Shown here: piece by piece, positions 1-64,000 of the stretch
Position numbering within the stretch: the first letter of the stretch is position 1
Layout of the letters: every line of letters starts with the position of its first letter
Assembly (NCBI RefSeq): GCF_029813115.1
Contig: NZ_JAPZDS010000002.1
Span: 310,001-374,000, forward strand
Source: Aureimonas sp. SK2
GTDB lineage: Bacteria; Pseudomonadota; Alphaproteobacteria; Rhizobiales; Rhizobiaceae
Reading direction: 5' to 3'
DNA length: 64,000 nucleotides
Translations under genes and position numbers: made by a program
The notes under the pieces: generated by a model
The model's input: only the letters and a program-made list of their open reading frames with translations
The model's database searches: none
Told to the model about the DNA's origin: nothing

Positions 1-140
1 AGGGGCGCTCCGGAAAAATATCAGGACGGCGCCAAGCCCTTTGCCGGAGGGATTTCGGGCCGCCGGGCGTCCCCCGGAAGGGCTGTTGCGCAAACGTCAC
101 GCGGGCGTCGTCGAATTGCCACGGAGCCTTCGATGCCGCT

Positions 141-923
141 TCAGGCGGCGGGTCCGTCCCCTCTGGCGAGGGCGAGAGCCGCCCGTTCCATGCGGGCAAG
201 ATCCTCCGGCCGCGACAGGCGGTGGTCGCCGTCCTTGACGAGGGTCAGCGTCACGCCGGCCGAGGGCAGGAGCGAGACCAGCTCCAGCGCGTGGGTATGG
301 GGCACGTCGGGATCCTCCATCCCCTGGATGATGTGGATGGGCATGTCGAGAGCGATCGGGCCGGTCATGACGGAAGCCGCCATGCCGTCGGCGATGAGCT
401 TGGCGGTATAGATGGTCGGCTGGTCGGAATAGGGCGAGGGCTCGGCGACGAAGCCGTCGCGCGCAAGCGCCGCGCGGTCCTCGGCGGTGAGCTTCGGCTC
501 GACCAGCCGGGAGGTGAAGTCGGGCGCGGGCGCCAGCAGCAGGAGCGCCCGGATGCGGCCGGGAAGGCGCCCGGCGAGGCGCAGCGCGATCCAGGCACCC
601 ATGGAGGAGCCGACGAGGACGAGCGGGCCGGCGGTGCGGGCGGCGATCATGGCGGCGGCGTCCTCCGTCCAGCCGGAGATCGTGCCGTCCGTGAAGGTTC
701 CTTCCGATTCGCCGTGGCCGGAATAGTCGAAGCGCAGGAAGGGGAAACCCTCGCGCTCGCAAAGGCCGGAGAGGACCTCGGCCTTGGTGCCGCGCATGTC
801 GGAGCGGAAGCCTCCGAGCCACACCAGCGTCGGGCCGCCGCCGCGACCCTCCACCGCGAGATAGGCGAGGCGCTCGCCCGAATGGGGCACCGTCTCGAAG
901 CGGGCGGCGGGAGCGTCGGTCAT
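141..923 (-). CDS. alpha/beta hydrolase, ABHD10-like
   Basis: A 260-residue soluble alpha/beta hydrolase that probably cleaves an ester or thioester; the substrate cannot be read from sequence. The nucleophile elbow GSSMG lies at about residues 105-109 (Ser107). A late acidic residue in the EDPD turn (about 203-206) and the His of GDHR (about 234) complete a plausible triad. The early segment GGFRSDMRGTKA is typical of the ABHD10-like group. I chose the internal ATG at 923 because the open frame upstream of it runs into the divergent infC leader and has no hydrolase homology. There is no signal peptide. It is transcribed away from infC. Confidence 0.85.
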   Translation of the reverse strand: MTDAPAARFETVPHSGERLAYLAVEGRGGGPTLVWLGGFRSDMRGTKAEVLSGLCEREGFPFLRFDYSGHGESEGTFTDGTISGWTEDAAAMIAARTAGPLVLVGSSMGAWIALRLAGRLPGRIRALLLLAPAPDFTSRLVEPKLTAEDRAALARDGFVAEPSPYSDQPTIYTAKLIADGMAASVMTGPIALDMPIHIIQGMEDPDVPHTHALELVSLLPSAGVTLTLVKDGDHRLSRPEDLARMERAALALARGDGPAA

Positions 924-1113
924 CAAGCCTCCATGGCGCGGCTGTGGCTGAATCTGGGCCTTTTTTCTCGTTCCCGGCGTGAAATCGGGGGAGGGGCGTG
1001 TTATATGAGGCTTCAGTCTCTGGGCGGAAGGGCTGCGCCGCGCCGTCGCGCGCATCGATCCCCGTCCGCCCCGAGCCGGGATTTCGTGACCAGAGAGTCG
1101 AACGTCAACAGCC

Positions 1114-1117
1114 GGAG
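1114..1117 (+). promoter_or_regulatory. infC: infC ribosome binding site before an ATT start
   Basis: GGAG sits 9 nt upstream of the ATT codon at 1127 and fixes this non-standard start. IF3 length and alignment to the family agree with initiation here rather than at any ATG or GTG. Confidence 0.8.
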
Positions 1118-1126
1118 TCAACGACC

Positions 1127-1666
1127 ATTCGCAGACCATTTCGTGCGCCGCCCACCCAGAAGGAGGGGCCGCGCTCCAACCGGGAGATCCGGGTTCCCCA
1201 GGTTCAGCTGATCGACGCGGACGGCCAGAACCGGGGGGCGATCCCCACCCAGGAGGCGCTCGCGCTGGCCGAGGAGGCCGGGCTCGACCTCGTGGAAATC
1301 GTGCCGACCGCCGTGCCGCCGGTCTGCAAGATCCTCGATCTCGGCAAGCTCAAATACGAGGGCCAGAAAAAGGCCGCCGAGGCGCGTCGTCGCCAGAAGA
1401 CCATCGAGGTCAAAGAGATCAAGATGCGTCCCAACATCGACGATCACGACTACGAGACCAAGATGAAGGCGGTGCGCCGCTTCTTCGACGAGGGCGACAA
1501 GGTCAAGGTCACGCTGCGCTTCCGCGGTCGCGAGATGGCCCACCAGGAACTCGGCATGCGCCTTCTCAACCGCGTCCGCGAGGAGACGGCCGAGATTTCC
1601 AAGGTCGAGGCCGAGCCCAAGCTCGAGGGCCGGCAGATGATGATGGTGCTCGCTCCCAAAGGGTGA
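1127..1666 (+). CDS. infC: translation initiation factor IF-3
   Basis: IF3 binds the 30S subunit, monitors start-codon and initiator tRNA pairing and blocks premature 50S joining. The 179-residue product has the full N-domain (from about residue 15), a lysine/arginine-rich helical linker and the C-domain with [14 protein letters not shown]. The start is the rare codon ATT at 1127, giving an N-terminus reading IRRPF, with a GGAG Shine-Dalgarno at 1114-1117. The first ATG in frame (998) would add an unrelated 43-residue tail. ATT/AUU starts on infC are a known autoregulatory device, because IF3 itself discriminates against them. A terminator follows. Confidence 0.95.
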
Positions 1667-1698
1667 GGCGCCGGGATCGCTCGATCCCGCAGCACGAA

Positions 1699-1730
1699 AA
1701 AAGGGGTGGCCGGGACGGGCCGCCCCTTTT
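1699..1730. terminator. bidirectional intrinsic terminator
   Basis: A 13-bp stem (A-run, GGGG, T, GGCC paired with GGCC, G, CCCC, T-run; one T-G wobble) around a 6-nt loop. It has a T-tract on its plus-strand 3' side and an A-tract on the other side, so it can end both infC and the convergent gene at 1736. Confidence 0.85.
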
Positions 1731-1735
1731 CGCGT

Positions 1736-2452
1736 TCAGGGTCGGCGGCTGTCGTCCGCTGCAGCGGGCATGGCGGACGCGGCTCCGATGGCGCGCAGCG
1801 TCAGAAGCAGGCGGGCCGCCCCCGGACGGGCGCGCACCGGGCCGATCGGGCGAAGGCGGATCGCCAAGTGCGACCCCGCGTCCGGCCGGCGCATGGGCCA
1901 GTGCGAGCCGGCGCCGTCGCCTTCGAGGATGCCGGCGATCGCTTCCTCCAGCCGCTCGTCGGCGCCGCGGTCGGCGGCCCGCAGCCGGGTGCCCGGCCGG
2001 GTGGGAAGGAACAGGCGCCGGCTCCTCAGGAGGTCTTCGCCGGCGGCGTTGGCGAAGAGGAGGCGGGCCTCGCCGTCCAGAAGGATCGTCGCGTAAGGCA
2101 GGGGATCGAGCGCCGCCTGTCCTTCGGCCGCTTCGAGCGGCAGCCCCTCCGCCAGACGGGTGGCGAAACCCAGGATTTCGGCGAGCGGCAGAGCGAAAGG
2201 GTCCGCCGCGCTCCCAGGCGCCGGCGGGTCGACGCTCCAGGCGCCGAGGCCGGGGACGGGCAGGCGGCAGCATGCGTCGCCGGGTCTCCCCGAACGGCCG
2301 TCCGCAGCCTCCGGCTCGAAGCGTAGCGCAAGCCCGAACTCCGCTTCCAACGTCCCGGCCACGGCCGTCCAGCCGCCGGGCGCCAGGGCCGCTTCGGCAA
2401 GGCGGAGGGCCAGGGCGGCGCGCGGCCCGGCGGGATGGGGGGTGCGGAACAT
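1736..2452 (-). CDS. LuxR-type sensory (PAS-like) protein lacking the HTH domain
   Basis: A predicted 238-residue protein, or 253 residues from an upstream ATG at 2497. Its middle part (ATILLDGEARLLFAN, then repeated LRAADR-like turns) resembles the PAS-like half of Rhizobiales LuxR-family regulators. In those proteins a C-terminal helix-turn-helix follows. Here the chain stops soon after the sensory domain, in the segment ending ADDSRRP, just before the shared terminator. It is either a single-domain descendant that acts by protein contact or a truncated regulator. GC-rich third positions suggest it is still a coding gene. Family assignment is by motif resemblance only. Confidence 0.55.
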   Translation of the reverse strand: MFRTPHPAGPRAALALRLAEAALAPGGWTAVAGTLEAEFGLALRFEPEAADGRSGRPGDACCRLPVPGLGAWSVDPPAPGSAADPFALPLAEILGFATRLAEGLPLEAAEGQAALDPLPYATILLDGEARLLFANAAGEDLLRSRRLFLPTRPGTRLRAADRGADERLEEAIAGILEGDGAGSHWPMRRPDAGSHLAIRLRPIGPVRARPGAARLLLTLRAIGAASAMPAAADDSRRP

Positions 2453-2551
2453 GGAAATGGCCGGAAAGTCCGTCGTTTGACGGCAAAACGATCGCACGCA
2501 ATCCTTTGCGAAGGATCAATCCCGCCCCTGAGGGCGGAGGCCGAATGGCGC

Positions 2552-2581
2552 CTTGCGCGCCGCGCCCCTCGTCTGTATAAG
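2552..2581 (+). promoter_or_regulatory. putative sigma-70 promoter for rpmI-rplT
   Basis: CTTGCG at 2552-2557 (rhizobial -35 consensus is CTTGAC) and TATAAG at 2576-2581 are separated by 18 bp. Transcription would start near 2589, leaving about 135 nt of leader before rpmI. Assigned by eye. Confidence 0.45.
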
Positions 2582-2724
2582 CCGCCCGTTCACGCGAACC
2601 GGCCGGCAGGGCATGCCGTGCCGGTTCTGATGCTGTCGTGGCCTCCGATCCTTCCATGGGATTTGATGCGGCCGTCCCTCGGGGCGGGCGCTGCGGGGCA
2701 CGATTTCCGATCGAGGAGAGCAAA

Positions 2725-2925
2725 ATGCCCAAGATGAAGACCAAGTCGGCCGCCAAGAAGCGGTTCCGCATGACCGCCTCGGGCAAGGTCAAGGCGGGTC
2801 CCGCCGGCAAGCGCCATGGCATGATCAAGCGCTCCAACGACTTCATTCGCGACTCGCGCGGGACGATGATCCTCAGCGAGGCGGATGCCAAGATCGTCAA
2901 GATCTACATGCCCTACAACCGCTGA
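2725..2925 (+). CDS. rpmI: 50S ribosomal protein L35
   Basis: The 66-residue, strongly basic L35 begins [14 protein letters not shown] and ends near YMPYNR, full length for the family. It is a structural component of the large subunit. GAGGAG at 2713-2718 is the Shine-Dalgarno for the ATG. rplT follows after 39 bp, and the pair is almost certainly cotranscribed. Unlike many bacteria, the infC gene here is not in the same transcript: a terminator and a minus-strand gene lie between. Confidence 0.97.
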
Positions 2926-2964
2926 TCGCGGTCGGGCTATCAAAGATTTCAAGGAGATAAGATC

Positions 2965-3381
2965 ATGGCACGCGTCAAGCGGGGCGTTACGTCCCACGCC
3001 AAGCACAAGAAGGTCCTGAAGGCTGCCAAGGGCTTCTACGGCCGTCGCAAGAACACGATCCGCGCCGCCAAGGCGGCCGTCGATCGCTCCAAGCAGTTCG
3101 CCACGCGCGACCGCCGCGTCAAGAAGCGCAACTTCCGCGCCCTGTGGATCCAGCGCATCAACGCCGGCGTGCGCGAGCACGGCCTGACCTACGCCCGCTT
3201 CATCGACGGCCTCAACAAGGCCGGCATCGAGGTGGACCGCAAGGTGCTCTCGGACATCGCGATCCACGAGCCGGAGGCCTTCGCGGCCCTCGTCGAGCAG
3301 TCGCGCAACGCGCTCGGCTACATCAAGGACGAGAGCGAGACCGCTCACGCCCGCGCCGTCGGCGAGAAGCGCGCCGCCTGA
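2965..3381 (+). CDS. rplT: 50S ribosomal protein L20
   Basis: L20 binds 23S rRNA directly and is needed early in 50S assembly. The 138-residue product has the canonical basic N-terminal tail ([13 protein letters not shown]) and the globular C-domain with [20 protein letters not shown]. The C-terminus has a short alanine-rich extension common in alphaproteobacteria. An AAGGAG ribosome binding site precedes the ATG. It is cotranscribed with rpmI and ended by the terminator that follows. Confidence 0.97.
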
Positions 3382-3410
3382 GGCAGCGCATCCCGGATCG
3401 CCCGATTCCC

Positions 3411-3445
3411 AAAGGCCCGCGACGGACGCCGTCGCGGGCCTTTTT
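3411..3445 (+). terminator. rpmI-rplT terminator
   Basis: The arms AAGGCCCGCGACGG and CCGTCGCGGGCCTT form a 14-bp stem around a short loop, followed by a T-run. This is a textbook intrinsic terminator 30 bp after the rplT stop. Confidence 0.92.
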
Positions 3446-3552
3446 GCGTCCGGCGACCTCCGGGCGCATCGGTTTTGTGACTTTTGTATGACAGTCGCAC
3501 GACAACCGTTCCGCTCTCGACACGAAGCCGTTGAACGCTCCGCCGGCCAGGA

Positions 3553-4428
3553 GTGAAGGTTCTCCGACGGTACGGGTGCGGAGACGATCGGGTGGCGGCG
3601 CTGGAAGAAAGCGGGACGGCGACGGGTGCGGGCGGGCGCGTGCTGCGCGCGCCCGGCACTGATGGCGCTTGCGTCTTCGTGAAGCATTTCGGCGCCGAGG
3701 GCATCCCCTTCGGCCGGCGCCTGCATGCCGTCCTGTCCGCCTTCCTGCCGGTCGGCATCTGGAGCGCTTCGCCGCTTCTGGGCGCGCGCGGGTTGATGGC
3801 GCGCGAATGGCGCAAGAGTGCCGCGTTCCGCGCGGCGGGCATCGCGGTTCCCGATCTGTCCGCCGCCGGGCCGGAGGCGCTGGCCACGGCCGATGCCGGG
3901 CCGGACGGCCAAGCCGTCCTGAAGCGGCTTCGCCGCGCGGGCGATGCGGCCGGGCACGACGCGCTTCTGGTGGCGCTCGCCGCCTCCCTCGGCCGGATCC
4001 ACGCCGCCGGGCTCTGCCATGGTCGTCCGCACCCGCGCGATACCGCGCCGGGGGAGGACGGGGAAATCGTCTGGTTCGATTTCGAGGAGGAGCCCGAGGC
4101 CGTCATGCCGCTTCTCGACGCGCAGGCGCGCGACCTCTGGCTTCTCTTCCTCCAGGTCTGCGAGCGCGCGATGGACGAGGGGACGCCCGCGCGGGCGCTC
4201 GCGGCCTATCGTCAGGCCGCGCCGGCCGGCGTCGCCCCGCGCCTGTCCGTCCATCTCGGGCGCGCATCCTGGACGCTGGCGCTCGGCCGGCTTCTCCTGC
4301 GCCTCCATGCCGGCAAGGACCTGCGCCGCTATGTCGGCGCCACCCTTTGCCTGCGCGAACTTCTCGGCACGGAGGCGCCGGCCGTCGTGCCCGCCTGGAG
4401 CGCGGAGGCGGGCCTGCCGATCCGCTGA
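3553..4428 (+). CDS. Kdo/lipopolysaccharide kinase-like (InaA/RIO-type) protein
   Basis: A 291-residue protein with a small protein-kinase-like fold. Candidate residues are the ATP-anchoring lysine in FVKHF (about 44), the glutamate in the ARE helix (about 85), a catalytic-loop equivalent HGRPHPRD (about 156-163) and the metal-binding DFEEE (about 176-180). This pattern fits the InaA/WaaP/RIO-like group that phosphorylates lipid A core sugars or small molecules; the substrate is not known. The start shown is GTG, with AGGA too close to be a good ribosome binding site, so the true start may be a little downstream. It lies between rplT and pheS on the same strand. Confidence 0.6.
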   Translation: MKVLRRYGCGDDRVAALEESGTATGAGGRVLRAPGTDGACVFVKHFGAEGIPFGRRLHAVLSAFLPVGIWSASPLLGARGLMAREWRKSAAFRAAGIAVPDLSAAGPEALATADAGPDGQAVLKRLRRAGDAAGHDALLVALAASLGRIHAAGLCHGRPHPRDTAPGEDGEIVWFDFEEEPEAVMPLLDAQARDLWLLFLQVCERAMDEGTPARALAAYRQAAPAGVAPRLSVHLGRASWTLALGRLLLRLHAGKDLRRYVGATLCLRELLGTEAPAVVPAWSAEAGLPIR

Positions 4429-4540
4429 GGCGATCGGCGCGCGAAAAGCGTTTTGCTTCCCGGACCGATGCTGTAGGACAGGCGCCGCCGGGGCGGGTCG
4501 CCGCGCCCGGCTTCCTGCCGCCTGCCCGTGAGGACCCGCC

Positions 4541-5623
4541 GTGACGGACCTGTCCGCGATCGAAGCCCGCTATCTCCAGGACGTGGAAGACGCCGCCGAC
4601 GAGGCCGCGCTGGAGGCCGTGCGCCTCGCCGCGCTGGGCAAGAAGGGCGAGATTTCCGAGCTCCTCAAGGGTCTCGGCAAGATGGACGCCGAGGAGCGCC
4701 GCACGGTCGGCCCGCAGCTCAACGGCCTGCGCGACCGGGTGCAGGAGGCTCTGACGACCAAGCGCGAGCGCCTGGCCGACGCGGCGATCGAGGCACGGCT
4801 CGCCGCCGAGACGCTCGACGTGACGCTGCCCGTGCGCCCTTCGCCAGTTTCGCGCGGGCGCATCCACCCGATCTCCCAGGTCGTGGACGAGATCACGGCG
4901 ATCTTCGCCGACATGGGCTTCTCGGTGGCGGAGGGACCGGACATCGAGACCGACCGCTACAACTTCACCGCGCTGAACTTCCCGGAAGGCCACCCGGCGC
5001 GCGAGATGCACGACACGTTCTTCCTGAAGGCGAAGGACGGAGCGGAGCGCAAGCTCCTGCGCACCCACACCTCGCCCGTCCAGATCCGCACGATGGAGGC
5101 GCAGAAGCCTCCGATCCGCATTGTCATCCCCGGCAAGACCTACCGGCAGGATTCGGACGCCACCCACACGCCGATGTTCCATCAGGTGGAAGGGCTCGTC
5201 ATCGACAGGTCCGCCAACATCGCCAACATGAAGTGGGTGCTGACGGAGTTCTGCAAGGCGTTCTTCGAGGTGCCGTCCTTGAACATGCGCTTCCGGCCGA
5301 GCTTCTTCCCCTTCACCGAGCCGTCCATGGAGGTCGACATCCAGTGCGACCGCTCCGGCTCCGAGGTGCGCTTCGGCGAGGGTAACGACTGGATGGAGAT
5401 TCTCGGCTGCGGGATGGTGCACCCGAACGTCCTGCGCGGCGTCGGGCTCGACCCGGACGAATACCAGGGCTTTGCCTGGGGCATGGGCATCGATCGCATC
5501 GCCATGCTGAAATACGGCATGCCCGATCTGCGCGCCTTCTTCGACGCCGACATCCGCTGGATCGAGCACTACGGCTTCCGCCCGCTCGACATGCCGACGC
5601 TGTTCGCGGGCCTCAGCGCGTAA
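4541..5623 (+). CDS. pheS: phenylalanyl-tRNA synthetase alpha subunit
   Basis: Catalytic subunit of the alpha2-beta2 enzyme that charges tRNA-Phe. The 360-residue chain has the N-terminal coiled-coil arm (about 1-90) that grips tRNA and then the class II core. Visible motifs are [13 protein letters not shown] (motif 1 area), [19 protein letters not shown] (motif 2 area) and the motif 3 segment [13 protein letters not shown] near residue 330. Length and motifs are complete. pheT is 1.6 kb downstream, separated by two inserted genes on the same strand, which is a looser arrangement than the usual pheST pair. Confidence 0.97.
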
Positions 5624-5633
5624 AGGGGCCGCC

Positions 5634-6686
5634 ATGGCCCGCCGCTTCCGCTATCCGGTGCGCGATCCCGCCGACTGGGCGGCGATGGCGCGCCTGTCGC
5701 CCTGGCAGAGGCTGGCGCTCGCCCTTCGCGAGCGCCGCTACCGCCGCCGGGCGAAGCCCGCGGATGGGATCACGCTGGCGCCGGTGAGCCCCGAGCGGCC
5801 GCTGGGGCCGGACGATCTCGCGCTCGTCTGCACGGTGCGCAATTCGGCCGCCTATCTTCCGGCCTTTCTCGACCATTATCGCCGCCTCGGCGTCACCCGC
5901 TTCGTCTTCGTGGACGACCGGTCGGACGACGGCACGGCCGAGTTGCTGGCGGGCGAGGCGGACGTCGATCTCTTCACCTCGAACGTCACCTACGGCGCGG
6001 CGGTCTACGGCCGGGTCTGGCGCGACGCCCTGTTCACCCGCTACGGGCGGGGGCGCTGGTATCTCAACGTCGATGCCGACGAGTTCCTGCTCTTTCCCGG
6101 CTGCGAGACGCGAAGCCTCCGCGAGTTCATCGGCGATCTGGAGCGTGCGGGCCTCAAGCGCGGCCTTGCGCCCATGCTCGACCTCTACCCCGACGGGCCG
6201 CTGCGCAAGGCGGTCTACGACCCCGCGCGCCACCGCCACCCGCTCGACGTCTCGCCGCTGATCGACGGCGAGGGCTACGAGATCGCGGCGGAGAAGTTCA
6301 CGCTCGCCGTGCGCGGCGGCCCGCGCACGCGCCTCTTCGGCAACCGGATTCGGCTGACCAAGTTTCCGGTGATCTTCGTGGACGAGGCCACGCAGGAGAA
6401 CGGCTCCTCCATCCACGGCCCGCTGCCAATCGCGCGCAACTTCTCGGCCGTTCACGGCGTGCTCCTCCACTTCAAGTTCTCGGCCGCCTCCGTCGCCGAG
6501 TTCGCACGCCTGGCGCAGGAAGGCGAGCATTTCGGCGGCGGCGTCTTCTATGCCGAGATCGCCGCGTCCGGCGCGTTCAACCCGGATCTTTCCCTCCGGT
6601 ATCCCGGTTCGATGCAGGTCGGCAGTTCGGAAGAGTTCGTCGCGCGCGGCTTCATGCAGGACTTGCGCGAGCCCCGCTCCATTTGA
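5634..6686 (+). CDS. family 2-type glycosyltransferase
   Basis: A 350-residue cytoplasmic protein starting 11 bp after pheS. It has a GT-A fold: VCTVRNSAAYLPAFLDHY (about 65-82), the nucleotide-sugar binding acidic stretch DDRSDDG (about 94-100) and a DxD-like metal site in NVDADEF (about 145-151). This matches the Glyco_tranf_2_4 type of glycosyltransferase, often tied to exopolysaccharide or surface glycans. No membrane segments are seen. The acceptor is unknown. It sits between pheS and pheT and is probably cotranscribed. Confidence 0.8.
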   Translation: MARRFRYPVRDPADWAAMARLSPWQRLALALRERRYRRRAKPADGITLAPVSPERPLGPDDLALVCTVRNSAAYLPAFLDHYRRLGVTRFVFVDDRSDDGTAELLAGEADVDLFTSNVTYGAAVYGRVWRDALFTRYGRGRWYLNVDADEFLLFPGCETRSLREFIGDLERAGLKRGLAPMLDLYPDGPLRKAVYDPARHRHPLDVSPLIDGEGYEIAAEKFTLAVRGGPRTRLFGNRIRLTKFPVIFVDEATQENGSSIHGPLPIARNFSAVHGVLLHFKFSAASVAEFARLAQEGEHFGGGVFYAEIAASGAFNPDLSLRYPGSMQVGSSEEFVARGFMQDLREPRSI

Positions 6687-6760
6687 CCCCGGGCGCAAAG
6701 GCGGGCATCACAGCCGCGACCCGCCCGACCCATGCCATCCACCGCCCGAGGAGACGCATC

Positions 6761-7177
6761 ATGGCCCGATCCGCCACCGGCATCGCCCGCTCCGCCGTGG
6801 TGGAGACCGTGTCCGTGATCGCGGGCGCCATCATCGGCACCCTGGTGTCGGCCGTCTTCGGCTGGCTGTTCCTGTCGGTCGCCTTCGGCGCGATCGCGGG
6901 TTCGGCCTCGGTCTATGTCCTCGCCCTCGTCACCGTCGCGATCTTCGCCGTGCTCTACGGCAACCTGCCCGCGACGCCCGCCGTCCTCGGCTCGCTCGCC
7001 GTGGGCATCCTCCTGCCCACCGTGATCGCCAAGTTCGCCTTCGATTCGACCGAGACGCTGACGACGCTTCTCGTCCTCAACCTCGTCTTCGCGCTGGTCG
7101 CCCTTTCGGTCTATCGCTTCGTCCACACCAGCGGCCTCGTGCGCCGGGCGGCCGACGACGTCGCCGACCGCACCTGA
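6761..7177 (+). CDS. small integral membrane protein, unknown function
   Basis: A predicted 138-residue protein with about four hydrophobic helices (roughly residues 17-38, 42-62, 68-88 and 95-118) and a short charged C-terminus. I recognise no family. The ATG at 6761 follows a GAGGAGA ribosome binding site. An earlier in-frame ATG at 6683 would overlap the preceding gene and add 26 non-hydrophobic residues, so it is less likely. It lies in the pheS-pheT interval and is probably read with it. Confidence 0.7.
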   Translation: MARSATGIARSAVVETVSVIAGAIIGTLVSAVFGWLFLSVAFGAIAGSASVYVLALVTVAIFAVLYGNLPATPAVLGSLAVGILLPTVIAKFAFDSTETLTTLLVLNLVFALVALSVYRFVHTSGLVRRAADDVADRT

Positions 7178-7213
7178 TCCCAGACCTCTCCGTTCCAGAC
7201 ATCCGAGCCCGTC

Positions 7214-9628
7214 ATGAAGTTCACCCTGTCCTGGCTGAAGGACCATCTCGACACCGACGCCACGCTTGACCAGATCGCCGACCGCCTCACCGCGATCGGC
7301 CTCGAGGTGGAATCGCTGGACGACAAGGCCGCCATGCGCGCCTTCACCATCGCGCGCGTCCTCGACGCCCGGCGCCACCCGGACGCCGACAAGCTGCAGG
7401 TGCTGACCGTCGATGCCGGGCCGAACGTCAATGAGGGCAAGCCGCTGCAGGTCGTGTGCGGCGCGCCGAACGCGCGTGCCGGGCTCGTCGGCGTGCTCGG
7501 CCTTCCCGGCACCTACGTGCCCGGCCTCGACGTGACGCTCGGCGTCGGCAAGATCCGCGGCGTCGAGAGCTTCGGCATGATGTGTTCCGAGCGCGAGCTG
7601 GAACTCTCGGACGAGCACAACGGCATCATCGATCTTCCCGAGGACGCCCCGGTCGGCACGGCCTTCGCCGACTATGCCGGGCTCGCCGATCCGCTGATCG
7701 AGATCAACCTGACGCCCAACCGGCCGGATGCCACCAGCGTCCACGGCATCGCGCGCGATCTCGCGGCGTCGGGCCTCGGCACCTTGAAGGCCGGCGCGTT
7801 GGAGCCCGTGGCGGGGCAGGGGTCCTGCCCGGTCTCCGTCCACGTCGAGAGCCCGACCTGCCTCGGCTTCGCGCTGCGCCGCGTGTCGGGCGTCAAGAAC
7901 GGCCCGTCGCCCGAGTGGATGCAGAAGCGTCTCAAGGCGATCGGCCTTCGCCCGATCAATGCGCTGGTCGACATCACCAACTACGTCACCTTCGACCGGG
8001 GCCGCCCGCTCCACGTCTTCGACGCCGCCAAGGTCGCGGGCAGCCTCGTGGTGCGGCAGGCACGCGAGGGCGAGGAGATCCTCGGTCTCGACGGGCGCAC
8101 GCACGCCCTGAACCCCAAGGTCTGCGTGATCGCGGACGATAAGGGGCCGGAATCGATCGCCGGCATCATGGGCGGCGAGCATTCGGGCTGCGACGAGGGC
8201 ACGGTGGACGTCCTCATCGAATCGGCGCTCTGGGAGCCGATCGACATCGCCCGCACGGGCCGTTCGCTCGGGATCATCACCGACGCGCGCTACCGTTTCG
8301 AGCGCGGCGTCGATCCGGCCTTCATGGAGCCGGGGCTGGAGCTCGCAACGCGCATGGTGATGGAGCTCTGCGGCGGAACGCCGAGCGAGGCGACGGTCAC
8401 GCCGGCGCGCGTCGAGGCAGTCGAGCCCATCCGTTTCCCCTTCTCCGAGGTCGAGCGCCTGACCGGCCTGACCGTCGAGACGGCGCGGCAGGTCGAGATT
8501 CTGACCCGCCTCGGCTTCGCGGTGGACGAGCGGGGCGACCACGCCCTCGTCACCGCGCCGTCCTGGCGCCCCGACATCGAGGGCAAGGCCGACCTCGTGG
8601 AAGAGGTCATGCGCCTCGTCGGCGTCGACCACATCGTGCCCCAGCCGCTACCGGCCATGGCCGGTGTCAACGGGCGCATCCTCACGCCGCGCCAGATCCG
8701 CGACCGCGCCGCGCGCCGCACGCTGGCAGCGCGAGGCCTCGCCGAAGCCGTGACCTATTCCTTCGTCTCGGCCGAGGCGGCCCGCGCCTTCGGCGGCGGG
8801 GAGACCCATCTCAGCCTCGAGAACCCGATCGCGGCCGACCTTTCGGACATGCGCCCCTCGCTGCTGCCGAACCTCCTTCAGGCGGCGCAGCGCAACGCGC
8901 AGCGCGGGCATGGTGATCTCGCGCTCTTCGAGGTGGCCTCGATCTACCGTTCCGACGAGCCGGACGGCCAGGCGCGCGTCGCCGGCGGCGTGCGCCGGGG
9001 CACGGCGACCCATGCGGGCGCGGGGCGCGACTGGGCGGGCAACGCCGCCAACGTCACCGTGTTCGACGCCAAGGCCGATGCGCTGGCCGTTCTCGAAGCC
9101 GTCGGCGTGCCGGTCGAGCGCCTCCAGTTCGAGACGCCGGCGAGCGCCTGGTATCATCCGGGCCGCTCCGGCAAGATCAAGCTGGGTCCGAAGACCGTGC
9201 TCGCCGAGTTCGGCGAGTTCCACCCGCGCGCCTTGAAGGCTCTCGGCGTTTCCGGCGTGGCGGCGGGCTTCGAAGTGTTCCTCGACGAGGTGCCGGAGGG
9301 CAAGCGCAAGGCGACGCGCACCAAGCCCGTCCTTCAGCTCTCGCCCTTCCAGCCCGTGAAGCGCGACTTCGCCTTCGTGGTCGATCGCGGCGTCGAGGCC
9401 ATCAAGCTGATCCGCGCCGCGGAAGGGGCCGACCGCAAGCTGATCGGCGAGGTGCGCCTGTTCGACGTGTTCGAGGGCGCCGCGCTCGGGGAGAACGCCA
9501 AGTCGATCGCGATCGAGGTGACGCTCCTGCCGGCCGAAAAGACGCTGACCGACGAGGACCTCGAGGCGGCATCGAGAAAGATCGTGGCCGCCGTGGAGAA
9601 GGCGACCGGCGGGCGCCTGCGCGCCTGA
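7214..9628 (+). CDS. pheT: phenylalanyl-tRNA synthetase beta subunit
   Basis: The 804-residue partner of PheS, carrying editing and tRNA-recognition functions. In order: an N-terminal tRNA-binding OB fold (about 40-150), the B3/B4 editing domain with [20 protein letters not shown] (about 252-271), the B5 domain, a catalytic-like core, and the C-terminal ferredoxin-like anticodon-binding domain (last 95 residues, beginning near [13 protein letters not shown]). Length is normal and no domain is missing. Confidence 0.97.
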
Positions 9629-9654
9629 CGGCATAAGGAAGAGGGGAGGCGGCG

Positions 9655-10641
9655 ATGCTGCGTTGGGGAATTCTGTCGGGCGCTAAGATCGCCCGCGAGC
9701 ATGTCATTCCGGCACTCCTGAAGGCGGAGGGCTGCGTCCTGGAGGGCATCGCCAGCCGCGACGCGTCGCGGGCCGAGCATCTGGCGCGCCATTTCGGCGC
9801 GCCCCGCGCCTTCGGCTCCTACGAGGCGCTGCTCGCCAGTCCCGACATCGACGCGGTCTATGTGCCGCTGCCGACGGCCAGCCACGTCGAGTGGGCCGTG
9901 AAGGCGGCGGATGCCGGCAAGCATGTGCTCGTGGAAAAGCCGCTGGCGCTGCACGCCGCCGACATCGCCCCCGTGATCGCGGCGCGGGACCGCGCGGGCG
10001 TGACCGTGGCGGAGGCCTTCATGGTACGCCACCACCCGCAATGGGCGAAGGTGCGCGAATGGATCGAGGCCGGCCGGATCGGCCGGCTTCGGTTGGTCCA
10101 GGGCGCCTTTTCCTATTTCAACGACGACCCCACCAACATGCGCAACCAGATCGATCTCGGCGGCGGCGCGCTGCCCGACATCGGCGTCTATCCTGTGGTC
10201 GCGACGCGCCTCGTCACCGGGCTGGAAGGCATGTCGGCCCGCGCGCGGATCGAGCGCGACCCGCGCTTCGGCACCGACATCCTCGCCGAATGCGAGGTCG
10301 AATTCGAAGGTTTCCGCCTCAGCTTCTACGTCGCCACGCAGCTCGCCGCGCGCCAGACCATGGTCTTTCACGGCACCGACGGCTTCATCGAGCTGGACGC
10401 GCCCTTCAACGCGGGGCTCTACGCGCAGGCCGCAGTCCACCTCCACGACCGCAGCCATGCGACTGTCGAGACCGCGCGCTTCGGCGGCGTCGACCAGTAC
10501 CGCCTCCAGGCCGAGGCCTTCGCGCGGGCGGTGGCGGGTTCGGGCGAGACCCTGTTCACGCTGGAGGAATCGGTCCGCAACCAGCGCGTGATCGACGCCT
10601 TCTACGCTTCGGCGGAGGCCGGCGGATCCGTCGCGGTCTGA
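9655..10641 (+). CDS. Gfo/Idh/MocA family oxidoreductase
   Basis: A 328-residue NAD(P)-dependent dehydrogenase, probably acting on a sugar or polyol. The N-terminal Rossmann domain opens with RWGILSGAKIA, in which the dinucleotide loop is GILSGAKIA. The family signature VEKPLALHAAD follows at about residues 100-110 with its catalytic lysine. The C-terminal alpha/beta domain contains the DIGVYPV motif near 180. An AGGGGAGG ribosome binding site precedes the ATG, 27 bp after pheT. The substrate is undetermined. Confidence 0.88.
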   Translation: MLRWGILSGAKIAREHVIPALLKAEGCVLEGIASRDASRAEHLARHFGAPRAFGSYEALLASPDIDAVYVPLPTASHVEWAVKAADAGKHVLVEKPLALHAADIAPVIAARDRAGVTVAEAFMVRHHPQWAKVREWIEAGRIGRLRLVQGAFSYFNDDPTNMRNQIDLGGGALPDIGVYPVVATRLVTGLEGMSARARIERDPRFGTDILAECEVEFEGFRLSFYVATQLAARQTMVFHGTDGFIELDAPFNAGLYAQAAVHLHDRSHATVETARFGGVDQYRLQAEAFARAVAGSGETLFTLEESVRNQRVIDAFYASAEAGGSVAV

Positions 10642-10671
10642 CCGGCCGGCCTGTTCGGCCTCGGCGGCGCG

Positions 10672-11031
10672 ATGCGGGACGAGCATCCCCATTCTCCGGC
10701 GGCTTTGGGCCGGGGTCTGGACCTCCTGCCGGGCTTCGCGGTCCTCGCGTTGCCTTTCGCCTGGGCGTTCTGGGCGCTCGGGACACCGGGCGACCTGTCG
10801 CCGTCCGAGCTCGAAGCGTCCTGGTGGTTCAGGGGCTATGTCGCCCTTCTCCTTTATGCGCCCGCGATGGCGCTTCTCTGGTTGGCGGGGCGCCTGGCGC
10901 GGCGCTGGGGACGGCCGGGCCTTCTCGTCGTCTTGCGTCTTCTGCGGTGGTCGCTGTTTCTGGTCGTCTTCGGGCCGATCCTGTTGTTTGCCGCCGCCGT
11001 CTGTCCGCCGCTCGCGCGGCTGCTGCCCTGA
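10672..11031 (+). CDS. hypothetical small membrane protein
   Basis: A 119-residue product with three hydrophobic stretches (about 20-38, 53-75 and 86-108) and no recognisable family. It begins 30 bp after the oxidoreductase on the same strand. Its GC-rich third codon positions support coding, but the exact start is uncertain because no strong ribosome binding site is seen. Confidence 0.5.
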   Translation: MRDEHPHSPAALGRGLDLLPGFAVLALPFAWAFWALGTPGDLSPSELEASWWFRGYVALLLYAPAMALLWLAGRLARRWGRPGLLVVLRLLRWSLFLVVFGPILLFAAAVCPPLARLLP

Positions 11032-11086
11032 GGTCGGGCTGTCCTCCCATGCCCACGCAAGCTCCAGGCACATTGTCGGCCTTAGT

Positions 11087-11119
11087 TTCGGCCGATCTGT
11101 CGGGCTGATCGGAGCCGAA
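11087..11119 (+). promoter_or_regulatory. stem-loop in the mepA leader
   Basis: TTCGGC-CGATC pairs with GATCG-(GA)-GCCGAA around a 9-nt loop: 11 base pairs with a two-base bulge, ending 15 nt before the mepA ATG and next to its ribosome binding site. There is no T-run, so it may affect translation or mRNA stability. Function is inferred from position only. Confidence 0.3.
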
Positions 11120-11134
11120 CGGAGGGCTCGACGC

Positions 11135-12226
11135 ATGGCTGGATCGGTGAGGCTCGGACAGGCCCTGGGGGTGGGGCTGGCGCTTTGCGTGGCGCTCACC
11201 GCCGCCGCGCGGGCCGAGCCGGCGGCGAAGGACCTCTTCTCGGCCGAGCGCGCCCCCTCGGCCGCCGCGCCGCAGAGCATCGGCTTTTATTCCAAGGGGT
11301 GCCTCGCCGGCGGTATGGAGATGCCCAAGGACGGGCCGACCTGGCAGGTGATGAAGCCCTCGCGCGACCGCGCCTATGCCCATCCCGCCATGATCGCCCT
11401 GCTCCAGCGCCTCTCGGTGGACGCCCGGCGCGAGGCGAACTGGCGCGGGCTCCTGTTCGGCGACATGGCCCAGCCGCGCGGCGGACCGATGAAAGATGGC
11501 CACGCCTCGCACCAGATCGGCCTTGACGCCGACATCTACCTGACCGAGATGCCGAACCGGCGCCTGTCGGACGACGAGCGGGACAACATGCCGCTCCCCT
11601 CCGTGATCGACAAGCGCACCCGCCACATCGACGAGCGGCGCTGGCGCCCGGAGATGATGAAGCTCATCCGCACCGCCGCCCGGGAGCCGGAGGTGGAGCG
11701 GATCTTCGTTCATCCCGGCATCAAGGAAAAGCTCTGCAAGACCGCGGGGCGCGACCGCGCCTGGCTGAACAAGGTGCGGCCGATGTACGGCCACGACTAC
11801 CACTTCCATGTCCGCATGGTCTGCCAGCCGGGCTCGCCCAATTGCGAGCCGCAGGAATCGACCGGCAAGGGCGACGGCTGCGACAAGCTGGACTGGTGGT
11901 TCGACGTGGCGCTCCAGCCGCCGCCGCCCAACGCCAAGCCCTACAAGAAGCCGCCCCCGATCTTCCTGTCCGCCCTGCCGCGCGCCTGCGCCGCCGTGCT
12001 GAAGCAGCCGGACGCGGCGACGACGCGCGTCGCCGCCCCCGCACGCGCGGCAGCGCCGCCGCCCCCGGCTCCCGCCATGGCGGACGGCTTCGATGCCGGT
12101 GCCCCGATGGCGCTGGCGCCCGAACCGGCCCCCGCCGCCCGGCCGGCCATGGCCGCCCCCGTTCCCCCTGCGGCCGTGCCGGACGACGGCCGCCTGCCCA
12201 TGCCGCGCTTCCGGCCGGGCGGCTGA
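11135..12226 (+). CDS. mepA: penicillin-insensitive murein endopeptidase
   Basis: A periplasmic LAS-type zinc peptidase that cuts D-Ala-meso-DAP cross-links in peptidoglycan. The 363-residue precursor has a signal peptide (about residues 1-28, ending ARAEP). Zinc-ligand segments are [15 protein letters not shown] (His and Asp ligands, about 124-138) and the late YHFHVRM, with a conserved cysteine-containing loop [13 protein letters not shown]. The catalytic part ends near residue 270. The remaining 90 or so residues are proline/alanine-rich and resemble a flexible tail rather than a domain. The ATG at 11135 was chosen because it starts the signal peptide and follows CGGAGGG. Confidence 0.93.
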
Positions 12227-12317
12227 GCGGACCCCACCGGCAAAACACGCCGCGTCCGTCTTTTGCCGGACGCAAGCCGATGCTATGGCGGACTTCAAAC
12301 GATTAGACGGGTGTCCC

Positions 12318-13343
12318 ATGGTCCACACCGCCGACAGCACCGATGTCCTGAAGTTTCCCATCCTGATCGGCGACATCGGCGGCACCAACGCGCGCTTCGC
12401 CCTGCTTCTCGACGCGCTGGCCGAGCCCAAGGCCTTTCCCGTCGTCCAGACCGCCGACTTTCCCAACATCGACGACGCGATCCAGGCGGCCGTCCTCGAC
12501 AAGACCTCCGTGCGCCCGGCAACCGCCGTGCTCGCCATCGCCGGTCCGGTGGACGGCGACGAGATCGACCTCACCAACTGCCCCTGGGTCGTGCGCCCGC
12601 GCACGCTGATCGACGAGCTCGGCTTCGAGGAGGTGATCGTCCTCAACGATTTCGAGGCGCAGGCGCTCGCCGTATCCGCGCTGCCGGAAAGCGGGCGCGA
12701 GGCCATCGGCGGCGGCACGGTTCGCGAGGGGGCAAGCCGGGTCGTGGTCGGGCCGGGTACGGGTCTCGGCGTCGCGGGCCTCGTGCGGGCGCGCAAGATG
12801 TGGATCCCGGTGGCCGGCGAGGGCGGCCATGTCGATCTCGGACCGCGCACGGCGCGCGATGCCGCCATATGGCCTCATCTGGAGACGATCGGCGGACGCG
12901 TCTCGGGCGAGCAGATCCTGTGCGGGCGCGGCCTCGTCAACCTCTACCGCGCCATCTGCGCCGCCGACGGCGCGGAGGCGACCCACGCGACGCCGGCCTC
13001 GGTGACAGAGGCGGCGATCAACGGGCGCGACCGGCAGTCGGTCGAGGCGGTCCAGCTCTTCGCCGTCTATCTCGGGCGGCTGGCCGGCGATCTCGCGCTT
13101 CTCTTCATGGCGCGCGGCGGCGTCTATATCGCCGGCGGCATCTTCCAGCGCATCATCCCGATCATCCAGGCGCCCGAGATGCGCGCCGCCTTCGAGGACA
13201 AGGCGCCGCACGAGGCGCTCCTGCGCGACATCCCGCTCTTCGTGATCACCCAACCTCTCGCCGCGCTCGCGGGGCTCGCCGCCTTCGCTCGCACCCCGCG
13301 CTTCTACGGGCTGGAGACGGCGGGGCGGCGCTGGGTGAAGTGA
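12318..13343 (+). CDS. glk: glucokinase
   Basis: ATP-dependent glucose phosphorylation to glucose 6-phosphate. The 341-residue product has the phosphate-1 loop [10 protein letters not shown] (about 18-27), the phosphate-2/ATP region [11 protein letters not shown] and the sugar-binding [10 protein letters not shown] with its His/Asp/Gly pattern. Length matches rhizobial glucokinases of about 340 residues. An alternative in-frame ATG at 12285 would add 11 residues; neither start has a strong ribosome binding site. Confidence 0.93.
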
Positions 13344-13375
13344 GGGCGTGCCGAGCCGGATCCGGCCCGGTTTGA

Positions 13376-14032
13376 ATGGCCGTCAAGTTCGGCCTATCTT
13401 CGCGGCAGACAATCGGCGAAGTGGGGTTGGCGTTGGCAGTTCCTCGGCATGATCGCGTGACAGCGGACGAGTTTCTCCGGTGGGTCGTCGGCCAGAGCGA
13501 GCGGTTCGAGCTGGTCGACGGCCGGATCGTGCGCATGATGGTCGGGGCCAAGCAGAGCCACAACGTCGTTGCGGCCAACATCCTTGCCGCATTGCTTCCG
13601 CAGACCAAGCGCGGCGGATGTCGAACGACCGCCAGCGACACTTCTGTGCGAACCAGCCCGCAGGGCGTGCGGTACCCGGACATCGTGGTCGATTGCGGAC
13701 CGCGCGATCCGAATGCCCTGGAGGCGTCCAAGCCCGTTCTGGTCGTAGAGATTTCCTCTCCCAGCACCTCGACCCTGGATGCCACCGACAAGCTGGACGA
13801 ATATCGCGGACACGGCGACATTGCGCTGATCCTTCTCGTCGAGCCGGACGTCGTTCTGGCCAAGCTCTACCGACGCGACGCGCAAGGCATCTGGCAGGTC
13901 GAGAAGTACGACGACATCGGTCAATCCGTCGAGCTTCCCGAGATCGGCGCCACGCTGGCGCTCCGCGACGTCTACGATACGGTCGAACCGTCCGCCCTGC
14001 CGAAGCTGCGGCTCGTGGAGGACGCTGGATAG
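13376..14032 (+). CDS. Uma2 family (DUF820) PD-(D/E)XK nuclease-like protein
   Basis: A 218-residue protein, or 191 residues from an in-frame GTG at 13457 whose product would begin VTADEFLRW, the usual family start. The Uma2 core is visible: ERFELVDGRIV, then YPDIVVD and LVVEISSPS, which supply the acidic metal-binding residues of a PD-(D/E)XK fold. The biological role of Uma2 proteins is unknown; they are often scattered and repetitive in genomes. Its base composition is somewhat lower in GC than the flanking housekeeping genes, suggesting separate acquisition. Confidence 0.82.
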   Translation: MAVKFGLSSRQTIGEVGLALAVPRHDRVTADEFLRWVVGQSERFELVDGRIVRMMVGAKQSHNVVAANILAALLPQTKRGGCRTTASDTSVRTSPQGVRYPDIVVDCGPRDPNALEASKPVLVVEISSPSTSTLDATDKLDEYRGHGDIALILLVEPDVVLAKLYRRDAQGIWQVEKYDDIGQSVELPEIGATLALRDVYDTVEPSALPKLRLVEDAG

Positions 14033-14095
14033 GTTTCGCTCCGACCCGTATTCATCCCCGCGCCGACAGGCTATAGAGCCGCCGAACGAAGGTGG

Positions 14096-15901
14096 GTGGC
14101 GTTGATCGGAACGAAGAAGAGCCTGTCGCTGTCCGACGGGGCCGAGCGCGGCGAGGCGTTGCGGCTGCTGAAGCGCATTTTCGCCGAGAACGGGCGCGAG
14201 CATATTCGCGGCTATGCCTTCGCCAGCGTGTGCCTGGTGCTCGTGGCGCTCTCGACGGCGTTCCTCGCCTGGATCATGCGCGACGTGATCGACGAGATCT
14301 TCGTCGAGGGCAACCGCGCGGTCCTGTTCTCGCTCCCCTTCGCGGTGTTCGTCTCCTTCCTGGTGCGCGGACTCGCATCCTACGGCCAGGGCGTGGTGCT
14401 GGCGCGGATCGGCAACGACATCGTGGCGCGCTACCAGCGCCGGCTCTTCGCGCACCTCACCGAGCTCTCGGTCGATTTCTACGGCGAAAACCGCTCGGCC
14501 CAGCTCGCCGCCCGGATCAACCAGAACGTGACGGGCGTGCGCGAGACGCTGAACCTCACGGTCACCTCCATCGCCCGCGATCTCCTGACGCTGATCTTCC
14601 TGATCGGGGCGATGTTCTGGCAGGACTGGGTCCTGTCGCTGATCGCGCTGACCGCCGGCCCGCCGATCGCGATCATGATCGCCGGCCTGTCGCGCAAGCT
14701 GCGCAGAGCGACGCGCCAGTCGGTCGACCTCAATTCGCGGGTGCTTGGCTCCATGCAGGAGACGGCGCAAGGGATCCAAGTGGTGAAGGCCTTCACCATG
14801 GAGGAGCTCCTGCGCGAGCGCACGGACGGGCTGATCCGCCAGGCGGAGGAGCGCTCCAACCGCATCGCCGTGATCACCGAGCGCTCGGGACCGGTGACGG
14901 AGACGGTGGCGGGCCTCGCGGTCGCCGCCGTGATCGCCTGGTCGGGCTACCGCTCCATCGTCTACGGCTATTCGCCGGGCGCCATGTTCGCCTTCATCAC
15001 GGCGCTGCTCCTCGCCTACGACCCGGCGCGCCGCCTGGCGCGGCTGCAGGTGCAGCTCGAAAAGGCGCTGGTCAACGCGCGCATGATCTACGAGATCCTG
15101 GACGAGCCGCCCCGGCAGCAGGACGCAACCGACGCGAAGGCGCTCGTCGTCTCGCGCGGCGAGGTCGTGTTCGAGGACGTGCGCTTCGCCTATGCCGGCG
15201 GCGAGGACGTGATCCGGGGCTTGAGCTTCACCGCCCCGGCCGGCCGCACCACGGCGCTGGTCGGCGCCTCGGGCGGCGGCAAGTCCACCGTTCTCGCGCT
15301 CTTGGAGCGCTTCTACGATCCGGTCTCCGGACGCATCCTGATCGACGGGCAGGACATCCGCGCCGTGACCAAGCGCTCGCTGCGGACCCAGATCTCCTAC
15401 GTACCGCAGCAGCCGGTGCTGTTCGAGGGCACGATCCGCGACAACATCCGCTTCGGCCGGCCGGAGGCGGACGACGCCGCCGTGGAGGCGGCCGCACGCC
15501 GGGCGCAGGCGGAGGAGTTCATCCTCGCCCAGCCGCTCGGCTACGAGACGCCGGTCGGCGAAAGCGGCGCGACCCTGTCGGGCGGCCAGCGCCAGCGCCT
15601 GTCGATCGCCCGCGCGCTGCTGCGCGACGCCCCGATCCTGGTACTGGACGAGGCGACCTCGGCACTCGATTCGCGCTCGGAGGTTTTGGTGCAGCGGGCG
15701 CTGGAGGAGGCGATGAAGGGGCGCACCGTGCTGGTCGTCGCCCATCGCCTGTCCACCATCGTCGGGGCCGACCAGATCCTGGTGGTCGACCGCGGGCGCG
15801 TGGTCGAAGGCGGCAGCCATGCGGAGCTGATCCGGCGCGAGGGCGGGCTCTATGCGCGCTTCCATGCGCTCCAGTCGGGCGCTGGCGAGATGGTGGACTG
15901 A
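14096..15901 (+). CDS. MsbA-like ABC exporter (fused permease-ATPase)
   Basis: A 601-residue half-transporter that should act as a homodimer in the inner membrane. The N-terminal half holds six membrane helices (first at about 42-62). The C-terminal nucleotide-binding domain has Walker [10 protein letters not shown] (about 394-402), the signature LSGGQRQR (about 497) and Walker [13 protein letters not shown] (about 516-527). The family exports lipids such as lipid A core or hydrophobic compounds; the cargo here is unknown. The start is GTG, preceded by GAAGG. dapB follows after 14 bp. Confidence 0.9.
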
Positions 15902-15915
15902 AAGGGAGCGGGGCG

Positions 15916-16728
15916 ATGGACGCGATGCGGTTGGTGATTCTGGGAGCGGCGGGCCGGATGGGGCGCACCCTGGTGCGCCTCGTGCACGAGGCGCCGGGCC
16001 TCCAGGTATCCGCCGCGCTGGAGCGGCCGGGCTCGATCGCGCTCGGCACCGATGCCGGCCAGCTGGCCGGGGCGGGGCATCTCGGCATTCCCGTGACCGA
16101 CGATCTCGACGCCGCACTGTCGGGCGCCGACGGCGTGATCGACTTCACCGCGCCCGCCGCCAGCGTCGCGCTGGCGCGCGAGACGGCACGGCGCGGGCTG
16201 GTGCACGTCATCGGCACGACTGGCTGCTCGGCGGAGGACAACGCGGCCATCGCCGAGAGCGCGCGGGTCGGCGCGCGGATCGTGAAGTCCGGCAACATGA
16301 GCCTCGGCGTCAATCTTCTGGCTGTCCTGGTGGAGCAGGCGGCGCGCGCGCTGGGGCCGGACGCCTTCGACATCGAGGTCCTGGAAATGCATCACCGCCA
16401 CAAGGTGGACGCGCCGTCCGGCACGGCGCTGCTGCTGGGGCAGGCGGCGGCCGAAGGGCGGGGCATCGATCTCGCCGCCTCCGCTGTCCGCTCGCGCGAC
16501 GGCCACACCGGAGCCCGACCGGAAGGAACGATCGGTTTCGCCACGCTGCGCGGCGGCTCGGTGGTCGGCGACCACGAGGTGATCCTGGCGGGCGAGGGCG
16601 AGCGCATCACGCTGGCCCATCACGCCGAGGACCGGGCGATCTTCGCGCGCGGAGCTCTGCGCGCAGCGCTCTGGGCCAAGGACCGGCCGCCCGGTCTCTA
16701 CTCGATGCGCGACGTCCTCGGCCTCTGA
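15916..16728 (+). CDS. dapB: 4-hydroxy-tetrahydrodipicolinate reductase
   Basis: Reduces the DapA product on the diaminopimelate/lysine pathway. The 270-residue product has the dinucleotide loop [10 protein letters not shown] (about 9-18), the VIDFTAP segment, the IGTTG loop and the catalytic region [15 protein letters not shown] (about 158-172), whose histidines and lysine are the active-site residues. AAAGGGAGCGG immediately upstream is the ribosome binding site. It is probably cotranscribed with the ABC exporter and gpmA. Confidence 0.96.
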
Positions 16729-16763
16729 TTTTCTCGTACGATTCAGCAAGGGAGCTTGAAGCC

Positions 16764-17384
16764 ATGTCCCGTACCCTCGTCCTCGTCCGCCACGGGCAGA
16801 GCGATTGGAACCTCAAGAACCTCTTCACCGGCTGGCGCGACCCGGACCTGACGGAGCAGGGCGTCGAGGAGGCGCGCGCCGCCGGCCGCCGGCTGAAGGC
16901 GGCGGGGTTGCGCTTCGACGTGGCCTTCACCAGCGTCCTGTCGCGCGCCCAGCGCACGCTGGCGCTGATCGAGGGCGAGCTCGGCCAGGGGTCGATCGAG
17001 ACCCACCGCGACCAGGCGCTCAACGAGCGCGACTACGGCGACCTCTCTGGCCTCAACAAGGACGACGCCCGCGCGAAGTGGGGCGAGGAGCAGGTCCACA
17101 TCTGGCGCCGGTCCTACGACGTGCCGCCGCCGGGTGGCGAGAGCCTGAAGGACACGGGCGCGCGCGTCTGGCCCTACTATATCCATCGCATCCAGCCGAA
17201 GGTGCTGTCGGGCGGCACCGTGATCGTCGCCGCGCACGGCAATTCGCTGCGCGCGCTGATCATGGCGCTCGACGGCCTGTCCGGCGAGGAAATCGTCGCG
17301 CAGGAACTCGCGACGGGCGTACCCATCGTCTACCGGCTCAACGCGGACTCCTCCGTCGCCTCCAAGGACGTCCTATCCGCCTGA
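16764..17384 (+). CDS. gpmA: 2,3-bisphosphoglycerate-dependent phosphoglycerate mutase
   Basis: Glycolytic interconversion of 3- and 2-phosphoglycerate. The 206-residue product has the phosphohistidine signature [10 protein letters not shown] at residues 7-16, [10 protein letters not shown] with the catalytic glutamate near 85, and the second histidine in AAHGNSLRA (about 157). It is shorter than the roughly 250-residue enterobacterial enzyme, which is normal for alphaproteobacterial GpmA. The ATG follows AAGGGAG. Confidence 0.95.
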
Positions 17385-17390
17385 TCGCCT

Positions 17391-17424
17391 CGCGCGGCCG
17401 GCTTTGCGCAGGGCCGGCCGCGCG
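17391..17424 (+). terminator. GC-rich stem-loop after gpmA
   Basis: CGCGCGGCCGGC and GCCGGCCGCGCG pair perfectly (12 bp) around a 10-nt loop, just past the gpmA stop. There is no T-run, so termination may be Rho-assisted or the hairpin may only protect the 3' end. Confidence 0.6.
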
Positions 17425-17543
17425 ACATCGAATTGTCCATAACGTGACCGGATTTAGTAGATCGTTCCTGTTCCGGCCTCGTCGGCACCGTTAGCTTCTT
17501 TCCATCGAAGCTCGGTCCCGAGGCCGGAAAGGAACCCCCGCAC

Positions 17544-18557
17544 ATGCGTCTGTCCCTGTCGCTTGGAATCGCCGCCGCCGCGCTCATGGCGCTGGCCCTG
17601 CCGGTCTCGGCCCAGACCCTCCTCAACGTCTCCTACGATCCGACGCGCGAGCTCTACCGCGACTTCAACGCGGCCTTCGCCGCGCACCGGAAGGCGGAAG
17701 GCAAGGATGCGCCGACCGTGCGCATGTCGCATGGCGGCTCCGGCGCCCAGGCAAGAACCGTGATCGACGGCCTCGACGCCGATGTCGTGACGCTGGCGCT
17801 CGAAGCCGACATCAACGCGGTCGCCAAGGCGACGGACAAGATCCCGGAAAACTGGCGCACCCTCCTGCCGCACAATTCCTCGCCCTACACGTCGACCATC
17901 GTGTTCCTGGTGCGCAAGGGCAATCCGAAGGCGATCAACGACTGGGGCGACCTCGTCAAGGACGGCGTCCAGGTGATCACGCCCAATCCCAAGACGTCGG
18001 GCGGCGCGCGCTGGAACTACCTGGCCGCCTGGGCCTGGGCCAACAAGGAATACGGCGGCGACGTCGAGAAGGTGAAGGCCTATGTCGGCGACGTCTATCG
18101 CCACGTGCCCGTGCTCGACACCGGCGCGCGCGGCTCCACCACGACCTTCGTCCAGCGCGGCATCGGCGACGTGCTGCTCGCCTGGGAGAACGAGGCCTTC
18201 CTGGCGCTGGAGGAGCTCGGTCCCGACCAGTTCGAGATCGTCGTACCCTCCATCTCGATCCTCGCCGAGCCCCCGGTCGCCCTCGTCCCGGGCAACACGG
18301 ACGCCAAGGGCACGACGGAGGTCGCCAAGGCCTATCTCGACTACCTCTACTCGCCGGAAGGCCAGACCATCTCGGCCAAGCACTTCTACCGCCCGTCCGA
18401 GCCCGAGAAGGTGACCGACAAGGCGCTCTTGGAGCGTTTCCCGCAGGTGGAACTCGTGAAGATCGACGACGCCCAGTTCGGCGGCTGGGCCAAGGCGCAG
18501 CCCGAGCATTTCGGCGACGGCGGTATCTTCGACCAGATCTACAAGCCCGCCAACTGA
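17544..18557 (+). CDS. cysP: sulfate/thiosulfate-binding periplasmic protein
   Basis: Captures sulfate or thiosulfate for the CysTWA importer. The 337-residue precursor has a signal peptide (about 1-23, ending SAQT). The mature protein begins [17 protein letters not shown], the family hallmark, followed by SHGGSGAQ, which contributes oxyanion-binding backbone groups. It is close to both Sbp and CysP, and sequence alone does not separate sulfate from thiosulfate preference. First gene of the transport operon; the next gene is 125 bp away behind a hairpin. Confidence 0.92.
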
Positions 18558-18590
18558 CGATCGTACACCCTCAGCCCAGCGCCGGACATC

Positions 18591-18634
18591 TGGCGCGGCA
18601 AGCCGGCGGTATCGCGCGCCGGCCTGCCGCGCTA
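18591..18634 (+). promoter_or_regulatory. large hairpin between cysP and cysT
   Basis: GCGCGGCA-A-GCCGGCG pairs with CGCCGGC-C-TGCCGCGC around an 8-nt loop: 15 pairs with one internal mismatch, extended by two outer pairs. The 3' side runs into TATTCTG, not a strong T-run. Such hairpins between a binding-protein gene and its permease genes often stabilise the upstream message and lower downstream expression, giving excess binding protein. That role is inference from position. Confidence 0.6.
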
Positions 18635-18682
18635 TTCTGCGGAGCGCCAGCGCCCGTCCATCGCCTCCCGACAAGGTTCCGC

Positions 18683-19576
18683 ATGGCTTCGACAACCGCC
18701 GGCCCCCCGGCCTTCCGTATTCGCCAACCGAGCGTCGTGCCGGGCTTCGGCCTTTCCATGGGCGTGACGCTCGCCTATCTCAGCCTCATCGTGCTCCTGC
18801 CGCTGGCGGCGCTGGCCGTGCGGGCCGCCGGGCTCGGCTGGTCCGACTTCCTGGTGCTCGCTACGGATCGGCGGGTCGTCTCCGCGCTCACGCTCTCCTT
18901 CGGCGCGTCCCTTGTCTCAGCCCTGATCAACGCCGTCTTCGGCCTGCTCCTCGCCTGGGTGCTCGTGCGCTACCGCTTTCCCGGCAAGCGTCTGGTGGAC
19001 GCGGCGATCGACCTGCCTTTCGCGCTGCCGACCGCCGTCGCCGGCATCGCGCTGACCGCGCTCTATGCGCCCAACGGCTGGATCGGCCAGCACTTCGCGC
19101 CGGGCGGACTCCTCGCGCCGCTCTTTGGCGAGGGGGGGCTGCGCATCGCCTATTCGCCGCTCGGCGTCGTGGTGGCGCTGACCTTCGTCTCGCTGCCCTT
19201 CGTGGTGCGCACGGTGCAGCCGGTGCTAGAGGAGATGGATTCGGAGCTCGAACAGGCCGCGGCGACGCTCGGCGCCAACCGCTTCCAGACCGTGTTCCGC
19301 GTCGTGCTGCCGACCGTGACGCCGGCGCTCCTGACGGGCTTCGCTCTCGCCCTCGCCCGCTCCATCGGCGAATACGGCTCGGTGATCTTCATCGCCGGCA
19401 ACATTCCCTACGTCTCGGAGATCGCGCCGCTCCTGATCGTGATCCGGCTGGAGGAGTTCAACTACGCCGGCGCCACGGCCGTCGCGGCGCTGATGCTCGT
19501 CATCTCCTTCGCCATCCTCCTCCTCATCAACCTCGTTCAGACCTGGAGCCGGCGGAGATATGGCCTTGGCGCTTGA
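18683..19576 (+). CDS. cysT: sulfate ABC transporter permease CysT
   Basis: One of two membrane subunits of the sulfate/thiosulfate importer. The 297-residue protein has about six membrane helices and the EAA-type ATPase-contact loop around [22 protein letters not shown] (about 190-210). The N-terminal 20 residues are cytoplasmic. Its end overlaps the start of cysW by 17 bp, indicating translational coupling. Confidence 0.94.
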
Positions 19577-20465
19577 GACCACCTTGCCCGCGCCGGCCGT
19601 GACCGAGTCCGCGCGCCGCCGACGGCCCTCGCCGACGGACGAGAGCCCCGCCGTCAAGTGGACGCTGATCGCGGTGGCCATGCTGTTCCTGGCGCTGGTC
19701 CTGTTCCTGCCGCTGGTCGCCGTCTTCGTCGAGGCGCTGCGCGGGGGCGTCGCCGCCTTCGCCCAAGCGATCACCGACCCCGACGCGCTGGCCGCCATCC
19801 GCTTGACGCTGACCGTCGCCGCCATCGCGGTGCCGGTGAACCTCGTCTTCGGCCTCTGCGCCGCCTGGGCCATCGCCAAGTTCGAATTCACCGGCAAGAC
19901 GCTGCTCACCACGCTGATCGACCTGCCCTTCTCCGTCTCGCCGGTGATCGCGGGCCTCGTCTTCGTGCTTCTGTTCGGCGCGCAGGGCTATTTCCACTGG
20001 CTGGTGCAGGCGACGGGCATTCCCATCGTCTTCGCGCTGCCGGGCATCGTGCTCGCCACCGTCTTCGTCACGCTCCCCTTCGTGGCGCGCGAGCTGATCC
20101 CGCTCATGCAGGAGCAGGGTACGGGCGACGAGGAGGCGGCGATCTCGCTGGGGGCCAACGGCTGGCAGACCTTTCGGCGCGTAACGCTGCCCAACGTGAA
20201 ATGGGCGCTCCTCTACGGCGTGCTCCTGTGCAACGCGCGCGCCATGGGCGAGTTCGGGGCGGTCGCGGTGATCTCCGGCAAGATCCGCGGCGAGACCAAC
20301 ACGATGCCGCTCCATGTCGAGATCCTCTACAACGAGTATGCCTTCTCGGCAGCCTTCGCGGTGGCAACGCTGCTCGCGCTCCTCGCCCTCGTCACCCTCT
20401 GCCTCAAGACCTTCCTCGAATGGCGCTATGCCGGCGACATCAAGGCCAGCCGCGGCGGCCACTGA
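19560..20465 (+). CDS. cysW: sulfate ABC transporter permease CysW
   Basis: Second membrane subunit, pairing with CysT. The 301-residue chain has six hydrophobic helices (the first at about 38-62) after a longer cytoplasmic N-terminus and carries the coupling loop [18 protein letters not shown] (about 190-207). The region [13 protein letters not shown] near the C-terminal third is typical of CysW. Confidence 0.94.
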
Positions 20466-20482
20466 GCTATGGAACTGACTTC

Positions 20483-21511
20483 ATGAAGATCGGCGTCCGC
20501 AACATCCGCAAGGAATTCGACCGCTTCCCGGCGCTCCACGACGTGTCGCTCGACATCCGCTCGGGCGAGCTGATCGCGCTGCTCGGGCCGTCGGGCTCGG
20601 GGAAAACCACGCTGCTCCGGCTGATCGCCGGACTGGAATTTCCGACCTCGGGCCAGATCCTTTTCGGCGACGAGGACGCCTCGGAGAAGAGCGTGCAGGA
20701 GCGAAACGTCGGCTTCGTGTTCCAGCACTACGCGCTCTTCAAACACATGACGGTGGCCGACAATATCGGCTTCGGCCTGTCGGTGCGCGAGCGCGGGAGC
20801 CGCCCTTCGGGGGCCGAGATCAAGCGCCGGACGCAGGAGCTCCTCGACCTCGTCCAGCTTCCCGAACTCGGAAAGCGCTATCCCATGCAGCTCTCGGGCG
20901 GCCAGCGCCAGCGCGTGGCGCTCGCCCGCGCGCTCGCCATCGAGCCCAAAGTCCTCCTTCTCGACGAGCCCTTCGGCGCGCTCGACGCCAAGGTGCGCAA
21001 GGATCTCCGCCGCTGGCTGCGCGAGCTGCACGACCGCACCGGCCACACCACGGTCTTCGTGACCCACGACCAGGACGAGGCAGTCGAACTCGCCGACCGG
21101 GTCGTCGTCATGAGCCAGGGCCGGATCGAGCAGGTCGGCTCGGCCGACGACATCTACGACCGGCCGCAGAGCCCCTTCGTCTTCTCCTTCATCGGCCAGT
21201 CCAACGAACTGCCGGTCGAGGTGCGCGGCGGCGAGATCGCCTTTGCCGGCGTGCCGCTCGGGCGCACCGAGGAACGGGACGGCTCGTTCCGCATGTTCGT
21301 GCGCCCGCACGACTTCGAGGTGCTGCCGGACGGCAGCCAGGGCCTGTCCGGCCGGATCGCGCTGACCCGGCGCGTCGGCGGCGCGCGCATGGCCGAGTTC
21401 AATCTCGCCGAGCCCGCACGCCGCATCGAGGTGGAACTGCCCGCCCACGCGCCGAGCGAGACCGGCACGCCGATCACGGTCGTCCCGAAGCGCTGGCAGC
21501 TCTTCGCCTGA
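20483..21511 (+). CDS. cysA: sulfate/thiosulfate import ATP-binding protein
   Basis: ATPase of the importer. The 342-residue protein has Walker [10 protein letters not shown] (about 35-43), Q-loop VFQHYALF, signature LSGGQRQR (about 136), Walker [13 protein letters not shown] and the switch histidine in VTHDQ. A C-terminal regulatory TOBE-like domain follows from about residue 240. The ATG lies 17 bp after cysW. The start shown gives the family-standard opening [16 protein letters not shown]. Confidence 0.95.
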
Positions 21512-21516
21512 CGAAC

Positions 21517-21538
21517 GGCGGCGCGACACCGCGCCGCC
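21517..21538 (+). terminator. stem-loop ending the cys operon
   Basis: GGCGGCGCG pairs with CGCGCCGCC (9 bp) over a 4-nt loop, starting 6 bp after the cysA stop. No T-run follows. Confidence 0.55.
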
Positions 21539-21587
21539 TGCAGCGCTCGGCGGCTCGGTCCCATCTTCCGCCTATCCGGCGAAAGGG

Positions 21588-22268
21588 GTGCGATTGAGCG
21601 AGGACGAGCTCGCCGAGCTGATCCGGGACTGCCCGGTCCTCTACCATATGGCGGCCGAGGGCTCCTGGCCGTCCATCCGGCGGAACGGGCTCTGGGGCAC
21701 GAGCGCGCTTCTCGATCTCTTCGAGGTGACAGGCGAGACCCGGCGCGCCATCGAGGCGCGGCGCCCGGCATCCGTCGACATCCGCCATCCCCGGCTCGGC
21801 CGCGCCGTGATCCGCGACCAGAAGCCGTTGAGCGACCGGAGCCTCGCCGCCTGCCTGGAGGACGGCCTGACGCCTTCCGACTGGTACGCGCTCCTCAACG
21901 CGCGGGCCTTCTTCTCGCTGACGCCGTCTCGTCTCCTGAAGATGCTGAACGCCGGGTCCTATCGCCGCGAGGCGCATGACGTGATCGAGGCCGACACTGC
22001 CTCCCTGGTCGCGGCCCATCGCGACCGGATCACGCTCTGCCCGATCAATTCGGGCTTCGCCCAGCGCCGCGCCGCGCCGCGCGGACGCGCCACCTTCCTG
22101 CCGATCGACGACTACCCCTATGCCGAATGGCGGGCGAAGCGACCGCGCGGCGAGCGGGTCGTGGAACTCGCCGTTTCGCCGGGCGTGCCGGACATCGCCC
22201 GCCATGCGCGCCGCGTCGTGCGCATGCGGGGCGCGGAGGAGATCGAAACGCTCTGGACGGCAGGCTGA
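21588..22268 (+). CDS. DUF7002-like conserved hypothetical protein
   Basis: A 226-residue protein starting at GTG, with an in-frame TTG two codons later as the alternative. It opens with LYHMAAEGSWPSIRRNGLWGTSALLDLF and has an NARAFFSLTPSRL segment. I associate this pattern with the DUF7002 group, whose biochemical role is unknown. The YHMA...WPSIRRNGL arrangement resembles the start of ADP-ribosyl-transferase-like folds such as RNA 2'-phosphotransferase/DarT relatives; that is a weak structural hint only. It stands alone between the cys operon and the hydroxyproline regulator. Confidence 0.55.
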   Translation: MRLSEDELAELIRDCPVLYHMAAEGSWPSIRRNGLWGTSALLDLFEVTGETRRAIEARRPASVDIRHPRLGRAVIRDQKPLSDRSLAACLEDGLTPSDWYALLNARAFFSLTPSRLLKMLNAGSYRREAHDVIEADTASLVAAHRDRITLCPINSGFAQRRAAPRGRATFLPIDDYPYAEWRAKRPRGERVVELAVSPGVPDIARHARRVVRMRGAEEIETLWTAG

Positions 22269-22338
22269 GCGGTCCGGGCTGGTCTTCCCAGCCTCGTCCC
22301 CCTAAAGCTCCCGAAAGCCCGGCCGTGCAGGAGCGCCC

Positions 22339-23064
22339 ATGAGCGATGCCGACGAACCCTTGATCCCGGAGCGCCGGCGCGGCTCGGGGGCGCGGCTCGT
22401 CTACGAGCAGTTGCGCGACGAGATCCTGAGTCTCGATCTCGCGCCCGGAAGTCCGGTGGACGAGGTGGCGCTCGCCGAGCGCTTCGGCCTGTCGCGAACG
22501 CCGATCCGCGAGGCGCTGGTGCGCCTCCAGGGGGAGGGGCTGGTGACGGCGCTGCCCAACCGCTCGACCCTCGTCTCCTCGCTCGACGCCGCCGCCCTGC
22601 CGCCCTTCTTCGACGCCCTGGTGCTGATGTACCGGGTGACGACACGGCTGGCCGCCGAGCACCACCGGCCCGGCGACATAGCGACCATCCGCGCGGCCCA
22701 GGCCGAGTTCGCGGCCGCCGTCGCCGCGCAGGACGCGCTCGGCATGATCGCGACCAACGCCGCCTTCCATTCGGCCATCGCCGAAGCGGGGCGGAATCCC
22801 TATTTCGCAGGTCTTTTCGACCGCCTGCTCAACGACGGCCGCCGGCTGCTGCGCCTCTACTACGAATCCTACGACGACCGCCTGCCGCCGCGCTTCGTGG
22901 ACGAGCACGAGGACCTGATCGCGGCCGTCGCCGCGCGCGACGTGGCCGGGGCCGACCGCCTGGCGGCGATCCATGCCGAGCAGATCGTGGAGCAGATCGA
23001 CCGCCTGATGAAACGGCGCTCCGACCTCTCGATGCCGTTGGAACGCGTTTCTGTCGACAAATAA
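22339..23064 (+). CDS. GntR family (FCD subfamily) transcriptional regulator
   Basis: A 241-residue repressor-type regulator. The N-terminal winged helix includes LAERFGLSRTPIREALVRLQGEGLV (about 44-68), and the C-terminal all-helical FCD ligand domain carries metal-binding-type histidines in NAAFHSAIAEAG (about 137). It lies directly upstream of, and is codirectional with, the hydroxyproline genes, so it most likely controls them in response to a pathway compound. CAGGAG precedes the ATG. Confidence 0.9.
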   Translation: MSDADEPLIPERRRGSGARLVYEQLRDEILSLDLAPGSPVDEVALAERFGLSRTPIREALVRLQGEGLVTALPNRSTLVSSLDAAALPPFFDALVLMYRVTTRLAAEHHRPGDIATIRAAQAEFAAAVAAQDALGMIATNAAFHSAIAEAGRNPYFAGLFDRLLNDGRRLLRLYYESYDDRLPPRFVDEHEDLIAAVAARDVAGADRLAAIHAEQIVEQIDRLMKRRSDLSMPLERVSVDK

Positions 23065-23140
23065 AATACAAGATGCTACGAAGGGTCATGAGGCGCGATA
23101 CCGAGCTGTCGCGCCGGCCCGAACCCTTGGGAGCCCTGCG
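23065..23140 (+). promoter_or_regulatory. short AT-richer spacer between regulator and catabolic genes
   Basis: The first 40 bases (AAATAAAATACAAGATGC and flanks) are unusually AT-rich for this window. ATACAA resembles half of the TTGTATACAA-like sites bound by FCD-type GntR proteins. No full palindrome is visible. A promoter or operator here is plausible but unproven. Confidence 0.3.
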
Positions 23141-24103
23141 ATGACCTCTTCCGTCTTTTCCGGCGTGATCCCCGCCCTCATGACCCCGTGCAAGCCCGAT
23201 CGCACGCCGGACTTCGACGCCCTGGTCGCGACCGGCCAGCGCCTGATCGCCGAGGGCATGTCGGCCGTGGTCTATTGCGGTTCGATGGGCGACTGGCCGC
23301 TCCTGACCGACGCGCAGCGCATGGAGGGCGTCGAGCGCCTGGTGAAGGCGGGCGTGCCGGTGATCGTCGGCACCGGGGCGGTCAACACGGCCTCGGCCGT
23401 CGCCCATGCCGCGCATGCCGCCAAGGTCGGCGCCAAGGGGCTGATGGTCATTCCCCGCCTCCTGTCGCGGGGCACGGTGCCGGCCGCGCAGAAGGCGCAT
23501 TTCAAGGCCGTCCTCGCGGCCGCGCCCGCCCTGCCGGCCGTGATCTACAACAGCCCGTACTACGGCTATTCCACCAAGGCCGACCTCTTCTTCGCCATCC
23601 GCGCCGAGCATCCCAACCTCGTCGGCTTCAAGGAGTTCGGCGGGCCGGACGACCTGCGCTACGCCGCCGAGCACATCACCAGCCGCGACGACGACGTGAC
23701 CCTGATGGTCGGCGTCGACACGGCGGTCGTCCACGGCTTCGTCAATTGCGGCGCGACCGGCGCGATCACGGGCATCGGCAACGTCCTGCCGCGCGAGGTC
23801 CTGCACCTCTGCACCCTGTCGGAAGCCGCCGCCCGGGGCGACGCCGCCGCGCGTGCAGAGGCGTTGGAGCTGGAGAGCGCGCTCGCCGTCCTGTCCTCCT
23901 TCGACGAAGGGCCGGACCTCGTCCTCTACTTCAAGCACCTCATGGTGCTGAAAGGCCACGCGGAGTTCACGCTCCAGTTCAATGAAGGCGACGTCCTGTC
24001 GGACTCGCAGCGCGGCTATGCCGAGGCGCAGCTCAAGCTCTTCGACGCCTGGTACGCGAACTGGTCGAAGACCGCGTCCCACGCGCCGCGCCTTGCGGCC
24101 TGA
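23141..24103 (+). CDS. 1-pyrroline-4-hydroxy-2-carboxylate deaminase (DapA superfamily)
   Basis: A 320-residue TIM-barrel lyase of the dihydrodipicolinate synthase superfamily. The Schiff-base lysine is in VGFKEFGG (about 164-171), with the catalytic tyrosine in IYNSPYYGY. The opening VIPALMTPCKPDRTPDFDAL and the segment VYCGSMGDWPLLT are those of the hydroxyproline-pathway deaminase rather than of lysine biosynthesis. The enzyme should convert the dehydrogenase product to 2-oxoglutarate semialdehyde. Its neighbours, an FAD dehydrogenase and an epimerase, support this assignment. Confidence 0.85.
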   Translation: MTSSVFSGVIPALMTPCKPDRTPDFDALVATGQRLIAEGMSAVVYCGSMGDWPLLTDAQRMEGVERLVKAGVPVIVGTGAVNTASAVAHAAHAAKVGAKGLMVIPRLLSRGTVPAAQKAHFKAVLAAAPALPAVIYNSPYYGYSTKADLFFAIRAEHPNLVGFKEFGGPDDLRYAAEHITSRDDDVTLMVGVDTAVVHGFVNCGATGAITGIGNVLPREVLHLCTLSEAAARGDAAARAEALELESALAVLSSFDEGPDLVLYFKHLMVLKGHAEFTLQFNEGDVLSDSQRGYAEAQLKLFDAWYANWSKTASHAPRLAA

Positions 24104-24127
24104 CCGGCGGCTTGGCAGAACTCCGCC

Positions 24128-25378
24128 ATGGATGCGGAATCCCAGCCGGACGTGATCGTGATCGGGGCCGGCGTCGTCGGCCTCTCGGCGGCGCTCGCGC
24201 TCCAGGCGCGCGGTCGCCGCGTGGCGGTGCTGGATCGCGAAGGGCCGGCGGCGGGCGCTTCGGCCGGAAACGCCGGGGCCTTCGCCTTCACCGACATCCT
24301 GCCGCTCGCCTCGCCGGGCCTGATGCGCAAGGCCCCGCGCTGGCTGCTCGACCCTCTTGGGCCGCTGTCCGTGCCGCTGCCCTACGCCTTTCGCATCGCG
24401 CCCTGGATGCTCAGGGTCGCGCAGGCCTGCTCTCCCTCGCGCGTCGAGGCAGCGACCGCCGCGCAGATCGCGCTGATGGACCTTTCCAAGGCCGAGCTCG
24501 AGCCCTTCCTCGCCGCCACGGGCACCTCGCTCATGCTGCGCCGGGAGGGCAATCTCGAAGTCTATGAGAGCGAGGCGGAGTGGCGGGCGTCGCTGCCCGG
24601 CTGGGACGCGCGCGAGCGCCACGGCATCGCGTTCCGCCACATGAGCGCGGCCGAGATGGCCTCCGTCCAGCCCGGCCTCGCAGAGCGCTTCGTGCGCGGC
24701 ACCTTCACGCCCGGCTGGTTCTCCATCGCCGACCCGAAGCTCTATGTCCTGGCGCTGGCGGAGCGGTTCCGCGCGAACGGTGGATCGATCGACGTGGCCG
24801 AGGTCCGCGCGCTTCTTCCGGATGCGTCGGGCGTCACGATCGATGCGGGCGCCGGCCCGCGCCGTGCCGCCGAGGTCGTCATCGCGGCCGGCGCCTTCTC
24901 GCACGAGATCGCCGCCACGATCGGCGAGCGCATTCCGCTGGAGACCGAGCGTGGCTACAACACGACGCTTCCCTCCGGCGCCTTCGACCTGCGCACGCAG
25001 GTCACATTCGGCGGCCACGGCTTCGTCGTCACGCGGCTGGAGACCGGCATCCGCGTCGGCGGCGCGGTGGAACTCGGTGGCCTGCGTCTCAAGCCGAACT
25101 TCAAGCGCTCGGAGGCCATGCTCGCCAAGGCGAAGCGCTTCCTGCCGGACCTCGACATCTCAGGTGGCCGGCAGTGGATGGGCTTTCGTCCGTCTTTGCC
25201 CGATTCGCTCCCCGCCATCGGCTTCTCGCGCGGCAGCCGGCGTATCGTGCATGCCTTCGGCCACGGCCATCTCGGCCTCACGCAAGCCGCCGGCACCGCG
25301 CGGATCGTCGCCGACCTCCTCACCGATCGCCCCCCGCCGGTCGATCTCGCCCCCTTCTCCGCCCAGCGCTTCGCTTGA
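24128..25378 (+). CDS. FAD-dependent D-amino acid (cis-4-hydroxy-D-proline) dehydrogenase
   Basis: A 416-residue DAO-family flavoprotein. The FAD loop GAGVVGLSAALAL begins at about residue 15, followed by GASAGNAGAF, and the C-terminal FAD-contact segment is WMGFRPSLPDSLPAIG (about 353). Proteins of this type oxidise D-amino acids and pass electrons to quinones. The flanking deaminase and epimerase point to cis-4-hydroxy-D-proline as substrate. It starts 24 bp after the deaminase gene and ends 8 bp before the epimerase. Confidence 0.85.
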   Translation: MDAESQPDVIVIGAGVVGLSAALALQARGRRVAVLDREGPAAGASAGNAGAFAFTDILPLASPGLMRKAPRWLLDPLGPLSVPLPYAFRIAPWMLRVAQACSPSRVEAATAAQIALMDLSKAELEPFLAATGTSLMLRREGNLEVYESEAEWRASLPGWDARERHGIAFRHMSAAEMASVQPGLAERFVRGTFTPGWFSIADPKLYVLALAERFRANGGSIDVAEVRALLPDASGVTIDAGAGPRRAAEVVIAAGAFSHEIAATIGERIPLETERGYNTTLPSGAFDLRTQVTFGGHGFVVTRLETGIRVGGAVELGGLRLKPNFKRSEAMLAKAKRFLPDLDISGGRQWMGFRPSLPDSLPAIGFSRGSRRIVHAFGHGHLGLTQAAGTARIVADLLTDRPPPVDLAPFSAQRFA

Positions 25379-25386
25379 AGGCCCCC

Positions 25387-26388
25387 ATGGCAAACCACAC
25401 CTTCTCCTGCCTCGACGGCCATACCTGCGGCAATCCGGTTCGGCTCGTCTCCGGCGGCGGGCCGGTGCTCCAGGGCGCGACCATGCTGGAGAAGCGGGCG
25501 CATTTCCTGGCGGAATACGACTGGATCCGCACCGGGCTGATGTTCGAGCCGCGCGGCCACGACATGATGTCGGGCTCGATCCTCTATCCGCCGACGCGCG
25601 AGGACTGCGACGTCGGCGTTCTCTTCATCGAGACGTCGGGCTGCCTTCCGATGTGCGGCCATGGCCTCATCGGCACCGTGACCATGGCGATCGAGAACGG
25701 GCTCGTCACGCCGCGCGAGGCGGGCCGGCTCGCCGTCGACGCCCCGGCCGGCCGGGTGGACGTCACCTACGCCCAAGAGGGGCGCTTCGTGGAGGAGGTG
25801 CGCCTTCGCAACGTGCCGGGCTTCCTCCATTCGGAAGGGCTGACGGCCGAGGTCGAGGGCCTCGGCGAGGTGGTGGTGGATGTCGCCTATGGCGGCAACT
25901 TCTACGCCATCGTCGAGCCGCAGAAGGCCTTCCGCGACATGGCGGACTTCACGGCGGGCGAGCTGATCGGCTTCTCGCCGAGGCTGCGCCGGGCGCTCAA
26001 CGAGAAATACGAGTTCGTCCATCCCGAGCACCCCGCGATCCGGGGCCTCAGCCACATCCTCTGGACCGGCGCGCCGCGGAACGCGGAGGCGCACGCGCGC
26101 AACGCCGTCTTCTACGGCGACAAGGCGATCGACCGCTCCCCCTGCGGCACCGGCACCTCGGCGCGCATGGCGCAGCTCGCCGCCAAGGGCAAGCTCAAGG
26201 TCGGCGACGACTTCGTCCACGAGAGCATCATCGGCTCCCTGTTCCGGGGACGGGTGGAGGCGGCGGCCGCCGTCGCCGGCCGCCCCGCGATCGTGCCGTC
26301 GATCGCCGGCTGGGCTCGCCAGACCGGCATCAACACGATTTTCATCGACGACCGGGACCCGTTTGCCCACGGTTTCGTCGTGGTCTGA
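25387..26388 (+). CDS. 4-hydroxyproline 2-epimerase
   Basis: A 333-residue enzyme of the proline racemase superfamily that interconverts trans-4-hydroxy-L-proline and cis-4-hydroxy-D-proline, the entry step of the pathway. Both catalytic cysteines are present: Cys90 in PMCGHG and Cys253 in SPCGTGTSAR. The presence of two cysteines, rather than a Cys/Thr pair, separates it from 3-hydroxyproline dehydratases. Length is exactly family-typical. The stop codon abuts the stop codon of the convergent GST gene with no bases between. Confidence 0.93.
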   Translation: MANHTFSCLDGHTCGNPVRLVSGGGPVLQGATMLEKRAHFLAEYDWIRTGLMFEPRGHDMMSGSILYPPTREDCDVGVLFIETSGCLPMCGHGLIGTVTMAIENGLVTPREAGRLAVDAPAGRVDVTYAQEGRFVEEVRLRNVPGFLHSEGLTAEVEGLGEVVVDVAYGGNFYAIVEPQKAFRDMADFTAGELIGFSPRLRRALNEKYEFVHPEHPAIRGLSHILWTGAPRNAEAHARNAVFYGDKAIDRSPCGTGTSARMAQLAAKGKLKVGDDFVHESIIGSLFRGRVEAAAAVAGRPAIVPSIAGWARQTGINTIFIDDRDPFAHGFVVV

Positions 26389-26997
26389 TCAGGCGGCGAG
26401 GCCCTCTTCGCGCAGGGCCTGCTGCACCGCGGGCCGGGCCTTCACGGCGGCCATGAAGCGGGCGATGTTGGGGAAGGCCGCCATGTCGAGCTTCATGACC
26501 CCGGCCCAGTTGAGGACGGTGAAGGCGTAGGCGTCGGCTGCCGTGAAGGTCTCGCCGGTGAGATAGGTCCGGCCCTCCAGCGCCTTGTCCACGAAGGCGA
26601 AACGCTTGGCGAGGAACTCCTTCTGGATGTCCTTGGTGGCGTCGGGCGTGTTCGGCTTGAACAGCGGGCTGAACCCCTTGTGCAGCTCCGTCGCCACGAA
26701 GGCGAGCCATTGCTGGACGCGGTAGCGCTCCGTCGTGCCGGGCGCCGGCATCAGACCGGTCTCAGGCTTCCGGTCGGCAAGGTACTGGACGACCACCGAG
26801 GCCTCGGTGAGCACCGGCCCTTCGCCGATGTCGAGCGCGGGAACGTAGCCGTTGGGGTTCACCGCGAAGAAGTCGCCGCCGTCCTCGAGCGTCTTCTTTG
26901 CCAGATCGACCGATACGAGATCGACCGGCAGATCGGCCTCGCGGGCGACGATGTGGGGCGCGAGCGAGCAGGCGCCGGACTTGTAGTAGAGCTTCAT
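26389..26997 (-). CDS. beta-class glutathione S-transferase
   Basis: A 202-residue GST. The thioredoxin-like N-domain starts MKLYYKSGACSLAPHI, with the conserved Cys10 of beta-class bacterial enzymes, and has the cis-proline region GYVPALDIGEGPVLTE (about 51-66). The C-terminal helical domain follows from about residue 85. The family conjugates or reduces electrophiles with glutathione; gshB, which makes glutathione, lies at 34.5 kb. The gene is convergent with the hydroxyproline epimerase. Confidence 0.92.
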   Translation of the reverse strand: MKLYYKSGACSLAPHIVAREADLPVDLVSVDLAKKTLEDGGDFFAVNPNGYVPALDIGEGPVLTEASVVVQYLADRKPETGLMPAPGTTERYRVQQWLAFVATELHKGFSPLFKPNTPDATKDIQKEFLAKRFAFVDKALEGRTYLTGETFTAADAYAFTVLNWAGVMKLDMAAFPNIARFMAAVKARPAVQQALREEGLAA

Positions 26998-27180
26998 GGC
27001 TTCGAGTCTCCCGTTGCGTTCGGCGGCCCTCTTGCCACGGGCGAGGGCCGCATGCAGCCTCCCGCCCCGGCGACGCAGCGTTCACGCCGCGAAGGCGCCG
27101 TGATGATAGGGCAGGTGAGCGGGCGGCCTGCGGATGCTATGAGCGGGCCGCCGGACGATCCCCGAGGGAAGACAAGCGAC

Positions 27181-29484
27181 ATGACCACCACGCAAAGCGC
27201 CATCGAGACGACCATCGCCGGCGAGATCGGCGCCCGCGGCCCTCAGGTCGCCGCAGCGGTGGCGCTGCTCGATGGCGGCGCGACGGTGCCCTTCATCGCG
27301 CGCTACCGCAAGGAGGCGACCGGCGGGCTCGACGACGCGCAGCTGCGCACGCTGGAGACGCGCCTCGCCTATCTGCGCGAGCTGGAGGCGCGCCGCGCGG
27401 CGGTGCTGAAATCCGTGCGCGAGCAGGGCAAGCTGACGGGCGAGATCGAGCGGGCGATCCTCGGTGCCTCGACCCGCGTGGCGCTGGAGGACCTCTATCT
27501 CCCCTTCCGGCCCAAGCGCCGCAACCGGGCGGATGCCGCGCGGGAAAAGGGCCTCGGGCCGCTCGCCGAGCGCATCCTTGCCGACCGCCGGGTCGATCCG
27601 GCCGCGCTCGCCGCCGAATTTCTCACCGCCGAAGTGCCCGACGTGAAGGCCGCGCTGGAGGGCGCGCGCGATATCGTGGCCGAGGGCATGGCGGAAAATC
27701 CCGCCCTTGTCGGCGAGATCCGTCGTCATCTCGTCGCCAAGGCGCAGCTTCGCGCCCGTGTCGTGGCGGGCAAGGAGGAAGCCGGCGCCAAGTTCTCCGA
27801 CTATTTCGACCATGCCGAAGCCTGGGCGAAGGCGCCGAGCCACCGCGTCCTGGCGCTGCTGCGCGCCGAGAAGGAGGGCGTCGTCACCCTCGACGTCGAG
27901 GTGGATGCCGACGACCCGGGAACCGTCAAGCCGGTCGAGGCGATGGTGGCCCGCCATTCCGGCGTGAAGACCGCCGGCGGCTCGGCGGCCGACGCCTGGC
28001 TCATGGGCGTCGCGCGCTGGGCCTGGCGGCAGAAGCTGAAGCCCAGCCTCACCACGGAGATGATGGGCACCCTGAAGGAGGGCGCGGACGGCGAGGCGAT
28101 CCGCGTCTTCTCGCGCAATCTCAAGGACCTTCTCCTGGCCGCCCCCGCCGGGGCCAAGGCGACGATGGGCCTCGATCCTGGCGTGCGCACCGGCGTCAAG
28201 GTCGCCGTGGTCGATGCCACGGGCCGGCTGGTGGACCACGCCACCGTCTATCCGTTCCAGCCGAGGAACGACGTGGCCGGCGCCATGGCCAAGCTCGCCC
28301 AGATGATCGCCCGCCATGACGTGGAGCTTGTGGCCATCGGCAACGGCACCGCGAGCCGCGAGACGGAGGCGCTGGCCGCCGAGGTCATCAAGGCGCTGCC
28401 GGGCAGAAAGCCGGTGAAGGCGGTGGTGAGCGAAGCGGGCGCCTCGGTCTATTCGGCCTCCGAGCTGGCGTCGAAGGAGATGCCGGACGTCGACGTGTCG
28501 ATCCGCGGCGCCGTGTCCATCGCGCGCCGGCTGCAGGACCCCCTGTCCGAACTGATCAAGGTCGATCCGAAGGCGATCGGCGTCGGCCAGTACCAGCACG
28601 ACGTCGACCAGGGGCGCCTGTCCAAGGCGCTCGACGCCGTGGTGGAGGACGCGGTGAACGCGGTGGGCGTCGATCTCAACATGGCCTCGGCCGCGCTGCT
28701 CTCGCGCGTCGCCGGGCTCGGGCCGTCGCTGGCGGAAGCGATCGTCGCCCATCGCGACGCGCAAGGGCCGTTCAGGACACGCCGCAAGCTCCTCGACGTG
28801 CCGCGCCTCGGGCCGAAGGCCTTCGAGCAGTGCGCCGGCTTCCTGCGCATTTCGGGCGGGGCGGAACCGCTCGATGCCTCGGCCGTCCATCCGGAGGCCT
28901 ATCCGGTGGCGCGCCGGATCGTGGCGGCCGCGGGCAAGGACGTCGCGGCCGTGATGCGCGACCCGGCCGCCCTGAAATCGCTCGACCCGCAGACGTTCGT
29001 CGGCGACGGCTTCGGCCTGCCGACGGTGAAGGATATCATCGCCGAGCTGGAAAAGCCCGGCCGCGACCCGCGCCCCGCCTTCCGCACGGCGGCTTTTGCC
29101 GAAGGGGTCCATGCGATCACCGACCTGAAGCCCGGCATGAGCCTCGAGGGCACCGTCACCAACGTCGCTGCCTTCGGCGCCTTCGTGGACATCGGCGTCC
29201 ACCAGGACGGCCTCGTCCACGTCTCGCAGCTCGCCGACCGCTTCGTGAAGGATCCGGCCGAGGTGGTGAAGACGGGACAGGTGGTGCAGGTGCGCGTCGT
29301 CGAGGTGGACGTGAGGCGCAAGCGCATCTCGCTCACCATGCGCCGCGAGATGCCGGACGCGGCTGAGGGGCGCGGCGGAGGCCGGGAGCCGGCCCGCCCG
29401 GCCAAGGCTCCGGCCCCGAAGCCCGAGCCGGCGGGGCAGGGGGCCTTCGGCGCGGCGCTGTCGGCGGCGATGAAGCGGAAGTAG
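27181..29484 (+). CDS. tex: Tex family RNA-binding transcription accessory protein
   Basis: A 767-residue Tex homologue, a conserved nucleic-acid-binding protein related to eukaryotic Spt6. In order: the N-terminal helical region (FIARYRKEATGGLDD at about 40), the YqgF-like nuclease-fold domain (TMGLDPGVRTGVKVAVVD, about 329), helix-hairpin-helix repeats (GLGPSLAEAIVAHRDAQG, about 514) and a C-terminal S1 domain (LEGTVTNVAAFGAFVDIGVHQDGLVH-like, about 655-725). The Lys/Pro/Ala tail is low complexity. The ATG at 27181 was preferred because the frame upstream lacks homology. Confidence 0.96.
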   Translation: MTTTQSAIETTIAGEIGARGPQVAAAVALLDGGATVPFIARYRKEATGGLDDAQLRTLETRLAYLRELEARRAAVLKSVREQGKLTGEIERAILGASTRVALEDLYLPFRPKRRNRADAAREKGLGPLAERILADRRVDPAALAAEFLTAEVPDVKAALEGARDIVAEGMAENPALVGEIRRHLVAKAQLRARVVAGKEEAGAKFSDYFDHAEAWAKAPSHRVLALLRAEKEGVVTLDVEVDADDPGTVKPVEAMVARHSGVKTAGGSAADAWLMGVARWAWRQKLKPSLTTEMMGTLKEGADGEAIRVFSRNLKDLLLAAPAGAKATMGLDPGVRTGVKVAVVDATGRLVDHATVYPFQPRNDVAGAMAKLAQMIARHDVELVAIGNGTASRETEALAAEVIKALPGRKPVKAVVSEAGASVYSASELASKEMPDVDVSIRGAVSIARRLQDPLSELIKVDPKAIGVGQYQHDVDQGRLSKALDAVVEDAVNAVGVDLNMASAALLSRVAGLGPSLAEAIVAHRDAQGPFRTRRKLLDVPRLGPKAFEQCAGFLRISGGAEPLDASAVHPEAYPVARRIVAAAGKDVAAVMRDPAALKSLDPQTFVGDGFGLPTVKDIIAELEKPGRDPRPAFRTAAFAEGVHAITDLKPGMSLEGTVTNVAAFGAFVDIGVHQDGLVHVSQLADRFVKDPAEVVKTGQVVQVRVVEVDVRRKRISLTMRREMPDAAEGRGGGREPARPAKAPAPKPEPAGQGAFGAALSAAMKRK

Positions 29485-29488
29485 GCGT

Positions 29489-29656
29489 TTAGAGACTGTT
29501 TTGGAAGTTCCCGGCGGAGGATCGGCGCGGGATTTCGGTAGTTCCGCGAGGCGCAAAACGCAGTCGATGCCGGCGGCATCGGCGAGGATTGGCAACGAAG
29601 TGGACGGCCGAAAGACCCGTCGAGCCGACCCGGCGGACTTTCGAAACAGTCTCTTA
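29489..29656. mobile_element. 162-bp MITE-like element with TTA target duplication
   Basis: The outer inverted repeats begin GAGACTGTTT at 29492 and, read on the other strand, from 29653; over the first 20 bases including the flanking A, 17 match. TTA occurs immediately outside both ends (29489-29491 and 29654-29656), consistent with a 3-bp target duplication. The IS1031 group of the IS5 family uses TNA sites, which fits. The interior is too short for a transposase. On the minus strand, part of it reads LRLAELPKSRADPPP-like sequence. It is most likely non-autonomous and mobilised in trans by an IS5-family transposase. Confidence 0.75.
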
Positions 29657-30049
29657 GTCCTCGGCCTCGATCGCGCGCGGCTTGCGGTCGCGGTCGATGG
29701 CGACGAAGGTGAAGACCCCTTGCGTCACCTGCTCGATCTCCTCGCCCTCGCGGCTGCGCCGCCAGGCCTCGACCTCGATGCGCATGGAGGTGCGCCCGAC
29801 ATGGTCGATCCGGGCATAGAGGCTGACCTCGTCGCCGACATAGACCGGCCGGAGGAAACGCATCGCCTCGATGGCGATCGTGGCGCAGCGGCCGCGTGCC
29901 CGGCGCGCGGCGGCCGTGCCCGCGGCAAGGTCCATCTGCGCCAGAAGCCAGCCCCCGAAGATGTCGCCCGCCGGATTGGTGTCGGCGGGCATGGCGATCG
30001 TCCGGATGGTCGGAACGCGCGCGGGGGCGGAGGCGGGCTCTTCGGACAT
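29654..30049 (-). CDS. acyl-CoA thioesterase (YciA/hotdog family)
   Basis: A 131-residue single hotdog-fold thioesterase, cleaving acyl-CoA. The signature MPADTNPAGDIFGGWLLAQMD (about 20-40) holds the catalytic Asn/Asp region of the YciA/BACH type. The start at 30049 begins MSEEPASAPARV. An in-frame extension to 30289 lacks homology. The TAA stop at 29654-29656 coincides with one copy of the TTA target duplication of the adjacent element. Confidence 0.9.
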   Translation of the reverse strand: MSEEPASAPARVPTIRTIAMPADTNPAGDIFGGWLLAQMDLAAGTAAARRARGRCATIAIEAMRFLRPVYVGDEVSLYARIDHVGRTSMRIEVEAWRRSREGEEIEQVTQGVFTFVAIDRDRKPRAIEAED

Positions 30050-30452
30050 GGGCGTCGGCGGCTCCGGCAGGTGCGATGAGAAGGCGGCCGCTCCTGCCGT
30101 TCCCGGCGGGAGGGCGGGCGCTGGTTCCAGTCTTGGCTCTCTACCTCGCCTGTTCGATGTTCGCCACTCCGCTCGCTGTCGGCCGATGCTCGTCGGGCTC
30201 GCGCGCTGCCGACGGCAAATCCACGAGGAGGCATCAGGGAGCTTCGACGCGGGCGCGAGAAGGATCCGCGCAGTGTCGAGGAGTGCCACATGATGGGGGA
30301 GGCTTCGACGATCCCCTCGATCTTCGCGCCCCGCGTCATCCCTCGCCGCCGCCGCGTCTCCGGCGAGCTGATCTCGACCCTGCCCGACGTCGCCGGCACC
30401 TCGGCCACATGGTCATGGAAGTGGTCGAGGAAGCCGCCGACGAGGCGGGGGA
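30050..30452 (-). other. 403-bp gap; possible remnant of a gene coupled to the endonuclease III-like gene
   Basis: On the minus strand an ATG at 30456 overlaps the stop of the gene at 30453 in an ATGA arrangement. It opens a frame beginning MIPRLVGGFLDHFHDH, with strongly GC-rich third positions for about 55 codons. The bias fades towards 30290, where a second frame starting at a GTG near 30289 (VALLDTARILLAP) looks briefly coding. No stop occurs in the first frame until it runs through the thioesterase gene. I recognise no family. It may be a frameshifted remnant or simply non-coding spacer. Confidence 0.25.
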
Positions 30453-31154
30453 TCATGAAGCCGGCGCTTCCTCGCGCGCTGCCGCGAACCAGCGGCAGAG
30501 GTCGGCGAGGAAGCAGGTCTCGCAGCGCGGGCGGCGCGACAGGCAGACGCTCTTGCCGAACTGGATCAGCCAGAAATGGCCGTCGCGCCGCGCCCAGTCG
30601 GGAACGTCGCGCTCCAGCGCGGCGGCGGTCTTGTCGGCGGTGCGCTCGTCGGTGATGCCCGTCCGGTTGCAGACGCGGAAGACATGGGTGTCGACGGCGA
30701 TCACGTCCCGGTCGAAGGTGAAGCTCATGACGATGTCGGCGCACTTGCGCCCGATGCCCGGCAGGCTCATCAGCCCTTCGCGCGTCTGCGGCACGATGCG
30801 GCCGTGCTCCTCGATCAGCGCGGCGCAGAGACGGCGGATGCTCTTCGCTTTCATGTTGTAGAGGCCGCAGGGCTTGATCGCCCGGGCGATCTCCTCCTCG
30901 GAGAGGGCCAGCATCGCGTCGGGCGTCTTCGCCAGCGCAAAGAGCGCCTTGGTCGCGGCCGCCGTGTTGACGTCGCGGCTCTGGGCGGAAAGGAGGCAGG
31001 ACACGACCGAGCGGAACGGGTCGGGCTGGTCCTTCGGGCCTTTCGCAGTCTTCGTGCGGCCCGGCATGTGGTCGCGCAGGCGGCGAAAGGCCTCCTCGCG
31101 CTCGGCCGCGCTCAAGGCGCCGTGCCCTCCCGTCCTTTCCACTCTCGCGTCCAT
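30453..31154 (-). CDS. endonuclease III-like DNA glycosylase (HhH-GPD, 4Fe-4S)
   Basis: A 233-residue base-excision repair glycosylase/lyase. The helix-hairpin-helix MSLPGIGRKCADIVMS (about 129-144) carries the catalytic lysine, and VDTHVF (about 155-160) holds the catalytic aspartate. The C-terminal cluster motif is C-X6-C-X2-C-X5-C (CLSRRPRC, C, ...LC). It is more divergent from E. coli Nth than the second homologue in this window at 32776, so the substrate range may differ. It is separated from the MGMT fusion by 70 bp on the same strand. Confidence 0.88.
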   Translation of the reverse strand: MDARVERTGGHGALSAAEREEAFRRLRDHMPGRTKTAKGPKDQPDPFRSVVSCLLSAQSRDVNTAAATKALFALAKTPDAMLALSEEEIARAIKPCGLYNMKAKSIRRLCAALIEEHGRIVPQTREGLMSLPGIGRKCADIVMSFTFDRDVIAVDTHVFRVCNRTGITDERTADKTAAALERDVPDWARRDGHFWLIQFGKSVCLSRRPRCETCFLADLCRWFAAAREEAPAS

Positions 31155-31224
31155 GATGGCTGTCCTCGCCTGAAACCGAAGCGAGGACGCTTTGCCGGCT
31201 GCCGGAGTTCCCGGGCTGCGGCGA

Positions 31225-32133
31225 TCAGCGCGCGCCGCCCATCGCGAACTCCCAGCCCAGCATCGCGCGCTTGCGCGTCAGGCCCCAATGGTAGCCGGTC
31301 AGAGCGCCGGACTTGCCGACCACGCGGTGGCACGGCACCACGAAGGAGATCGGGTTGCGCCCGACGGCGGCGCCGACCGCGCGCGAGGCCTTCGGCACGC
31401 CCATCTCGGCGGCAATGCCGGAATAGGTGTGCGCCCCGCCGAAGGGGATGGCGAGAAGCCGCTCCCAGACGCGGACCTCGAAATCGGTTCCGATGAGGAC
31501 GATGCGAAGGGGCGCGCCGGCGCCCCATTCCTCCGGGCGGAAGACGCGGGCGAGACGGCGGGCGGCGCCCTCGTCGCTTCGGCTGGTCGTCGCCTGCGGC
31601 CAGCGGCCGAGGAGGTCGGCCAGCGCATGGGCGTCGCCGCCGCGGTCCTCGTCGGAAAAGGCGAGGCCCGCCAGCCCCTGTTCCGTCCAGACGGCGAGCG
31701 CCCGGCCGAAGGGGGTCTCGGCAAAGCCGTAGGTCAGAGCCAAACCCGCACCGCGCGCCTTGTGGAGGCCGGGGCTCATCGCCTCGTGCTTGACGAAGAG
31801 ATCGTGGAGGCGCGAGGGGCCGGAAAGGCCGACCTCCAGCGCCGTGTCGAGGAGCGGCAGCCCGTCGGCCAGGAGCCGGCGCGCGTGGTCGATGGTGACG
31901 GCCTGCAGGAAGGCTTTTGGGCTCAGGCCCGCCCAGCGACGGCAGGCGGCCTCCAGGCGCTGGGGCGTGACGCCGCAGGCTTCGGCGACCGCCTCCAGCG
32001 ATGGCTGGCTGCGATATTCCGCCGAGATGAACTCGATCGCCGCGCGCACCAGCGGGTAGTCGGACGGCGGCGGGACCTCGGCGAGGCCGTCCAGCGGTTC
32101 GGCCGGGACGGGGCAGGGGGCGTGAAGGGTCAT
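31225..32133 (-). CDS. AraC-MGMT fusion: HTH / methylated-DNA-protein-cysteine S-methyltransferase
   Basis: A 302-residue Ada-like protein. The N-terminal half is an AraC-type helix-turn-helix region (EACGVTPQRLEAACRRWAGLSPKAF, about 50-74). The C-terminal half is an O6-alkylguanine transferase with the acceptor cysteine in FVVPCHRVVG (about 265) and the winged helix ending GYHWGLTRKRAML. The Ada N-terminal domain with the phosphotriester-accepting zinc cysteines is absent, so the classical adaptive-response switch is missing. The start at 32133 lies just before the first structured segment. It sits between two endonuclease III genes. Confidence 0.9.
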   Translation of the reverse strand: MTLHAPCPVPAEPLDGLAEVPPPSDYPLVRAAIEFISAEYRSQPSLEAVAEACGVTPQRLEAACRRWAGLSPKAFLQAVTIDHARRLLADGLPLLDTALEVGLSGPSRLHDLFVKHEAMSPGLHKARGAGLALTYGFAETPFGRALAVWTEQGLAGLAFSDEDRGGDAHALADLLGRWPQATTSRSDEGAARRLARVFRPEEWGAGAPLRIVLIGTDFEVRVWERLLAIPFGGAHTYSGIAAEMGVPKASRAVGAAVGRNPISFVVPCHRVVGKSGALTGYHWGLTRKRAMLGWEFAMGGAR

Positions 32134-32212
32134 CGGATCGCTCCGCGAGAATGCGTCGATCCGAACTTGGACCTTCGCCGGCCCGCCCGCCACCCGTTTT
32201 CCCGACGGTGCC

Positions 32213-32692
32213 CTAGCCGCGCTTGGCCTCGGCAAGCGCCCGCCCGAAGGCCTCGGCGAAGCTTTCCCGGTCCTCCGGGTTGAGGAACGAACCGATCTCG
32301 GTCTGGCGGCCTTCGCCGGCCACCGCCATGTGGGTGACGCCCGCGAGTTCATGCCGGCGCACCAGGAAGCGGGTCCAGAACGGATTGTAGCGGGCCTCCT
32401 GCACGGCGCCGCGCGCCGAGGTCTTGCGGATGGTCAACTCCGTGCGCGACACGCGCACCTCCTCGCTCGCCTGCGCCGAACGGAAGCTCGCCCGGAGCGC
32501 GATCCAGAGGAGAAGGACGTCGAGCCCGAAGAAGCCGACCACCGGCCAGGCGCCGTGCGACAGGAACACCGCGCCTGATATGAGGCTCAAGCCCCCGAAC
32601 AGGAGCATGGTCACCGTGAAGCCGCGCTTGCCCAGGGAGCGGTAGGGCGTCAGGAGGGCATGGAAGACGGTGCGCTCGGGGCCGTCACTCAT
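32213..32692 (-). CDS. DUF2244 domain membrane protein
   Basis: A 159-residue protein with two closely spaced hydrophobic helices (about 26-44 and 48-68) followed by a basic cytoplasmic domain containing YNPFWTRFLVRRH. This is the DUF2244 architecture, widespread in alphaproteobacteria and of unknown function. The gene is divergent from nth, with an 83-bp gap that must hold both promoters. Confidence 0.85.
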   Translation of the reverse strand: MSDGPERTVFHALLTPYRSLGKRGFTVTMLLFGGLSLISGAVFLSHGAWPVVGFFGLDVLLLWIALRASFRSAQASEEVRVSRTELTIRKTSARGAVQEARYNPFWTRFLVRRHELAGVTHMAVAGEGRQTEIGSFLNPEDRESFAEAFGRALAEAKRG

Positions 32693-32775
32693 CCGCGTCT
32701 TGCCTCGCAGGCTGGATCCGTTCCAAAGAGGGGGCGGCCGCCGGGGCCGCGCGATGGATTATCTGGGTGAGGATC

Positions 32776-33603
32776 ATGGCGGAAAAAGCGCCTGCGACCA
32801 AGCGCGCCACCGCCGGGGCCGGAAAGGCCGCGCCGGTCGCCAAGGCGGTTCGTGCCAAGGCGAAGGCCAAGGCGCCGAAGATCCCCTATACGGCGGAGGA
32901 GGTGGCTGAGATCTTCCGCCGCTTCGCCGTGCAGCGCGCGCATCCGACCTCCGAGCTCGAGCACGTCAACACGTTCACGCTGCTGGTCGCCGTGGTGCTC
33001 TCGGCGCAGATGACCGATGCCGGCGTCAACCGGGCGACGCGCGGCCTCTTCGCGCGGGCCTCGACGCCGGAGGCCATGGCGGCGCTCGGGGAGGACGAGA
33101 TCCGCGAGGCGATCAAGACGGTCGGCTTCTTCCGCACCAAGGCGAAGAACGTCCAGCGCCTGTCGGAAATCCTGAGGGACGAGCACGGCGGGCAGGTGCC
33201 GCGCGACCGGGCGGCGCTGGAAGCCCTGCCGGGCGTCGGGCGCAAGACCGCCAACGTCATCATGAACACGGCGTTCGGAGAGGAGACGCTGGCGGTCGAC
33301 ACGCATATCCTTAGGATCGGCAACCGCATCAAGATCGCGCCGGGCAAGACGCCGGAGGCGGTGGAACAGGGCTTCCTGAAGATCATCCCCGAGGGCTTCC
33401 TGCGCCATGCCCATCACTGGCTGATCCTGCACGGACGCTTCGTGTGCAAGGCGCGAAAGCCCGACTGCGCCGTCTGCATCATCGCCGACCTCTGCAAGGC
33501 CGACGAGAAGTGGTGCGGCACGCCCGCGCCGCTCGTCGCCCTGCCCGACGCTCCGCCGGGGCCTCAGCCCCTGCCGCCGGGGGCGAAGCGTCCGGGCGGC
33601 TGA
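32776..33603 (+). CDS. nth: endonuclease III
   Basis: Bifunctional DNA glycosylase/AP lyase for oxidised pyrimidines. The 275-residue protein has a lysine/alanine-rich N-terminal extension of about 40 residues, then the core. Catalytic lysine is in LPGVGRKTANV (about 151-161), catalytic aspartate in VDTHILR (about 174-180), and the iron-sulfur ligands form C-X6-C-X2-C-X5-C near residues 224-240. The ATG at 32776 is preferred over a GTG three codons upstream. Its last 40 bp overlap the end of the convergent CysZ-like gene. Confidence 0.95.
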   Translation: MAEKAPATKRATAGAGKAAPVAKAVRAKAKAKAPKIPYTAEEVAEIFRRFAVQRAHPTSELEHVNTFTLLVAVVLSAQMTDAGVNRATRGLFARASTPEAMAALGEDEIREAIKTVGFFRTKAKNVQRLSEILRDEHGGQVPRDRAALEALPGVGRKTANVIMNTAFGEETLAVDTHILRIGNRIKIAPGKTPEAVEQGFLKIIPEGFLRHAHHWLILHGRFVCKARKPDCAVCIIADLCKADEKWCGTPAPLVALPDAPPGPQPLPPGAKRPGG

Positions 33604-34352
33604 GCGGGAACGCCGTCGATCGTCTCCGCCGTCGCCACCGCGATCGGCAGCCCGCCCTCGCGCTGCGACACACGCTGGTGGAGATGCACCATCAGCGCTG
33701 CGGCAAAGAGCGGCGTCAGAAGGTTGAGGATCGGGATGGCGAGAAAGGCGGCGAGCAGCAGGCCGGCGGCGAAGACCGTGCCGCCATACCGGCTCCGAAG
33801 CGCGCGCACCTCCTCCTCCGAGCGGTAGCGGAGCGCTGCGAACTCGAAATATTCGCGCCCGAGGAGATAGCCGTTGATGACGAAGAAGGCGCCGAAATTG
33901 ACCACGGGCACGAGAAGCAGCGCGAAGGCGAGGAGGTTGCCGAGGATCACCACGCCGAAGAACTTCACTGACAGGACGATCGAGCGCCCGAGCGGCAGGG
34001 CGCGGCCGACCGCCTGACCGGGATAGTCGTCCCGCTCCACCACTTCGGCCACGTCATCGAGGAAGAGGCCCGCGATCACCGCCGAGACCGGGGCGATCAG
34101 GAAGGCGAGGAGGAAGGCCAACGCGACGCCCGCCGCCCAGCCCGCGAAGGTACCGGCATTGTCGACCCAGGTCGGCATGTCCGGCGAGAACTGCGCGAAG
34201 AAGGGGATCGCGACGGTCTCGAACAGCCACCGCACGGCGAACCACAGCGCCACCAGCACCACGGCGGTGAGGCCGAGCGACTTCCAGAGCGCGGCCCGGA
34301 AGGGCGGGGAGAAGAGATCGCGCAGGGCGCGGGCGGCCGAGGCCAGGATCAT
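33564..34352 (-). CDS. CysZ-like (EI24 family) membrane protein
   Basis: A 262-residue integral membrane protein with about four to five long hydrophobic segments (first at about 28-48, then 68-95, 133-160 and 203-230). It begins [22 protein letters not shown], typical of the EI24/CysZ family annotated as sulfate permeases. Sulfate transport is a family inference; a dedicated CysTWA importer is also present at 17.5-21.5 kb. The proline/glycine-rich C-terminus overlaps the 3' end of nth on the other strand. Confidence 0.82.
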
Positions 34353-34492
34353 CGTGGGGCGGCTCCTCGTGGGTCTCGACGAAGGAGATGGGACGGCCGG
34401 CCCACGCCAGCAATGGCGCGTCGCAAGTGGACTTGGCGCCGCTTCCCCGCTACCTCGCCGCAGGAGACGCCCTTTCCAGCCGAGGAAGCCCC

Positions 34493-35431
34493 ATGTCGCT
34501 CAAGGTCGCGGTCCAGATGGACCACGTGTCGGGAATCACCATCAAGGGCGATTCGACCTTCGCCCTGTGCCTGGAGGCCGAGCGGCGGGGGCACCGGCTC
34601 TTCCACTACACGCCCGACCGCCTGTCGCTCCGGGACGGGCGCGCCACGGCCCGCGTCGAGACGCTCAACCTCGTGGAGGAGCAGGGCAAGCACTTCATCC
34701 TCGGGGCGCAGGAGAAGGTCGACCTCGCCGACATGGACGTGGTGCTCCTGCGCCAGGACCCGCCCTTCGACATGAACTACATCACCTCGACCCACATCCT
34801 GGAGCGCGTCCACCCGAAGACCCTGGTTGTCAACGACCCGGCCTGGGTGCGCAACATGCCGGAGAAGATCTTCGTCACCGAGTTCGCCGACCTGATGCCG
34901 GAGACGATCATCACCAAGGACCCGCAGGAAGTGGCGGCCTTCCGCGCCGAGTTCGGCGAGATCGTCATGAAGCCGCTCTACGGCAACGGCGGCGCGGGCG
35001 TCTTCCACCTGACCCGCGAGGACCGCAACCTCTCCTCCTTCATGGAGACCTTCGCGCTTCTCTTCCGCGAGCCCTTCATCGTCCAGCGCTACCTGAAGGA
35101 CGTGAGGAAGGGCGACAAGCGCGTGATCCTGATCGACGGCGAGCCGGTCGGCGCGATCAACCGCGTGCCGTCCGAGACGGACGCCCGCTCCAACATGCAT
35201 GTCGGCGGGCGCGCCGAGCCGACGGAGCTGACCGAGCGCGAGCGCGAGATCTGCGCGCGCATCGGCCCGACGCTGAAGGAACGCGGCCAGGTCTTCGTCG
35301 GGATCGACGTGATCGGCGACTATCTCACCGAGATCAACGTGACGTCCCCGACGGGCATCCGCGAGGTCAAGCGCTTCGGCGGCGCCGACATCGCCGCCCT
35401 CTATTGGGACGCGGTCGAGGCCAAGCGCTGA
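34493..35431 (+). CDS. gshB: glutathione synthetase
   Basis: ATP-grasp enzyme joining gamma-glutamylcysteine and glycine. The 312-residue product has the N-terminal [20 protein letters not shown], the central [14 protein letters not shown] (about 84-97), the flexible ATP-grasp loop [12 protein letters not shown] (about 162-173) and the C-terminal metal site INVTSPTG (about 283). The ATG follows GAGGAAG. Family length is 310-320. A perfect-looking hairpin follows the stop. Confidence 0.96.
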
Positions 35432-35438
35432 CCGGACC

Positions 35439-35478
35439 CGGTTCCTGAACGCCGGATGAATGAGGCGTTCGGGAACCG
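35439..35478 (+). terminator. gshB 3' stem-loop
   Basis: CGGTTCC-T-GAACGCC pairs with GGCGTTC-G-GGAACCG: 15 pairs including one T-G wobble, around a 10-nt loop. It starts 8 bp after the gshB stop and is followed by only a weak T content, so it is perhaps Rho-assisted. Confidence 0.65.
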
Positions 35479-35535
35479 TTCGCCCCGGCCGTGCTTGAAT
35501 GCACCCCATCGAAGCCCTTTGACCGGACGGCTCCC

Positions 35536-36144
35536 ATGCCCCGACTTTCCCTTCTGAAGACCGCCCTCCTTCTCGGCGCCCTGGCCCTGCCGGGCGTCGC
35601 GCAGGCCGCGACCGCCATCGCCACCACCAACGTCAACCTGCGCGCCGGCCCCTCCACCGCCTATCCGCCGGTCAACGTCGTGCGCGGGGGCGAGGACGTG
35701 CGCGTCTACGGGTGCCTCGCCAACCGCTCCTGGTGCGACGTCGACTTCTACGGCCAGCGCGGCTGGATGTCGTCGAACTACCTCGCCTTCGTGCGCGGCG
35801 GCACGCGCTACACCGGCGAGCGCTCCGTCCGCTATCTCGGCGCGCCCGTCATCACCTACTCCTTCGGCAATTACTGGGACCGGCACTATCGGGACCGCCC
35901 CTTCTATCGCGAGCGCCAGCGCTGGGACGGCATCTACGGCCCGCGCATCTTCGACCGGCCCCCGCCGCGCCGCGACTGGCGCGACGCCCGCCGCGACGAG
36001 CGTCGCTGGGAAGAGCGCCGCGAGGAGCGTCGCGAGCGTTGGGAAGATCGGCGCGACCGCTACGAAGACGGCCGGCCCCGCTGGCAGCGCACCGACGTCC
36101 GGCCCTTCGAGTCGGAGGACGACGGCTACGACCGGGACTATTGA
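35536..36144 (+). CDS. secreted SH3-domain protein with arginine-rich tail
   Basis: A 202-residue exported protein. The signal peptide is about residues 1-24, ending AQAA. A bacterial SH3b domain follows (TTNVNLRAGPSTAYPPVNVV to GWMSSNYL, about 29-83). The C-terminal half, from about residue 130, is a low-complexity run of Arg, Asp, Glu and Trp (units such as RRDERRWEERR), probably an extended, highly charged helix. SH3b domains usually bind peptidoglycan. The function of the charged tail is unknown. A clear terminator follows. Confidence 0.85.
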   Translation: MPRLSLLKTALLLGALALPGVAQAATAIATTNVNLRAGPSTAYPPVNVVRGGEDVRVYGCLANRSWCDVDFYGQRGWMSSNYLAFVRGGTRYTGERSVRYLGAPVITYSFGNYWDRHYRDRPFYRERQRWDGIYGPRIFDRPPPRRDWRDARRDERRWEERREERRERWEDRRDRYEDGRPRWQRTDVRPFESEDDGYDRDY

Positions 36145-36152
36145 GCGAACGG

Positions 36153-36175
36153 GGGCGGCGAAAGCCGCCCTTTCT
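36153..36175 (+). terminator. intrinsic terminator of the SH3 gene
   Basis: GGGCGGC, tetraloop GAAA, GCCGCCC, then TTTCTC: a 7-bp stem with a GNRA-type loop and short T-run. Confidence 0.85.
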
Positions 36176-36288
36176 CGTGGCAGCGACGGTCTGACCGTTC
36201 CCTTCCTGTTCTTGCGCCGAAAGCGGCTTCGGATTAGCGTTCCCCGGCGGCATGTCCATCGTCTGGCGCCGCCGGGGGCCGAGCCAGC

Positions 36289-37821
36289 ATGATCTCACGC
36301 GTCAGGACCGTGGCCTTCCAGGGCGTCGACGCCATTCCGGTCGATGTCGAGGTGATGGTCGCGCCCGGCAAGATGGGCATGCAGATCGTCGGCCTCGCCG
36401 ACAAGGCGGTGGCGGAAAGCCGCGAGCGGGTGCAGGCCGCGCTCCACGCCTCCGGCCTCGCGATGCCGCCCAAGCGCGTGACGGTCAACCTCGCGCCCGC
36501 CGACCTGCCCAAGGAAGGCTCGCACTACGATCTCCCCATCGCCCTCGGCCTGATGGCGGCGCTCGGCGCCCTGCCGGCCGACCGGCTCGCCGACTATCTC
36601 GTGCTCGGCGAGCTCTCGCTCGGCGGCACGGTCTCGCCGGTCGCCGGCGTCCTGCCGGCCGCCATGACCGCGCACGAGAATTCGCTCGGCCTGATCTGTC
36701 CGGAAGCCGGCGGCCCGGAGGCCGCCTGGGCCAGCGTCGACATGCCCATCGTCGCCGCCCGCAGCCTGATCCAGATCGCCAACCACTTCCGCGGCACGCA
36801 GGTGCTCGGCCGGCCCGAGCCCGCCGTGCGGGTGGCCGCCTCCGACCTGCCCGACATGGCCGACATCCGCGGCCAGGCGGCGGCCCGCCGCGCGCTCGAA
36901 GTCGCGGCCGCCGGCGGCCACAACATGCTGATGTGCGGGCCGCCGGGTTCCGGCAAGTCGATGCTGGCCGGGCGCCTGCCCTCCATCCTGCCGCCGCTGG
37001 TGCCGGCCGAGATTCTCGACGTCTCGCGCATCGCTTCCATCGCCGGCGAGCTCTCGGATGGGCGCCTGTCCGACCGCCGCCCGTTCCGCGCGCCTCATCA
37101 CTCCGCCTCCATGGCAGCCATGGTCGGCGGCGGCCAGCGCACCCGGCCGGGCGAGGTGTCGCTCAGCCATCGCGGCGTGCTCTTCCTCGACGAGCTTCCC
37201 GAATTCTCGCCCGCCGTTCTCGATTCCCTGCGCCAGCCGATCGAGAGCGGGGAAAGCGTCATCGCCCGCGCCAACTACCGCGTCACCTATCCCGCCCGCT
37301 TCCAGCTCGTCGCCGCCATGAATCCCTGCCGCTGCGGCATGGCCGGCGAGCCCGGCCACACCTGCGCCCGCGGCCCGCGCTGCGCCAGCGACTACCAGGC
37401 GCGCATCTCCGGCCCGCTCCTCGACCGCATCGACATCCGCATCGACGTGCCCGCCGTTTCCGCCGCCGACCTCCTGACGGCCGCGCCCTCCGAGCCTTCC
37501 GAAGTCGTGCGCGCCCGCGTCGAAGCCGCGCGTCGCATCCAGGCCGCCCGCTTTGAGGCGCTCGGCCTGCCCGCGACCACCCTCAACGCCCATTGCTCCG
37601 CGTCGCTCGTCGAGCGCGTCGCCGCCCCGGACGCGGCCGCCGCAAAGCTCCTGCGCGAGGCCGCCGAGCGCATGGCCTTCTCCGCCCGCGCCTACCACCG
37701 CATCCTGAAGGTCGCCCGAACCCTCGCCGACCTCGCCGGCTCCGACACCGTCGGCCGCCCCCACCTCGCCGAAGCCATCAGCTACCGCGTCGCCACCGAG
37801 CGGCCGGCGGTCGCGGGGTAG
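36289..37821 (+). CDS. comM: YifB/ComM-like Mg-chelatase-type AAA+ ATPase
   Basis: A 510-residue AAA+ protein of the YifB/ComM family. In ComM-studied bacteria it acts as a hexameric helicase promoting branch migration during natural transformation. The N-terminal domain resembles ATP-dependent protease fold S5-like (residues 1-170). Walker A GPPGSGKSM lies at about 222, Walker B VLFLDELPEFS follows, and a cysteine-bearing PCRCGMAGEPGHTC insert (about 345-358) probably binds zinc. Full length. The downstream gap to the convergent kinase is almost filled by a structured repeat. Confidence 0.9.
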   Translation: MISRVRTVAFQGVDAIPVDVEVMVAPGKMGMQIVGLADKAVAESRERVQAALHASGLAMPPKRVTVNLAPADLPKEGSHYDLPIALGLMAALGALPADRLADYLVLGELSLGGTVSPVAGVLPAAMTAHENSLGLICPEAGGPEAAWASVDMPIVAARSLIQIANHFRGTQVLGRPEPAVRVAASDLPDMADIRGQAAARRALEVAAAGGHNMLMCGPPGSGKSMLAGRLPSILPPLVPAEILDVSRIASIAGELSDGRLSDRRPFRAPHHSASMAAMVGGGQRTRPGEVSLSHRGVLFLDELPEFSPAVLDSLRQPIESGESVIARANYRVTYPARFQLVAAMNPCRCGMAGEPGHTCARGPRCASDYQARISGPLLDRIDIRIDVPAVSAADLLTAAPSEPSEVVRARVEAARRIQAARFEALGLPATTLNAHCSASLVERVAAPDAAAAKLLREAAERMAFSARAYHRILKVARTLADLAGSDTVGRPHLAEAISYRVATERPAVAG

Positions 37822-37838
37822 GGCGCGGCCGGGATTGC

Positions 37839-38011
37839 GGGGCTGCCGCCCCGGTCCCCGCTCGGGAAGGAATTCCCGAACCCTTCTTTTCTATTGGCAG
37901 GTTTCCGAAATCCGGGAGAGCCGCTGGCCCTCCCGGATTTCGGACATCTCTCAACAGATGAGGGGTCCAGGGGAAATCATTTCCCCTGGCGGGGTTTGGG
38001 GCGGCAGCCCC
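37839..38011. repeat. structured intergenic repeat, copy 1 (variable-stem element)
   Basis: A 173-bp element bounded by perfect 14-base inverted repeats, GGGGCTGCCGCCCC (37839-37852) and its complement (37998-38011). Inside are three palindromes. First, CGGGAA/TTCCCG with loop GGAA (37863-37878). Second, a 19-position central hairpin (37904-37922 with 37926-37944) having one A-C mismatch and apex GCC-GCT-GGC. Third, an 11-bp palindrome CCAGGGGAAAT and its complement about one C (37966-37988). A second, inverted copy lies at 46755-46926. No open frame is shared. It fills the gap between convergent comM and pfkB-type genes. Confidence 0.88.
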
Positions 38012-38026
38012 ATTATCTAGCCGCCC

Positions 38027-39025
38027 CTATCCCAGGATCGCCCGGACCTCCGGCAGCGCGGCGAGCGGCGTCTGCGGGCGGGGGCCGACTTGCGCGATGA
38101 TGTGGCCGGCGGCGATGGCGCCGAGGCGGGCGGAGGTTTCGTGGCCGAGGCCGGCGGTGTAGCCGCGCAGGAAGCCGGAGGCGAAGAGGTCTCCAGCGCC
38201 GGTCGTGTCGACGACATCGGGGACGAGGGTGGCGGGGAAGGCCTGGGCGTTCGCGCCTTCCACGACGACGCAGCCGTCGGGGCCGCGGGTGACGACGGCA
38301 AGGCGCCGGGCGTCCTGGCCGAAATGGTGGAGCGCCTCTTCGAGGACCTCGGTCTGGTAGAGGGCGAGGGCTTCGGCTTCGTTGGCGAAGACGATGTCGA
38401 CGGTGCCGGACCGCATGAGGTCGAGGAATTCGGCGCGGTAGCGGTGGACGCAGAAGCTGTCGGAGAGCGTCATGGCGACCTCGCGGCCGGCGTCGTGCGC
38501 GATCTTCGCGGCCTGGAGGATGGCGTCCTTGGCGCGGGGCGGATCCCAAAGGTAGCCCTCGAAATAGGTGACGCGGGAGCTGGCCACGATCTCGGGCACG
38601 ACGTCGTCCGGCGACAGCTCGACGCAGGCGCCGAGATAGGTGTTCATCGACCGCTCGCCATCGGGCGTGACGAGGATCATGGAGCGGGCGGTGGGCGGCG
38701 TGCCGCCGAGCGGCTTCGTCTCGTAGCGGATGCCGAGCGAGCGGATGTCGTGGGCGAAGATGCGGCCGAGCTGGTCGTCCGACACTTTGCCGAAATAGGC
38801 GCCGGTGCCGCCGAGCGAGACAAGGCCGGCGACCGTGTTGCCGGCGCTGCCGCCCGACATCTCCGTGGCGGGACCCATCCTGGCGTAGAGTTCCTCGGCG
38901 CGCGCGGCATCGATCAGCGTCATGGCGCCCTTCTCGATGCCGGCCTCGCGGAGAAAGGCGTCGTCGGTGCGCGAGATGATGTCGACGATGGCGTTGCCGA
39001 TCGTCAGGAGGTCGTATTCGGCCAT
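38027..39025 (-). CDS. adenosine kinase-like PfkB family sugar kinase
   Basis: A 332-residue PfkB/ribokinase-family kinase, closest in pattern to bacterial adenosine kinases. The N-terminal substrate motif is MSGGSAGNTVAGLVSLGG (about 55-72), and the C-terminal anion-hole/catalytic motif VVDTTGAGDLFASGFL (about 268-283) contains the base aspartate. The start at 39025 begins AEYDLLTIGNAIVDI. It is the last gene of a minus-strand run beginning at rph, with a 28-bp gap after yraN. Confidence 0.88.
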   Translation of the reverse strand: MAEYDLLTIGNAIVDIISRTDDAFLREAGIEKGAMTLIDAARAEELYARMGPATEMSGGSAGNTVAGLVSLGGTGAYFGKVSDDQLGRIFAHDIRSLGIRYETKPLGGTPPTARSMILVTPDGERSMNTYLGACVELSPDDVVPEIVASSRVTYFEGYLWDPPRAKDAILQAAKIAHDAGREVAMTLSDSFCVHRYRAEFLDLMRSGTVDIVFANEAEALALYQTEVLEEALHHFGQDARRLAVVTRGPDGCVVVEGANAQAFPATLVPDVVDTTGAGDLFASGFLRGYTAGLGHETSARLGAIAAGHIIAQVGPRPQTPLAALPEVRAILG

Positions 39026-39053
39026 GCGGGACGGGACCTTGTGTTGGGAGCGG

Positions 39054-39431
39054 TCAGGCGGAGACCCAAGCATTGGGAATATGCACCGGCCAGCGGCGCG
39101 GCAGGACGGCGACGATGTCGAAGCGGAGCGAGAGGCGGGCGTGGTCGCGCTGCTGTCCGAGCCAGAGTTCGGCGGCGCGGGTGATGCGGGCCTGCGCGGC
39201 GGGCGTCACGGCCTCCATCGCGGCTTCCAGCGTGGCGCGGGCCTTCACCTCGACGATCGCGACCGTGTCGCCGCGCCGGGCCACGAGGTCGATCTCTCCG
39301 AGCTTCGTGCGGTGGCGCTGGGCGAGGATGCGATACCCCTTGAGCCGCAGGGCCCAGGCCGCCAGCCATTCGCCGCGATGGCCCTTGGCAAAACGCGCGC
39401 GGCGCTCGGCGAGGCGGTCGGGCGCCGTCAT
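39054..39431 (-). CDS. UPF0102/YraN family nuclease-fold protein
   Basis: A 125-residue YraN-family protein with a restriction-endonuclease-like core. [23 protein letters not shown] (about 44-66) supplies the acidic residues and lysine typical of PD-(D/E)XK folds. The cellular role is unknown. The ATG overlaps the rsmI stop by 4 bp (ATGA), so it is translationally coupled to it, as in many proteobacteria. Confidence 0.92.
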
Positions 39432-40339
39432 TCGGCTTTCAGCGCCAGGGCGCGCTGATAGAGGTCGCGCCGCGACAGGCCGGTGAGCTTCACCGCCTCC
39501 TGGGCCGCCTTGGCCGGCTTCATCTCGGCCAGCAGGCCGAGGAGGATGGCGTCGACGTCGGCCGGCGCTTCGCCGGCTTCGTCCGCCGGGCCGCCGACGC
39601 AGACGACGATCTCGCCGCGCACGCGTTCCATGGCCGCGAACTCGGCGGCGAGATCGGGCAGGGGGGCGCGATAGATGGTCTCGAAGGCCTTGGTCAGTTC
39701 GCGGCAGACGGCGGCGGGGCGAGACCCGAGGACGTCAGCCATGTCGGCAAGGCTCTCGGCGATCCGGTGCGGCGCCTCGAAGAACAGGAGCGTGCCGGGA
39801 ATGCGGGCCAGCGCTTCGAGACGGGCGCGACGCCCGCTTTCCTTGGCGGGCAGGAAGCCGGCGAAGAAGAAGGCGTCGGAGGGAAGACCCGAGGCGAGGA
39901 GGGCGGCGAGCGGGGCCGAGGCGCCCGGGATGGGAACGACCGGGAGACCGCGCGTGATGGCCGCGCGCCCGAGCCGGTAGCCGGGGTCGGAGACGAGCGG
40001 CGTGCCCGCGTCGGAGACGAGCGCCACCGAGCGTCCCGCTTCGAGTTCGGCCAGAAGCGCCTCGTCGGCGCTCTCGGCGGAGTGCTCGTGATAGGACCAG
40101 GCTCGGCGGCGGATGCCGTAGCGCTGGAGGAGCTTGCCGGTCTGGCGCGTGTCCTCGCAGGCGAGGACATCCGCTCCGGCGATGGTCTCCAGCGCCCGCA
40201 GCGTGATGTCGGAAAGGTTTCCGATCGGCGTGGCGACGAGATAGAGCGCCGGCTCCGGGCGCGGCGCCGGAAAGGCGGTGCCTCGTAGCGTATAGCCCGT
40301 GCGTCCTCCCTCGACCGGGGTTTCCGCCTCGTCGTTCAT
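39428..40339 (-). CDS. rsmI: 16S rRNA 2'-O-methyltransferase (C1402)
   Basis: Methylates the ribose of C1402 in the decoding centre. The 303-residue SAM-dependent tetrapyrrole-methylase fold starts [19 protein letters not shown] (about 32-50). It continues with [17 protein letters not shown] and [13 protein letters not shown] (about 108-120) and has the C-terminal helical domain [14 protein letters not shown]. The start at 40339 overlaps the stop of the upstream ynfA by 4 bp. Confidence 0.95.
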
Positions 40340-40677
40340 GCCGCCCTCGGAGCCCACAGGATCACGCCGGCGCCAAGGAGGCAGAGCGCCGCCCCTGCGA
40401 GATCGTACCCGTCCGGCCGCGCGCCTTCCGCGCCCCACATCCAGAGGAGCGAGGCGAGGATGTAGACCCCGCCATAGGCGGCATAGGCGCGCCCGGCGAA
40501 CTCCGCTTCCACCAGCGTCAGCGCGTAGGCGAAGAGCGCGAGCGAGGCGAGGCCGGGGAGGAGCCACCAGCGCGAGGCGTCGAGCTTGATGACGGCCCAG
40601 ACCGCGAAGCATCCCGCGATCTCCGCCAGCGCGGCGAGCGCGTAGACTACGAGGGTGGAGGTGGGAAGGGCGGTCAA
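40336..40677 (-). CDS. YnfA/UPF0060 small membrane protein
   Basis: A 113-residue protein with four membrane helices. It is recognised as UPF0060 by [14 protein letters not shown] (about 16-29), [14 protein letters not shown] and the C-terminal [13 protein letters not shown]. Members have been linked to small multidrug-type efflux, but the role here is unproven. It overlaps both hemW (upstream) and rsmI (downstream) by 4 bp, so it is firmly embedded in this operon. Confidence 0.9.
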
Positions 40678-41870
40678 GCGAGATCCGCCACCACGGCGTC
40701 GAGCACCAGCATGCCGGTCGGGGTGGCGCGGATGCGGTCGGGGCCGAGGCGCTGGATCATGCCGTGGCCGGTCAGTTCGCGCACCGTCTCGGCGTCGATG
40801 TCGCGGCCCGACAGTTCGCGCCAGCGTTGCAGGTCCATGCCCTCGGCGAGGCGCAGGCCCATCAGCATCAGTTCGTCCGCCTGTTCCTGCGGCTCGAGCG
40901 GAACGTCCTCGACGGACCCCTCGTCCCAGTCCTCGACCATGCGCAGCCAGGTCTCGGGATGCTTCTCGTTGGAGACGGCATGGCGCTCGCCGTCCTCCAG
41001 TCCCGGCAGGCGGGCGTGCGCGCCCGGGCCGACGCCGGCATAGTGGCCGTAGCGCCAGTAGGTGAGGTTGTGACGCGATTCCGCGCCCGGCACCGCATGG
41101 TTGGAAATCTCGTAGGCGGGCAGGCCGTTGGCCTCCGTCACCGCCTGCGTCGCCTCGTAGAGCTCGGCCGACAGCTCGCCATCGGGAACGAGCAGCTTGC
41201 CCGCCTTGTGGAGCGCGTGGAAGGCGGTGCCTTCCTCGATGGTGAGCTGGTAGAGCGACAGGTGGTCGGCGGCGAGGCCGATCGCCTGGGCCAGCTCGGC
41301 CTCCCAGGCTTCGACGCTCTGGCCGGGGCGGGCGTAGATGAGGTCGAAGGACAGGCGCGGGAAGATTTCGCGCGCGAGCGCGATCGCGCCCAGCGCCTGG
41401 GTGACGTCGTGGAGCCGCCCGAGCCGCTTGAGGTCCTGATCGTTCAGGGCCTGGACGCCGAGGGAGACGCGGTTGACGCCTGCCGCCCGGTAGCCGCGGA
41501 AACGGTCCGCCTCGACGGAAGAGGGGTTGGCTTCCAGCGTGATCTCGGCGCCGTCCGCGACCGTCCAGTTGGCCGAGACCGCATCGAGGATCGCCGCCAC
41601 CGTCGCGGGCTCCATCAGGCTCGGCGTGCCGCCGCCGAGAAAGATGGAGGTGACGGTCTCGCCTCGGGTGCGCCTGGCCTGCGACGCGATCTCGCGGCGG
41701 AAGGCGGCGACGAAGCGCGCCTGGTCCACCGGTTCATGGCGTACGTGGCTGTTGAAGTCGCAATAGGGGCACTTGGCCGCGCAGAAGGGCCAATGGACAT
41801 AGACGCCGAAGCCGGGGTCGCCTGCCGGCGGCGTGAACGGTCGGATCGCCGACAGGGAGCGCAGGGCCAT
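40674..41870 (-). CDS. hemW: HemW-like radical SAM heme chaperone
   Basis: A 398-residue radical SAM protein. The cluster motif is C-X3-C-X2-C in [11 protein letters not shown] (about 28-38). [10 protein letters not shown] follows (about 79), and the C-terminal winged HemN-like domain begins near residue 320. The family was once called coproporphyrinogen oxidase, but the conserved cysteine pattern and length favour the HemW heme-insertion chaperone. The ATG lies 2 bp past the rdgB stop codon. Confidence 0.92.
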
Positions 41871-41872
41871 GG

Positions 41873-42529
41873 TCACGAGACGCCGAGCGCCTCGCGCGCG
41901 AAAAGGCGGAAGGCGCGGGCGCGGTGCGAGAGCGCGCGCTCCTCGCCCGGCACCCAGCCGTGCTTCTCCTCGGACGGCATCTCGCCGAAGGTGCGCATCT
42001 CGTTCTCGGGCAGGAAGCACGGGTCGTAGCCGAAGCCGAGCGAGCCCCGTGGCGGCCAGACGATCGTGCCCTCGATCTCGCCCCGGAACTCACGCGTCGA
42101 GCCGTCGGGAAAGGCGAGGCAGAGCACGGCGACGAAACGTCCGGTGCGCTTGTCGGGCGTCGTGGCCCCGGCCGCCTGAAGCTTCTCCTCCACTTGGCGC
42201 ATGGCCATCGCGAAGTCCTTGTCGGGACCGGCCCAGCGGGCGGAGTAGATGCCGGGATCGCCGTCCAGCGCATCGACCGCGAGGCCGGAATCGTCCGAGA
42301 GCGCCGGCAAGCCGGTGGCGGTGGCCGCCGCCAGCGCCTTGATCCGGGCGTTCTCCTCGAAGGTGGTGCCCGTCTCCTCGGGCTCGGGCAGGCCCTTGTC
42401 GGCCGCCGAGACCACCTCGAAGCCGAGCGGGCCGAGCAGTTCGCGGAATTCGGCGATCTTGCCCGCGTTGTGGCTTGCGACGAGGAGCGGGCCGTTCGCC
42501 GGATCGAGGGGCAGGTCGTGGGGCATCAT
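41873..42529 (-). CDS. rdgB: XTP/dITP diphosphatase
   Basis: Removes deaminated purine nucleoside triphosphates (dITP, XTP) from the pool. The 218-residue product has the substrate motif [15 protein letters not shown] (about 18-32), the catalytic region [13 protein letters not shown] (about 75-87) with its base aspartate, and the C-terminal SHRARAF. A second in-frame ATG one codon downstream is equally good. It belongs to the rph-rdgB-hemW run. Confidence 0.95.
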
Positions 42530-42562
42530 GTGGTCCGGAACTTGTCGATCGAAACGCCCGGC

Positions 42563-43282
42563 TCAGGCGCCGAGCACCGCCTTCTGCTTGTCCACGAGCT
42601 GCCGGATGCCGGCCTCGGCCAGGCCGAGCAGCGCGTCGAGCTCGGCGCGCGAGAAGGGCTCGCCTTCGGCCGTGCCCTGGATCTCGACGATGCCGCCGCG
42701 CCCGGTCATGACGAAATTGGCGTCGGTCTCGGCGGCCGAATCTTCCAGATAGTCGAGGTCGAGCACCGGCTGGCCACCGTGGATACCGCAGGAGATGGCG
42801 GCGACATGATCCTTCAGGACCGCGTCGCGCTTGACCATGCCGCGCGTCTCCATCCAGGCGAGGCAGTCGGACAGGGCGACGAAGGCGCCGGTGATGGCGG
42901 CCGTGCGCGTGCCGCCGTCGGCCTGGATGACGTCGCAGTCGACCGTGATCTGGCGCTCGCCGAGCGCCTGGAGATCGACCACGGCGCGCAAGGAACGGCC
43001 GATCAGGCGCTGGATCTCCTGCGTGCGGCCGGACTGCTTGCCGGCGGCCGCCTCGCGGCGCATGCGCTCGCCCGTGGCGCGCGGCAGCATGCCGTATTCG
43101 GCCGTAACCCAGCCCTTGCCCGTGTTCTTGAGCCACCCCGGCACGCGCTCTTCGAGGCTGGCCGCGCAAAGAACGTGCGTGTCGCCGAACTTGACGAGGC
43201 AGGAACCCTCGGCATGGCGCGAGACGCCGCGCTCCAGCGAGACAAGCCGCAATTCGTCGTTCTGGCGTTTGGAAGGCCGCAT
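42563..43282 (-). CDS. rph: ribonuclease PH
   Basis: Phosphate-dependent 3' exoribonuclease that trims tRNA ends. The 239-residue product starts [12 protein letters not shown], has [13 protein letters not shown] with the phosphate-site arginines (about 64-76), and [12 protein letters not shown] at about 126. Full length. First gene of the minus-strand run. In most alphaproteobacteria it is directly divergent from hrcA; here a diguanylate cyclase gene separates them. Confidence 0.96.
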
Positions 43283-43378
43283 CGGGTGTCCGCTCAGGCT
43301 CGGGAAAGTGTTGCGGTCTCCTTAACGCATCGATGCGGGAACCGAAAGCGGGCGCGTACCCGCCGCCGGTAGCCGCCT

Positions 43379-44569
43379 TCAGGCGATGCTCTGCGCCAGT
43401 TCCGGCGCCTCGCCGCCGATGACGAACCGGTTGCGCCCCCGCCGCTTGGCCACGTAGAGGGCCCGGTCGGCCGCCGACAGGAGCTCGGAGGGCGTCGCGG
43501 CCTGGCCCGCGCCGATGCACACGAGGCCGATGCTGATGGTCACCACGCCGATCCCGTCGGACCGGGCGGGATGCGCAAGTTCGAGGGCCGCGACCGTCTG
43601 CACCAGCGCGCGAGCCCAGCGGGCCGCCTCCATCTCGCCGACGCCGCGCAGGACGAAGGTGAACTCCTCGCCGCCGAAGCGGGCGCAGAAGGCATCCTCG
43701 TGCCCGCCGATGATGGAGGCGAAGACGGCGGCCACCTGCTGGAGGCAGTCGTCGCCCGCGGGATGTCCGAGCGTGTCGTTGTAGAGCTTGAAATGGTCGA
43801 TATCGATCATCATGACCGACAGGTCCTGCGAGGCGGACGTCCAGGCTTCGAGCTGCTCGGTCAGGTGACGCCGGTTGGGCAGACGGGTCAGCGCGTCGGT
43901 TCGCGACAGGTCCTGGAATTCGCGGCGCGCGGCGTCGGCGTCGTGCGCCTGTCTCGTGGCGCTCAGCGTCGCCAGATAGTCGAGGCAGCGCCGGCGCTCG
44001 TGCCGGTAGTTGGCATAAAGGGAGAACAGGCAGGCGGTCGTGATCTGGACCGAGAAGGCGAAGCGCAGCGACGGGTCGAGCCCCGACTTGGCGTGCAGCG
44101 CGACCAGGGTCGCCGCGAGGGCTCCGGCCGTGAACAGAGCCGCATACCGGAAGCGCAGTGCCAGGAGCATGTTGGCGAAGATGATCGTGAGCGGCAGCTC
44201 GCCGAAGGTGAAGAGCCCTTGGGGGGTGCCGGAGATCCAGAACAGGAAGACGGGCACGAGATAGGCGTTGAAGACCCCGAACGTGACGAACCGCTCGGCC
44301 CAGAGCGGCGGTGTCGTGCCGATCAGCCAGATCAGGGCGAGCGAGACGGGGGTCACCAGCCCGACGCGCAGCATCACCGAAAGCAGCAGGCAGTCCGGCA
44401 GAAGCATGATGCTGGTGAAGTTGTAGACGTTGTAGAGCACCAGCCCGACCACGATGGCGGTCCGCAACTCGGCAATGCGCCCGGCCGCGTTTTCGGCGTA
44501 TCGCGCGTCCACGGCGGGCGAGAACCGCAGCCACCGGTCGAGATCCGGGGGGCATTTCCGCTCGTTCAT
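43379..44569 (-). CDS. membrane diguanylate cyclase (GGDEF)
   Basis: A predicted 396-residue inner-membrane enzyme making cyclic di-GMP (404 residues from an ATG at 44593). About five to six hydrophobic helices occupy residues 35-190. A linker and GGDEF domain follow, beginning DALTRLPNRRHL. The active-site loop is RFGGEEF, so the cyclase residues are intact. The position of the product-inhibition RxxD site reads HEDA, so allosteric inhibition is probably absent. The sensory helices match no family I know. The gene lies between rph and hrcA. Confidence 0.88.
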   Translation of the reverse strand: MNERKCPPDLDRWLRFSPAVDARYAENAAGRIAELRTAIVVGLVLYNVYNFTSIMLLPDCLLLSVMLRVGLVTPVSLALIWLIGTTPPLWAERFVTFGVFNAYLVPVFLFWISGTPQGLFTFGELPLTIIFANMLLALRFRYAALFTAGALAATLVALHAKSGLDPSLRFAFSVQITTACLFSLYANYRHERRRCLDYLATLSATRQAHDADAARREFQDLSRTDALTRLPNRRHLTEQLEAWTSASQDLSVMMIDIDHFKLYNDTLGHPAGDDCLQQVAAVFASIIGGHEDAFCARFGGEEFTFVLRGVGEMEAARWARALVQTVAALELAHPARSDGIGVVTISIGLVCIGAGQAATPSELLSAADRALYVAKRRGRNRFVIGGEAPELAQSIA

Positions 44570-44718
44570 GCTCGAGAAAATGCCTGCGCGCATCGCGTTC
44601 GTCCGTCGGTGTGACCCGATCCTGCCCGATAAGCCTTGCCAGTTGCTGACGATTTTGGTTCGAGATCGAATCACGGACAAAACTTCCGCCGATCCTTCGG
44701 CATCCGATTCAAGGGCCG

Positions 44719-44748
44719 CTTGGCCGCAGGGGCCGCGATCCATATATT
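44719..44748 (+). promoter_or_regulatory. putative hrcA promoter
   Basis: CTTGGC (44719-44724) and TATATT (44743-44748) are 18 bp apart. The expected transcription start is near 44755, only about 4 nt before the hrcA ATG, with no Shine-Dalgarno in between. The message could be leaderless. No CIRCE inverted repeat was seen upstream. Confidence 0.45.
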
Positions 44749-44758
44749 CGCGGGCACC

Positions 44759-45886
44759 ATGAAGCTCGGACCTCCCCTTTCCCTGCCCCGCGATGCGATG
44801 GACCGCCGCCTCGACCTCGGCCAGGCCCTGGACGAGCGTTCGCGCGAGATTTTTCGGCTGATCGTCGACACCTATCTGGATTCCGGCGAACCGGTCGGGT
44901 CGCGCAACCTGTCGCGCCTGTTGACCAGCTCGCTGTCGCCCGCCTCCATCCGCAACGTCATGTCGGACCTGGAAGCGCTCGGGCTGATCTACGCCCCGCA
45001 TGTATCGGCGGGCCGGCTGCCGACCGAGATCGGGCTGCGCTTCTTCGTGGACGCCTTTCTCGAGGCCGGCGACCTGCCCGAGCGCGAGCGCCTCGAGATC
45101 GAGGAGCGGGTGCGCGCCGAGGGGGAGCGGCGCCCCGTGGACGCCCTTCTCACCGAGGCCTCGCAGCTCCTGTCCGGCCTGTCGCGTGGGGCGGGGATCG
45201 TTCTCGCCTCCAAGGCCGACATCCGCCTCAAGCATATCGAGTTCGTGCGCCTCGATTCGTCCCGCGCGCTGGTCGTCCTCGTCGGCGAGAACGGCGAGGT
45301 CGAGAACCGCGTCCTCGAACTCACCCCCGGCATCACCGCGTCCCAGCTGGTCGAAGCCACCAACTTCCTCAACGCCCATGTGGTGGGGCGCACGCTCAGT
45401 GAGGCGCGCGCGCGCATCGCCGCCCTGAAGGACGACACCGCCCGCGCCCTCGACCGCCTGTCGCAGGAGCTCGTCGAGGCGGGTCTCGCCGTCTGGTCGG
45501 GCGGCGGGGCGGGCACGCCGTCGCGGCTCATCGTGCGCGGGCGCGCCAACCTCCTCGACAGCGTCACCGCGGCGCCCGACCTCGAACGGCTGCGCCATCT
45601 CTTCGACGACCTCGAATCCAAGAGCTCGATTATGGAGCTGATCGACCTCGCGGAAGCCGGCAACGGCGTGCGCATCTTCATCGGATCGGAGAACAAGCTC
45701 TTCTCCATGTCCGGCTCGTCGCTCGTCATCGCGCCCTACAGCGACGGCGAGGACCGCGTGATCGGCGCGGTCGGCGTGATCGGCCCGACCCGGCTCAACT
45801 ACCGCCGGATCGTGCCCATGGTGGACTACACCGCCCGGCTCGTCTCGCGCCTTCTTTCGGGCACCGCGCCGCCCCGCCGGCCTTGA
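44759..45886 (+). CDS. hrcA: heat-inducible transcription repressor HrcA
   Basis: Repressor of groESL-type heat-shock genes through CIRCE elements. The 375-residue product has an N-terminal winged helix ([28 protein letters not shown], about 28-55), [19 protein letters not shown] and then [22 protein letters not shown]-like dimerisation and insert domain makes up the rest. The ATG at 44759 lacks a Shine-Dalgarno; the next ATG at 44798 would shorten it by 13 residues. grpE follows. Confidence 0.94.
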
Positions 45887-46005
45887 TTTTCGGCCTTTCC
45901 CATTCGATATCCCGCACCGACCCACACGAGGCGGAACCGCTGTCGGCCGCGCGCGGCGGCAGGCGGCTCCGGCCTGATCCACACGACCAAGGAGCGCCCC
46001 CTTCG

Positions 46006-46734
46006 ATGACGAGCGAGACCGACAACAGCGCGAGCAAGGGCGATGCGACGACGGGCGGCCAGGCCTTCTTCAAGGGCGGCGGCAGCGCGGGCGCGACGCC
46101 CGGCGACATGAACGCGCCCCATCTCCACGGTGCCGAGGGCGACGAGACCGTGCCGACCTGGGGCGGTGCCCAGGCCTCCGAGGCCGACCGCGCGCGCATT
46201 GCCGAGCTCGAGGCCGAGAACGCCGACGTCAAGGACCGCATGCTGCGCCTCGCCGCCGACATGGAGAACCTGCGCCGGCGCACCGAGCGCGAGATCAAGG
46301 ACGCGCGCCAGTTCGCCGTCGCCAACTTCGCGCGCGACATGCTCTCCGTCTCCGACAATCTCGATCGCGCCCTCCAGGCCCTGCCGGAGGGCGCCCGCGA
46401 GGGCGGCGACGCCGGCTTCACCGCCCTGGTCGAGGGCGTCGAGATGACCGGCCGCTCCATGCTTTCGGCCATGGAGCGCCACGGCGTGAAGAAGCTCGAG
46501 CCGCTCAACCAGCGCTTCGACCCGAACTTCCACCAGGCCATGTTCGAGGTCCCCAACCCGGACCTGCCCGCCAACACCGTCGTCCAGGTGGTCCAGGAAG
46601 GTTACGCCATCGGCGAGCGCGTGCTGCGTCCCGCCCTCGTCGGCGTCTCCAAGGGCGGCCCTAAGGCCGCGGCGCCTGCCGTCGGCCCCGACACCAAGCC
46701 CGGCGTGCCCGACGAGAGCACCAAGGACGCCTGA
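46006..46734 (+). CDS. grpE: nucleotide exchange factor GrpE
   Basis: DnaK cochaperone that releases ADP and acts as a thermosensor. The 242-residue protein has a disordered N-terminal 60 residues, the long coiled-coil helix ([29 protein letters not shown], about 65-93) and the beta-domain with [12 protein letters not shown] and [22 protein letters not shown]. The C-terminal Ala/Pro/Lys tail is low complexity. The ribosome binding site is AAGGAG. It is probably cotranscribed with hrcA across a 119-bp spacer. Confidence 0.95.
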
Positions 46735-46754
46735 GGGCGTGGCCGGGGATCGGC

Positions 46755-46926
46755 AGGGGCGCTGCCCCTGCACCCCGCCAGGGAAATGATTTCCCTGGAC
46801 CCTCCTCATACGAAGAATGTCCAAAGAGAAAGGGGGCCGCTGGCCCCCTTTCTCTTTGGAGAAATCCTCAAATGAAAAGAAGGGTTCGGGAATTCCTTCC
46901 CGAGCGGGGCAGGGGGCGGCAGCCCC
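46755..46926. repeat. structured intergenic repeat, copy 2 (inverted relative to copy 1)
   Basis: Homologous to the element at 37839-38011 but in the opposite orientation. Its right end has the same GGGGCGGCAGCCCC (46913-46926). The left end is GGGGC-GCT-GCCCC (46756-46768), a hairpin in its own right. The CGGGAATTCCTTCCCG palindrome (46887-46902) is identical to copy 1 read from the other strand. The CCAGGGAAAT palindrome (46779-46799) is one base shorter on each arm. The central hairpin is a perfect 19-bp stem (46820-46838 with 46842-46860) over loop GCT, with stem sequence mostly different from copy 1. It lies between convergent grpE and folD. Confidence 0.88.
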
Positions 46927-46946
46927 GCCATCCCCATCCGCGCCCC

Positions 46947-47852
46947 TCAGAACGTCGGCGGCGTCTCGCCGGCGGCGCGGTAGGCGGCGGTGACGGTGTT
47001 GGCCATGAGCATGGCGATGGTCATGGGGCCGACGCCACCGGGGACGGGGGTGATGGCGGAGGCGATGTCGGCGGCCTCGGCGTAGGCGACGTCGCCGACG
47101 AGGCGGGTCTTGCCCTCGCCGCGCTCGGGGGCTTCGATGCGGTTGATGCCGACGTCGATGACCACCGCGCCGGGCTTGACGCAGTCGGGACCGAGCGCCT
47201 GCGGGCGGCCGATGGCGGCGACGAGGATGTCGGCCTCGCGGCAGAGGGCGGGAAGGTCCTTCGTGCGCGAATGGGCGACCGTGACGGTGGCGTTGGCCAG
47301 GAGCAGGAGCTGGGCCATCGGCTTGCCGACGAGGTTGGACCGTCCGACGACCACCGCGCGCCTGCCCGACAGGTCGTCGGCACCGAGCGCCCGGCGAAGC
47401 AGCACCATGCAGCCGGCGGGCGTGCAGGGGACGAAAGCCTGATCCGGCTGGCCGGAGGCGAGGCGGCCGGCATTGACCACGGTGAGGCCGTCGACGTCCT
47501 TGTCGGGATGGATGCGCCCGACCACCGCGTCGGCGTCGAGGCCCTTGGGCAGGGGAAGCTGCTGCAGGATGCCGTGGATGGCGGGGTCGGCGTTGAGCAG
47601 GTCGATCAGGGCGAGGAGTTCGGCCTGCGGCACGTCGGCGGGGAGGCGGTGCGTCACGGAGTGGAAGCCGCATTCCTGTGCCATGCGGCCCTTGGAGCCG
47701 ACATAGACCTGGCTCGCCGGATCCTCGCCGACGAGCACCACGGCCAGTCCCGGCTTCACGCCATGCCGCGATTCGAGCTCGGACGCCGACGCCTTGACCG
47801 TCGCCAGCACGTCCTGGGCCACCAGCTTTCCGTCGATCCGCGTCGCTGCCAT
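46947..47852 (-). CDS. folD: bifunctional methylene-THF dehydrogenase / methenyl-THF cyclohydrolase
   Basis: Interconverts 5,10-methylene-THF and 10-formyl-THF. The 301-residue product has the catalytic lysine/tyrosine region [19 protein letters not shown] (about 44-62), [14 protein letters not shown] (about 96), the NADP loop [16 protein letters not shown] (about 165-180) and the C-terminal [14 protein letters not shown] (about 270). Full length. Confidence 0.96.
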
Positions 47853-48015
47853 CGAAACGATTCCTTCATCGATCCCGCTTTGCTGCGCCGCTTATAGTGC
47901 GGGAGGCGAGCGGCCGCGAGTATGGAAGCGTCGTTTGAAAAGGACCGTGGGACTGTTCGCCGGCTGCGAGCCTTCTATGATCCTTCGCAGGGGCAGACGG
48001 GAAGGGACGAGCGTC

Positions 48016-48795
48016 ATGCAGCTTGAAGGACAGGTCGCGGTGGTCACGGGCGCGGGCTCGGGGATCGGCCGCGCCATCGCGCTGGCCTTCGCGCGCGAAG
48101 GGGCGAGCGTCGGCATCGCCGACATCGCGGCGGACGGCGCGCAAAAGGTCGCCGCCGAGATCGAGGCCTCGGGCGGCAAGGCGCTCGCGGTGACCATGGA
48201 CGTGACGGACGAGGCGGCGGTGAATGCCGGCGTCGATCAGGTGGCCGAGCGGTTCGGCCGTCTCGACGCCATGGTGGCGAACGCCGGCATCCAGATCGTC
48301 CACCCGATCGAGGAGTTCCCTTACGAGGAGTTCCGCCGCGTGGTGGACATCCATCTGGGGGGCTCGTTCCTCCTGACCAAGGCCTCCGTGCGGCATATGT
48401 ACCGCCAGAAGTCCGGCGCGCTGATCTACATGGGCTCGGTCCACAGCCACGAGGCCTCGGCGCTGAAGAGCGCCTATGTCGCGGCCAAGCACGGGATCCT
48501 CGGCCTGGCCCGGACCATGGCCAAGGAGGGCGGCAAGCACGGCGTGCGCTCCAACGTCATCTGTCCCGGCTTCGTGCGCACGCCGCTGGTCGAGAAGCAG
48601 ATCCCCGAGCAGGCGCGCGATCTCGGCATCTCCGAGGAGGAGGTCGTGAAGAACGTGATGCTCGGCCGCACGGTGGACGGCGAGTTCACGACGCTGGAGG
48701 ACGTGGCGGCGCTTGCCGTGTTCCTCGCCGGCTTCCGCTCGTCGGCCCTGACCGGCCAGTCGATCACCGCCAGCCACGGCTGGTACATGGGCTGA
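48016..48795 (+). CDS. SDR dehydrogenase, 3-hydroxybutyrate dehydrogenase-like
   Basis: A 259-residue classical short-chain dehydrogenase. The NAD loop [12 protein letters not shown] is at about residue 12, NAGIQ at about 88, and the catalytic Ser/Tyr/Lys are in the GSVHS and SAYVAAKHG segments (about 138 and 155). The unusual C-terminus [10 protein letters not shown] recalls 3-hydroxybutyrate dehydrogenases that end VVSHGW-, so that activity is a reasonable but unproven call. The ATG was placed at the start of conserved sequence. Confidence 0.82.
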
Positions 48796-48821
48796 ACGCC
48801 CCGAGAGAACGGAGCATTTCC

Positions 48822-48959
48822 ATGGAAGTCATCACCATCCAGCCCGTCGTGGCGCTGATCGCCGGCGTCCTGATCCTTCTGATGCCGCGCCTCCTGAACA
48901 TCATCGTCGCGATCTACCTGATCGTCGTCGGGATCACCGGCCTGATGGGAACCATCTAG
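48822..48959 (+). CDS. DUF3096 small membrane peptide
   Basis: A 45-residue hydrophobic peptide with two short membrane helices: PVVALIAGVLILLMPRLLNIIVAIYLIVVGITGL read across residues 8-41. The LIAGVLILLMPRLLN pattern is the DUF3096 signature. The function is unknown. CGGAGC precedes the ATG, 26 bp after the SDR gene, so the two may be cotranscribed. Confidence 0.85.
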   Translation: MEVITIQPVVALIAGVLILLMPRLLNIIVAIYLIVVGITGLMGTI

Positions 48960-49005
48960 GCCCGGAGGGCTTGGCGCTCTTGAAGGCATCGGACGAGGAT
49001 CGGGC

Positions 49006-50298
49006 ATGGTGGATCGGGCGACGGGACGGCGGGTGCTGATCCTGGGCGGCGGCGCAGGCGGGCTGGAGCTCGCTTCGCAGCTCGCGGGCAAGGACGGCGT
49101 CGCGGTGACGCTGATCGATCGCGAAATGACTCATCTCTGGAAGCCGCGGCTGCACGAATTCGCCGCAGGCACCGTGTCCTCGACGCTGGCCGAGATTTCC
49201 TTCTACATGCTGGCGCGCATGCGCGGCTTCCATTTCGAGCAGGGCGAGGTGCGGGCGATCGACCGCGCGGGCCGCCGCGTCGAGCTCGGCCCCATGCGCG
49301 ACGCGGAGGGGCGCGAACTCGCCCCCGCCCGCGTCCTGTCCTACGACCTCCTCGTGGTCGCGCTCGGCGGCACGACGCCGGATTTCGGCGTCGAGGGCGT
49401 CGCGGAGAACGCCGTGCGCCTCGACGGCCCGGAGGACGCGGAGGATTTCCGCACCCGCTTTGCCGGCGCGATGATCCGCGCGCGGGCGAGCGGCATGCCG
49501 GCCGAGATCGTGATCGTCGGCTCCGGCGCGACGGGCACGGAGCTTGCCGCGCACCTGCGCAACTCGGAGACGGGGTTCCTGGCGCGGGGCGCGCGCGAGG
49601 CGCCGGGCAAGCTCCTCGGCATCACGGTTCTGGAGGCCGCCCCGGTCGTCATGCCCGGCATCGACGACGCTTTGCGCGAGAAGCTCGTGGAGCGGCTGAA
49701 GCAGCTCGACATCAAGACCGTGACGGACGCCAAGATCGCCGCCATCGAGCCCAACGCGGTGCGTTCCGAATCGGGCGAGCGCTGGCCGGCGGACGTCGCG
49801 GTCTGGGCGGCGGGGCTCGTCGGGCACCCCCTTCTCCAACGGCTGGCCGATTTCGAGATCGACGACAAGGGCCGCATCAAGGTGGATCGCACGCTGCGCT
49901 CCACGGTGGACGAGCGGATCACCGTGATGGGCGATGCGGCGAGCGTGACGCCGAAGGGCTCCGAGAAGCCCCTGCCGCCGACGGCGCAGGCCGCCGCCCA
50001 GCAGGCGGACTACCTCGCCGAGACGATCCCGGTGCTCCTCAAGGGGCAGCCGGTCGAGCCCTTCGAGTTCAAGAATCGCGGTCGCCTCGTCCAGCTCGGG
50101 CGGGCCGGCACGGTGGGACGCATCGGCTCAGGGTATGGCGACGACTTCCTGATCCACGGCCAGTTCGCCACCGCCGCCTACAACGCCCTCCAGCGCCACC
50201 ACCAGTGGAAGGTCCTCGGCCGCTTGCGCGGCACCGTCGCGATCTTCGCCGACATGCTCTCGCCGGCCAAGGGACCGGCGCTGAAGCTGCACGGGTGA
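49006..50298 (+). CDS. ndh: type II NADH:quinone oxidoreductase-like flavoprotein
   Basis: A 430-residue two-dinucleotide-binding flavoprotein of the NDH-2 family, a non-pumping NADH dehydrogenase feeding quinones. FAD loop ILGGGAGGLELASQL lies at about residues 11-25, the second (NADH) loop IVGSGATGTELAAHL at about 166-180, and the C-terminal FAD contact VMGDAASVTP-LPPTAQAA at about 308-327. A short amphipathic C-terminal region probably docks on the membrane. Confidence 0.88.
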   Translation: MVDRATGRRVLILGGGAGGLELASQLAGKDGVAVTLIDREMTHLWKPRLHEFAAGTVSSTLAEISFYMLARMRGFHFEQGEVRAIDRAGRRVELGPMRDAEGRELAPARVLSYDLLVVALGGTTPDFGVEGVAENAVRLDGPEDAEDFRTRFAGAMIRARASGMPAEIVIVGSGATGTELAAHLRNSETGFLARGAREAPGKLLGITVLEAAPVVMPGIDDALREKLVERLKQLDIKTVTDAKIAAIEPNAVRSESGERWPADVAVWAAGLVGHPLLQRLADFEIDDKGRIKVDRTLRSTVDERITVMGDAASVTPKGSEKPLPPTAQAAAQQADYLAETIPVLLKGQPVEPFEFKNRGRLVQLGRAGTVGRIGSGYGDDFLIHGQFATAAYNALQRHHQWKVLGRLRGTVAIFADMLSPAKGPALKLHG

Positions 50299-50536
50299 GG
50301 CGGGGCGTCCTTGCCTCATGGCCGAGGATCAGGCTTGCATACCATCTGCCGCAGTCACACTCGGCTCGGAGGACTTCCGGTCCGCTTGCCAGACGAACCA
50401 GAGGGAAGCGGACAGTTCGCTGCGTTCCGAAATTCTGGTGTTTGGCAGTCTGACCGTTCGGGCGTTCGTTGGAAAACGGGTGGATGGGCAAAGTAGTGGC
50501 GTTTAATTGATGCGCTCCTTTCCTAGGAGGGCTGCC
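50299..50536 (+). other. AT-richer 238-bp spacer upstream of an SDR gene
   Basis: No conserved gene or RNA was recognised. Base composition drops clearly compared with the flanking ndh gene, and several short frames on both strands have no homology I can recognise. It should hold the SDR promoter; no convincing -35/-10 pair stood out. Confidence 0.4.
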
Positions 50537-51289
50537 ATGCCGCTGTTGTCGAATAAAGTCGCCATCATCACTGGAGCCAGTTCCGGCATCGGCCGGGCGG
50601 CTGCCAAACTGTTCGCCATCGAGGGCGCCCGTCTCGTCATCTGTGCACGAGGAGCGGAGCAGCTCGATCAACTCGCAGCCGAAATCCGCGAGGAAGGCGG
50701 AGAGGCCGTGGTCGTTGCGGGTGATGTGGTGCAACAGAAAACTCACGAGGCCTGCGTCGCCGCTGCGAACGATGCGTTCGGATCGGTGGACATCGCTTTT
50801 AACAACGCCGGAACGGTAGGGACGATGCGCCCCCTTGCCGAATTGACGTCGAGCGAGTGGGAGGATGTGCTCAAGACCAACCTCACTGCCGCCTTTCTAG
50901 GAGCCAAGGCGCAGGTGCCCGCCATGCTGAAAGGGGGCGCCGGATCGCTGATCTTCACGAGCAGCTTTGTCGGCAATAGCGTCGGCCTTCCCGGCATGGC
51001 GGCCTACGGCGCGGCGAAGGCCGGCCTTATGGGTTTGGTCAAAGGGCTGACCGCCGATTACGGCGCGCAGGGCATTCGCGCCAATGCGCTTCTCCCGGGT
51101 GGCACGGCGACAGCTATGGCGGGGAGCCCCGAGCAGCGTGAATGGGCCGCGGCCCTTCACGCTATGAAACGGATCGCGCAACCGGATGAAATCGCTCGCG
51201 CTGCCCTGTTCCTAGCCAGTGACATGTCGAGCTTCGTGACGGGCTCAGCCCTTTGGGCCGACGGCGGGAATGCCGCCGTGAAAGGATAG
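50537..51289 (+). CDS. SDR family oxidoreductase
   Basis: A 250-residue classical short-chain dehydrogenase with NAD(P) loop GASSGIGRAA (about 14-23), NNAG near 90 and the catalytic SSF...YGAAKAG set (Ser at about 142, Tyr at about 155 and Lys at about 159). The substrate is unknown. A strong TAGGAGGG ribosome binding site selects the ATG at 50537. Codon use and GC content are noticeably lower than in neighbours, suggesting acquisition from another genome. A hairpin starts 11 bp after the stop. Confidence 0.88.
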   Translation: MPLLSNKVAIITGASSGIGRAAAKLFAIEGARLVICARGAEQLDQLAAEIREEGGEAVVVAGDVVQQKTHEACVAAANDAFGSVDIAFNNAGTVGTMRPLAELTSSEWEDVLKTNLTAAFLGAKAQVPAMLKGGAGSLIFTSSFVGNSVGLPGMAAYGAAKAGLMGLVKGLTADYGAQGIRANALLPGGTATAMAGSPEQREWAAALHAMKRIAQPDEIARAALFLASDMSSFVTGSALWADGGNAAVKG

Positions 51290-51585
51290 GAACCCCCGGC
51301 TTCCCGCTTCTACGCCAGGCGACGAAGCGGGAAGTGTTCCACCCAGCAGACCAAGGGCGCAAGGTCCGCCCGATCGTCATCATATCGTTGCCGGCAAGGC
51401 CGGGCGATAGCTGCGATCGACGCCTCGGTCCTTTCTCGGTGTCCCGATCGATGTCCGCGTTCCGGTAGGGCGAGGAGAACTCTCTGCGGCGTGATCGGGT
51501 TGATTACCGGTCCGGAACTCTGCTTCACCCTTCTCGGCTCCATCCGTCTAGTATGCTTTTGCCCAAGGAGAGACCTTCGAGAGGC
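51290..51585. other. 296-bp gap with a stem-loop, otherwise unexplained
   Basis: A perfect 11-bp stem, CTTCCCGCTTC with GAAGCGGGAAG (51300-51310 and 51324-51334), over a 13-nt loop probably terminates the SDR transcript. The rest holds no recognisable gene. A minus-strand frame ending RQRYDDDRADLAPLV shows no family I can name. The gap separates the SDR gene from cobO, which is convergent to it. Confidence 0.45.
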
Positions 51586-52227
51586 TCAGAACTCGATGCC
51601 CCGCTGGGCCTTGATGCCGGAGCGGAAGGGGTGCTTCACCATCTCCATCTCGGTCACGAGGTCGGCGAACTCGATCAGCTCGTCCCGCGCGTTTCGCCCA
51701 GTGATGACGACGTGTTTCATGGCGGGCTTGTGGTCGCGCAGGAAGGTGACGACCTCCTCGACGGGGATGTATTCGTAACGCAGGACGATGTTGAGTTCGT
51801 CCAGCACAACCATCTGGTGCTCCTCGTCCGCGATCAGCGCCTTGGCGCGCTCCCAGGCCTGCCTTGCGGCGGCGATGTCGCGCTGGCGGTCCTGCGTTTC
51901 CCAGGTGAAGCCGTCGCCCATGGCGGTGATCGTGACCTCGCCGGGAAAGCGCTCCAGCGCCTGGCGCTCGCCGGTCTCCCACTTGCCCTTCACGAACTGG
52001 ACGATGCCGACCTTCATGCCGTTGCCGAGCGCGCGGAAGACGAGGCCGAAGGCGGCCGTCGACTTGCCCTTGCCCTTGCCGGTGTGGACGATGACGAGGC
52101 CCTTTTCCTGCGTCTTGGTCGCCAGGATCTTGTCGCGCGCCGCCTTCTTCTTCTTCATCTTCTCGGCGTGACGGGCGTCGAGCTCCTCCTCGGTCATGGC
52201 GGCCAGCAGCGGGGATTTCTCGCTCAT
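51586..52227 (-). CDS. cobO: cob(I)yrinic acid a,c-diamide adenosyltransferase
   Basis: Adenosylates the cobalt of the corrin in aerobic cobalamin synthesis. The 213-residue protein has a basic N-terminal helix (about 15-35), the P-loop HTGKGKGKSTAAFG (about 46-59), LDELNIVLRY (about 132) and VVITGRNARDELIEFADLVTEM (about 165-186). It is the last gene of the operon, and its ATG overlaps the cobN stop by 4 bp (ATGA). Confidence 0.95.
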   Translation of the reverse strand: MSEKSPLLAAMTEEELDARHAEKMKKKKAARDKILATKTQEKGLVIVHTGKGKGKSTAAFGLVFRALGNGMKVGIVQFVKGKWETGERQALERFPGEVTITAMGDGFTWETQDRQRDIAAARQAWERAKALIADEEHQMVVLDELNIVLRYEYIPVEEVVTFLRDHKPAMKHVVITGRNARDELIEFADLVTEMEMVKHPFRSGIKAQRGIEF

Positions 52228-55200
52228 GGGGTCGTGTGCTCCGTTTCGAGGGCAAATTGTGCCGAGTTGGAGCGCGGGCGCCAGAGGCCGCGCGCGATGG
52301 CTTGGCGGAAGCGCGCGCGCATCTCGGCGAGCGCGGCCGGATTGTTGGCCTGGAGAAAGTCGAGAACGGTCTCGTCCTCGAGATAGGCGGCGTGGACGAG
52401 ATCGAAATGGCGGTCGGCCACCGCGTTGGTCGTCGCGGCGAAGGCGAAGAGATAGTCCACCGTCGCCGCCATCTCGAAGGCGCCCTTGTAGCCGTGGCGC
52501 ATGACGCCGGCGATCCACTTGGGGTTCACGGCGCGCGCCCGCACCACGCGGGCGATCTCCTCGTCCAGCGTGCGGATCACCGGGCGCTCGGGTCGGGAAT
52601 GATCGGTGTGGTAGGCGGCCGGCGCGCGGCCCGATAGGTGCTCGACGGCGGCGCTCATGCCCCCTTCGAACTGATAGTAGTCGTCGGAATCCAGAAGGTC
52701 GTGCTCGCGGTTGTCCTGGTTCTGAATCACCGCCTGCATGGCGCCGAGCCGCGCCTCGAAGGCGGCGCGCTCGGGTGCGCCTTCCGTCTCCGCGCCATAG
52801 GCGTAGGCGCCCCAGTGGAGGAAGGCGCCGGCGAGATCGCCCCGCGTTTCCCATCCGCCTTCGTCGATCAGCGCCTGAAGGCCCGCCCCGTAGGCGCCGG
52901 GCTTGGAGCCGAAAACGCGGTAGCCGGCTTGCCGCCTTGCCCTCGCCGCGTCGAGGCCGTCCCGTTCGAGGTCTTGCGCCTCGCTCGCCATGCGGGCGGC
53001 GATCGGATTGTCCTCCGCGTCCTCCTCCAGCGCGCCGACCGCCCGGACCGCCCGGTCGAACAGGGCGATCTGGTCGGGAAAGGCATCGCGGAAGAAGCCG
53101 GACACGCGCAAGGTCACGTCGACGCGCGGGCGGCCGAGCGCGGCGGGGGGCAGGATCTCGAAGCCGGTGACGCGGCCGGAAGCCCGATCCCAGGTCGGTC
53201 TGGCGCCGATCAGCGCGAGGGCTTGCGCGATGTCGTCGCCGCCCGTGCGCATGTTGGCCGTGCCCCAGCAGGTGAGGCCGACGGTGCGCAGCCATTCGCC
53301 GTGGTCCTGCAGGTGGCGGGCGACGAGAAGCTCGGCGGACTTCCGCCCCAGCGCCCAGGCGGCCTCGGTCGGCACGGCGCGCGTGTCGACGGAGAAGAAG
53401 TTGCGGCCCGTCGGCAGGACGTCGGGGCGCCCCCGCGTCGGCGCGCCGGAGGGGCCGGGAGGCACGAAGCGCCCGTCGAGCCCCGCGAGAAGCCCGGCGA
53501 TCTCGGCCGCGCCGCAGGCGGCGATCGCCGGCTTCAGGCGTGTCTCGATGGCGACGAGGACGGGCTGGGTCGCGACCCAGCCGGGCTCGGGCGCCGCCTC
53601 GCCGGAGACGAGGCGGGAGGACAGGATCTCCAGCCGCTCCACCGTGTCGCCGGCCGTGCGCCAGAGATCGTCGGTCAGCCCGGCGAGCGCGGACGGGCGC
53701 GGGCCGTCCCAGGGCGCGCCCATGGCGCAGTCCAGCGGATCGAAGTCGCGCAGGCCGAGATCGCGGCCGAGCGCGCGCAGGAGCGAGACGTCGGCCGCCT
53801 CCAGCCCACGCGGCAGGCGGGCGAGGGCCACGGCGAGGTCGTCGAGCAGCCGGCCTTCCGGCGCCCGGCCGAAGACGTGGAGCCCGTCGCGGATCTGCAG
53901 CTCCTTGAGGTCGCAGAGCCATGCGTCGAGCTTTTCCAGCGCGTCGTCGTCGGGCTCGCCGGGGGAAAGGCCGGCATCCTGCCCGAGGCCGGACCCGGCC
54001 AGAAGATCCACGATCTGCCGCTTCAGAAGAGCGGTGCGGCGCGGGTCGCCGGCCGCGGCCTCGTAGTATTCGTCCACCAGCCGTTCGAGGTCGCGCGCGG
54101 GGCCGTGGCTTTCCGCCCGCGTCAGGGGCGGCGTCAGGTGGTCGAGGATCACGGCCTGTGCCCGGCGCTTGGCTTGGCTGCCCTCGCCGGGGTCGTTGAC
54201 GATGAAGGGATAGAGATGGGGCAGGGGGCCGAGCACGGCCTCGGGGAAACAGGCCTCCGACAGGGCCAGCGCCTTGCCCGGCAGCCATTCGAGGTTGCCG
54301 TGCTTGCCCATGTGAATGAGCGCCTGCGCGCCGAACGTCTCCCGGAGAAAGGCGTAGGTGGCGAGATATCCGTGCGGCGGTGCGAGGTCCGGCGCGTGAT
54401 AGGTCTCCTTCGGATCGATGTTATAGCCGCGCGCCGGCTGGATGCCGACGATCACCCGGCCGAAGCGCGACAGCGGCAGGGCGAAGCCGCATGCGGGATC
54501 GAAGAACGGGTCGTCCTCCGGCGCCCCCCAGCGCTCCGTCACCGCCGCGCGCGCCGGCTCCGGCAGGGCGTCGAAGAAGCGGCGATAGTCCGCAAGCGGG
54601 AGCGTCTCGCGGATCTCGCGCCCCTGGCGGCCCGCATTGGTCGGCCCGGCCTGGAGGTGCTCGATCAGCGCGTTGCCGTCGGGCGGCAGCGGCCCGGTGC
54701 GGTAGCCGGCGGCCTGCATTGCGCGCAGCACCTCGATCGTGCCGGCCGGCGTGTCGAGCCCGACGCCGTTGCCGAGCCGTCCGTCGCGGTTGGGATAGTT
54801 GGCGAGGACGATGGCGACCCGGCGCTCGGCGGGCGGCGTGCGGCGGAGCGAGGCCCAGCGCCGGCAAAGCTCGGCCGTGAAGGCGATGCGGCCGGGCTCC
54901 GGCCTGTGGGCGACGATGTCGCTCTGCGTCCGCTCGTGCCAGTCGCCCGCCGACTTGAAGGCGAGGGCCCGCGTCAGGACCCGCCCGTCCACCTCCGGCA
55001 GCGCGACGTTCATCGCGAGATCGCGCGCCGAGAGCCCCTGGGACGACGCCTCCCAGGCCTCGCGCGTCGTCCCGGCGAGCACGCCCTGCAGCACCACCGC
55101 GCCGCCTTCGTCCAACACCGTCGGCGCGAAGGGTCGGCCGGGCGCGGAGGTGGCAAAGCCCGTGAGGTTGACGACGACGTCGGGCGGCCGGGGGCCGAAG

Positions 55201-55937
55201 AGGGCGCGCAGCGTCTCGACGCTGACCGGGTCCTTCAGGCCGGAGACATAGGCGGGCAGGACGTCGAGCCCGCGCGCCTCCAGGCCTTGGGCCAGGGCCT
55301 CCACCGCGTCCGTCTGTCCGCTCTGCACGAGCGCGCGATAGAAGACGACCGCGGCGAGCGGGCGCGCCGGGTCGGGCTCGGAGGCGTTTGGACGCTCCAG
55401 CGGGCCGGCCTTCAGGATCGGGCGCGCCGGCGGCTCGTTCGGCTCCCGGCCGTCCGCAAGGGCCAGGCAGGAGCGCAGGAAGGCGTCGGCATTGGCCGCC
55501 CCCCCTTCGCGCAGGTACCCCCAAAGCCGTTCGCGCTCGGGCTCGGCCAGGGTCGAGAAGCGGTCGAGGCCGGGGTCCGGCCTGTCGTCGCCGGGCAGGA
55601 CGGCGAGCGCGAAGCCGTGGCGGCGCGCCGCCGCGCTCCAGGCCTCGCAGCCGTGCGGCCAGTAGGCCGCGCCGCCGAGAAGCCGGATCACGACGAGGCG
55701 CGCCTCCTTGCCCATGCGCTCGATCTGCGTGTCCACCGACATGGGATGCCCGAGGCGCAGGAGGTTGGCGAGCCGCAGCGCGCCCCCGTCCAGCGCCAGC
55801 CGGTCGGCGGCGAAGGCGAGCGAAGCGAGCTCGGTGTCGGCGGCCGAGAGGACGAGGACACGGCCCGGCGTCTGGCCGAGGTCCACCGCCTCGCGCCCGT
55901 CGGCGATCGTCCCGCGCTGGAGGCTGAGAAGGTGCAA
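52224..55937 (-). CDS. cobN: aerobic cobaltochelatase subunit CobN
   Basis: The large porphyrin-chelatase-type subunit that inserts cobalt into hydrogenobyrinic acid diamide together with CobS and CobT, which are not in this window. The predicted 1237-residue chain starts with a TTG codon, giving (M)HLLSLQRGTIADG, the family N-terminus. The start lies 2 bp from the cobW stop. Catalytic-region histidines are in IHMGKHGNLEWLPGK (about 560) and late conserved blocks are DSDDYYQFEGGM and VMRHGYKGAFEM. Length is within the usual 1230-1280. The open frame extends 27 codons upstream into cobW, which I reject. Confidence 0.93.
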   Translation of the reverse strand: MHLLSLQRGTIADGREAVDLGQTPGRVLVLSAADTELASLAFAADRLALDGGALRLANLLRLGHPMSVDTQIERMGKEARLVVIRLLGGAAYWPHGCEAWSAAARRHGFALAVLPGDDRPDPGLDRFSTLAEPERERLWGYLREGGAANADAFLRSCLALADGREPNEPPARPILKAGPLERPNASEPDPARPLAAVVFYRALVQSGQTDAVEALAQGLEARGLDVLPAYVSGLKDPVSVETLRALFGPRPPDVVVNLTGFATSAPGRPFAPTVLDEGGAVVLQGVLAGTTREAWEASSQGLSARDLAMNVALPEVDGRVLTRALAFKSAGDWHERTQSDIVAHRPEPGRIAFTAELCRRWASLRRTPPAERRVAIVLANYPNRDGRLGNGVGLDTPAGTIEVLRAMQAAGYRTGPLPPDGNALIEHLQAGPTNAGRQGREIRETLPLADYRRFFDALPEPARAAVTERWGAPEDDPFFDPACGFALPLSRFGRVIVGIQPARGYNIDPKETYHAPDLAPPHGYLATYAFLRETFGAQALIHMGKHGNLEWLPGKALALSEACFPEAVLGPLPHLYPFIVNDPGEGSQAKRRAQAVILDHLTPPLTRAESHGPARDLERLVDEYYEAAAGDPRRTALLKRQIVDLLAGSGLGQDAGLSPGEPDDDALEKLDAWLCDLKELQIRDGLHVFGRAPEGRLLDDLAVALARLPRGLEAADVSLLRALGRDLGLRDFDPLDCAMGAPWDGPRPSALAGLTDDLWRTAGDTVERLEILSSRLVSGEAAPEPGWVATQPVLVAIETRLKPAIAACGAAEIAGLLAGLDGRFVPPGPSGAPTRGRPDVLPTGRNFFSVDTRAVPTEAAWALGRKSAELLVARHLQDHGEWLRTVGLTCWGTANMRTGGDDIAQALALIGARPTWDRASGRVTGFEILPPAALGRPRVDVTLRVSGFFRDAFPDQIALFDRAVRAVGALEEDAEDNPIAARMASEAQDLERDGLDAARARRQAGYRVFGSKPGAYGAGLQALIDEGGWETRGDLAGAFLHWGAYAYGAETEGAPERAAFEARLGAMQAVIQNQDNREHDLLDSDDYYQFEGGMSAAVEHLSGRAPAAYHTDHSRPERPVIRTLDEEIARVVRARAVNPKWIAGVMRHGYKGAFEMAATVDYLFAFAATTNAVADRHFDLVHAAYLEDETVLDFLQANNPAALAEMRARFRQAIARGLWRPRSNSAQFALETEHTTP

Positions 55938-55938
55938 G

Positions 55939-57015
55939 CTATTCCGCCGCCGCGCGGGGCGCCTCGCCGAGGCCTGCCAGGGCCTCGCGGATCGCGCCCT
56001 CGCCGTCCTCGATCGCATCGTGCAGGCCGATCACCACGAAGCGCGAGGCCCGCGCCTCGCCGGGCGCGAAGGGCCTGTCGAAATAGCACTCGATCCGCTG
56101 CCCGACGGCCTGGACGACGAGCCGCATCGGCTTGCCCCGGACGGCGGCGAAGCCCTTGAGGCGCAGGATGTCGTGCGCGGCGATGACGCGCTTCAGACCC
56201 TCCGTCAGCGTCTCGACGGAAGCGACTTCGCCGGCTTCCGCGACGATGCTTTCGAAGTCCTCGTGGTCGTGGCTGTGGCCGTCGGCATGGTGGATCTCGT
56301 GATGCGAGCGGCGGCCGGCGATGAGGTCCTCCGTGCCGGCCTTCAGGCCGAGCAGCACGTCGGCGGGCAGGCGGCCGTTCTCGGCGGAGACCACGGCGAG
56401 CCGGCGGCCGGCCTCCGCCTCCACCTTGGCGCGCACGGCCCCGAGCGTCTCGGCATCCACGAGGTCGGCCTTGTTGAGGACCAGGAGGTCGGCGGCGCGG
56501 ATCTGGTCCTCGAACAGCTCCTCCAGCGGGTTGTCGTGGTCGAGGCTCTCGTCGGCCTCGCGCGCGGCCTGGACCTTCTCTTCGTCGTCGGCGAAGCGCC
56601 CGGCGGCCACGGCCACGGCGTCGATCACGGTGACGACGCCGTCCACCGTCACGCGCGCCTTGACCTCCGGCCAGTTGAAGGCGGCGACCAGCGGCTGGGG
56701 CAGGGCGAGGCCGGAGGTCTCGATCACGATGTGGTCGAGGCGCTCAGTGCGCTCCAGAAGCTTTTCCATGGTCGGGATGAAGTCGTCGGCGACGGTGCAG
56801 CAGATGCAGCCGTTGGTGAGCTCGACCACGTCCTCCTCGCGGCAGGTCTCGACGCCGCAGCCTTTCAGGATGTCGCCGTCGACGCCGAGATCGCCGAACT
56901 CGTTGATCACGAGCGCGATGCGCCGGCCGCCGGCATTCTGGAGGAGGTTGCGGATCAGGGTCGTCTTGCCGGCTCCAAGGAAGCCGGTGATGACGGTTGC
57001 GGGAATCTTCTGCAT
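55939..57015 (-). CDS. cobW: CobW-type metal-handling GTPase
   Basis: A 358-residue G3E-family GTPase thought to deliver cobalt to CobN. Walker A GFLGAGKTTLIRN lies at about residues 11-23, the metal-binding CxCC motif in NGCICCTV (about 70-77), the guanine motif NKADLVD (about 187), and a His/Asp-rich stretch HHEIHHADGHSHDHED (about 247-262). A C-terminal CobW domain completes it. It sits between cobU and cobN. Confidence 0.94.
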   Translation of the reverse strand: MQKIPATVITGFLGAGKTTLIRNLLQNAGGRRIALVINEFGDLGVDGDILKGCGVETCREEDVVELTNGCICCTVADDFIPTMEKLLERTERLDHIVIETSGLALPQPLVAAFNWPEVKARVTVDGVVTVIDAVAVAAGRFADDEEKVQAAREADESLDHDNPLEELFEDQIRAADLLVLNKADLVDAETLGAVRAKVEAEAGRRLAVVSAENGRLPADVLLGLKAGTEDLIAGRRSHHEIHHADGHSHDHEDFESIVAEAGEVASVETLTEGLKRVIAAHDILRLKGFAAVRGKPMRLVVQAVGQRIECYFDRPFAPGEARASRFVVIGLHDAIEDGEGAIREALAGLGEAPRAAAE

Positions 57016-57019
57016 GGGG

Positions 57020-57532
57020 TCAGCCCTTGAGTTTCAGCGGCAGGCCGGCGGCGACGAAGGTCACCTCCGTCGCCAGGGCCGCCACGCGTTGGTGAAGCCG
57101 GCCGGCATGGTCGCGAAACGTCCGCGCCATGCGGTTGTCGGGCACGATGGAGAGGCCGACCTCGTTGGAGACGAGGACGACGAGGCCGGGGAGAGGCGCT
57201 TGCAGGGTCTCGGCAAGCGCGTCGAAGGCGGCCGGAACGTCCCGCTCCTCCAGCATGAGGTTGGTCAGCCAGAGGGTGAGGCAGTCGACGAGGACCGCGC
57301 GGGATGCGCGCGCCTCGCGGGCGAGGGCCTCGGCGAGATGGAGCGGCTCCTCGACCGTCGCCCAGGGGGGCGGGCGCCGCTCGCGGTGCTCGGCGATCCG
57401 CGCCGCCATCTCGGCGTCGAAGGCGCGGCCCGTGGCGAGGTAGAGCGGCGCGAGGCCGCTCTCTGCCACGAGCCGTTCGGCAAGGGCGCTCTTGCCCGAG
57501 CGCGCACCGCCGAGCACGAAATGGAGGCTCAT
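57020..57532 (-). CDS. cobU: adenosylcobinamide kinase / guanylyltransferase
   Basis: Phosphorylates adenosylcobinamide and transfers GMP to it in nucleotide-loop assembly (named CobP in some species). The 170-residue product has the P-loop [14 protein letters not shown] (about 6-19), [12 protein letters not shown] (about 82-93) and [13 protein letters not shown] (about 121-133). The start at 57532 overlaps the stop of cbtA by 4 bp. Confidence 0.94.
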
Positions 57533-58242
57533 GCGGGCACGGCGACCCCGCGCCGGGCGCGGTCGAGCCCGAGGCCGAGGAGCGCGCCGACCGCCGTCCA
57601 GAACAGGGCGGAGACGAAAAGCGAAGCGACGGCGAACTCGGCCGCCAGCGTCGCCGGCACCGGGCTCGCGATGTCGGCCGGATGGGGCGCGCCGACGAGA
57701 TGGGGCAGGAGAAGGAGCGCGAGGCCCCCGAGGATCGCCGGTACCGAGCGCCGGAAGACGAGGAGCCACAGCCCTCCGGCCGACAGCGCGACCGTCGCGA
57801 CCCACCAGGCCTGCCGCGCGGCCAGATCGACGGCCGGCATGGCGGGCAGTTCGGGCGGCAGGCCGAGCGCTGGGCTGAGCGTCACGACGGCAAAGCCCGC
57901 GAGGCCCCAGAGCGCGCCGTTGGCGGCCGTCACAGGCCGGTCGAGGCCGAGGCTCGCGGCGAGAAGCAGCAGCGAGAAGGCCGCGCCGATCACGACATTG
58001 GCGAGAAGCGTGCCGCCAAGCCGCGCGGCGTCTCCGGCTTCGGTGTGCTCGCCCCCGCCGTGGGCATGGGCGGGCGAAACGAGCGAGGGCGCGAAGGCGG
58101 CGTGGTCGTGCCCCTCCTCGCCTCCCTCATAGGACTCGGCGGCGAGAATCAGCGGTGTCGTCTTGAAATGCTGGACGGGCGTGACGAAGACGCCGGCGAG
58201 GATGCCGGCCAGAAGCGCGGCGAGAAAGAAGCGTGCGAGCAT
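57529..58242 (-). CDS. cbtA: CbtA cobalt transporter subunit
   Basis: A 237-residue membrane protein with five or so hydrophobic helices. A His-rich loop after the first helix ([11 protein letters not shown] and HAHGGGEH, about 41-68) probably gathers cobalt. CbtA is predicted, from B12-riboswitch co-occurrence across alphaproteobacteria, to import cobalt with CbtB. Its position directly between cbtB and cobU in a riboswitch-controlled operon fits that role. Confidence 0.9.
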
Positions 58243-58359
58243 GGGAAATCCCTGGCCTCCAGGCGGGTACGCGAGCGCGCCCCGGACCGTGGCGGTGCCG
58301 GTTCAAGGAACGCCGCCCGTCGCGGGCGCGCGTCTGTGGAACGCGAGGCGACGATCGCC

Positions 58360-58548
58360 TCAGTGGCAGGGAAGACCCATGGCGTGGCGCGCGTCGTGCG
58401 CCGTGTCGTGCAACACGTCGGCGCCGGCAAAACCGGCACCCCAAAGGAGGAACGCACCGGCGGCAAAGCTCAGGAGCATCGCCGGAAGGCGCACGGACAA
58501 GGGCGTGGATTGGGGCGTGCTGAGAGCGGATGCGCTCGAACGGGACAT
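58360..58548 (-). CDS. cbtB: CbtB cobalt transporter small subunit
   Basis: A 62-residue peptide with a single membrane helix (about 22-42) and a C-terminal His/Asp tail, DVLHDTAHDARHAMGLPCH, the CbtB signature likely to bind cobalt. The start at 58548 was chosen because the open frame further upstream lies within the riboswitch. First gene of the cobalamin operon. Confidence 0.9.
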   Translation of the reverse strand: MSRSSASALSTPQSTPLSVRLPAMLLSFAAGAFLLWGAGFAGADVLHDTAHDARHAMGLPCH

Positions 58549-58593
58549 GGGATTCAACCTCCGTGACGACGCCCGGAATGGGCGTCTCGCAAC

Positions 58594-58775
58594 GGATGGC
58601 AGGTCTCCTGGCTCGCGGGTCATCGGCGGTCCCCTGCCTTCCCGGACGAAACCGTCCAGTGGCGTTTCCGACAGTCGCCTGCCGGCGGGGGCGCCTCGCC
58701 GCTCTACAGTCGCGGGGTCGGCTGCGATACGGGCCCTTGGTTTAAGTCGGCCCTTCGCATTCCCTCTTAGCCTGC
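58594..58775 (-). promoter_or_regulatory. cobalamin riboswitch
   Basis: Read on the minus strand, the region contains the conserved cobalamin-riboswitch elements in order: GGGAA near its 5' end, CCCCGCGACTGTAGAG, GGCGACTGTCGG, AACGCCACTGG, the GGGAAGGCAGGGG block and, near its 3' end, the B12 box GAGCCAGGAGACCTGCC (about 58597-58613). It ends about 45 nt before cbtB. Adenosylcobalamin binding should reduce expression of cbtBA-cobUWNO. Boundaries are approximate. Confidence 0.95.
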
Positions 58776-58810
58776 CGGCGCGAGGGGCGCGGCAGGACCA
58801 TCCGCGCGCG

Positions 58811-58838
58811 AGGATAGACGGGGCGGCGGCGCTGTCAA
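58811..58838 (-). promoter_or_regulatory. promoter of the cobalamin operon
   Basis: On the minus strand TTGACA (58838-58833), a 16-bp spacer and TATCCT (58816-58811). The -35 is a perfect consensus. Transcription should begin near 58804, so the whole riboswitch lies in the leader. Confidence 0.7.
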
Positions 58839-58995
58839 TCGATCCCGAGGCAGGCCGGGACGATCCGCCGGATCGTCTGGTGCGGAGTGTCGCGCAGATG
58901 TTGCAGGAAGGCGCCGCTGTCGAACCTAAAGCGTCCTCCAGGGCTTGTTCCGCTCGGTCCGGAAGCGGACGTTTGGCGATAAAAGGATGCGCGGT

Positions 58996-60714
58996 CTATG
59001 CGTCAGTAAGTTTCATCAAGGTGTTGTCCGCCGTAGTCACCTCTGCGCTGACGGTTCGGTTCCGACCGGCCCGCTTTGCTTCATAGAGAGCTGCATCAGC
59101 CCGACAGAATAGTTCAGCAGCATTCCGGTCAATCACCGCGTTGAACTGTGCAAGACCGATGCTGATGGTCGTGCTCCCGATCTGAACGCCACCTTCTGGA
59201 GCGCCCGCCGCGCAAACGCTGGATTGGAGCCTTTCCGCAACCTTTGATGCATCTTGGCTCTCGGTGTCTGGAAGCAAGACACCAAACTCCTCGCCACCAA
59301 TGCGGAAAAGCTGGTCGTTCGGGTATCGTAGTCCACGCCGCAGGCACTCGCCCACGGAACGTAGAAGAACATCACCAACCGCATGGCCATAGGTGTCATT
59401 ACAGGTCTTGAAGCGGTCAACGTCGATGATCAGCAGCGCAAAGGGCTTATTGCGCTCCTGGGCTGTCTGCCACTCTGCCTCCAGAGCAGCATCAAACATC
59501 CGACGGTTGGCAAGACCCGTCAGTGCATCGGTGCCAGCTACTCTAGCGAGTTCCGTGTTGGCTTCGCGAACCGCACGTTCTGCGGCTTCCGCTTTTGCCA
59601 ACGCCGCTTGCAGGTCGGCCGTACGCTCCTCGACGCGACGCTCTAAGGTCTCATTTGCTTTCAGGAGCGACGCGCGACTTTCCGCTAGGCGATCCGAAGC
59701 CTCCGCCAGCGCCTTACCAATATGATTTCCCTCGGCTATGGGCATGCCGGGCAGCTTGATACGGCGACCCAAGCTTATGTCCTCAACTGCCTGAAGCAGA
59801 CTTCCGCAGGTTCGACGGAACGGGAGGCTGACGACGTACACCGCGGCTGCGATGATGATGAGGACCAGCGTACCAACCGTAGCGATAGCTCCGAGGGAAC
59901 GCCAGAGCGGCGCTTCCAGTGCGTCCCTCGCTACGCCAGTGGCAACATACCAACCCGTGAGTTCGGAACGGTGAAATGTACCGAGGACGGATACGCCCTG
60001 TGGGTTCATACCGGACCATTCCGTTCCGCCTGTTCGGATGAAGTCAAACCCAGGTATGGTTTGCCCTGTTCTCTGCTCGGCAGGATCCGAGCGGGCAATG
60101 ATCCGTCCGGCGCTGTCCGCAAGCGATGCGTAGAACGGCGGCTTTACCCCGCGCTCCATCATCGCGGGCATGAACTCAGAGCTACGTAGAACCGCCATGA
60201 CCAGATGGCTGGTGCTGCCATCCCTCTGAACGGGCGCCGTGAAGGCCACCAGACCATCGCTGCCAGGCCGAGGAACGAAGAGGTCGGAGATTGTAGCGCC
60301 ATCGACAGCGTTCCGCGCACCCCGAGCAAGTGACTCTAGGGCCGCACGGCTTAACGGCGGGAACTGGCGATTGACGGTTCCAGAAACAACCGAAAGTGTT
60401 TTGGCATCGAGCAAGAGGATAACGACGTCCTCAGAAAGGGCGCGTACCTGTTCCACGAAACGGGCGATGTCGGGCACCGGGTCAAGAGCGGGAGAGGCTG
60501 CCAAGCTGCGAACCAAGGTCAGACGCTTCTCCACAAGGCGGTCAACGGCCTGCACGGCGCGCTGGTTCGTCTCATATCGTACGTGGCGAAGCTCTTCCCT
60601 CTCTTCGATCACATAGTTCCATAGCATCACACCTACAAATGCCGCGGCAGGGATCAGGATAGCGATGGCGAAAGCGACAAGATGAGCGCTGAGGGTCTTC
60701 GTCCTGAACTGCAC
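58996..60714 (-). CDS. membrane-anchored sensor diguanylate cyclase
   Basis: A 572-residue sensor enzyme making cyclic di-GMP. Helix 1 is at about 9-31, a large periplasmic Cache-like sensing domain at about 35-270, helix 2 at about 275-298, a HAMP-like linker at 299-355 and a coiled coil at about 350-395 (KANETLERRVEERTADLQAAL). The GGDEF domain starts DALTGLANRRMF, with active-site RIGGEEF (about 493). The I-site position reads YPND rather than RxxD, so product inhibition is doubtful. Its GC content and codon use are lower than in the surrounding cob genes, indicating separate origin. Confidence 0.92.
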   Translation of the reverse strand: MQFRTKTLSAHLVAFAIAILIPAAAFVGVMLWNYVIEEREELRHVRYETNQRAVQAVDRLVEKRLTLVRSLAASPALDPVPDIARFVEQVRALSEDVVILLLDAKTLSVVSGTVNRQFPPLSRAALESLARGARNAVDGATISDLFVPRPGSDGLVAFTAPVQRDGSTSHLVMAVLRSSEFMPAMMERGVKPPFYASLADSAGRIIARSDPAEQRTGQTIPGFDFIRTGGTEWSGMNPQGVSVLGTFHRSELTGWYVATGVARDALEAPLWRSLGAIATVGTLVLIIIAAAVYVVSLPFRRTCGSLLQAVEDISLGRRIKLPGMPIAEGNHIGKALAEASDRLAESRASLLKANETLERRVEERTADLQAALAKAEAAERAVREANTELARVAGTDALTGLANRRMFDAALEAEWQTAQERNKPFALLIIDVDRFKTCNDTYGHAVGDVLLRSVGECLRRGLRYPNDQLFRIGGEEFGVLLPDTESQDASKVAERLQSSVCAAGAPEGGVQIGSTTISIGLAQFNAVIDRNAAELFCRADAALYEAKRAGRNRTVSAEVTTADNTLMKLTDA

Positions 60715-61104
60715 CTACGCCCTCCCAAGCACCTGCAATCTGCCCGTTCCAGGGAATAACTCATACGAGTTGATTTAATAGCCGTCGATGAAGATTCCGT
60801 ATGCAAATGGCACCGGCAGACGGCTCCAGCGGCACGATCGCGTTCCGTCTCTTGGGAAGTCTAACGATGGCCTACTTGTAAAAGTCCGCCGCGATGAAGG
60901 CGCCGAGTTCAGCTCGAGAGCGGCCGCTTCTCAAAGCGCTTTCCTGAATAGCGGACAGTTTCAAAACCACCCAATTCTGAAGGTCTTTCGCCCCTGGTAG
61001 AGCCGCTTCGCAAGCGATAGCCAGGTCGTCTCGACGCTTCGGTCTTTCTTACATCGCGGACGCGGCTATCTCTCGCCCGAACGCCACGATCGAAAGACCC
61101 CCCC
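60715..61104. other. 390-bp low-GC divergent intergenic region
   Basis: Lies between the sensor cyclase (minus) and an SDR gene (plus) and should hold both promoters. It contains AACTC-ATAC-GAGTT (60757-60770), a small palindrome near the cyclase start that could be an operator. A plus-strand open frame at 60788-61000 has no homology I recognise. No RNA gene was seen. Confidence 0.4.
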
Positions 61105-61956
61105 ATGCACCATCCCGCCATCGCCCCGCTCCACACCGCCGTCGTGATCGGGGGCGCGGCCGGCATCGGGCTGGCCGCGGCGCGCCGCTTCGCCAAGGCC
61201 GGGCTGAAGGTGGCCGTGGTGGACCGGCGGATGGACGATCTCGCGGCCGCGCACGAGGAACTCGTGGCTCTCGCCGACGGCGAGGAGGGGCGCATCGTCG
61301 CGGCCGCCTGCGACGTCACCGACCGGGCGGGCCTCCAGAAGACCGCCGGCCACATCGCAGAGCGCCTCGGCAAGGTGCATGTCCTGATGAACAATGCCGG
61401 CATCCAGCCGGGCTCGTCGATCTTCGGCGAACAGGCGGAATGGGACGCCGTCCTCTCGGTCAACCTCGGCGGCGTCATCAACGGCACACGCGCCTTCGGC
61501 CCGGCCATGATGGCGCATGGCGAGCCGGCGCTGATCATCAACACCGGCTCCAAGCAGGGCATCACCACGCCGCCGGGCGACCCGGCCTACAACGTCTCCA
61601 AGGCCGGCGTGAAGGTCTTCACCGAGGCGCTGCAGCACGAGCTGCGCGAGACGCCGGGCCATCAGGTCGGCGCGGCGCTGCTCATTCCCGGCTTCGTCTT
61701 CACCGGACTGACCGCCAAGGGGCGCGTGGAGAAGCCCGAGGGCGCCTGGACGGCGGACCAGACGATCGACTTCATGATGGACCGGCTGGAGGCCGGCGAT
61801 TTCTACATCCTGTGCCCCGATGGCGAGACGACGCGCCGGCTCGACGAGAAGCGCATCCGCTGGGCGGCGGGCGACATCGTGGAGAACCGTCCGCCCCTGT
61901 CGCGCTGGCACAAGGACTGGGCGGGACGGTTCACGGACTTCGCGGCCGAGGACTGA
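61105..61956 (+). CDS. SDR family oxidoreductase
   Basis: A 283-residue short-chain dehydrogenase. The cofactor loop is GGAAGIGLAA (about 13-22), a variant with Gly-Gly-Ala-Ala. The NNAG motif is at about 93, and the catalytic set is in NTGSKQG and AYNVSKAGVKVF (about 150-175). The C-terminal extension FMMDRLEAGDFYILCPDGET is longer than in minimal SDRs. The substrate is unknown. The gene is convergent with cobQ, with a 5-bp gap between stops. Confidence 0.85.
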   Translation: MHHPAIAPLHTAVVIGGAAGIGLAAARRFAKAGLKVAVVDRRMDDLAAAHEELVALADGEEGRIVAAACDVTDRAGLQKTAGHIAERLGKVHVLMNNAGIQPGSSIFGEQAEWDAVLSVNLGGVINGTRAFGPAMMAHGEPALIINTGSKQGITTPPGDPAYNVSKAGVKVFTEALQHELRETPGHQVGAALLIPGFVFTGLTAKGRVEKPEGAWTADQTIDFMMDRLEAGDFYILCPDGETTRRLDEKRIRWAAGDIVENRPPLSRWHKDWAGRFTDFAAED

Positions 61957-61961
61957 CGCCG

Positions 61962-63479
61962 TCAGACCAGCGATGCAGGGCACGATGCGCGCCCGGTCTG
62001 CGCGATGCGCTCCAGCGCGGGGATGTCGAGATGCGCCTCCAGCCGCGCCGCGACGGCGTCGAGAGCCGCCTCGATGCTTGCGCGATAGGTCCGGTCCGAG
62101 GGGGGGCGTCCGAGCCCTGCCAGATAGGCCTCGCGCCACGGATCGCCCGAGAACAGGCCGTGCAGATAAGTGCCGCGCACGCGACCGTCGGCGCTGACGG
62201 CGCCTTCCGGATGACCGGCGACATGAGCGAAGGGGCGCGCACGGTCCCCGCCCTCGGTCCGGCCCATGTGGATCTCGTAGGCGGGAAAGGCGATGCCCGT
62301 TTCGGAGCGCGCCTCGACCTCGCGCAACGTCTTGGGGCCCGTCATCCGCGTCTCGACCGCGAGAAGGCCGAGCCCCTCCGCTTTCCGTGTCTCGCCCTCG
62401 ATGCCGTCGGGGTCGAGGATGCGCCGGCCCAGCATCTGGTAGCCGCCGCACAGGCCGAGAACGTGGCCGCCGCGCGCGTGGTGGTCGAGGATCGCGCGGT
62501 CCCAACCTTGGGCGCGCAGGGCGGCGAGGTCGGCGATCGTCGCCTTGGAGCCCGGCAGGAGCACGAGCTTCGCCTCCCGCGGCCAGGGCTCGCCCGGCCG
62601 CACGAGGCGCACGCAGACGCCGGGCGTCTGGAGCAACGGGTCGAGATCGTCGAAATTGGCGATATGCGGCAGGCGCGGCACGGCGATCACGAGATCGCCC
62701 GGGCGCGGCTCGGCCGGGGGGCGCCGGTCGAGCGCGACCGAATCCTCGGCCGGCAGCAGCCCGGCCTCGGGAAGCCACGGCACCACGCCGAGGCTCGGCC
62801 AGCCGGTGAAGCGCGTCACGGCGGCGAGCCCGTCGTCGAAGAGCGAGGGATCGCCGCGGAACTTGTTGATCAGGAAGCCGCGGACGGGCGCGCGATCGTC
62901 GGGGGGCAGGATCGCATGGGTCCCGACCAGCGAGGCGATGACGCCGCCCCGGTCGATGTCGCCGACCAGCACCACGGGCAGGCCGGCGGCGCGGGCAAAG
63001 CCCATGTTGGCGATGTCGCCGGCGCGCAAGTTGATCTCGGCCGGCGAGCCCGCGCCCTCCACCAGAACGAGGTCGGCGCCGTCGCAGACCCGCGCGAAGC
63101 TGTCGAGGACGGCCGGCAGGAAGGTGGACTTCAGCGCCTGGTAGTCGCGCCCGCGCGCCGAGCCCATGACCCGGCCCTGCACCACGACCTGCGAGCCCGT
63201 GTCCGACTGGGGCTTCAGGAGCACTGGGTTCATGTGGACGCTGGGGGGCACCCGGCAGGCCAGCGCCTGGAGCGCCTGCGCCCGCCCGATCTCGCCCCAT
63301 TCGCCGGCCTCCGCGTTCCAGGCGACGGCGGCGTTGTTGCTCATGTTCTGCGGCTTGAAGGGGCGCACTTGGAGGCCCCGGTTGGCGAACAGGCGGCAGA
63401 GGCCGGCCACCAGCACGCTCTTGCCGACGTCCGACCCCGTGCCCTGCAGCATCAGGGCGGGCGGGCGCCGCGCCGTCAC
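61962..63479 (-). CDS. cobQ: cobyric acid synthase
   Basis: Amidates adenosylcobyrinic acid a,c-diamide at four positions using glutamine. The 505-residue product has the DRTBS-like N-terminal ATPase domain ([17 protein letters not shown], about 10-26) and the class I amidotransferase-like C-terminal domain with the catalytic cysteine in [12 protein letters not shown] (about 337-348). It is separated from the main cob operon by the cyclase and SDR genes. Its start overlaps the end of the upstream permease gene by 4 bp. Confidence 0.95.
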
Positions 63480-64000
63480 GACCAGAGGAACCGCACCGCC
63501 AGCGCGATGCAGACGAGGACGAGGAGCGGGCGGATCAGCCCCGCGCCGAAGCGCATGGCGACGGCAGCGCCGACGCGGGCGCCGAGAAATTGCGCGACGC
63601 CCATGGCAAGGCCGAGCTTCCAGTGGATGGAGCCGACCAAGGCGAAGACGGCGAAGCCCCCGAGATTGGAGGCGAAGTTGAGGAGCTTGGTGTGGGCCGT
63701 CGCCTTGAGGACGCCGTAGCCGGCGAGCGACACGAAGGCCAGCATGAAGAAGGACCCCGTTCCCGGCCCGAACAACCCGTCATAGGCGCCGATCAGCGGC
63801 ACCAGGAACAGCGCGAAGGCGCGCGGCGAGATGCGGCGCTCGCGATCGATGTCGGAAAGGCCCGGCTTGAAGGCGAAGTAGAGCGCGATGGCGATCAGCA
63901 GGAAGGGCAGGAGCCGTTCCAGGAGGTCGAGCGGCAGCGCCGCCGCCAGAAGGGCGCCGAGGCACGCGCCGGCAAAGGACAGGCCCGCCGCCGGCAGGAG
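63476..64000 (-). CDS. TauE/SafE (TSUP) family permease, 5' part beyond the window
   Basis: The visible 174 residues of a membrane protein with at least four hydrophobic helices. The family motif is [19 protein letters not shown], followed by [13 protein letters not shown] and [17 protein letters not shown] proteins are proposed to export sulfite, sulfonates or related anions, and some are found with cobalamin genes. The frame is open to the right edge, so the N-terminus is missing. The stop overlaps the cobQ start by 4 bp, so the two are probably cotranscribed. Confidence 0.88.

Follow-up and report, generated by a model that had tools for sequence, protein, structure and literature searches.

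A REPIN-like palindromic element between genes of Aureimonas, with a central hairpin that appears constrained in length and pairing and free in sequence

Background

How long, perfectly matched stems can change their letters and yet stay paired is an old question, and the usual answer is selection on an RNA that changes by way of G-U steps. Template switching has recently been described as an alternative in rRNA, where constraint on the loops makes loop inversions rare (available text of PMC8794818). The same question is raised by two intergenic loci in a 64,000-nucleotide stretch of Aureimonas DNA, called the window here at its full length. A sequence-only reading of the window had described two copies of one hairpin element, alike in their flanks and differing in the stem of the central hairpin, and had offered either selection for a hairpin or a process that rewrites one arm from the other. 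The two copies are compared here with further copies from the same and other genomes.

Results and discussion

Structure of the two copies in the window

Both window copies are intergenic elements of about 175 bp with five hairpins apiece (H1 to H5), copy 1 at 37838-38011 and copy 2 at 46753-46927. A closing stem, P1, has one strand between H1 and H2 and the other between H4 and H5. Copy 1 lies between genes for a YifB-family and a PfkB-family protein and copy 2 between grpE and folD, and the genes of each pair are convergent. The features are as follows.

36289..37821, plus strand: YifB-family Mg chelatase-like ATPase gene, ending at copy 1
37838..37853, plus strand: copy 1 H1, left-end hairpin CGGGGC-TGCC-GCCCCG
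37856..37861, plus strand: copy 1 P1 5' strand CCCCGC (helix 1), bases 1-5 pairing with 37990-37994
37863..37878, plus strand: copy 1 H2, hairpin CGGGAA-GGAA-TTCCCG (helix 2)
37904..37944, plus strand: copy 1 H3, variable 19-bp central hairpin, loop GCT, one A-C mismatch (helix 4)
37967..37989, plus strand: copy 1 H4, hairpin CCAGGGGAAATCATTTCCCCTGG (helix 5)
37990..37994, plus strand: copy 1 P1 3' strand CGGGG, as in the covariation alignment
37998..38011, plus strand: copy 1 H5, right-end hairpin, class D by script
38027..39073, minus strand: PfkB-family kinase gene, convergent, ending at copy 1
45883..46734, plus strand: grpE, its open frame beginning at TTG (possibly upstream of the true start), ending at copy 2
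46753..46771, minus strand: copy 2 H5, hairpin GCAGGGGCAGCGCCCCTGC, class C by script
46778..46798, minus strand: copy 2 H4, 21-nt form
46820..46860, minus strand: copy 2 H3, perfect 19-bp central hairpin, loop AGC in the H1-to-H5 frame
46887..46902, minus strand: copy 2 H2
46912..46927, minus strand: copy 2 H1 (core 46913-46926)
46947..47852, minus strand: folD, convergent, ending at copy 2

The first description of the two copies is confirmed. Folding gave z -10.65 and -10.08 for them against 200 dinucleotide shuffles, both far better than the shuffles. A refinement is that copy 2 is the element of copy 1 running in reverse (pair I1, 66 nt, 91% complementary). The central stems of 19 positions are also as first read. 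In copy 1, 37904-37922 pairs with 37926-37944 at 18 of 19 Watson-Crick positions, the exception being A-C; the stem-calling script prolonged this stem to 24 positions, with two further mismatches. In copy 2, 46820-46838 pairs with 46842-46860 at all 19 positions. In a common H1-to-H5 frame the H3 loops are GCT and AGC: the central hairpin starts TCCGAAATCCGGGAGAGCC-GCT in copy 1, with the one A-C mismatch, and TCCAAAGAGAAAGGGGGCC-AGC, free of mismatches, in copy 2. In the same frame H4 is 2 nt shorter in copy 2 than in copy 1. At the left end, strong conservation starts with the GC that precedes GGGGC. No Rfam family matched the element at gathering thresholds; the sole match in the window was a cobalamin riboswitch elsewhere (58581-58816, minus strand, 96.5 bits).

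Family size and distribution

The family extends beyond the two copies in the window. The own genome (G000; the other G numbers are compared genomes and L numbers are loci) has the element at eight distinct places, one of them a deletion derivative. A first extraction yielded 64 near-full copies, and further copies were added later. The covariance model R1 was built on 34 of the 64, picked for even module lengths, and alignment A1 contains 59 of them. Model R1 finds the element in 14 of 21 Aureimonas genomes, and a DNA search found it in 12 of 31 genomes, the own genome counted. With stricter filters across the order, R1 matched five of 297 genomes: the own genome, and four others in which the matches are short and weak. 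Exact matches to an H4 pattern include Aureimonas contigs. The element is chromosomal and almost confined to the genus. Plasmid and phage records contained no match at the limits used, and an origin from a plasmid or a phage was rejected on that ground.

The central hairpin varies in sequence and is constant in length

A length of exactly 19 bp is found for H3 in 53 of the 67 main-set copies and in 36 of 40 additional ones (from 44 loci scanned), even where the sequences of H2 and H4 are quite different. In an alignment of 34 cores, 12 of the 19 H3 pairs have changed on both sides, and none of 500 shuffles reached any of five covariation measures. Over the whole structure 98.2% of the cells in these 34 sequences are paired, with 94.7% in P1, 99.2% in H2 and 99.4% in H4. 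Mean pairwise identity is 0.51 in the variable H3 columns versus 0.91 in P1 and H2 together and 0.93 in H4; it is 0.68 and 0.57 in the two spacers, and the H3 apex GGGCC/GGCCC is almost invariant (0.95). Covariation of the middle stem between flanking palindromes that hardly vary, which the sequence-only reading had named as the expected sign, is therefore present. Nor do the central arms fail to pair in other copies: they pair in nearly all, the exceptions being the deletion derivatives L025, L038 and L039 and the copies with H3 indels (L048, L062, L068 and L082). The figures for length, covariation and identity indicate that length and pairing are constrained more than the letters.

Pairing at the level of DNA or RNA

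An H3 that functioned as RNA from one strand would be expected to accept G-U pairs and to reject A-C pairs. Among the 1843 H3 pairs of 97 copies there are 19 mismatches of the G-U type, 30 of the A-C type and 11 others (two-sided P 0.15). This count leaves aside the three deletion derivatives and four indel copies of the 67, as well as six of 43 extra copies; three of the extra ones, which show 3 or 4 mismatches, may be mis-centred. A second script counted GT 7, TG 3, AC 11, CA 3 and four others in its 40 extra copies. When the mRNA strand is considered, 33 co-directional copies have 5 G-U, 8 A-C and 3 other mismatches (36 copies less two deletion derivatives and the miscalled copy 2). G-U mismatches do not exceed A-C mismatches in either comparison, so the pairing is not maintained through an RNA of one strand, and selection of that kind was rejected. 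Of the two alternatives first offered, the rewriting process has gained support and one-strand RNA selection has not.

A broader RNA explanation is that the element is a selected, structured 3' end of the neighbouring mRNAs, a terminator or a barrier to RNase and perhaps bidirectional, in which compensation arises by selection alone. The convergent genes around both window copies agree with this, as do the strong predicted RNA folding and the finding that 17 of 19 sites have one or more genes ending at them, according to crude ORF calls that leave two rearranged G018 sites uncounted and misjudge copy 2, which is really convergent. G-U pairs would also be untolerated if folding were needed on both strands, and an RNA acting from both strands at convergent sites is compatible with the mismatch counts. 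A terminator-like match was found once, at H2, and is weak (shuffle mean 0.2). On the other hand, there is no G-U excess overall or on the mRNA strand, and one site (site 0), which by ORF call lies between divergent genes, is occupied in every element-bearing genome. The in-place inversion and the adjacent mirrored changes described below would be left unexplained. For these reasons the RNA explanation is regarded as unlikely.

Inherited sites and inversion in place

Comparison of the flanks, with site groups defined by blastn, places most copies in shared intergenic sites. Each of the 14 element-bearing genomes has a copy at site 0, which in G018 is a deletion derivative, and the seven other genomes have none there. 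At the YifB/PfkB site the element has one orientation in G000, G012, G015 and G016 and the opposite one in G002, G004 and G009; in G006 the two stop codons at this site are 11 bp apart. The grpE/folD site contains the element in G000, G002, G004, G009 and G015 and is rearranged in G018, and in G008 and G031 the matched flanks are separated by 16 bp. In G006 the copy at this site (L263, 1880-2030) is decayed, with a GGGGGCC-GAC-GGCCCCC apex and an H5-like GC-rich piece left and with H1, H2 and H4 unrecognisable.

Among pairs of copies from one site the two orientations occur about equally often, even when the flanks are very similar. Pairs of copies at the same site with at least 92% flank identity comprise seven in the same orientation and nine inverted; all inversions are between species, one genome being compared per species. 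A tree of site 0, built from 860-nt flanks of 14 genomes, shows five changes of orientation, of which at least four are forced by well-supported branches, and the sister pairs G008/G031, G010/G001 and G032/G016 are of opposite orientation. In 500 of 500 label shuffles no more orientation changes were required than with the real labels, and orientation therefore carries no phylogenetic signal.

The inverted copies retain features of their site. The H5 class is common to 25 of 50 inverted same-site pairs versus 29 of 55 pairs in the same orientation, against backgrounds of 63 of 200 (other sites, one genome) and 343 of 1586 (other sites, other genomes); permutation within genomes gave a mean of 14 for the inverted pairs and reached 25 in 5 of 5000 trials. 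The H1/H2 class is kept in 45 of 60 inverted same-site pairs (11 of 5000 permutations), although its background is high (883 of 1686). Arm identity of inverted same-site pairs is 0.556, a value reached in 10 of 2000 permutations, and L060 and L081, a pair of opposite orientation, have in common an arm sequence that no other of 61 copies shows. Because H5 class, H1/H2 class and arm identity survive the flips, inversion in place is a better account than refilling of the site. Beyond each end, the adjoining 30 nt make up inverted repeats that are specific to the site (score 8.7 vs 6.8; 0 of 20000 permutations; 60 copies at 20 sites), and such repeats would either help inversion or arise from it.

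An inversion with clean ends between terminal inverted repeats, seen here between species only, is what a site-specific recombinase would produce, and the element might then be an invertible segment, perhaps a switch. All of the 21 genomes have serine-recombinase genes, which could supply the enzyme. However, neither these genes nor the IS110-type genes (11 of 21) track the element (14 of 21), and for want of a phyletic match among the 21 genomes both are less likely as flipping enzymes. None of the four genes flanking the window copies is a recombinase, and the rewriting of H3 would stay unexplained, which makes this account improbable. Resolvase-family matches were noted at G006:C25:47860-48336, G016:C1:9960-10436 and G011:C37:107149-107625; their coordinates suggest that they face, or closely adjoin, the stretch of the YifB gene that encodes the N-terminus.

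Ectopic recombination alone, by which sites would be refilled in either direction or have their centres swapped, with neither true inversion nor arm templating, accords with centres that are homogenised within genomes, with three sites of G015 that have alike centres and an H5 as in other species at the same site, and with a chromosomal inversion in G018 between the two window sites. It fits poorly with inverted pairs that hold the H5 class, H1/H2 class and arm identity of their site, and exchange by itself makes no new matched arms; as a sole explanation it is very unlikely. The G018 inversion is suggested by the hybrid flanks of L031 and L034, with breakpoints at elements that match those at window positions 37839 and 46755.

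Probable ways of rewriting the stem

Two rewriting processes are visible among the copies, exchange within genomes and neighbouring mirrored changes in the arms. For the first, arms from the same genome have an identity of 0.507 vs 0.474 under the null model, reached in 4 of 2000 permutations, and G015 has the common centre at its three sites, each with the H5 class that other species show there. For the second, arms that differ at two pairs do so at neighbouring pairs in 11 of 25 cases vs 4.0 expected (P 0.0008). A minimum spanning tree of 46 distinct perfect arms gives neighbouring changes in 7 of 16 cases vs 2.6 expected (P 0.008; all edges P 0.0025). The copies are not independent because of shared ancestry, and the within-genome permutations and the spanning tree lessen the effect of kinship on these statistics and do not remove it.

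Neighbouring, mirrored changes of several bases are as predicted by copying of one arm from the other. Template switching predicts multiple compensatory changes in one event (available text of PMC8794818), and in quasipalindrome correction of Escherichia coli one arm is copied from the other (available text of PMC7202029). The loops give mixed evidence. The H3 loop is GCT in 11 and AGC in 11 copies of the main set, that is, symmetric between strands, and in the 40 extra copies AGC was counted by eye 13 times and GCT twice. In 99 pairs with close arms, direct resemblance (42) is no rarer than inverted resemblance (34), with 23 ties. No H2 loop of the NTCN kind is found in the 59 alignment rows, and the H4 loop in these rows is TCA in 56 and TCG in one, with two not centred by the script, so that H4 shows no loop inversion. 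The uninverted loops of H2 and H4 imply that template switching is restricted at some hairpins, or that selection eliminates its products. Loop inversion was accordingly rejected as proof of template switching and kept as suggestive.

The close pairs L054/L064 and L058/L078 retain uncompensated mismatches, from which it follows that correction can lag behind mutation. Much of the pattern could also come from selection on both strands together with gene conversion.

A proposed explanation

The reading that fits these results best, and that is held to be somewhat probable, is a REPIN-like intergenic DNA palindrome, with no RAYT detected in the 19 genus genomes searched, in which the length and pairing of H3 are constrained and its letters are free. 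We infer the rewriting machinery and the function of the element from the patterns among copies. The functional form would be a DNA hairpin, single-stranded at the replication fork, or a cruciform. After a mutation in one H3 arm, a polymerase may switch template at the hairpin and copy arm from arm, by which both arms would change at several bases simultaneously. At the outer ends, such switching or a different process acting on inverted repeats would flip the whole element, and ectopic gene conversion among copies may spread new centres within a genome. H3 appears rewritten amid conserved flanks because both arms would be replaced together, by arm templating or by conversion. The strict length of 19 bp suggests that the hairpin is selected by a putative structure-reading protein.

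A more specific proposal, put forward tentatively and with less confidence, is a transposase-free class of REPIN-like elements at fixed sites that combines arm-to-arm copying, flipping by template switching and selection for a DNA hairpin of exactly 19 bp. If this is true, the element would be a natural recorder of template-switch events in bacteria. The element allows a direct test of how stems are rewritten, since it combines a hairpin at the DNA level, whose interior is free to vary, with many copies at fixed sites and of recorded orientation. The family is also REPIN-like although no RAYT could be detected, and it shows one intergenic element inverting in place repeatedly, flips that a comparison of gene order alone would miss. 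The inherited sites, the inversion in place, the site-specific end variants that survive it, the adjacent mirrored arm changes and the homogenisation within genomes are new. The sites, the inversion, the homogenisation and the constant length of 19 bp are not visible from the window by itself.

Comparison with known systems

The sequence-only reading knew of no named family with this arrangement, but the published account of REPINs has conserved ends, frequent compensatory changes, and a spacer that keeps its length and its capacity to form a hairpin (available text of PMC3116915). The element resembles them in being intergenic, in its conserved hairpin ends, in its hairpin-forming spacer of fixed length and in its compensatory changes. 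Its inverted ends, H1 and H5, are related hairpins and not exact copies. Unlike REPINs, the element has five hairpins, is about 175 bp long with a variable 19-bp stem, and occupies inherited sites at which it inverts in place, eight places in its own genome. The REP tag of REPIN/RAYT systems is of the GTAG/CGTC type (available text of PMC3733652). A Y1/RAYT gene (PF01797, Y1_Tnp, E at most 1e-3) was found in 0 of 19 Aureimonas genomes, a search that a very diverged protein could escape and that covered neither G031 nor G032, versus matches in 5 of 14 control genomes. The element is therefore not classed as a REPIN, although it could operate in a similar way, and derivation from IS200/IS605 was rejected since the TnpA Y1 gene was not found in the 19 genomes searched. 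Movement by a RAYT or IS200-type Y1 transposase acting on single-stranded hairpins, the route first suggested for rewriting, has the REPIN-like anatomy in its favour, but with this search result and with few copies (eight places in G000) that are mostly at shared sites it is highly improbable.

Quasipalindrome correction and template switching resemble the proposed process in that imperfect inverted-repeat arms are equalised in one event (available text of PMC7202029 and PMC8794818), with multiple compensatory changes and loop inversions as the expected signs (PMC8794818). The element differs from these in being a dispersed repeat family with a free centre, in that the process is proposed from patterns among copies, and in its uninverted H2 and H4 loops. 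RIME are palindromic intergenic elements of the same order. They are cited as Rhizobium-specific intergenic mosaic elements (available text of PMC2873474) and by description resemble the present element. For the latter, model matches in other genomes of the order were weak and confined to four of 296, and no plasmid record matched it. The intrastrand triplex motifs of E. coli are likewise repeated, intergenic, structured DNA and are locally more variable than control regions, but have a 37-nt triplex anatomy (available text of PMC4666352). In the literature covered, available in part and consisting mostly of papers outside subscription journals, there was no report of this element or of inversion in place of REP-like repeats.

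Derivatives and related sequences

The deletion derivatives L025, L038 and L039 are without the H3 apex and 3' arm, and their junctions are at repeats resembling GAGGAGGGG or GGGGAGGGG; they probably arose from slippage across the hairpin. In eight loci (L026, L051, L067, L079, L091, L095, L240 and L251) an extra hairpin-like block with GGTCTCGCCCGTCC or a near match stands directly before H2. The H1-P1 stretch is still present upstream of the block in L079 and L091, and the block looks as if inserted between P1 and H2.

The 29-base H4 stretch is found unchanged in MAGs of Desulfovibrio and Bilophila (L102, L103, L113, L118, L119 and L120), where a GGGGCAGCGCCCC hairpin comes next. A single origin of the whole element across phyla is not claimed, because palindromes hold information for only about half of their length. 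Among 398 genomes of the phylum searched, the H4 pattern was found in four genomes of one other genus (G390, G394, G428 and G443), with 1 to 22 copies per genome (loci L206-L209, L211-L213, L215-L217 and L219-L224). The 13 of these loci that were viewed have an H4-H5 pair without H1-H3, and the variation in their H4 is compensated.
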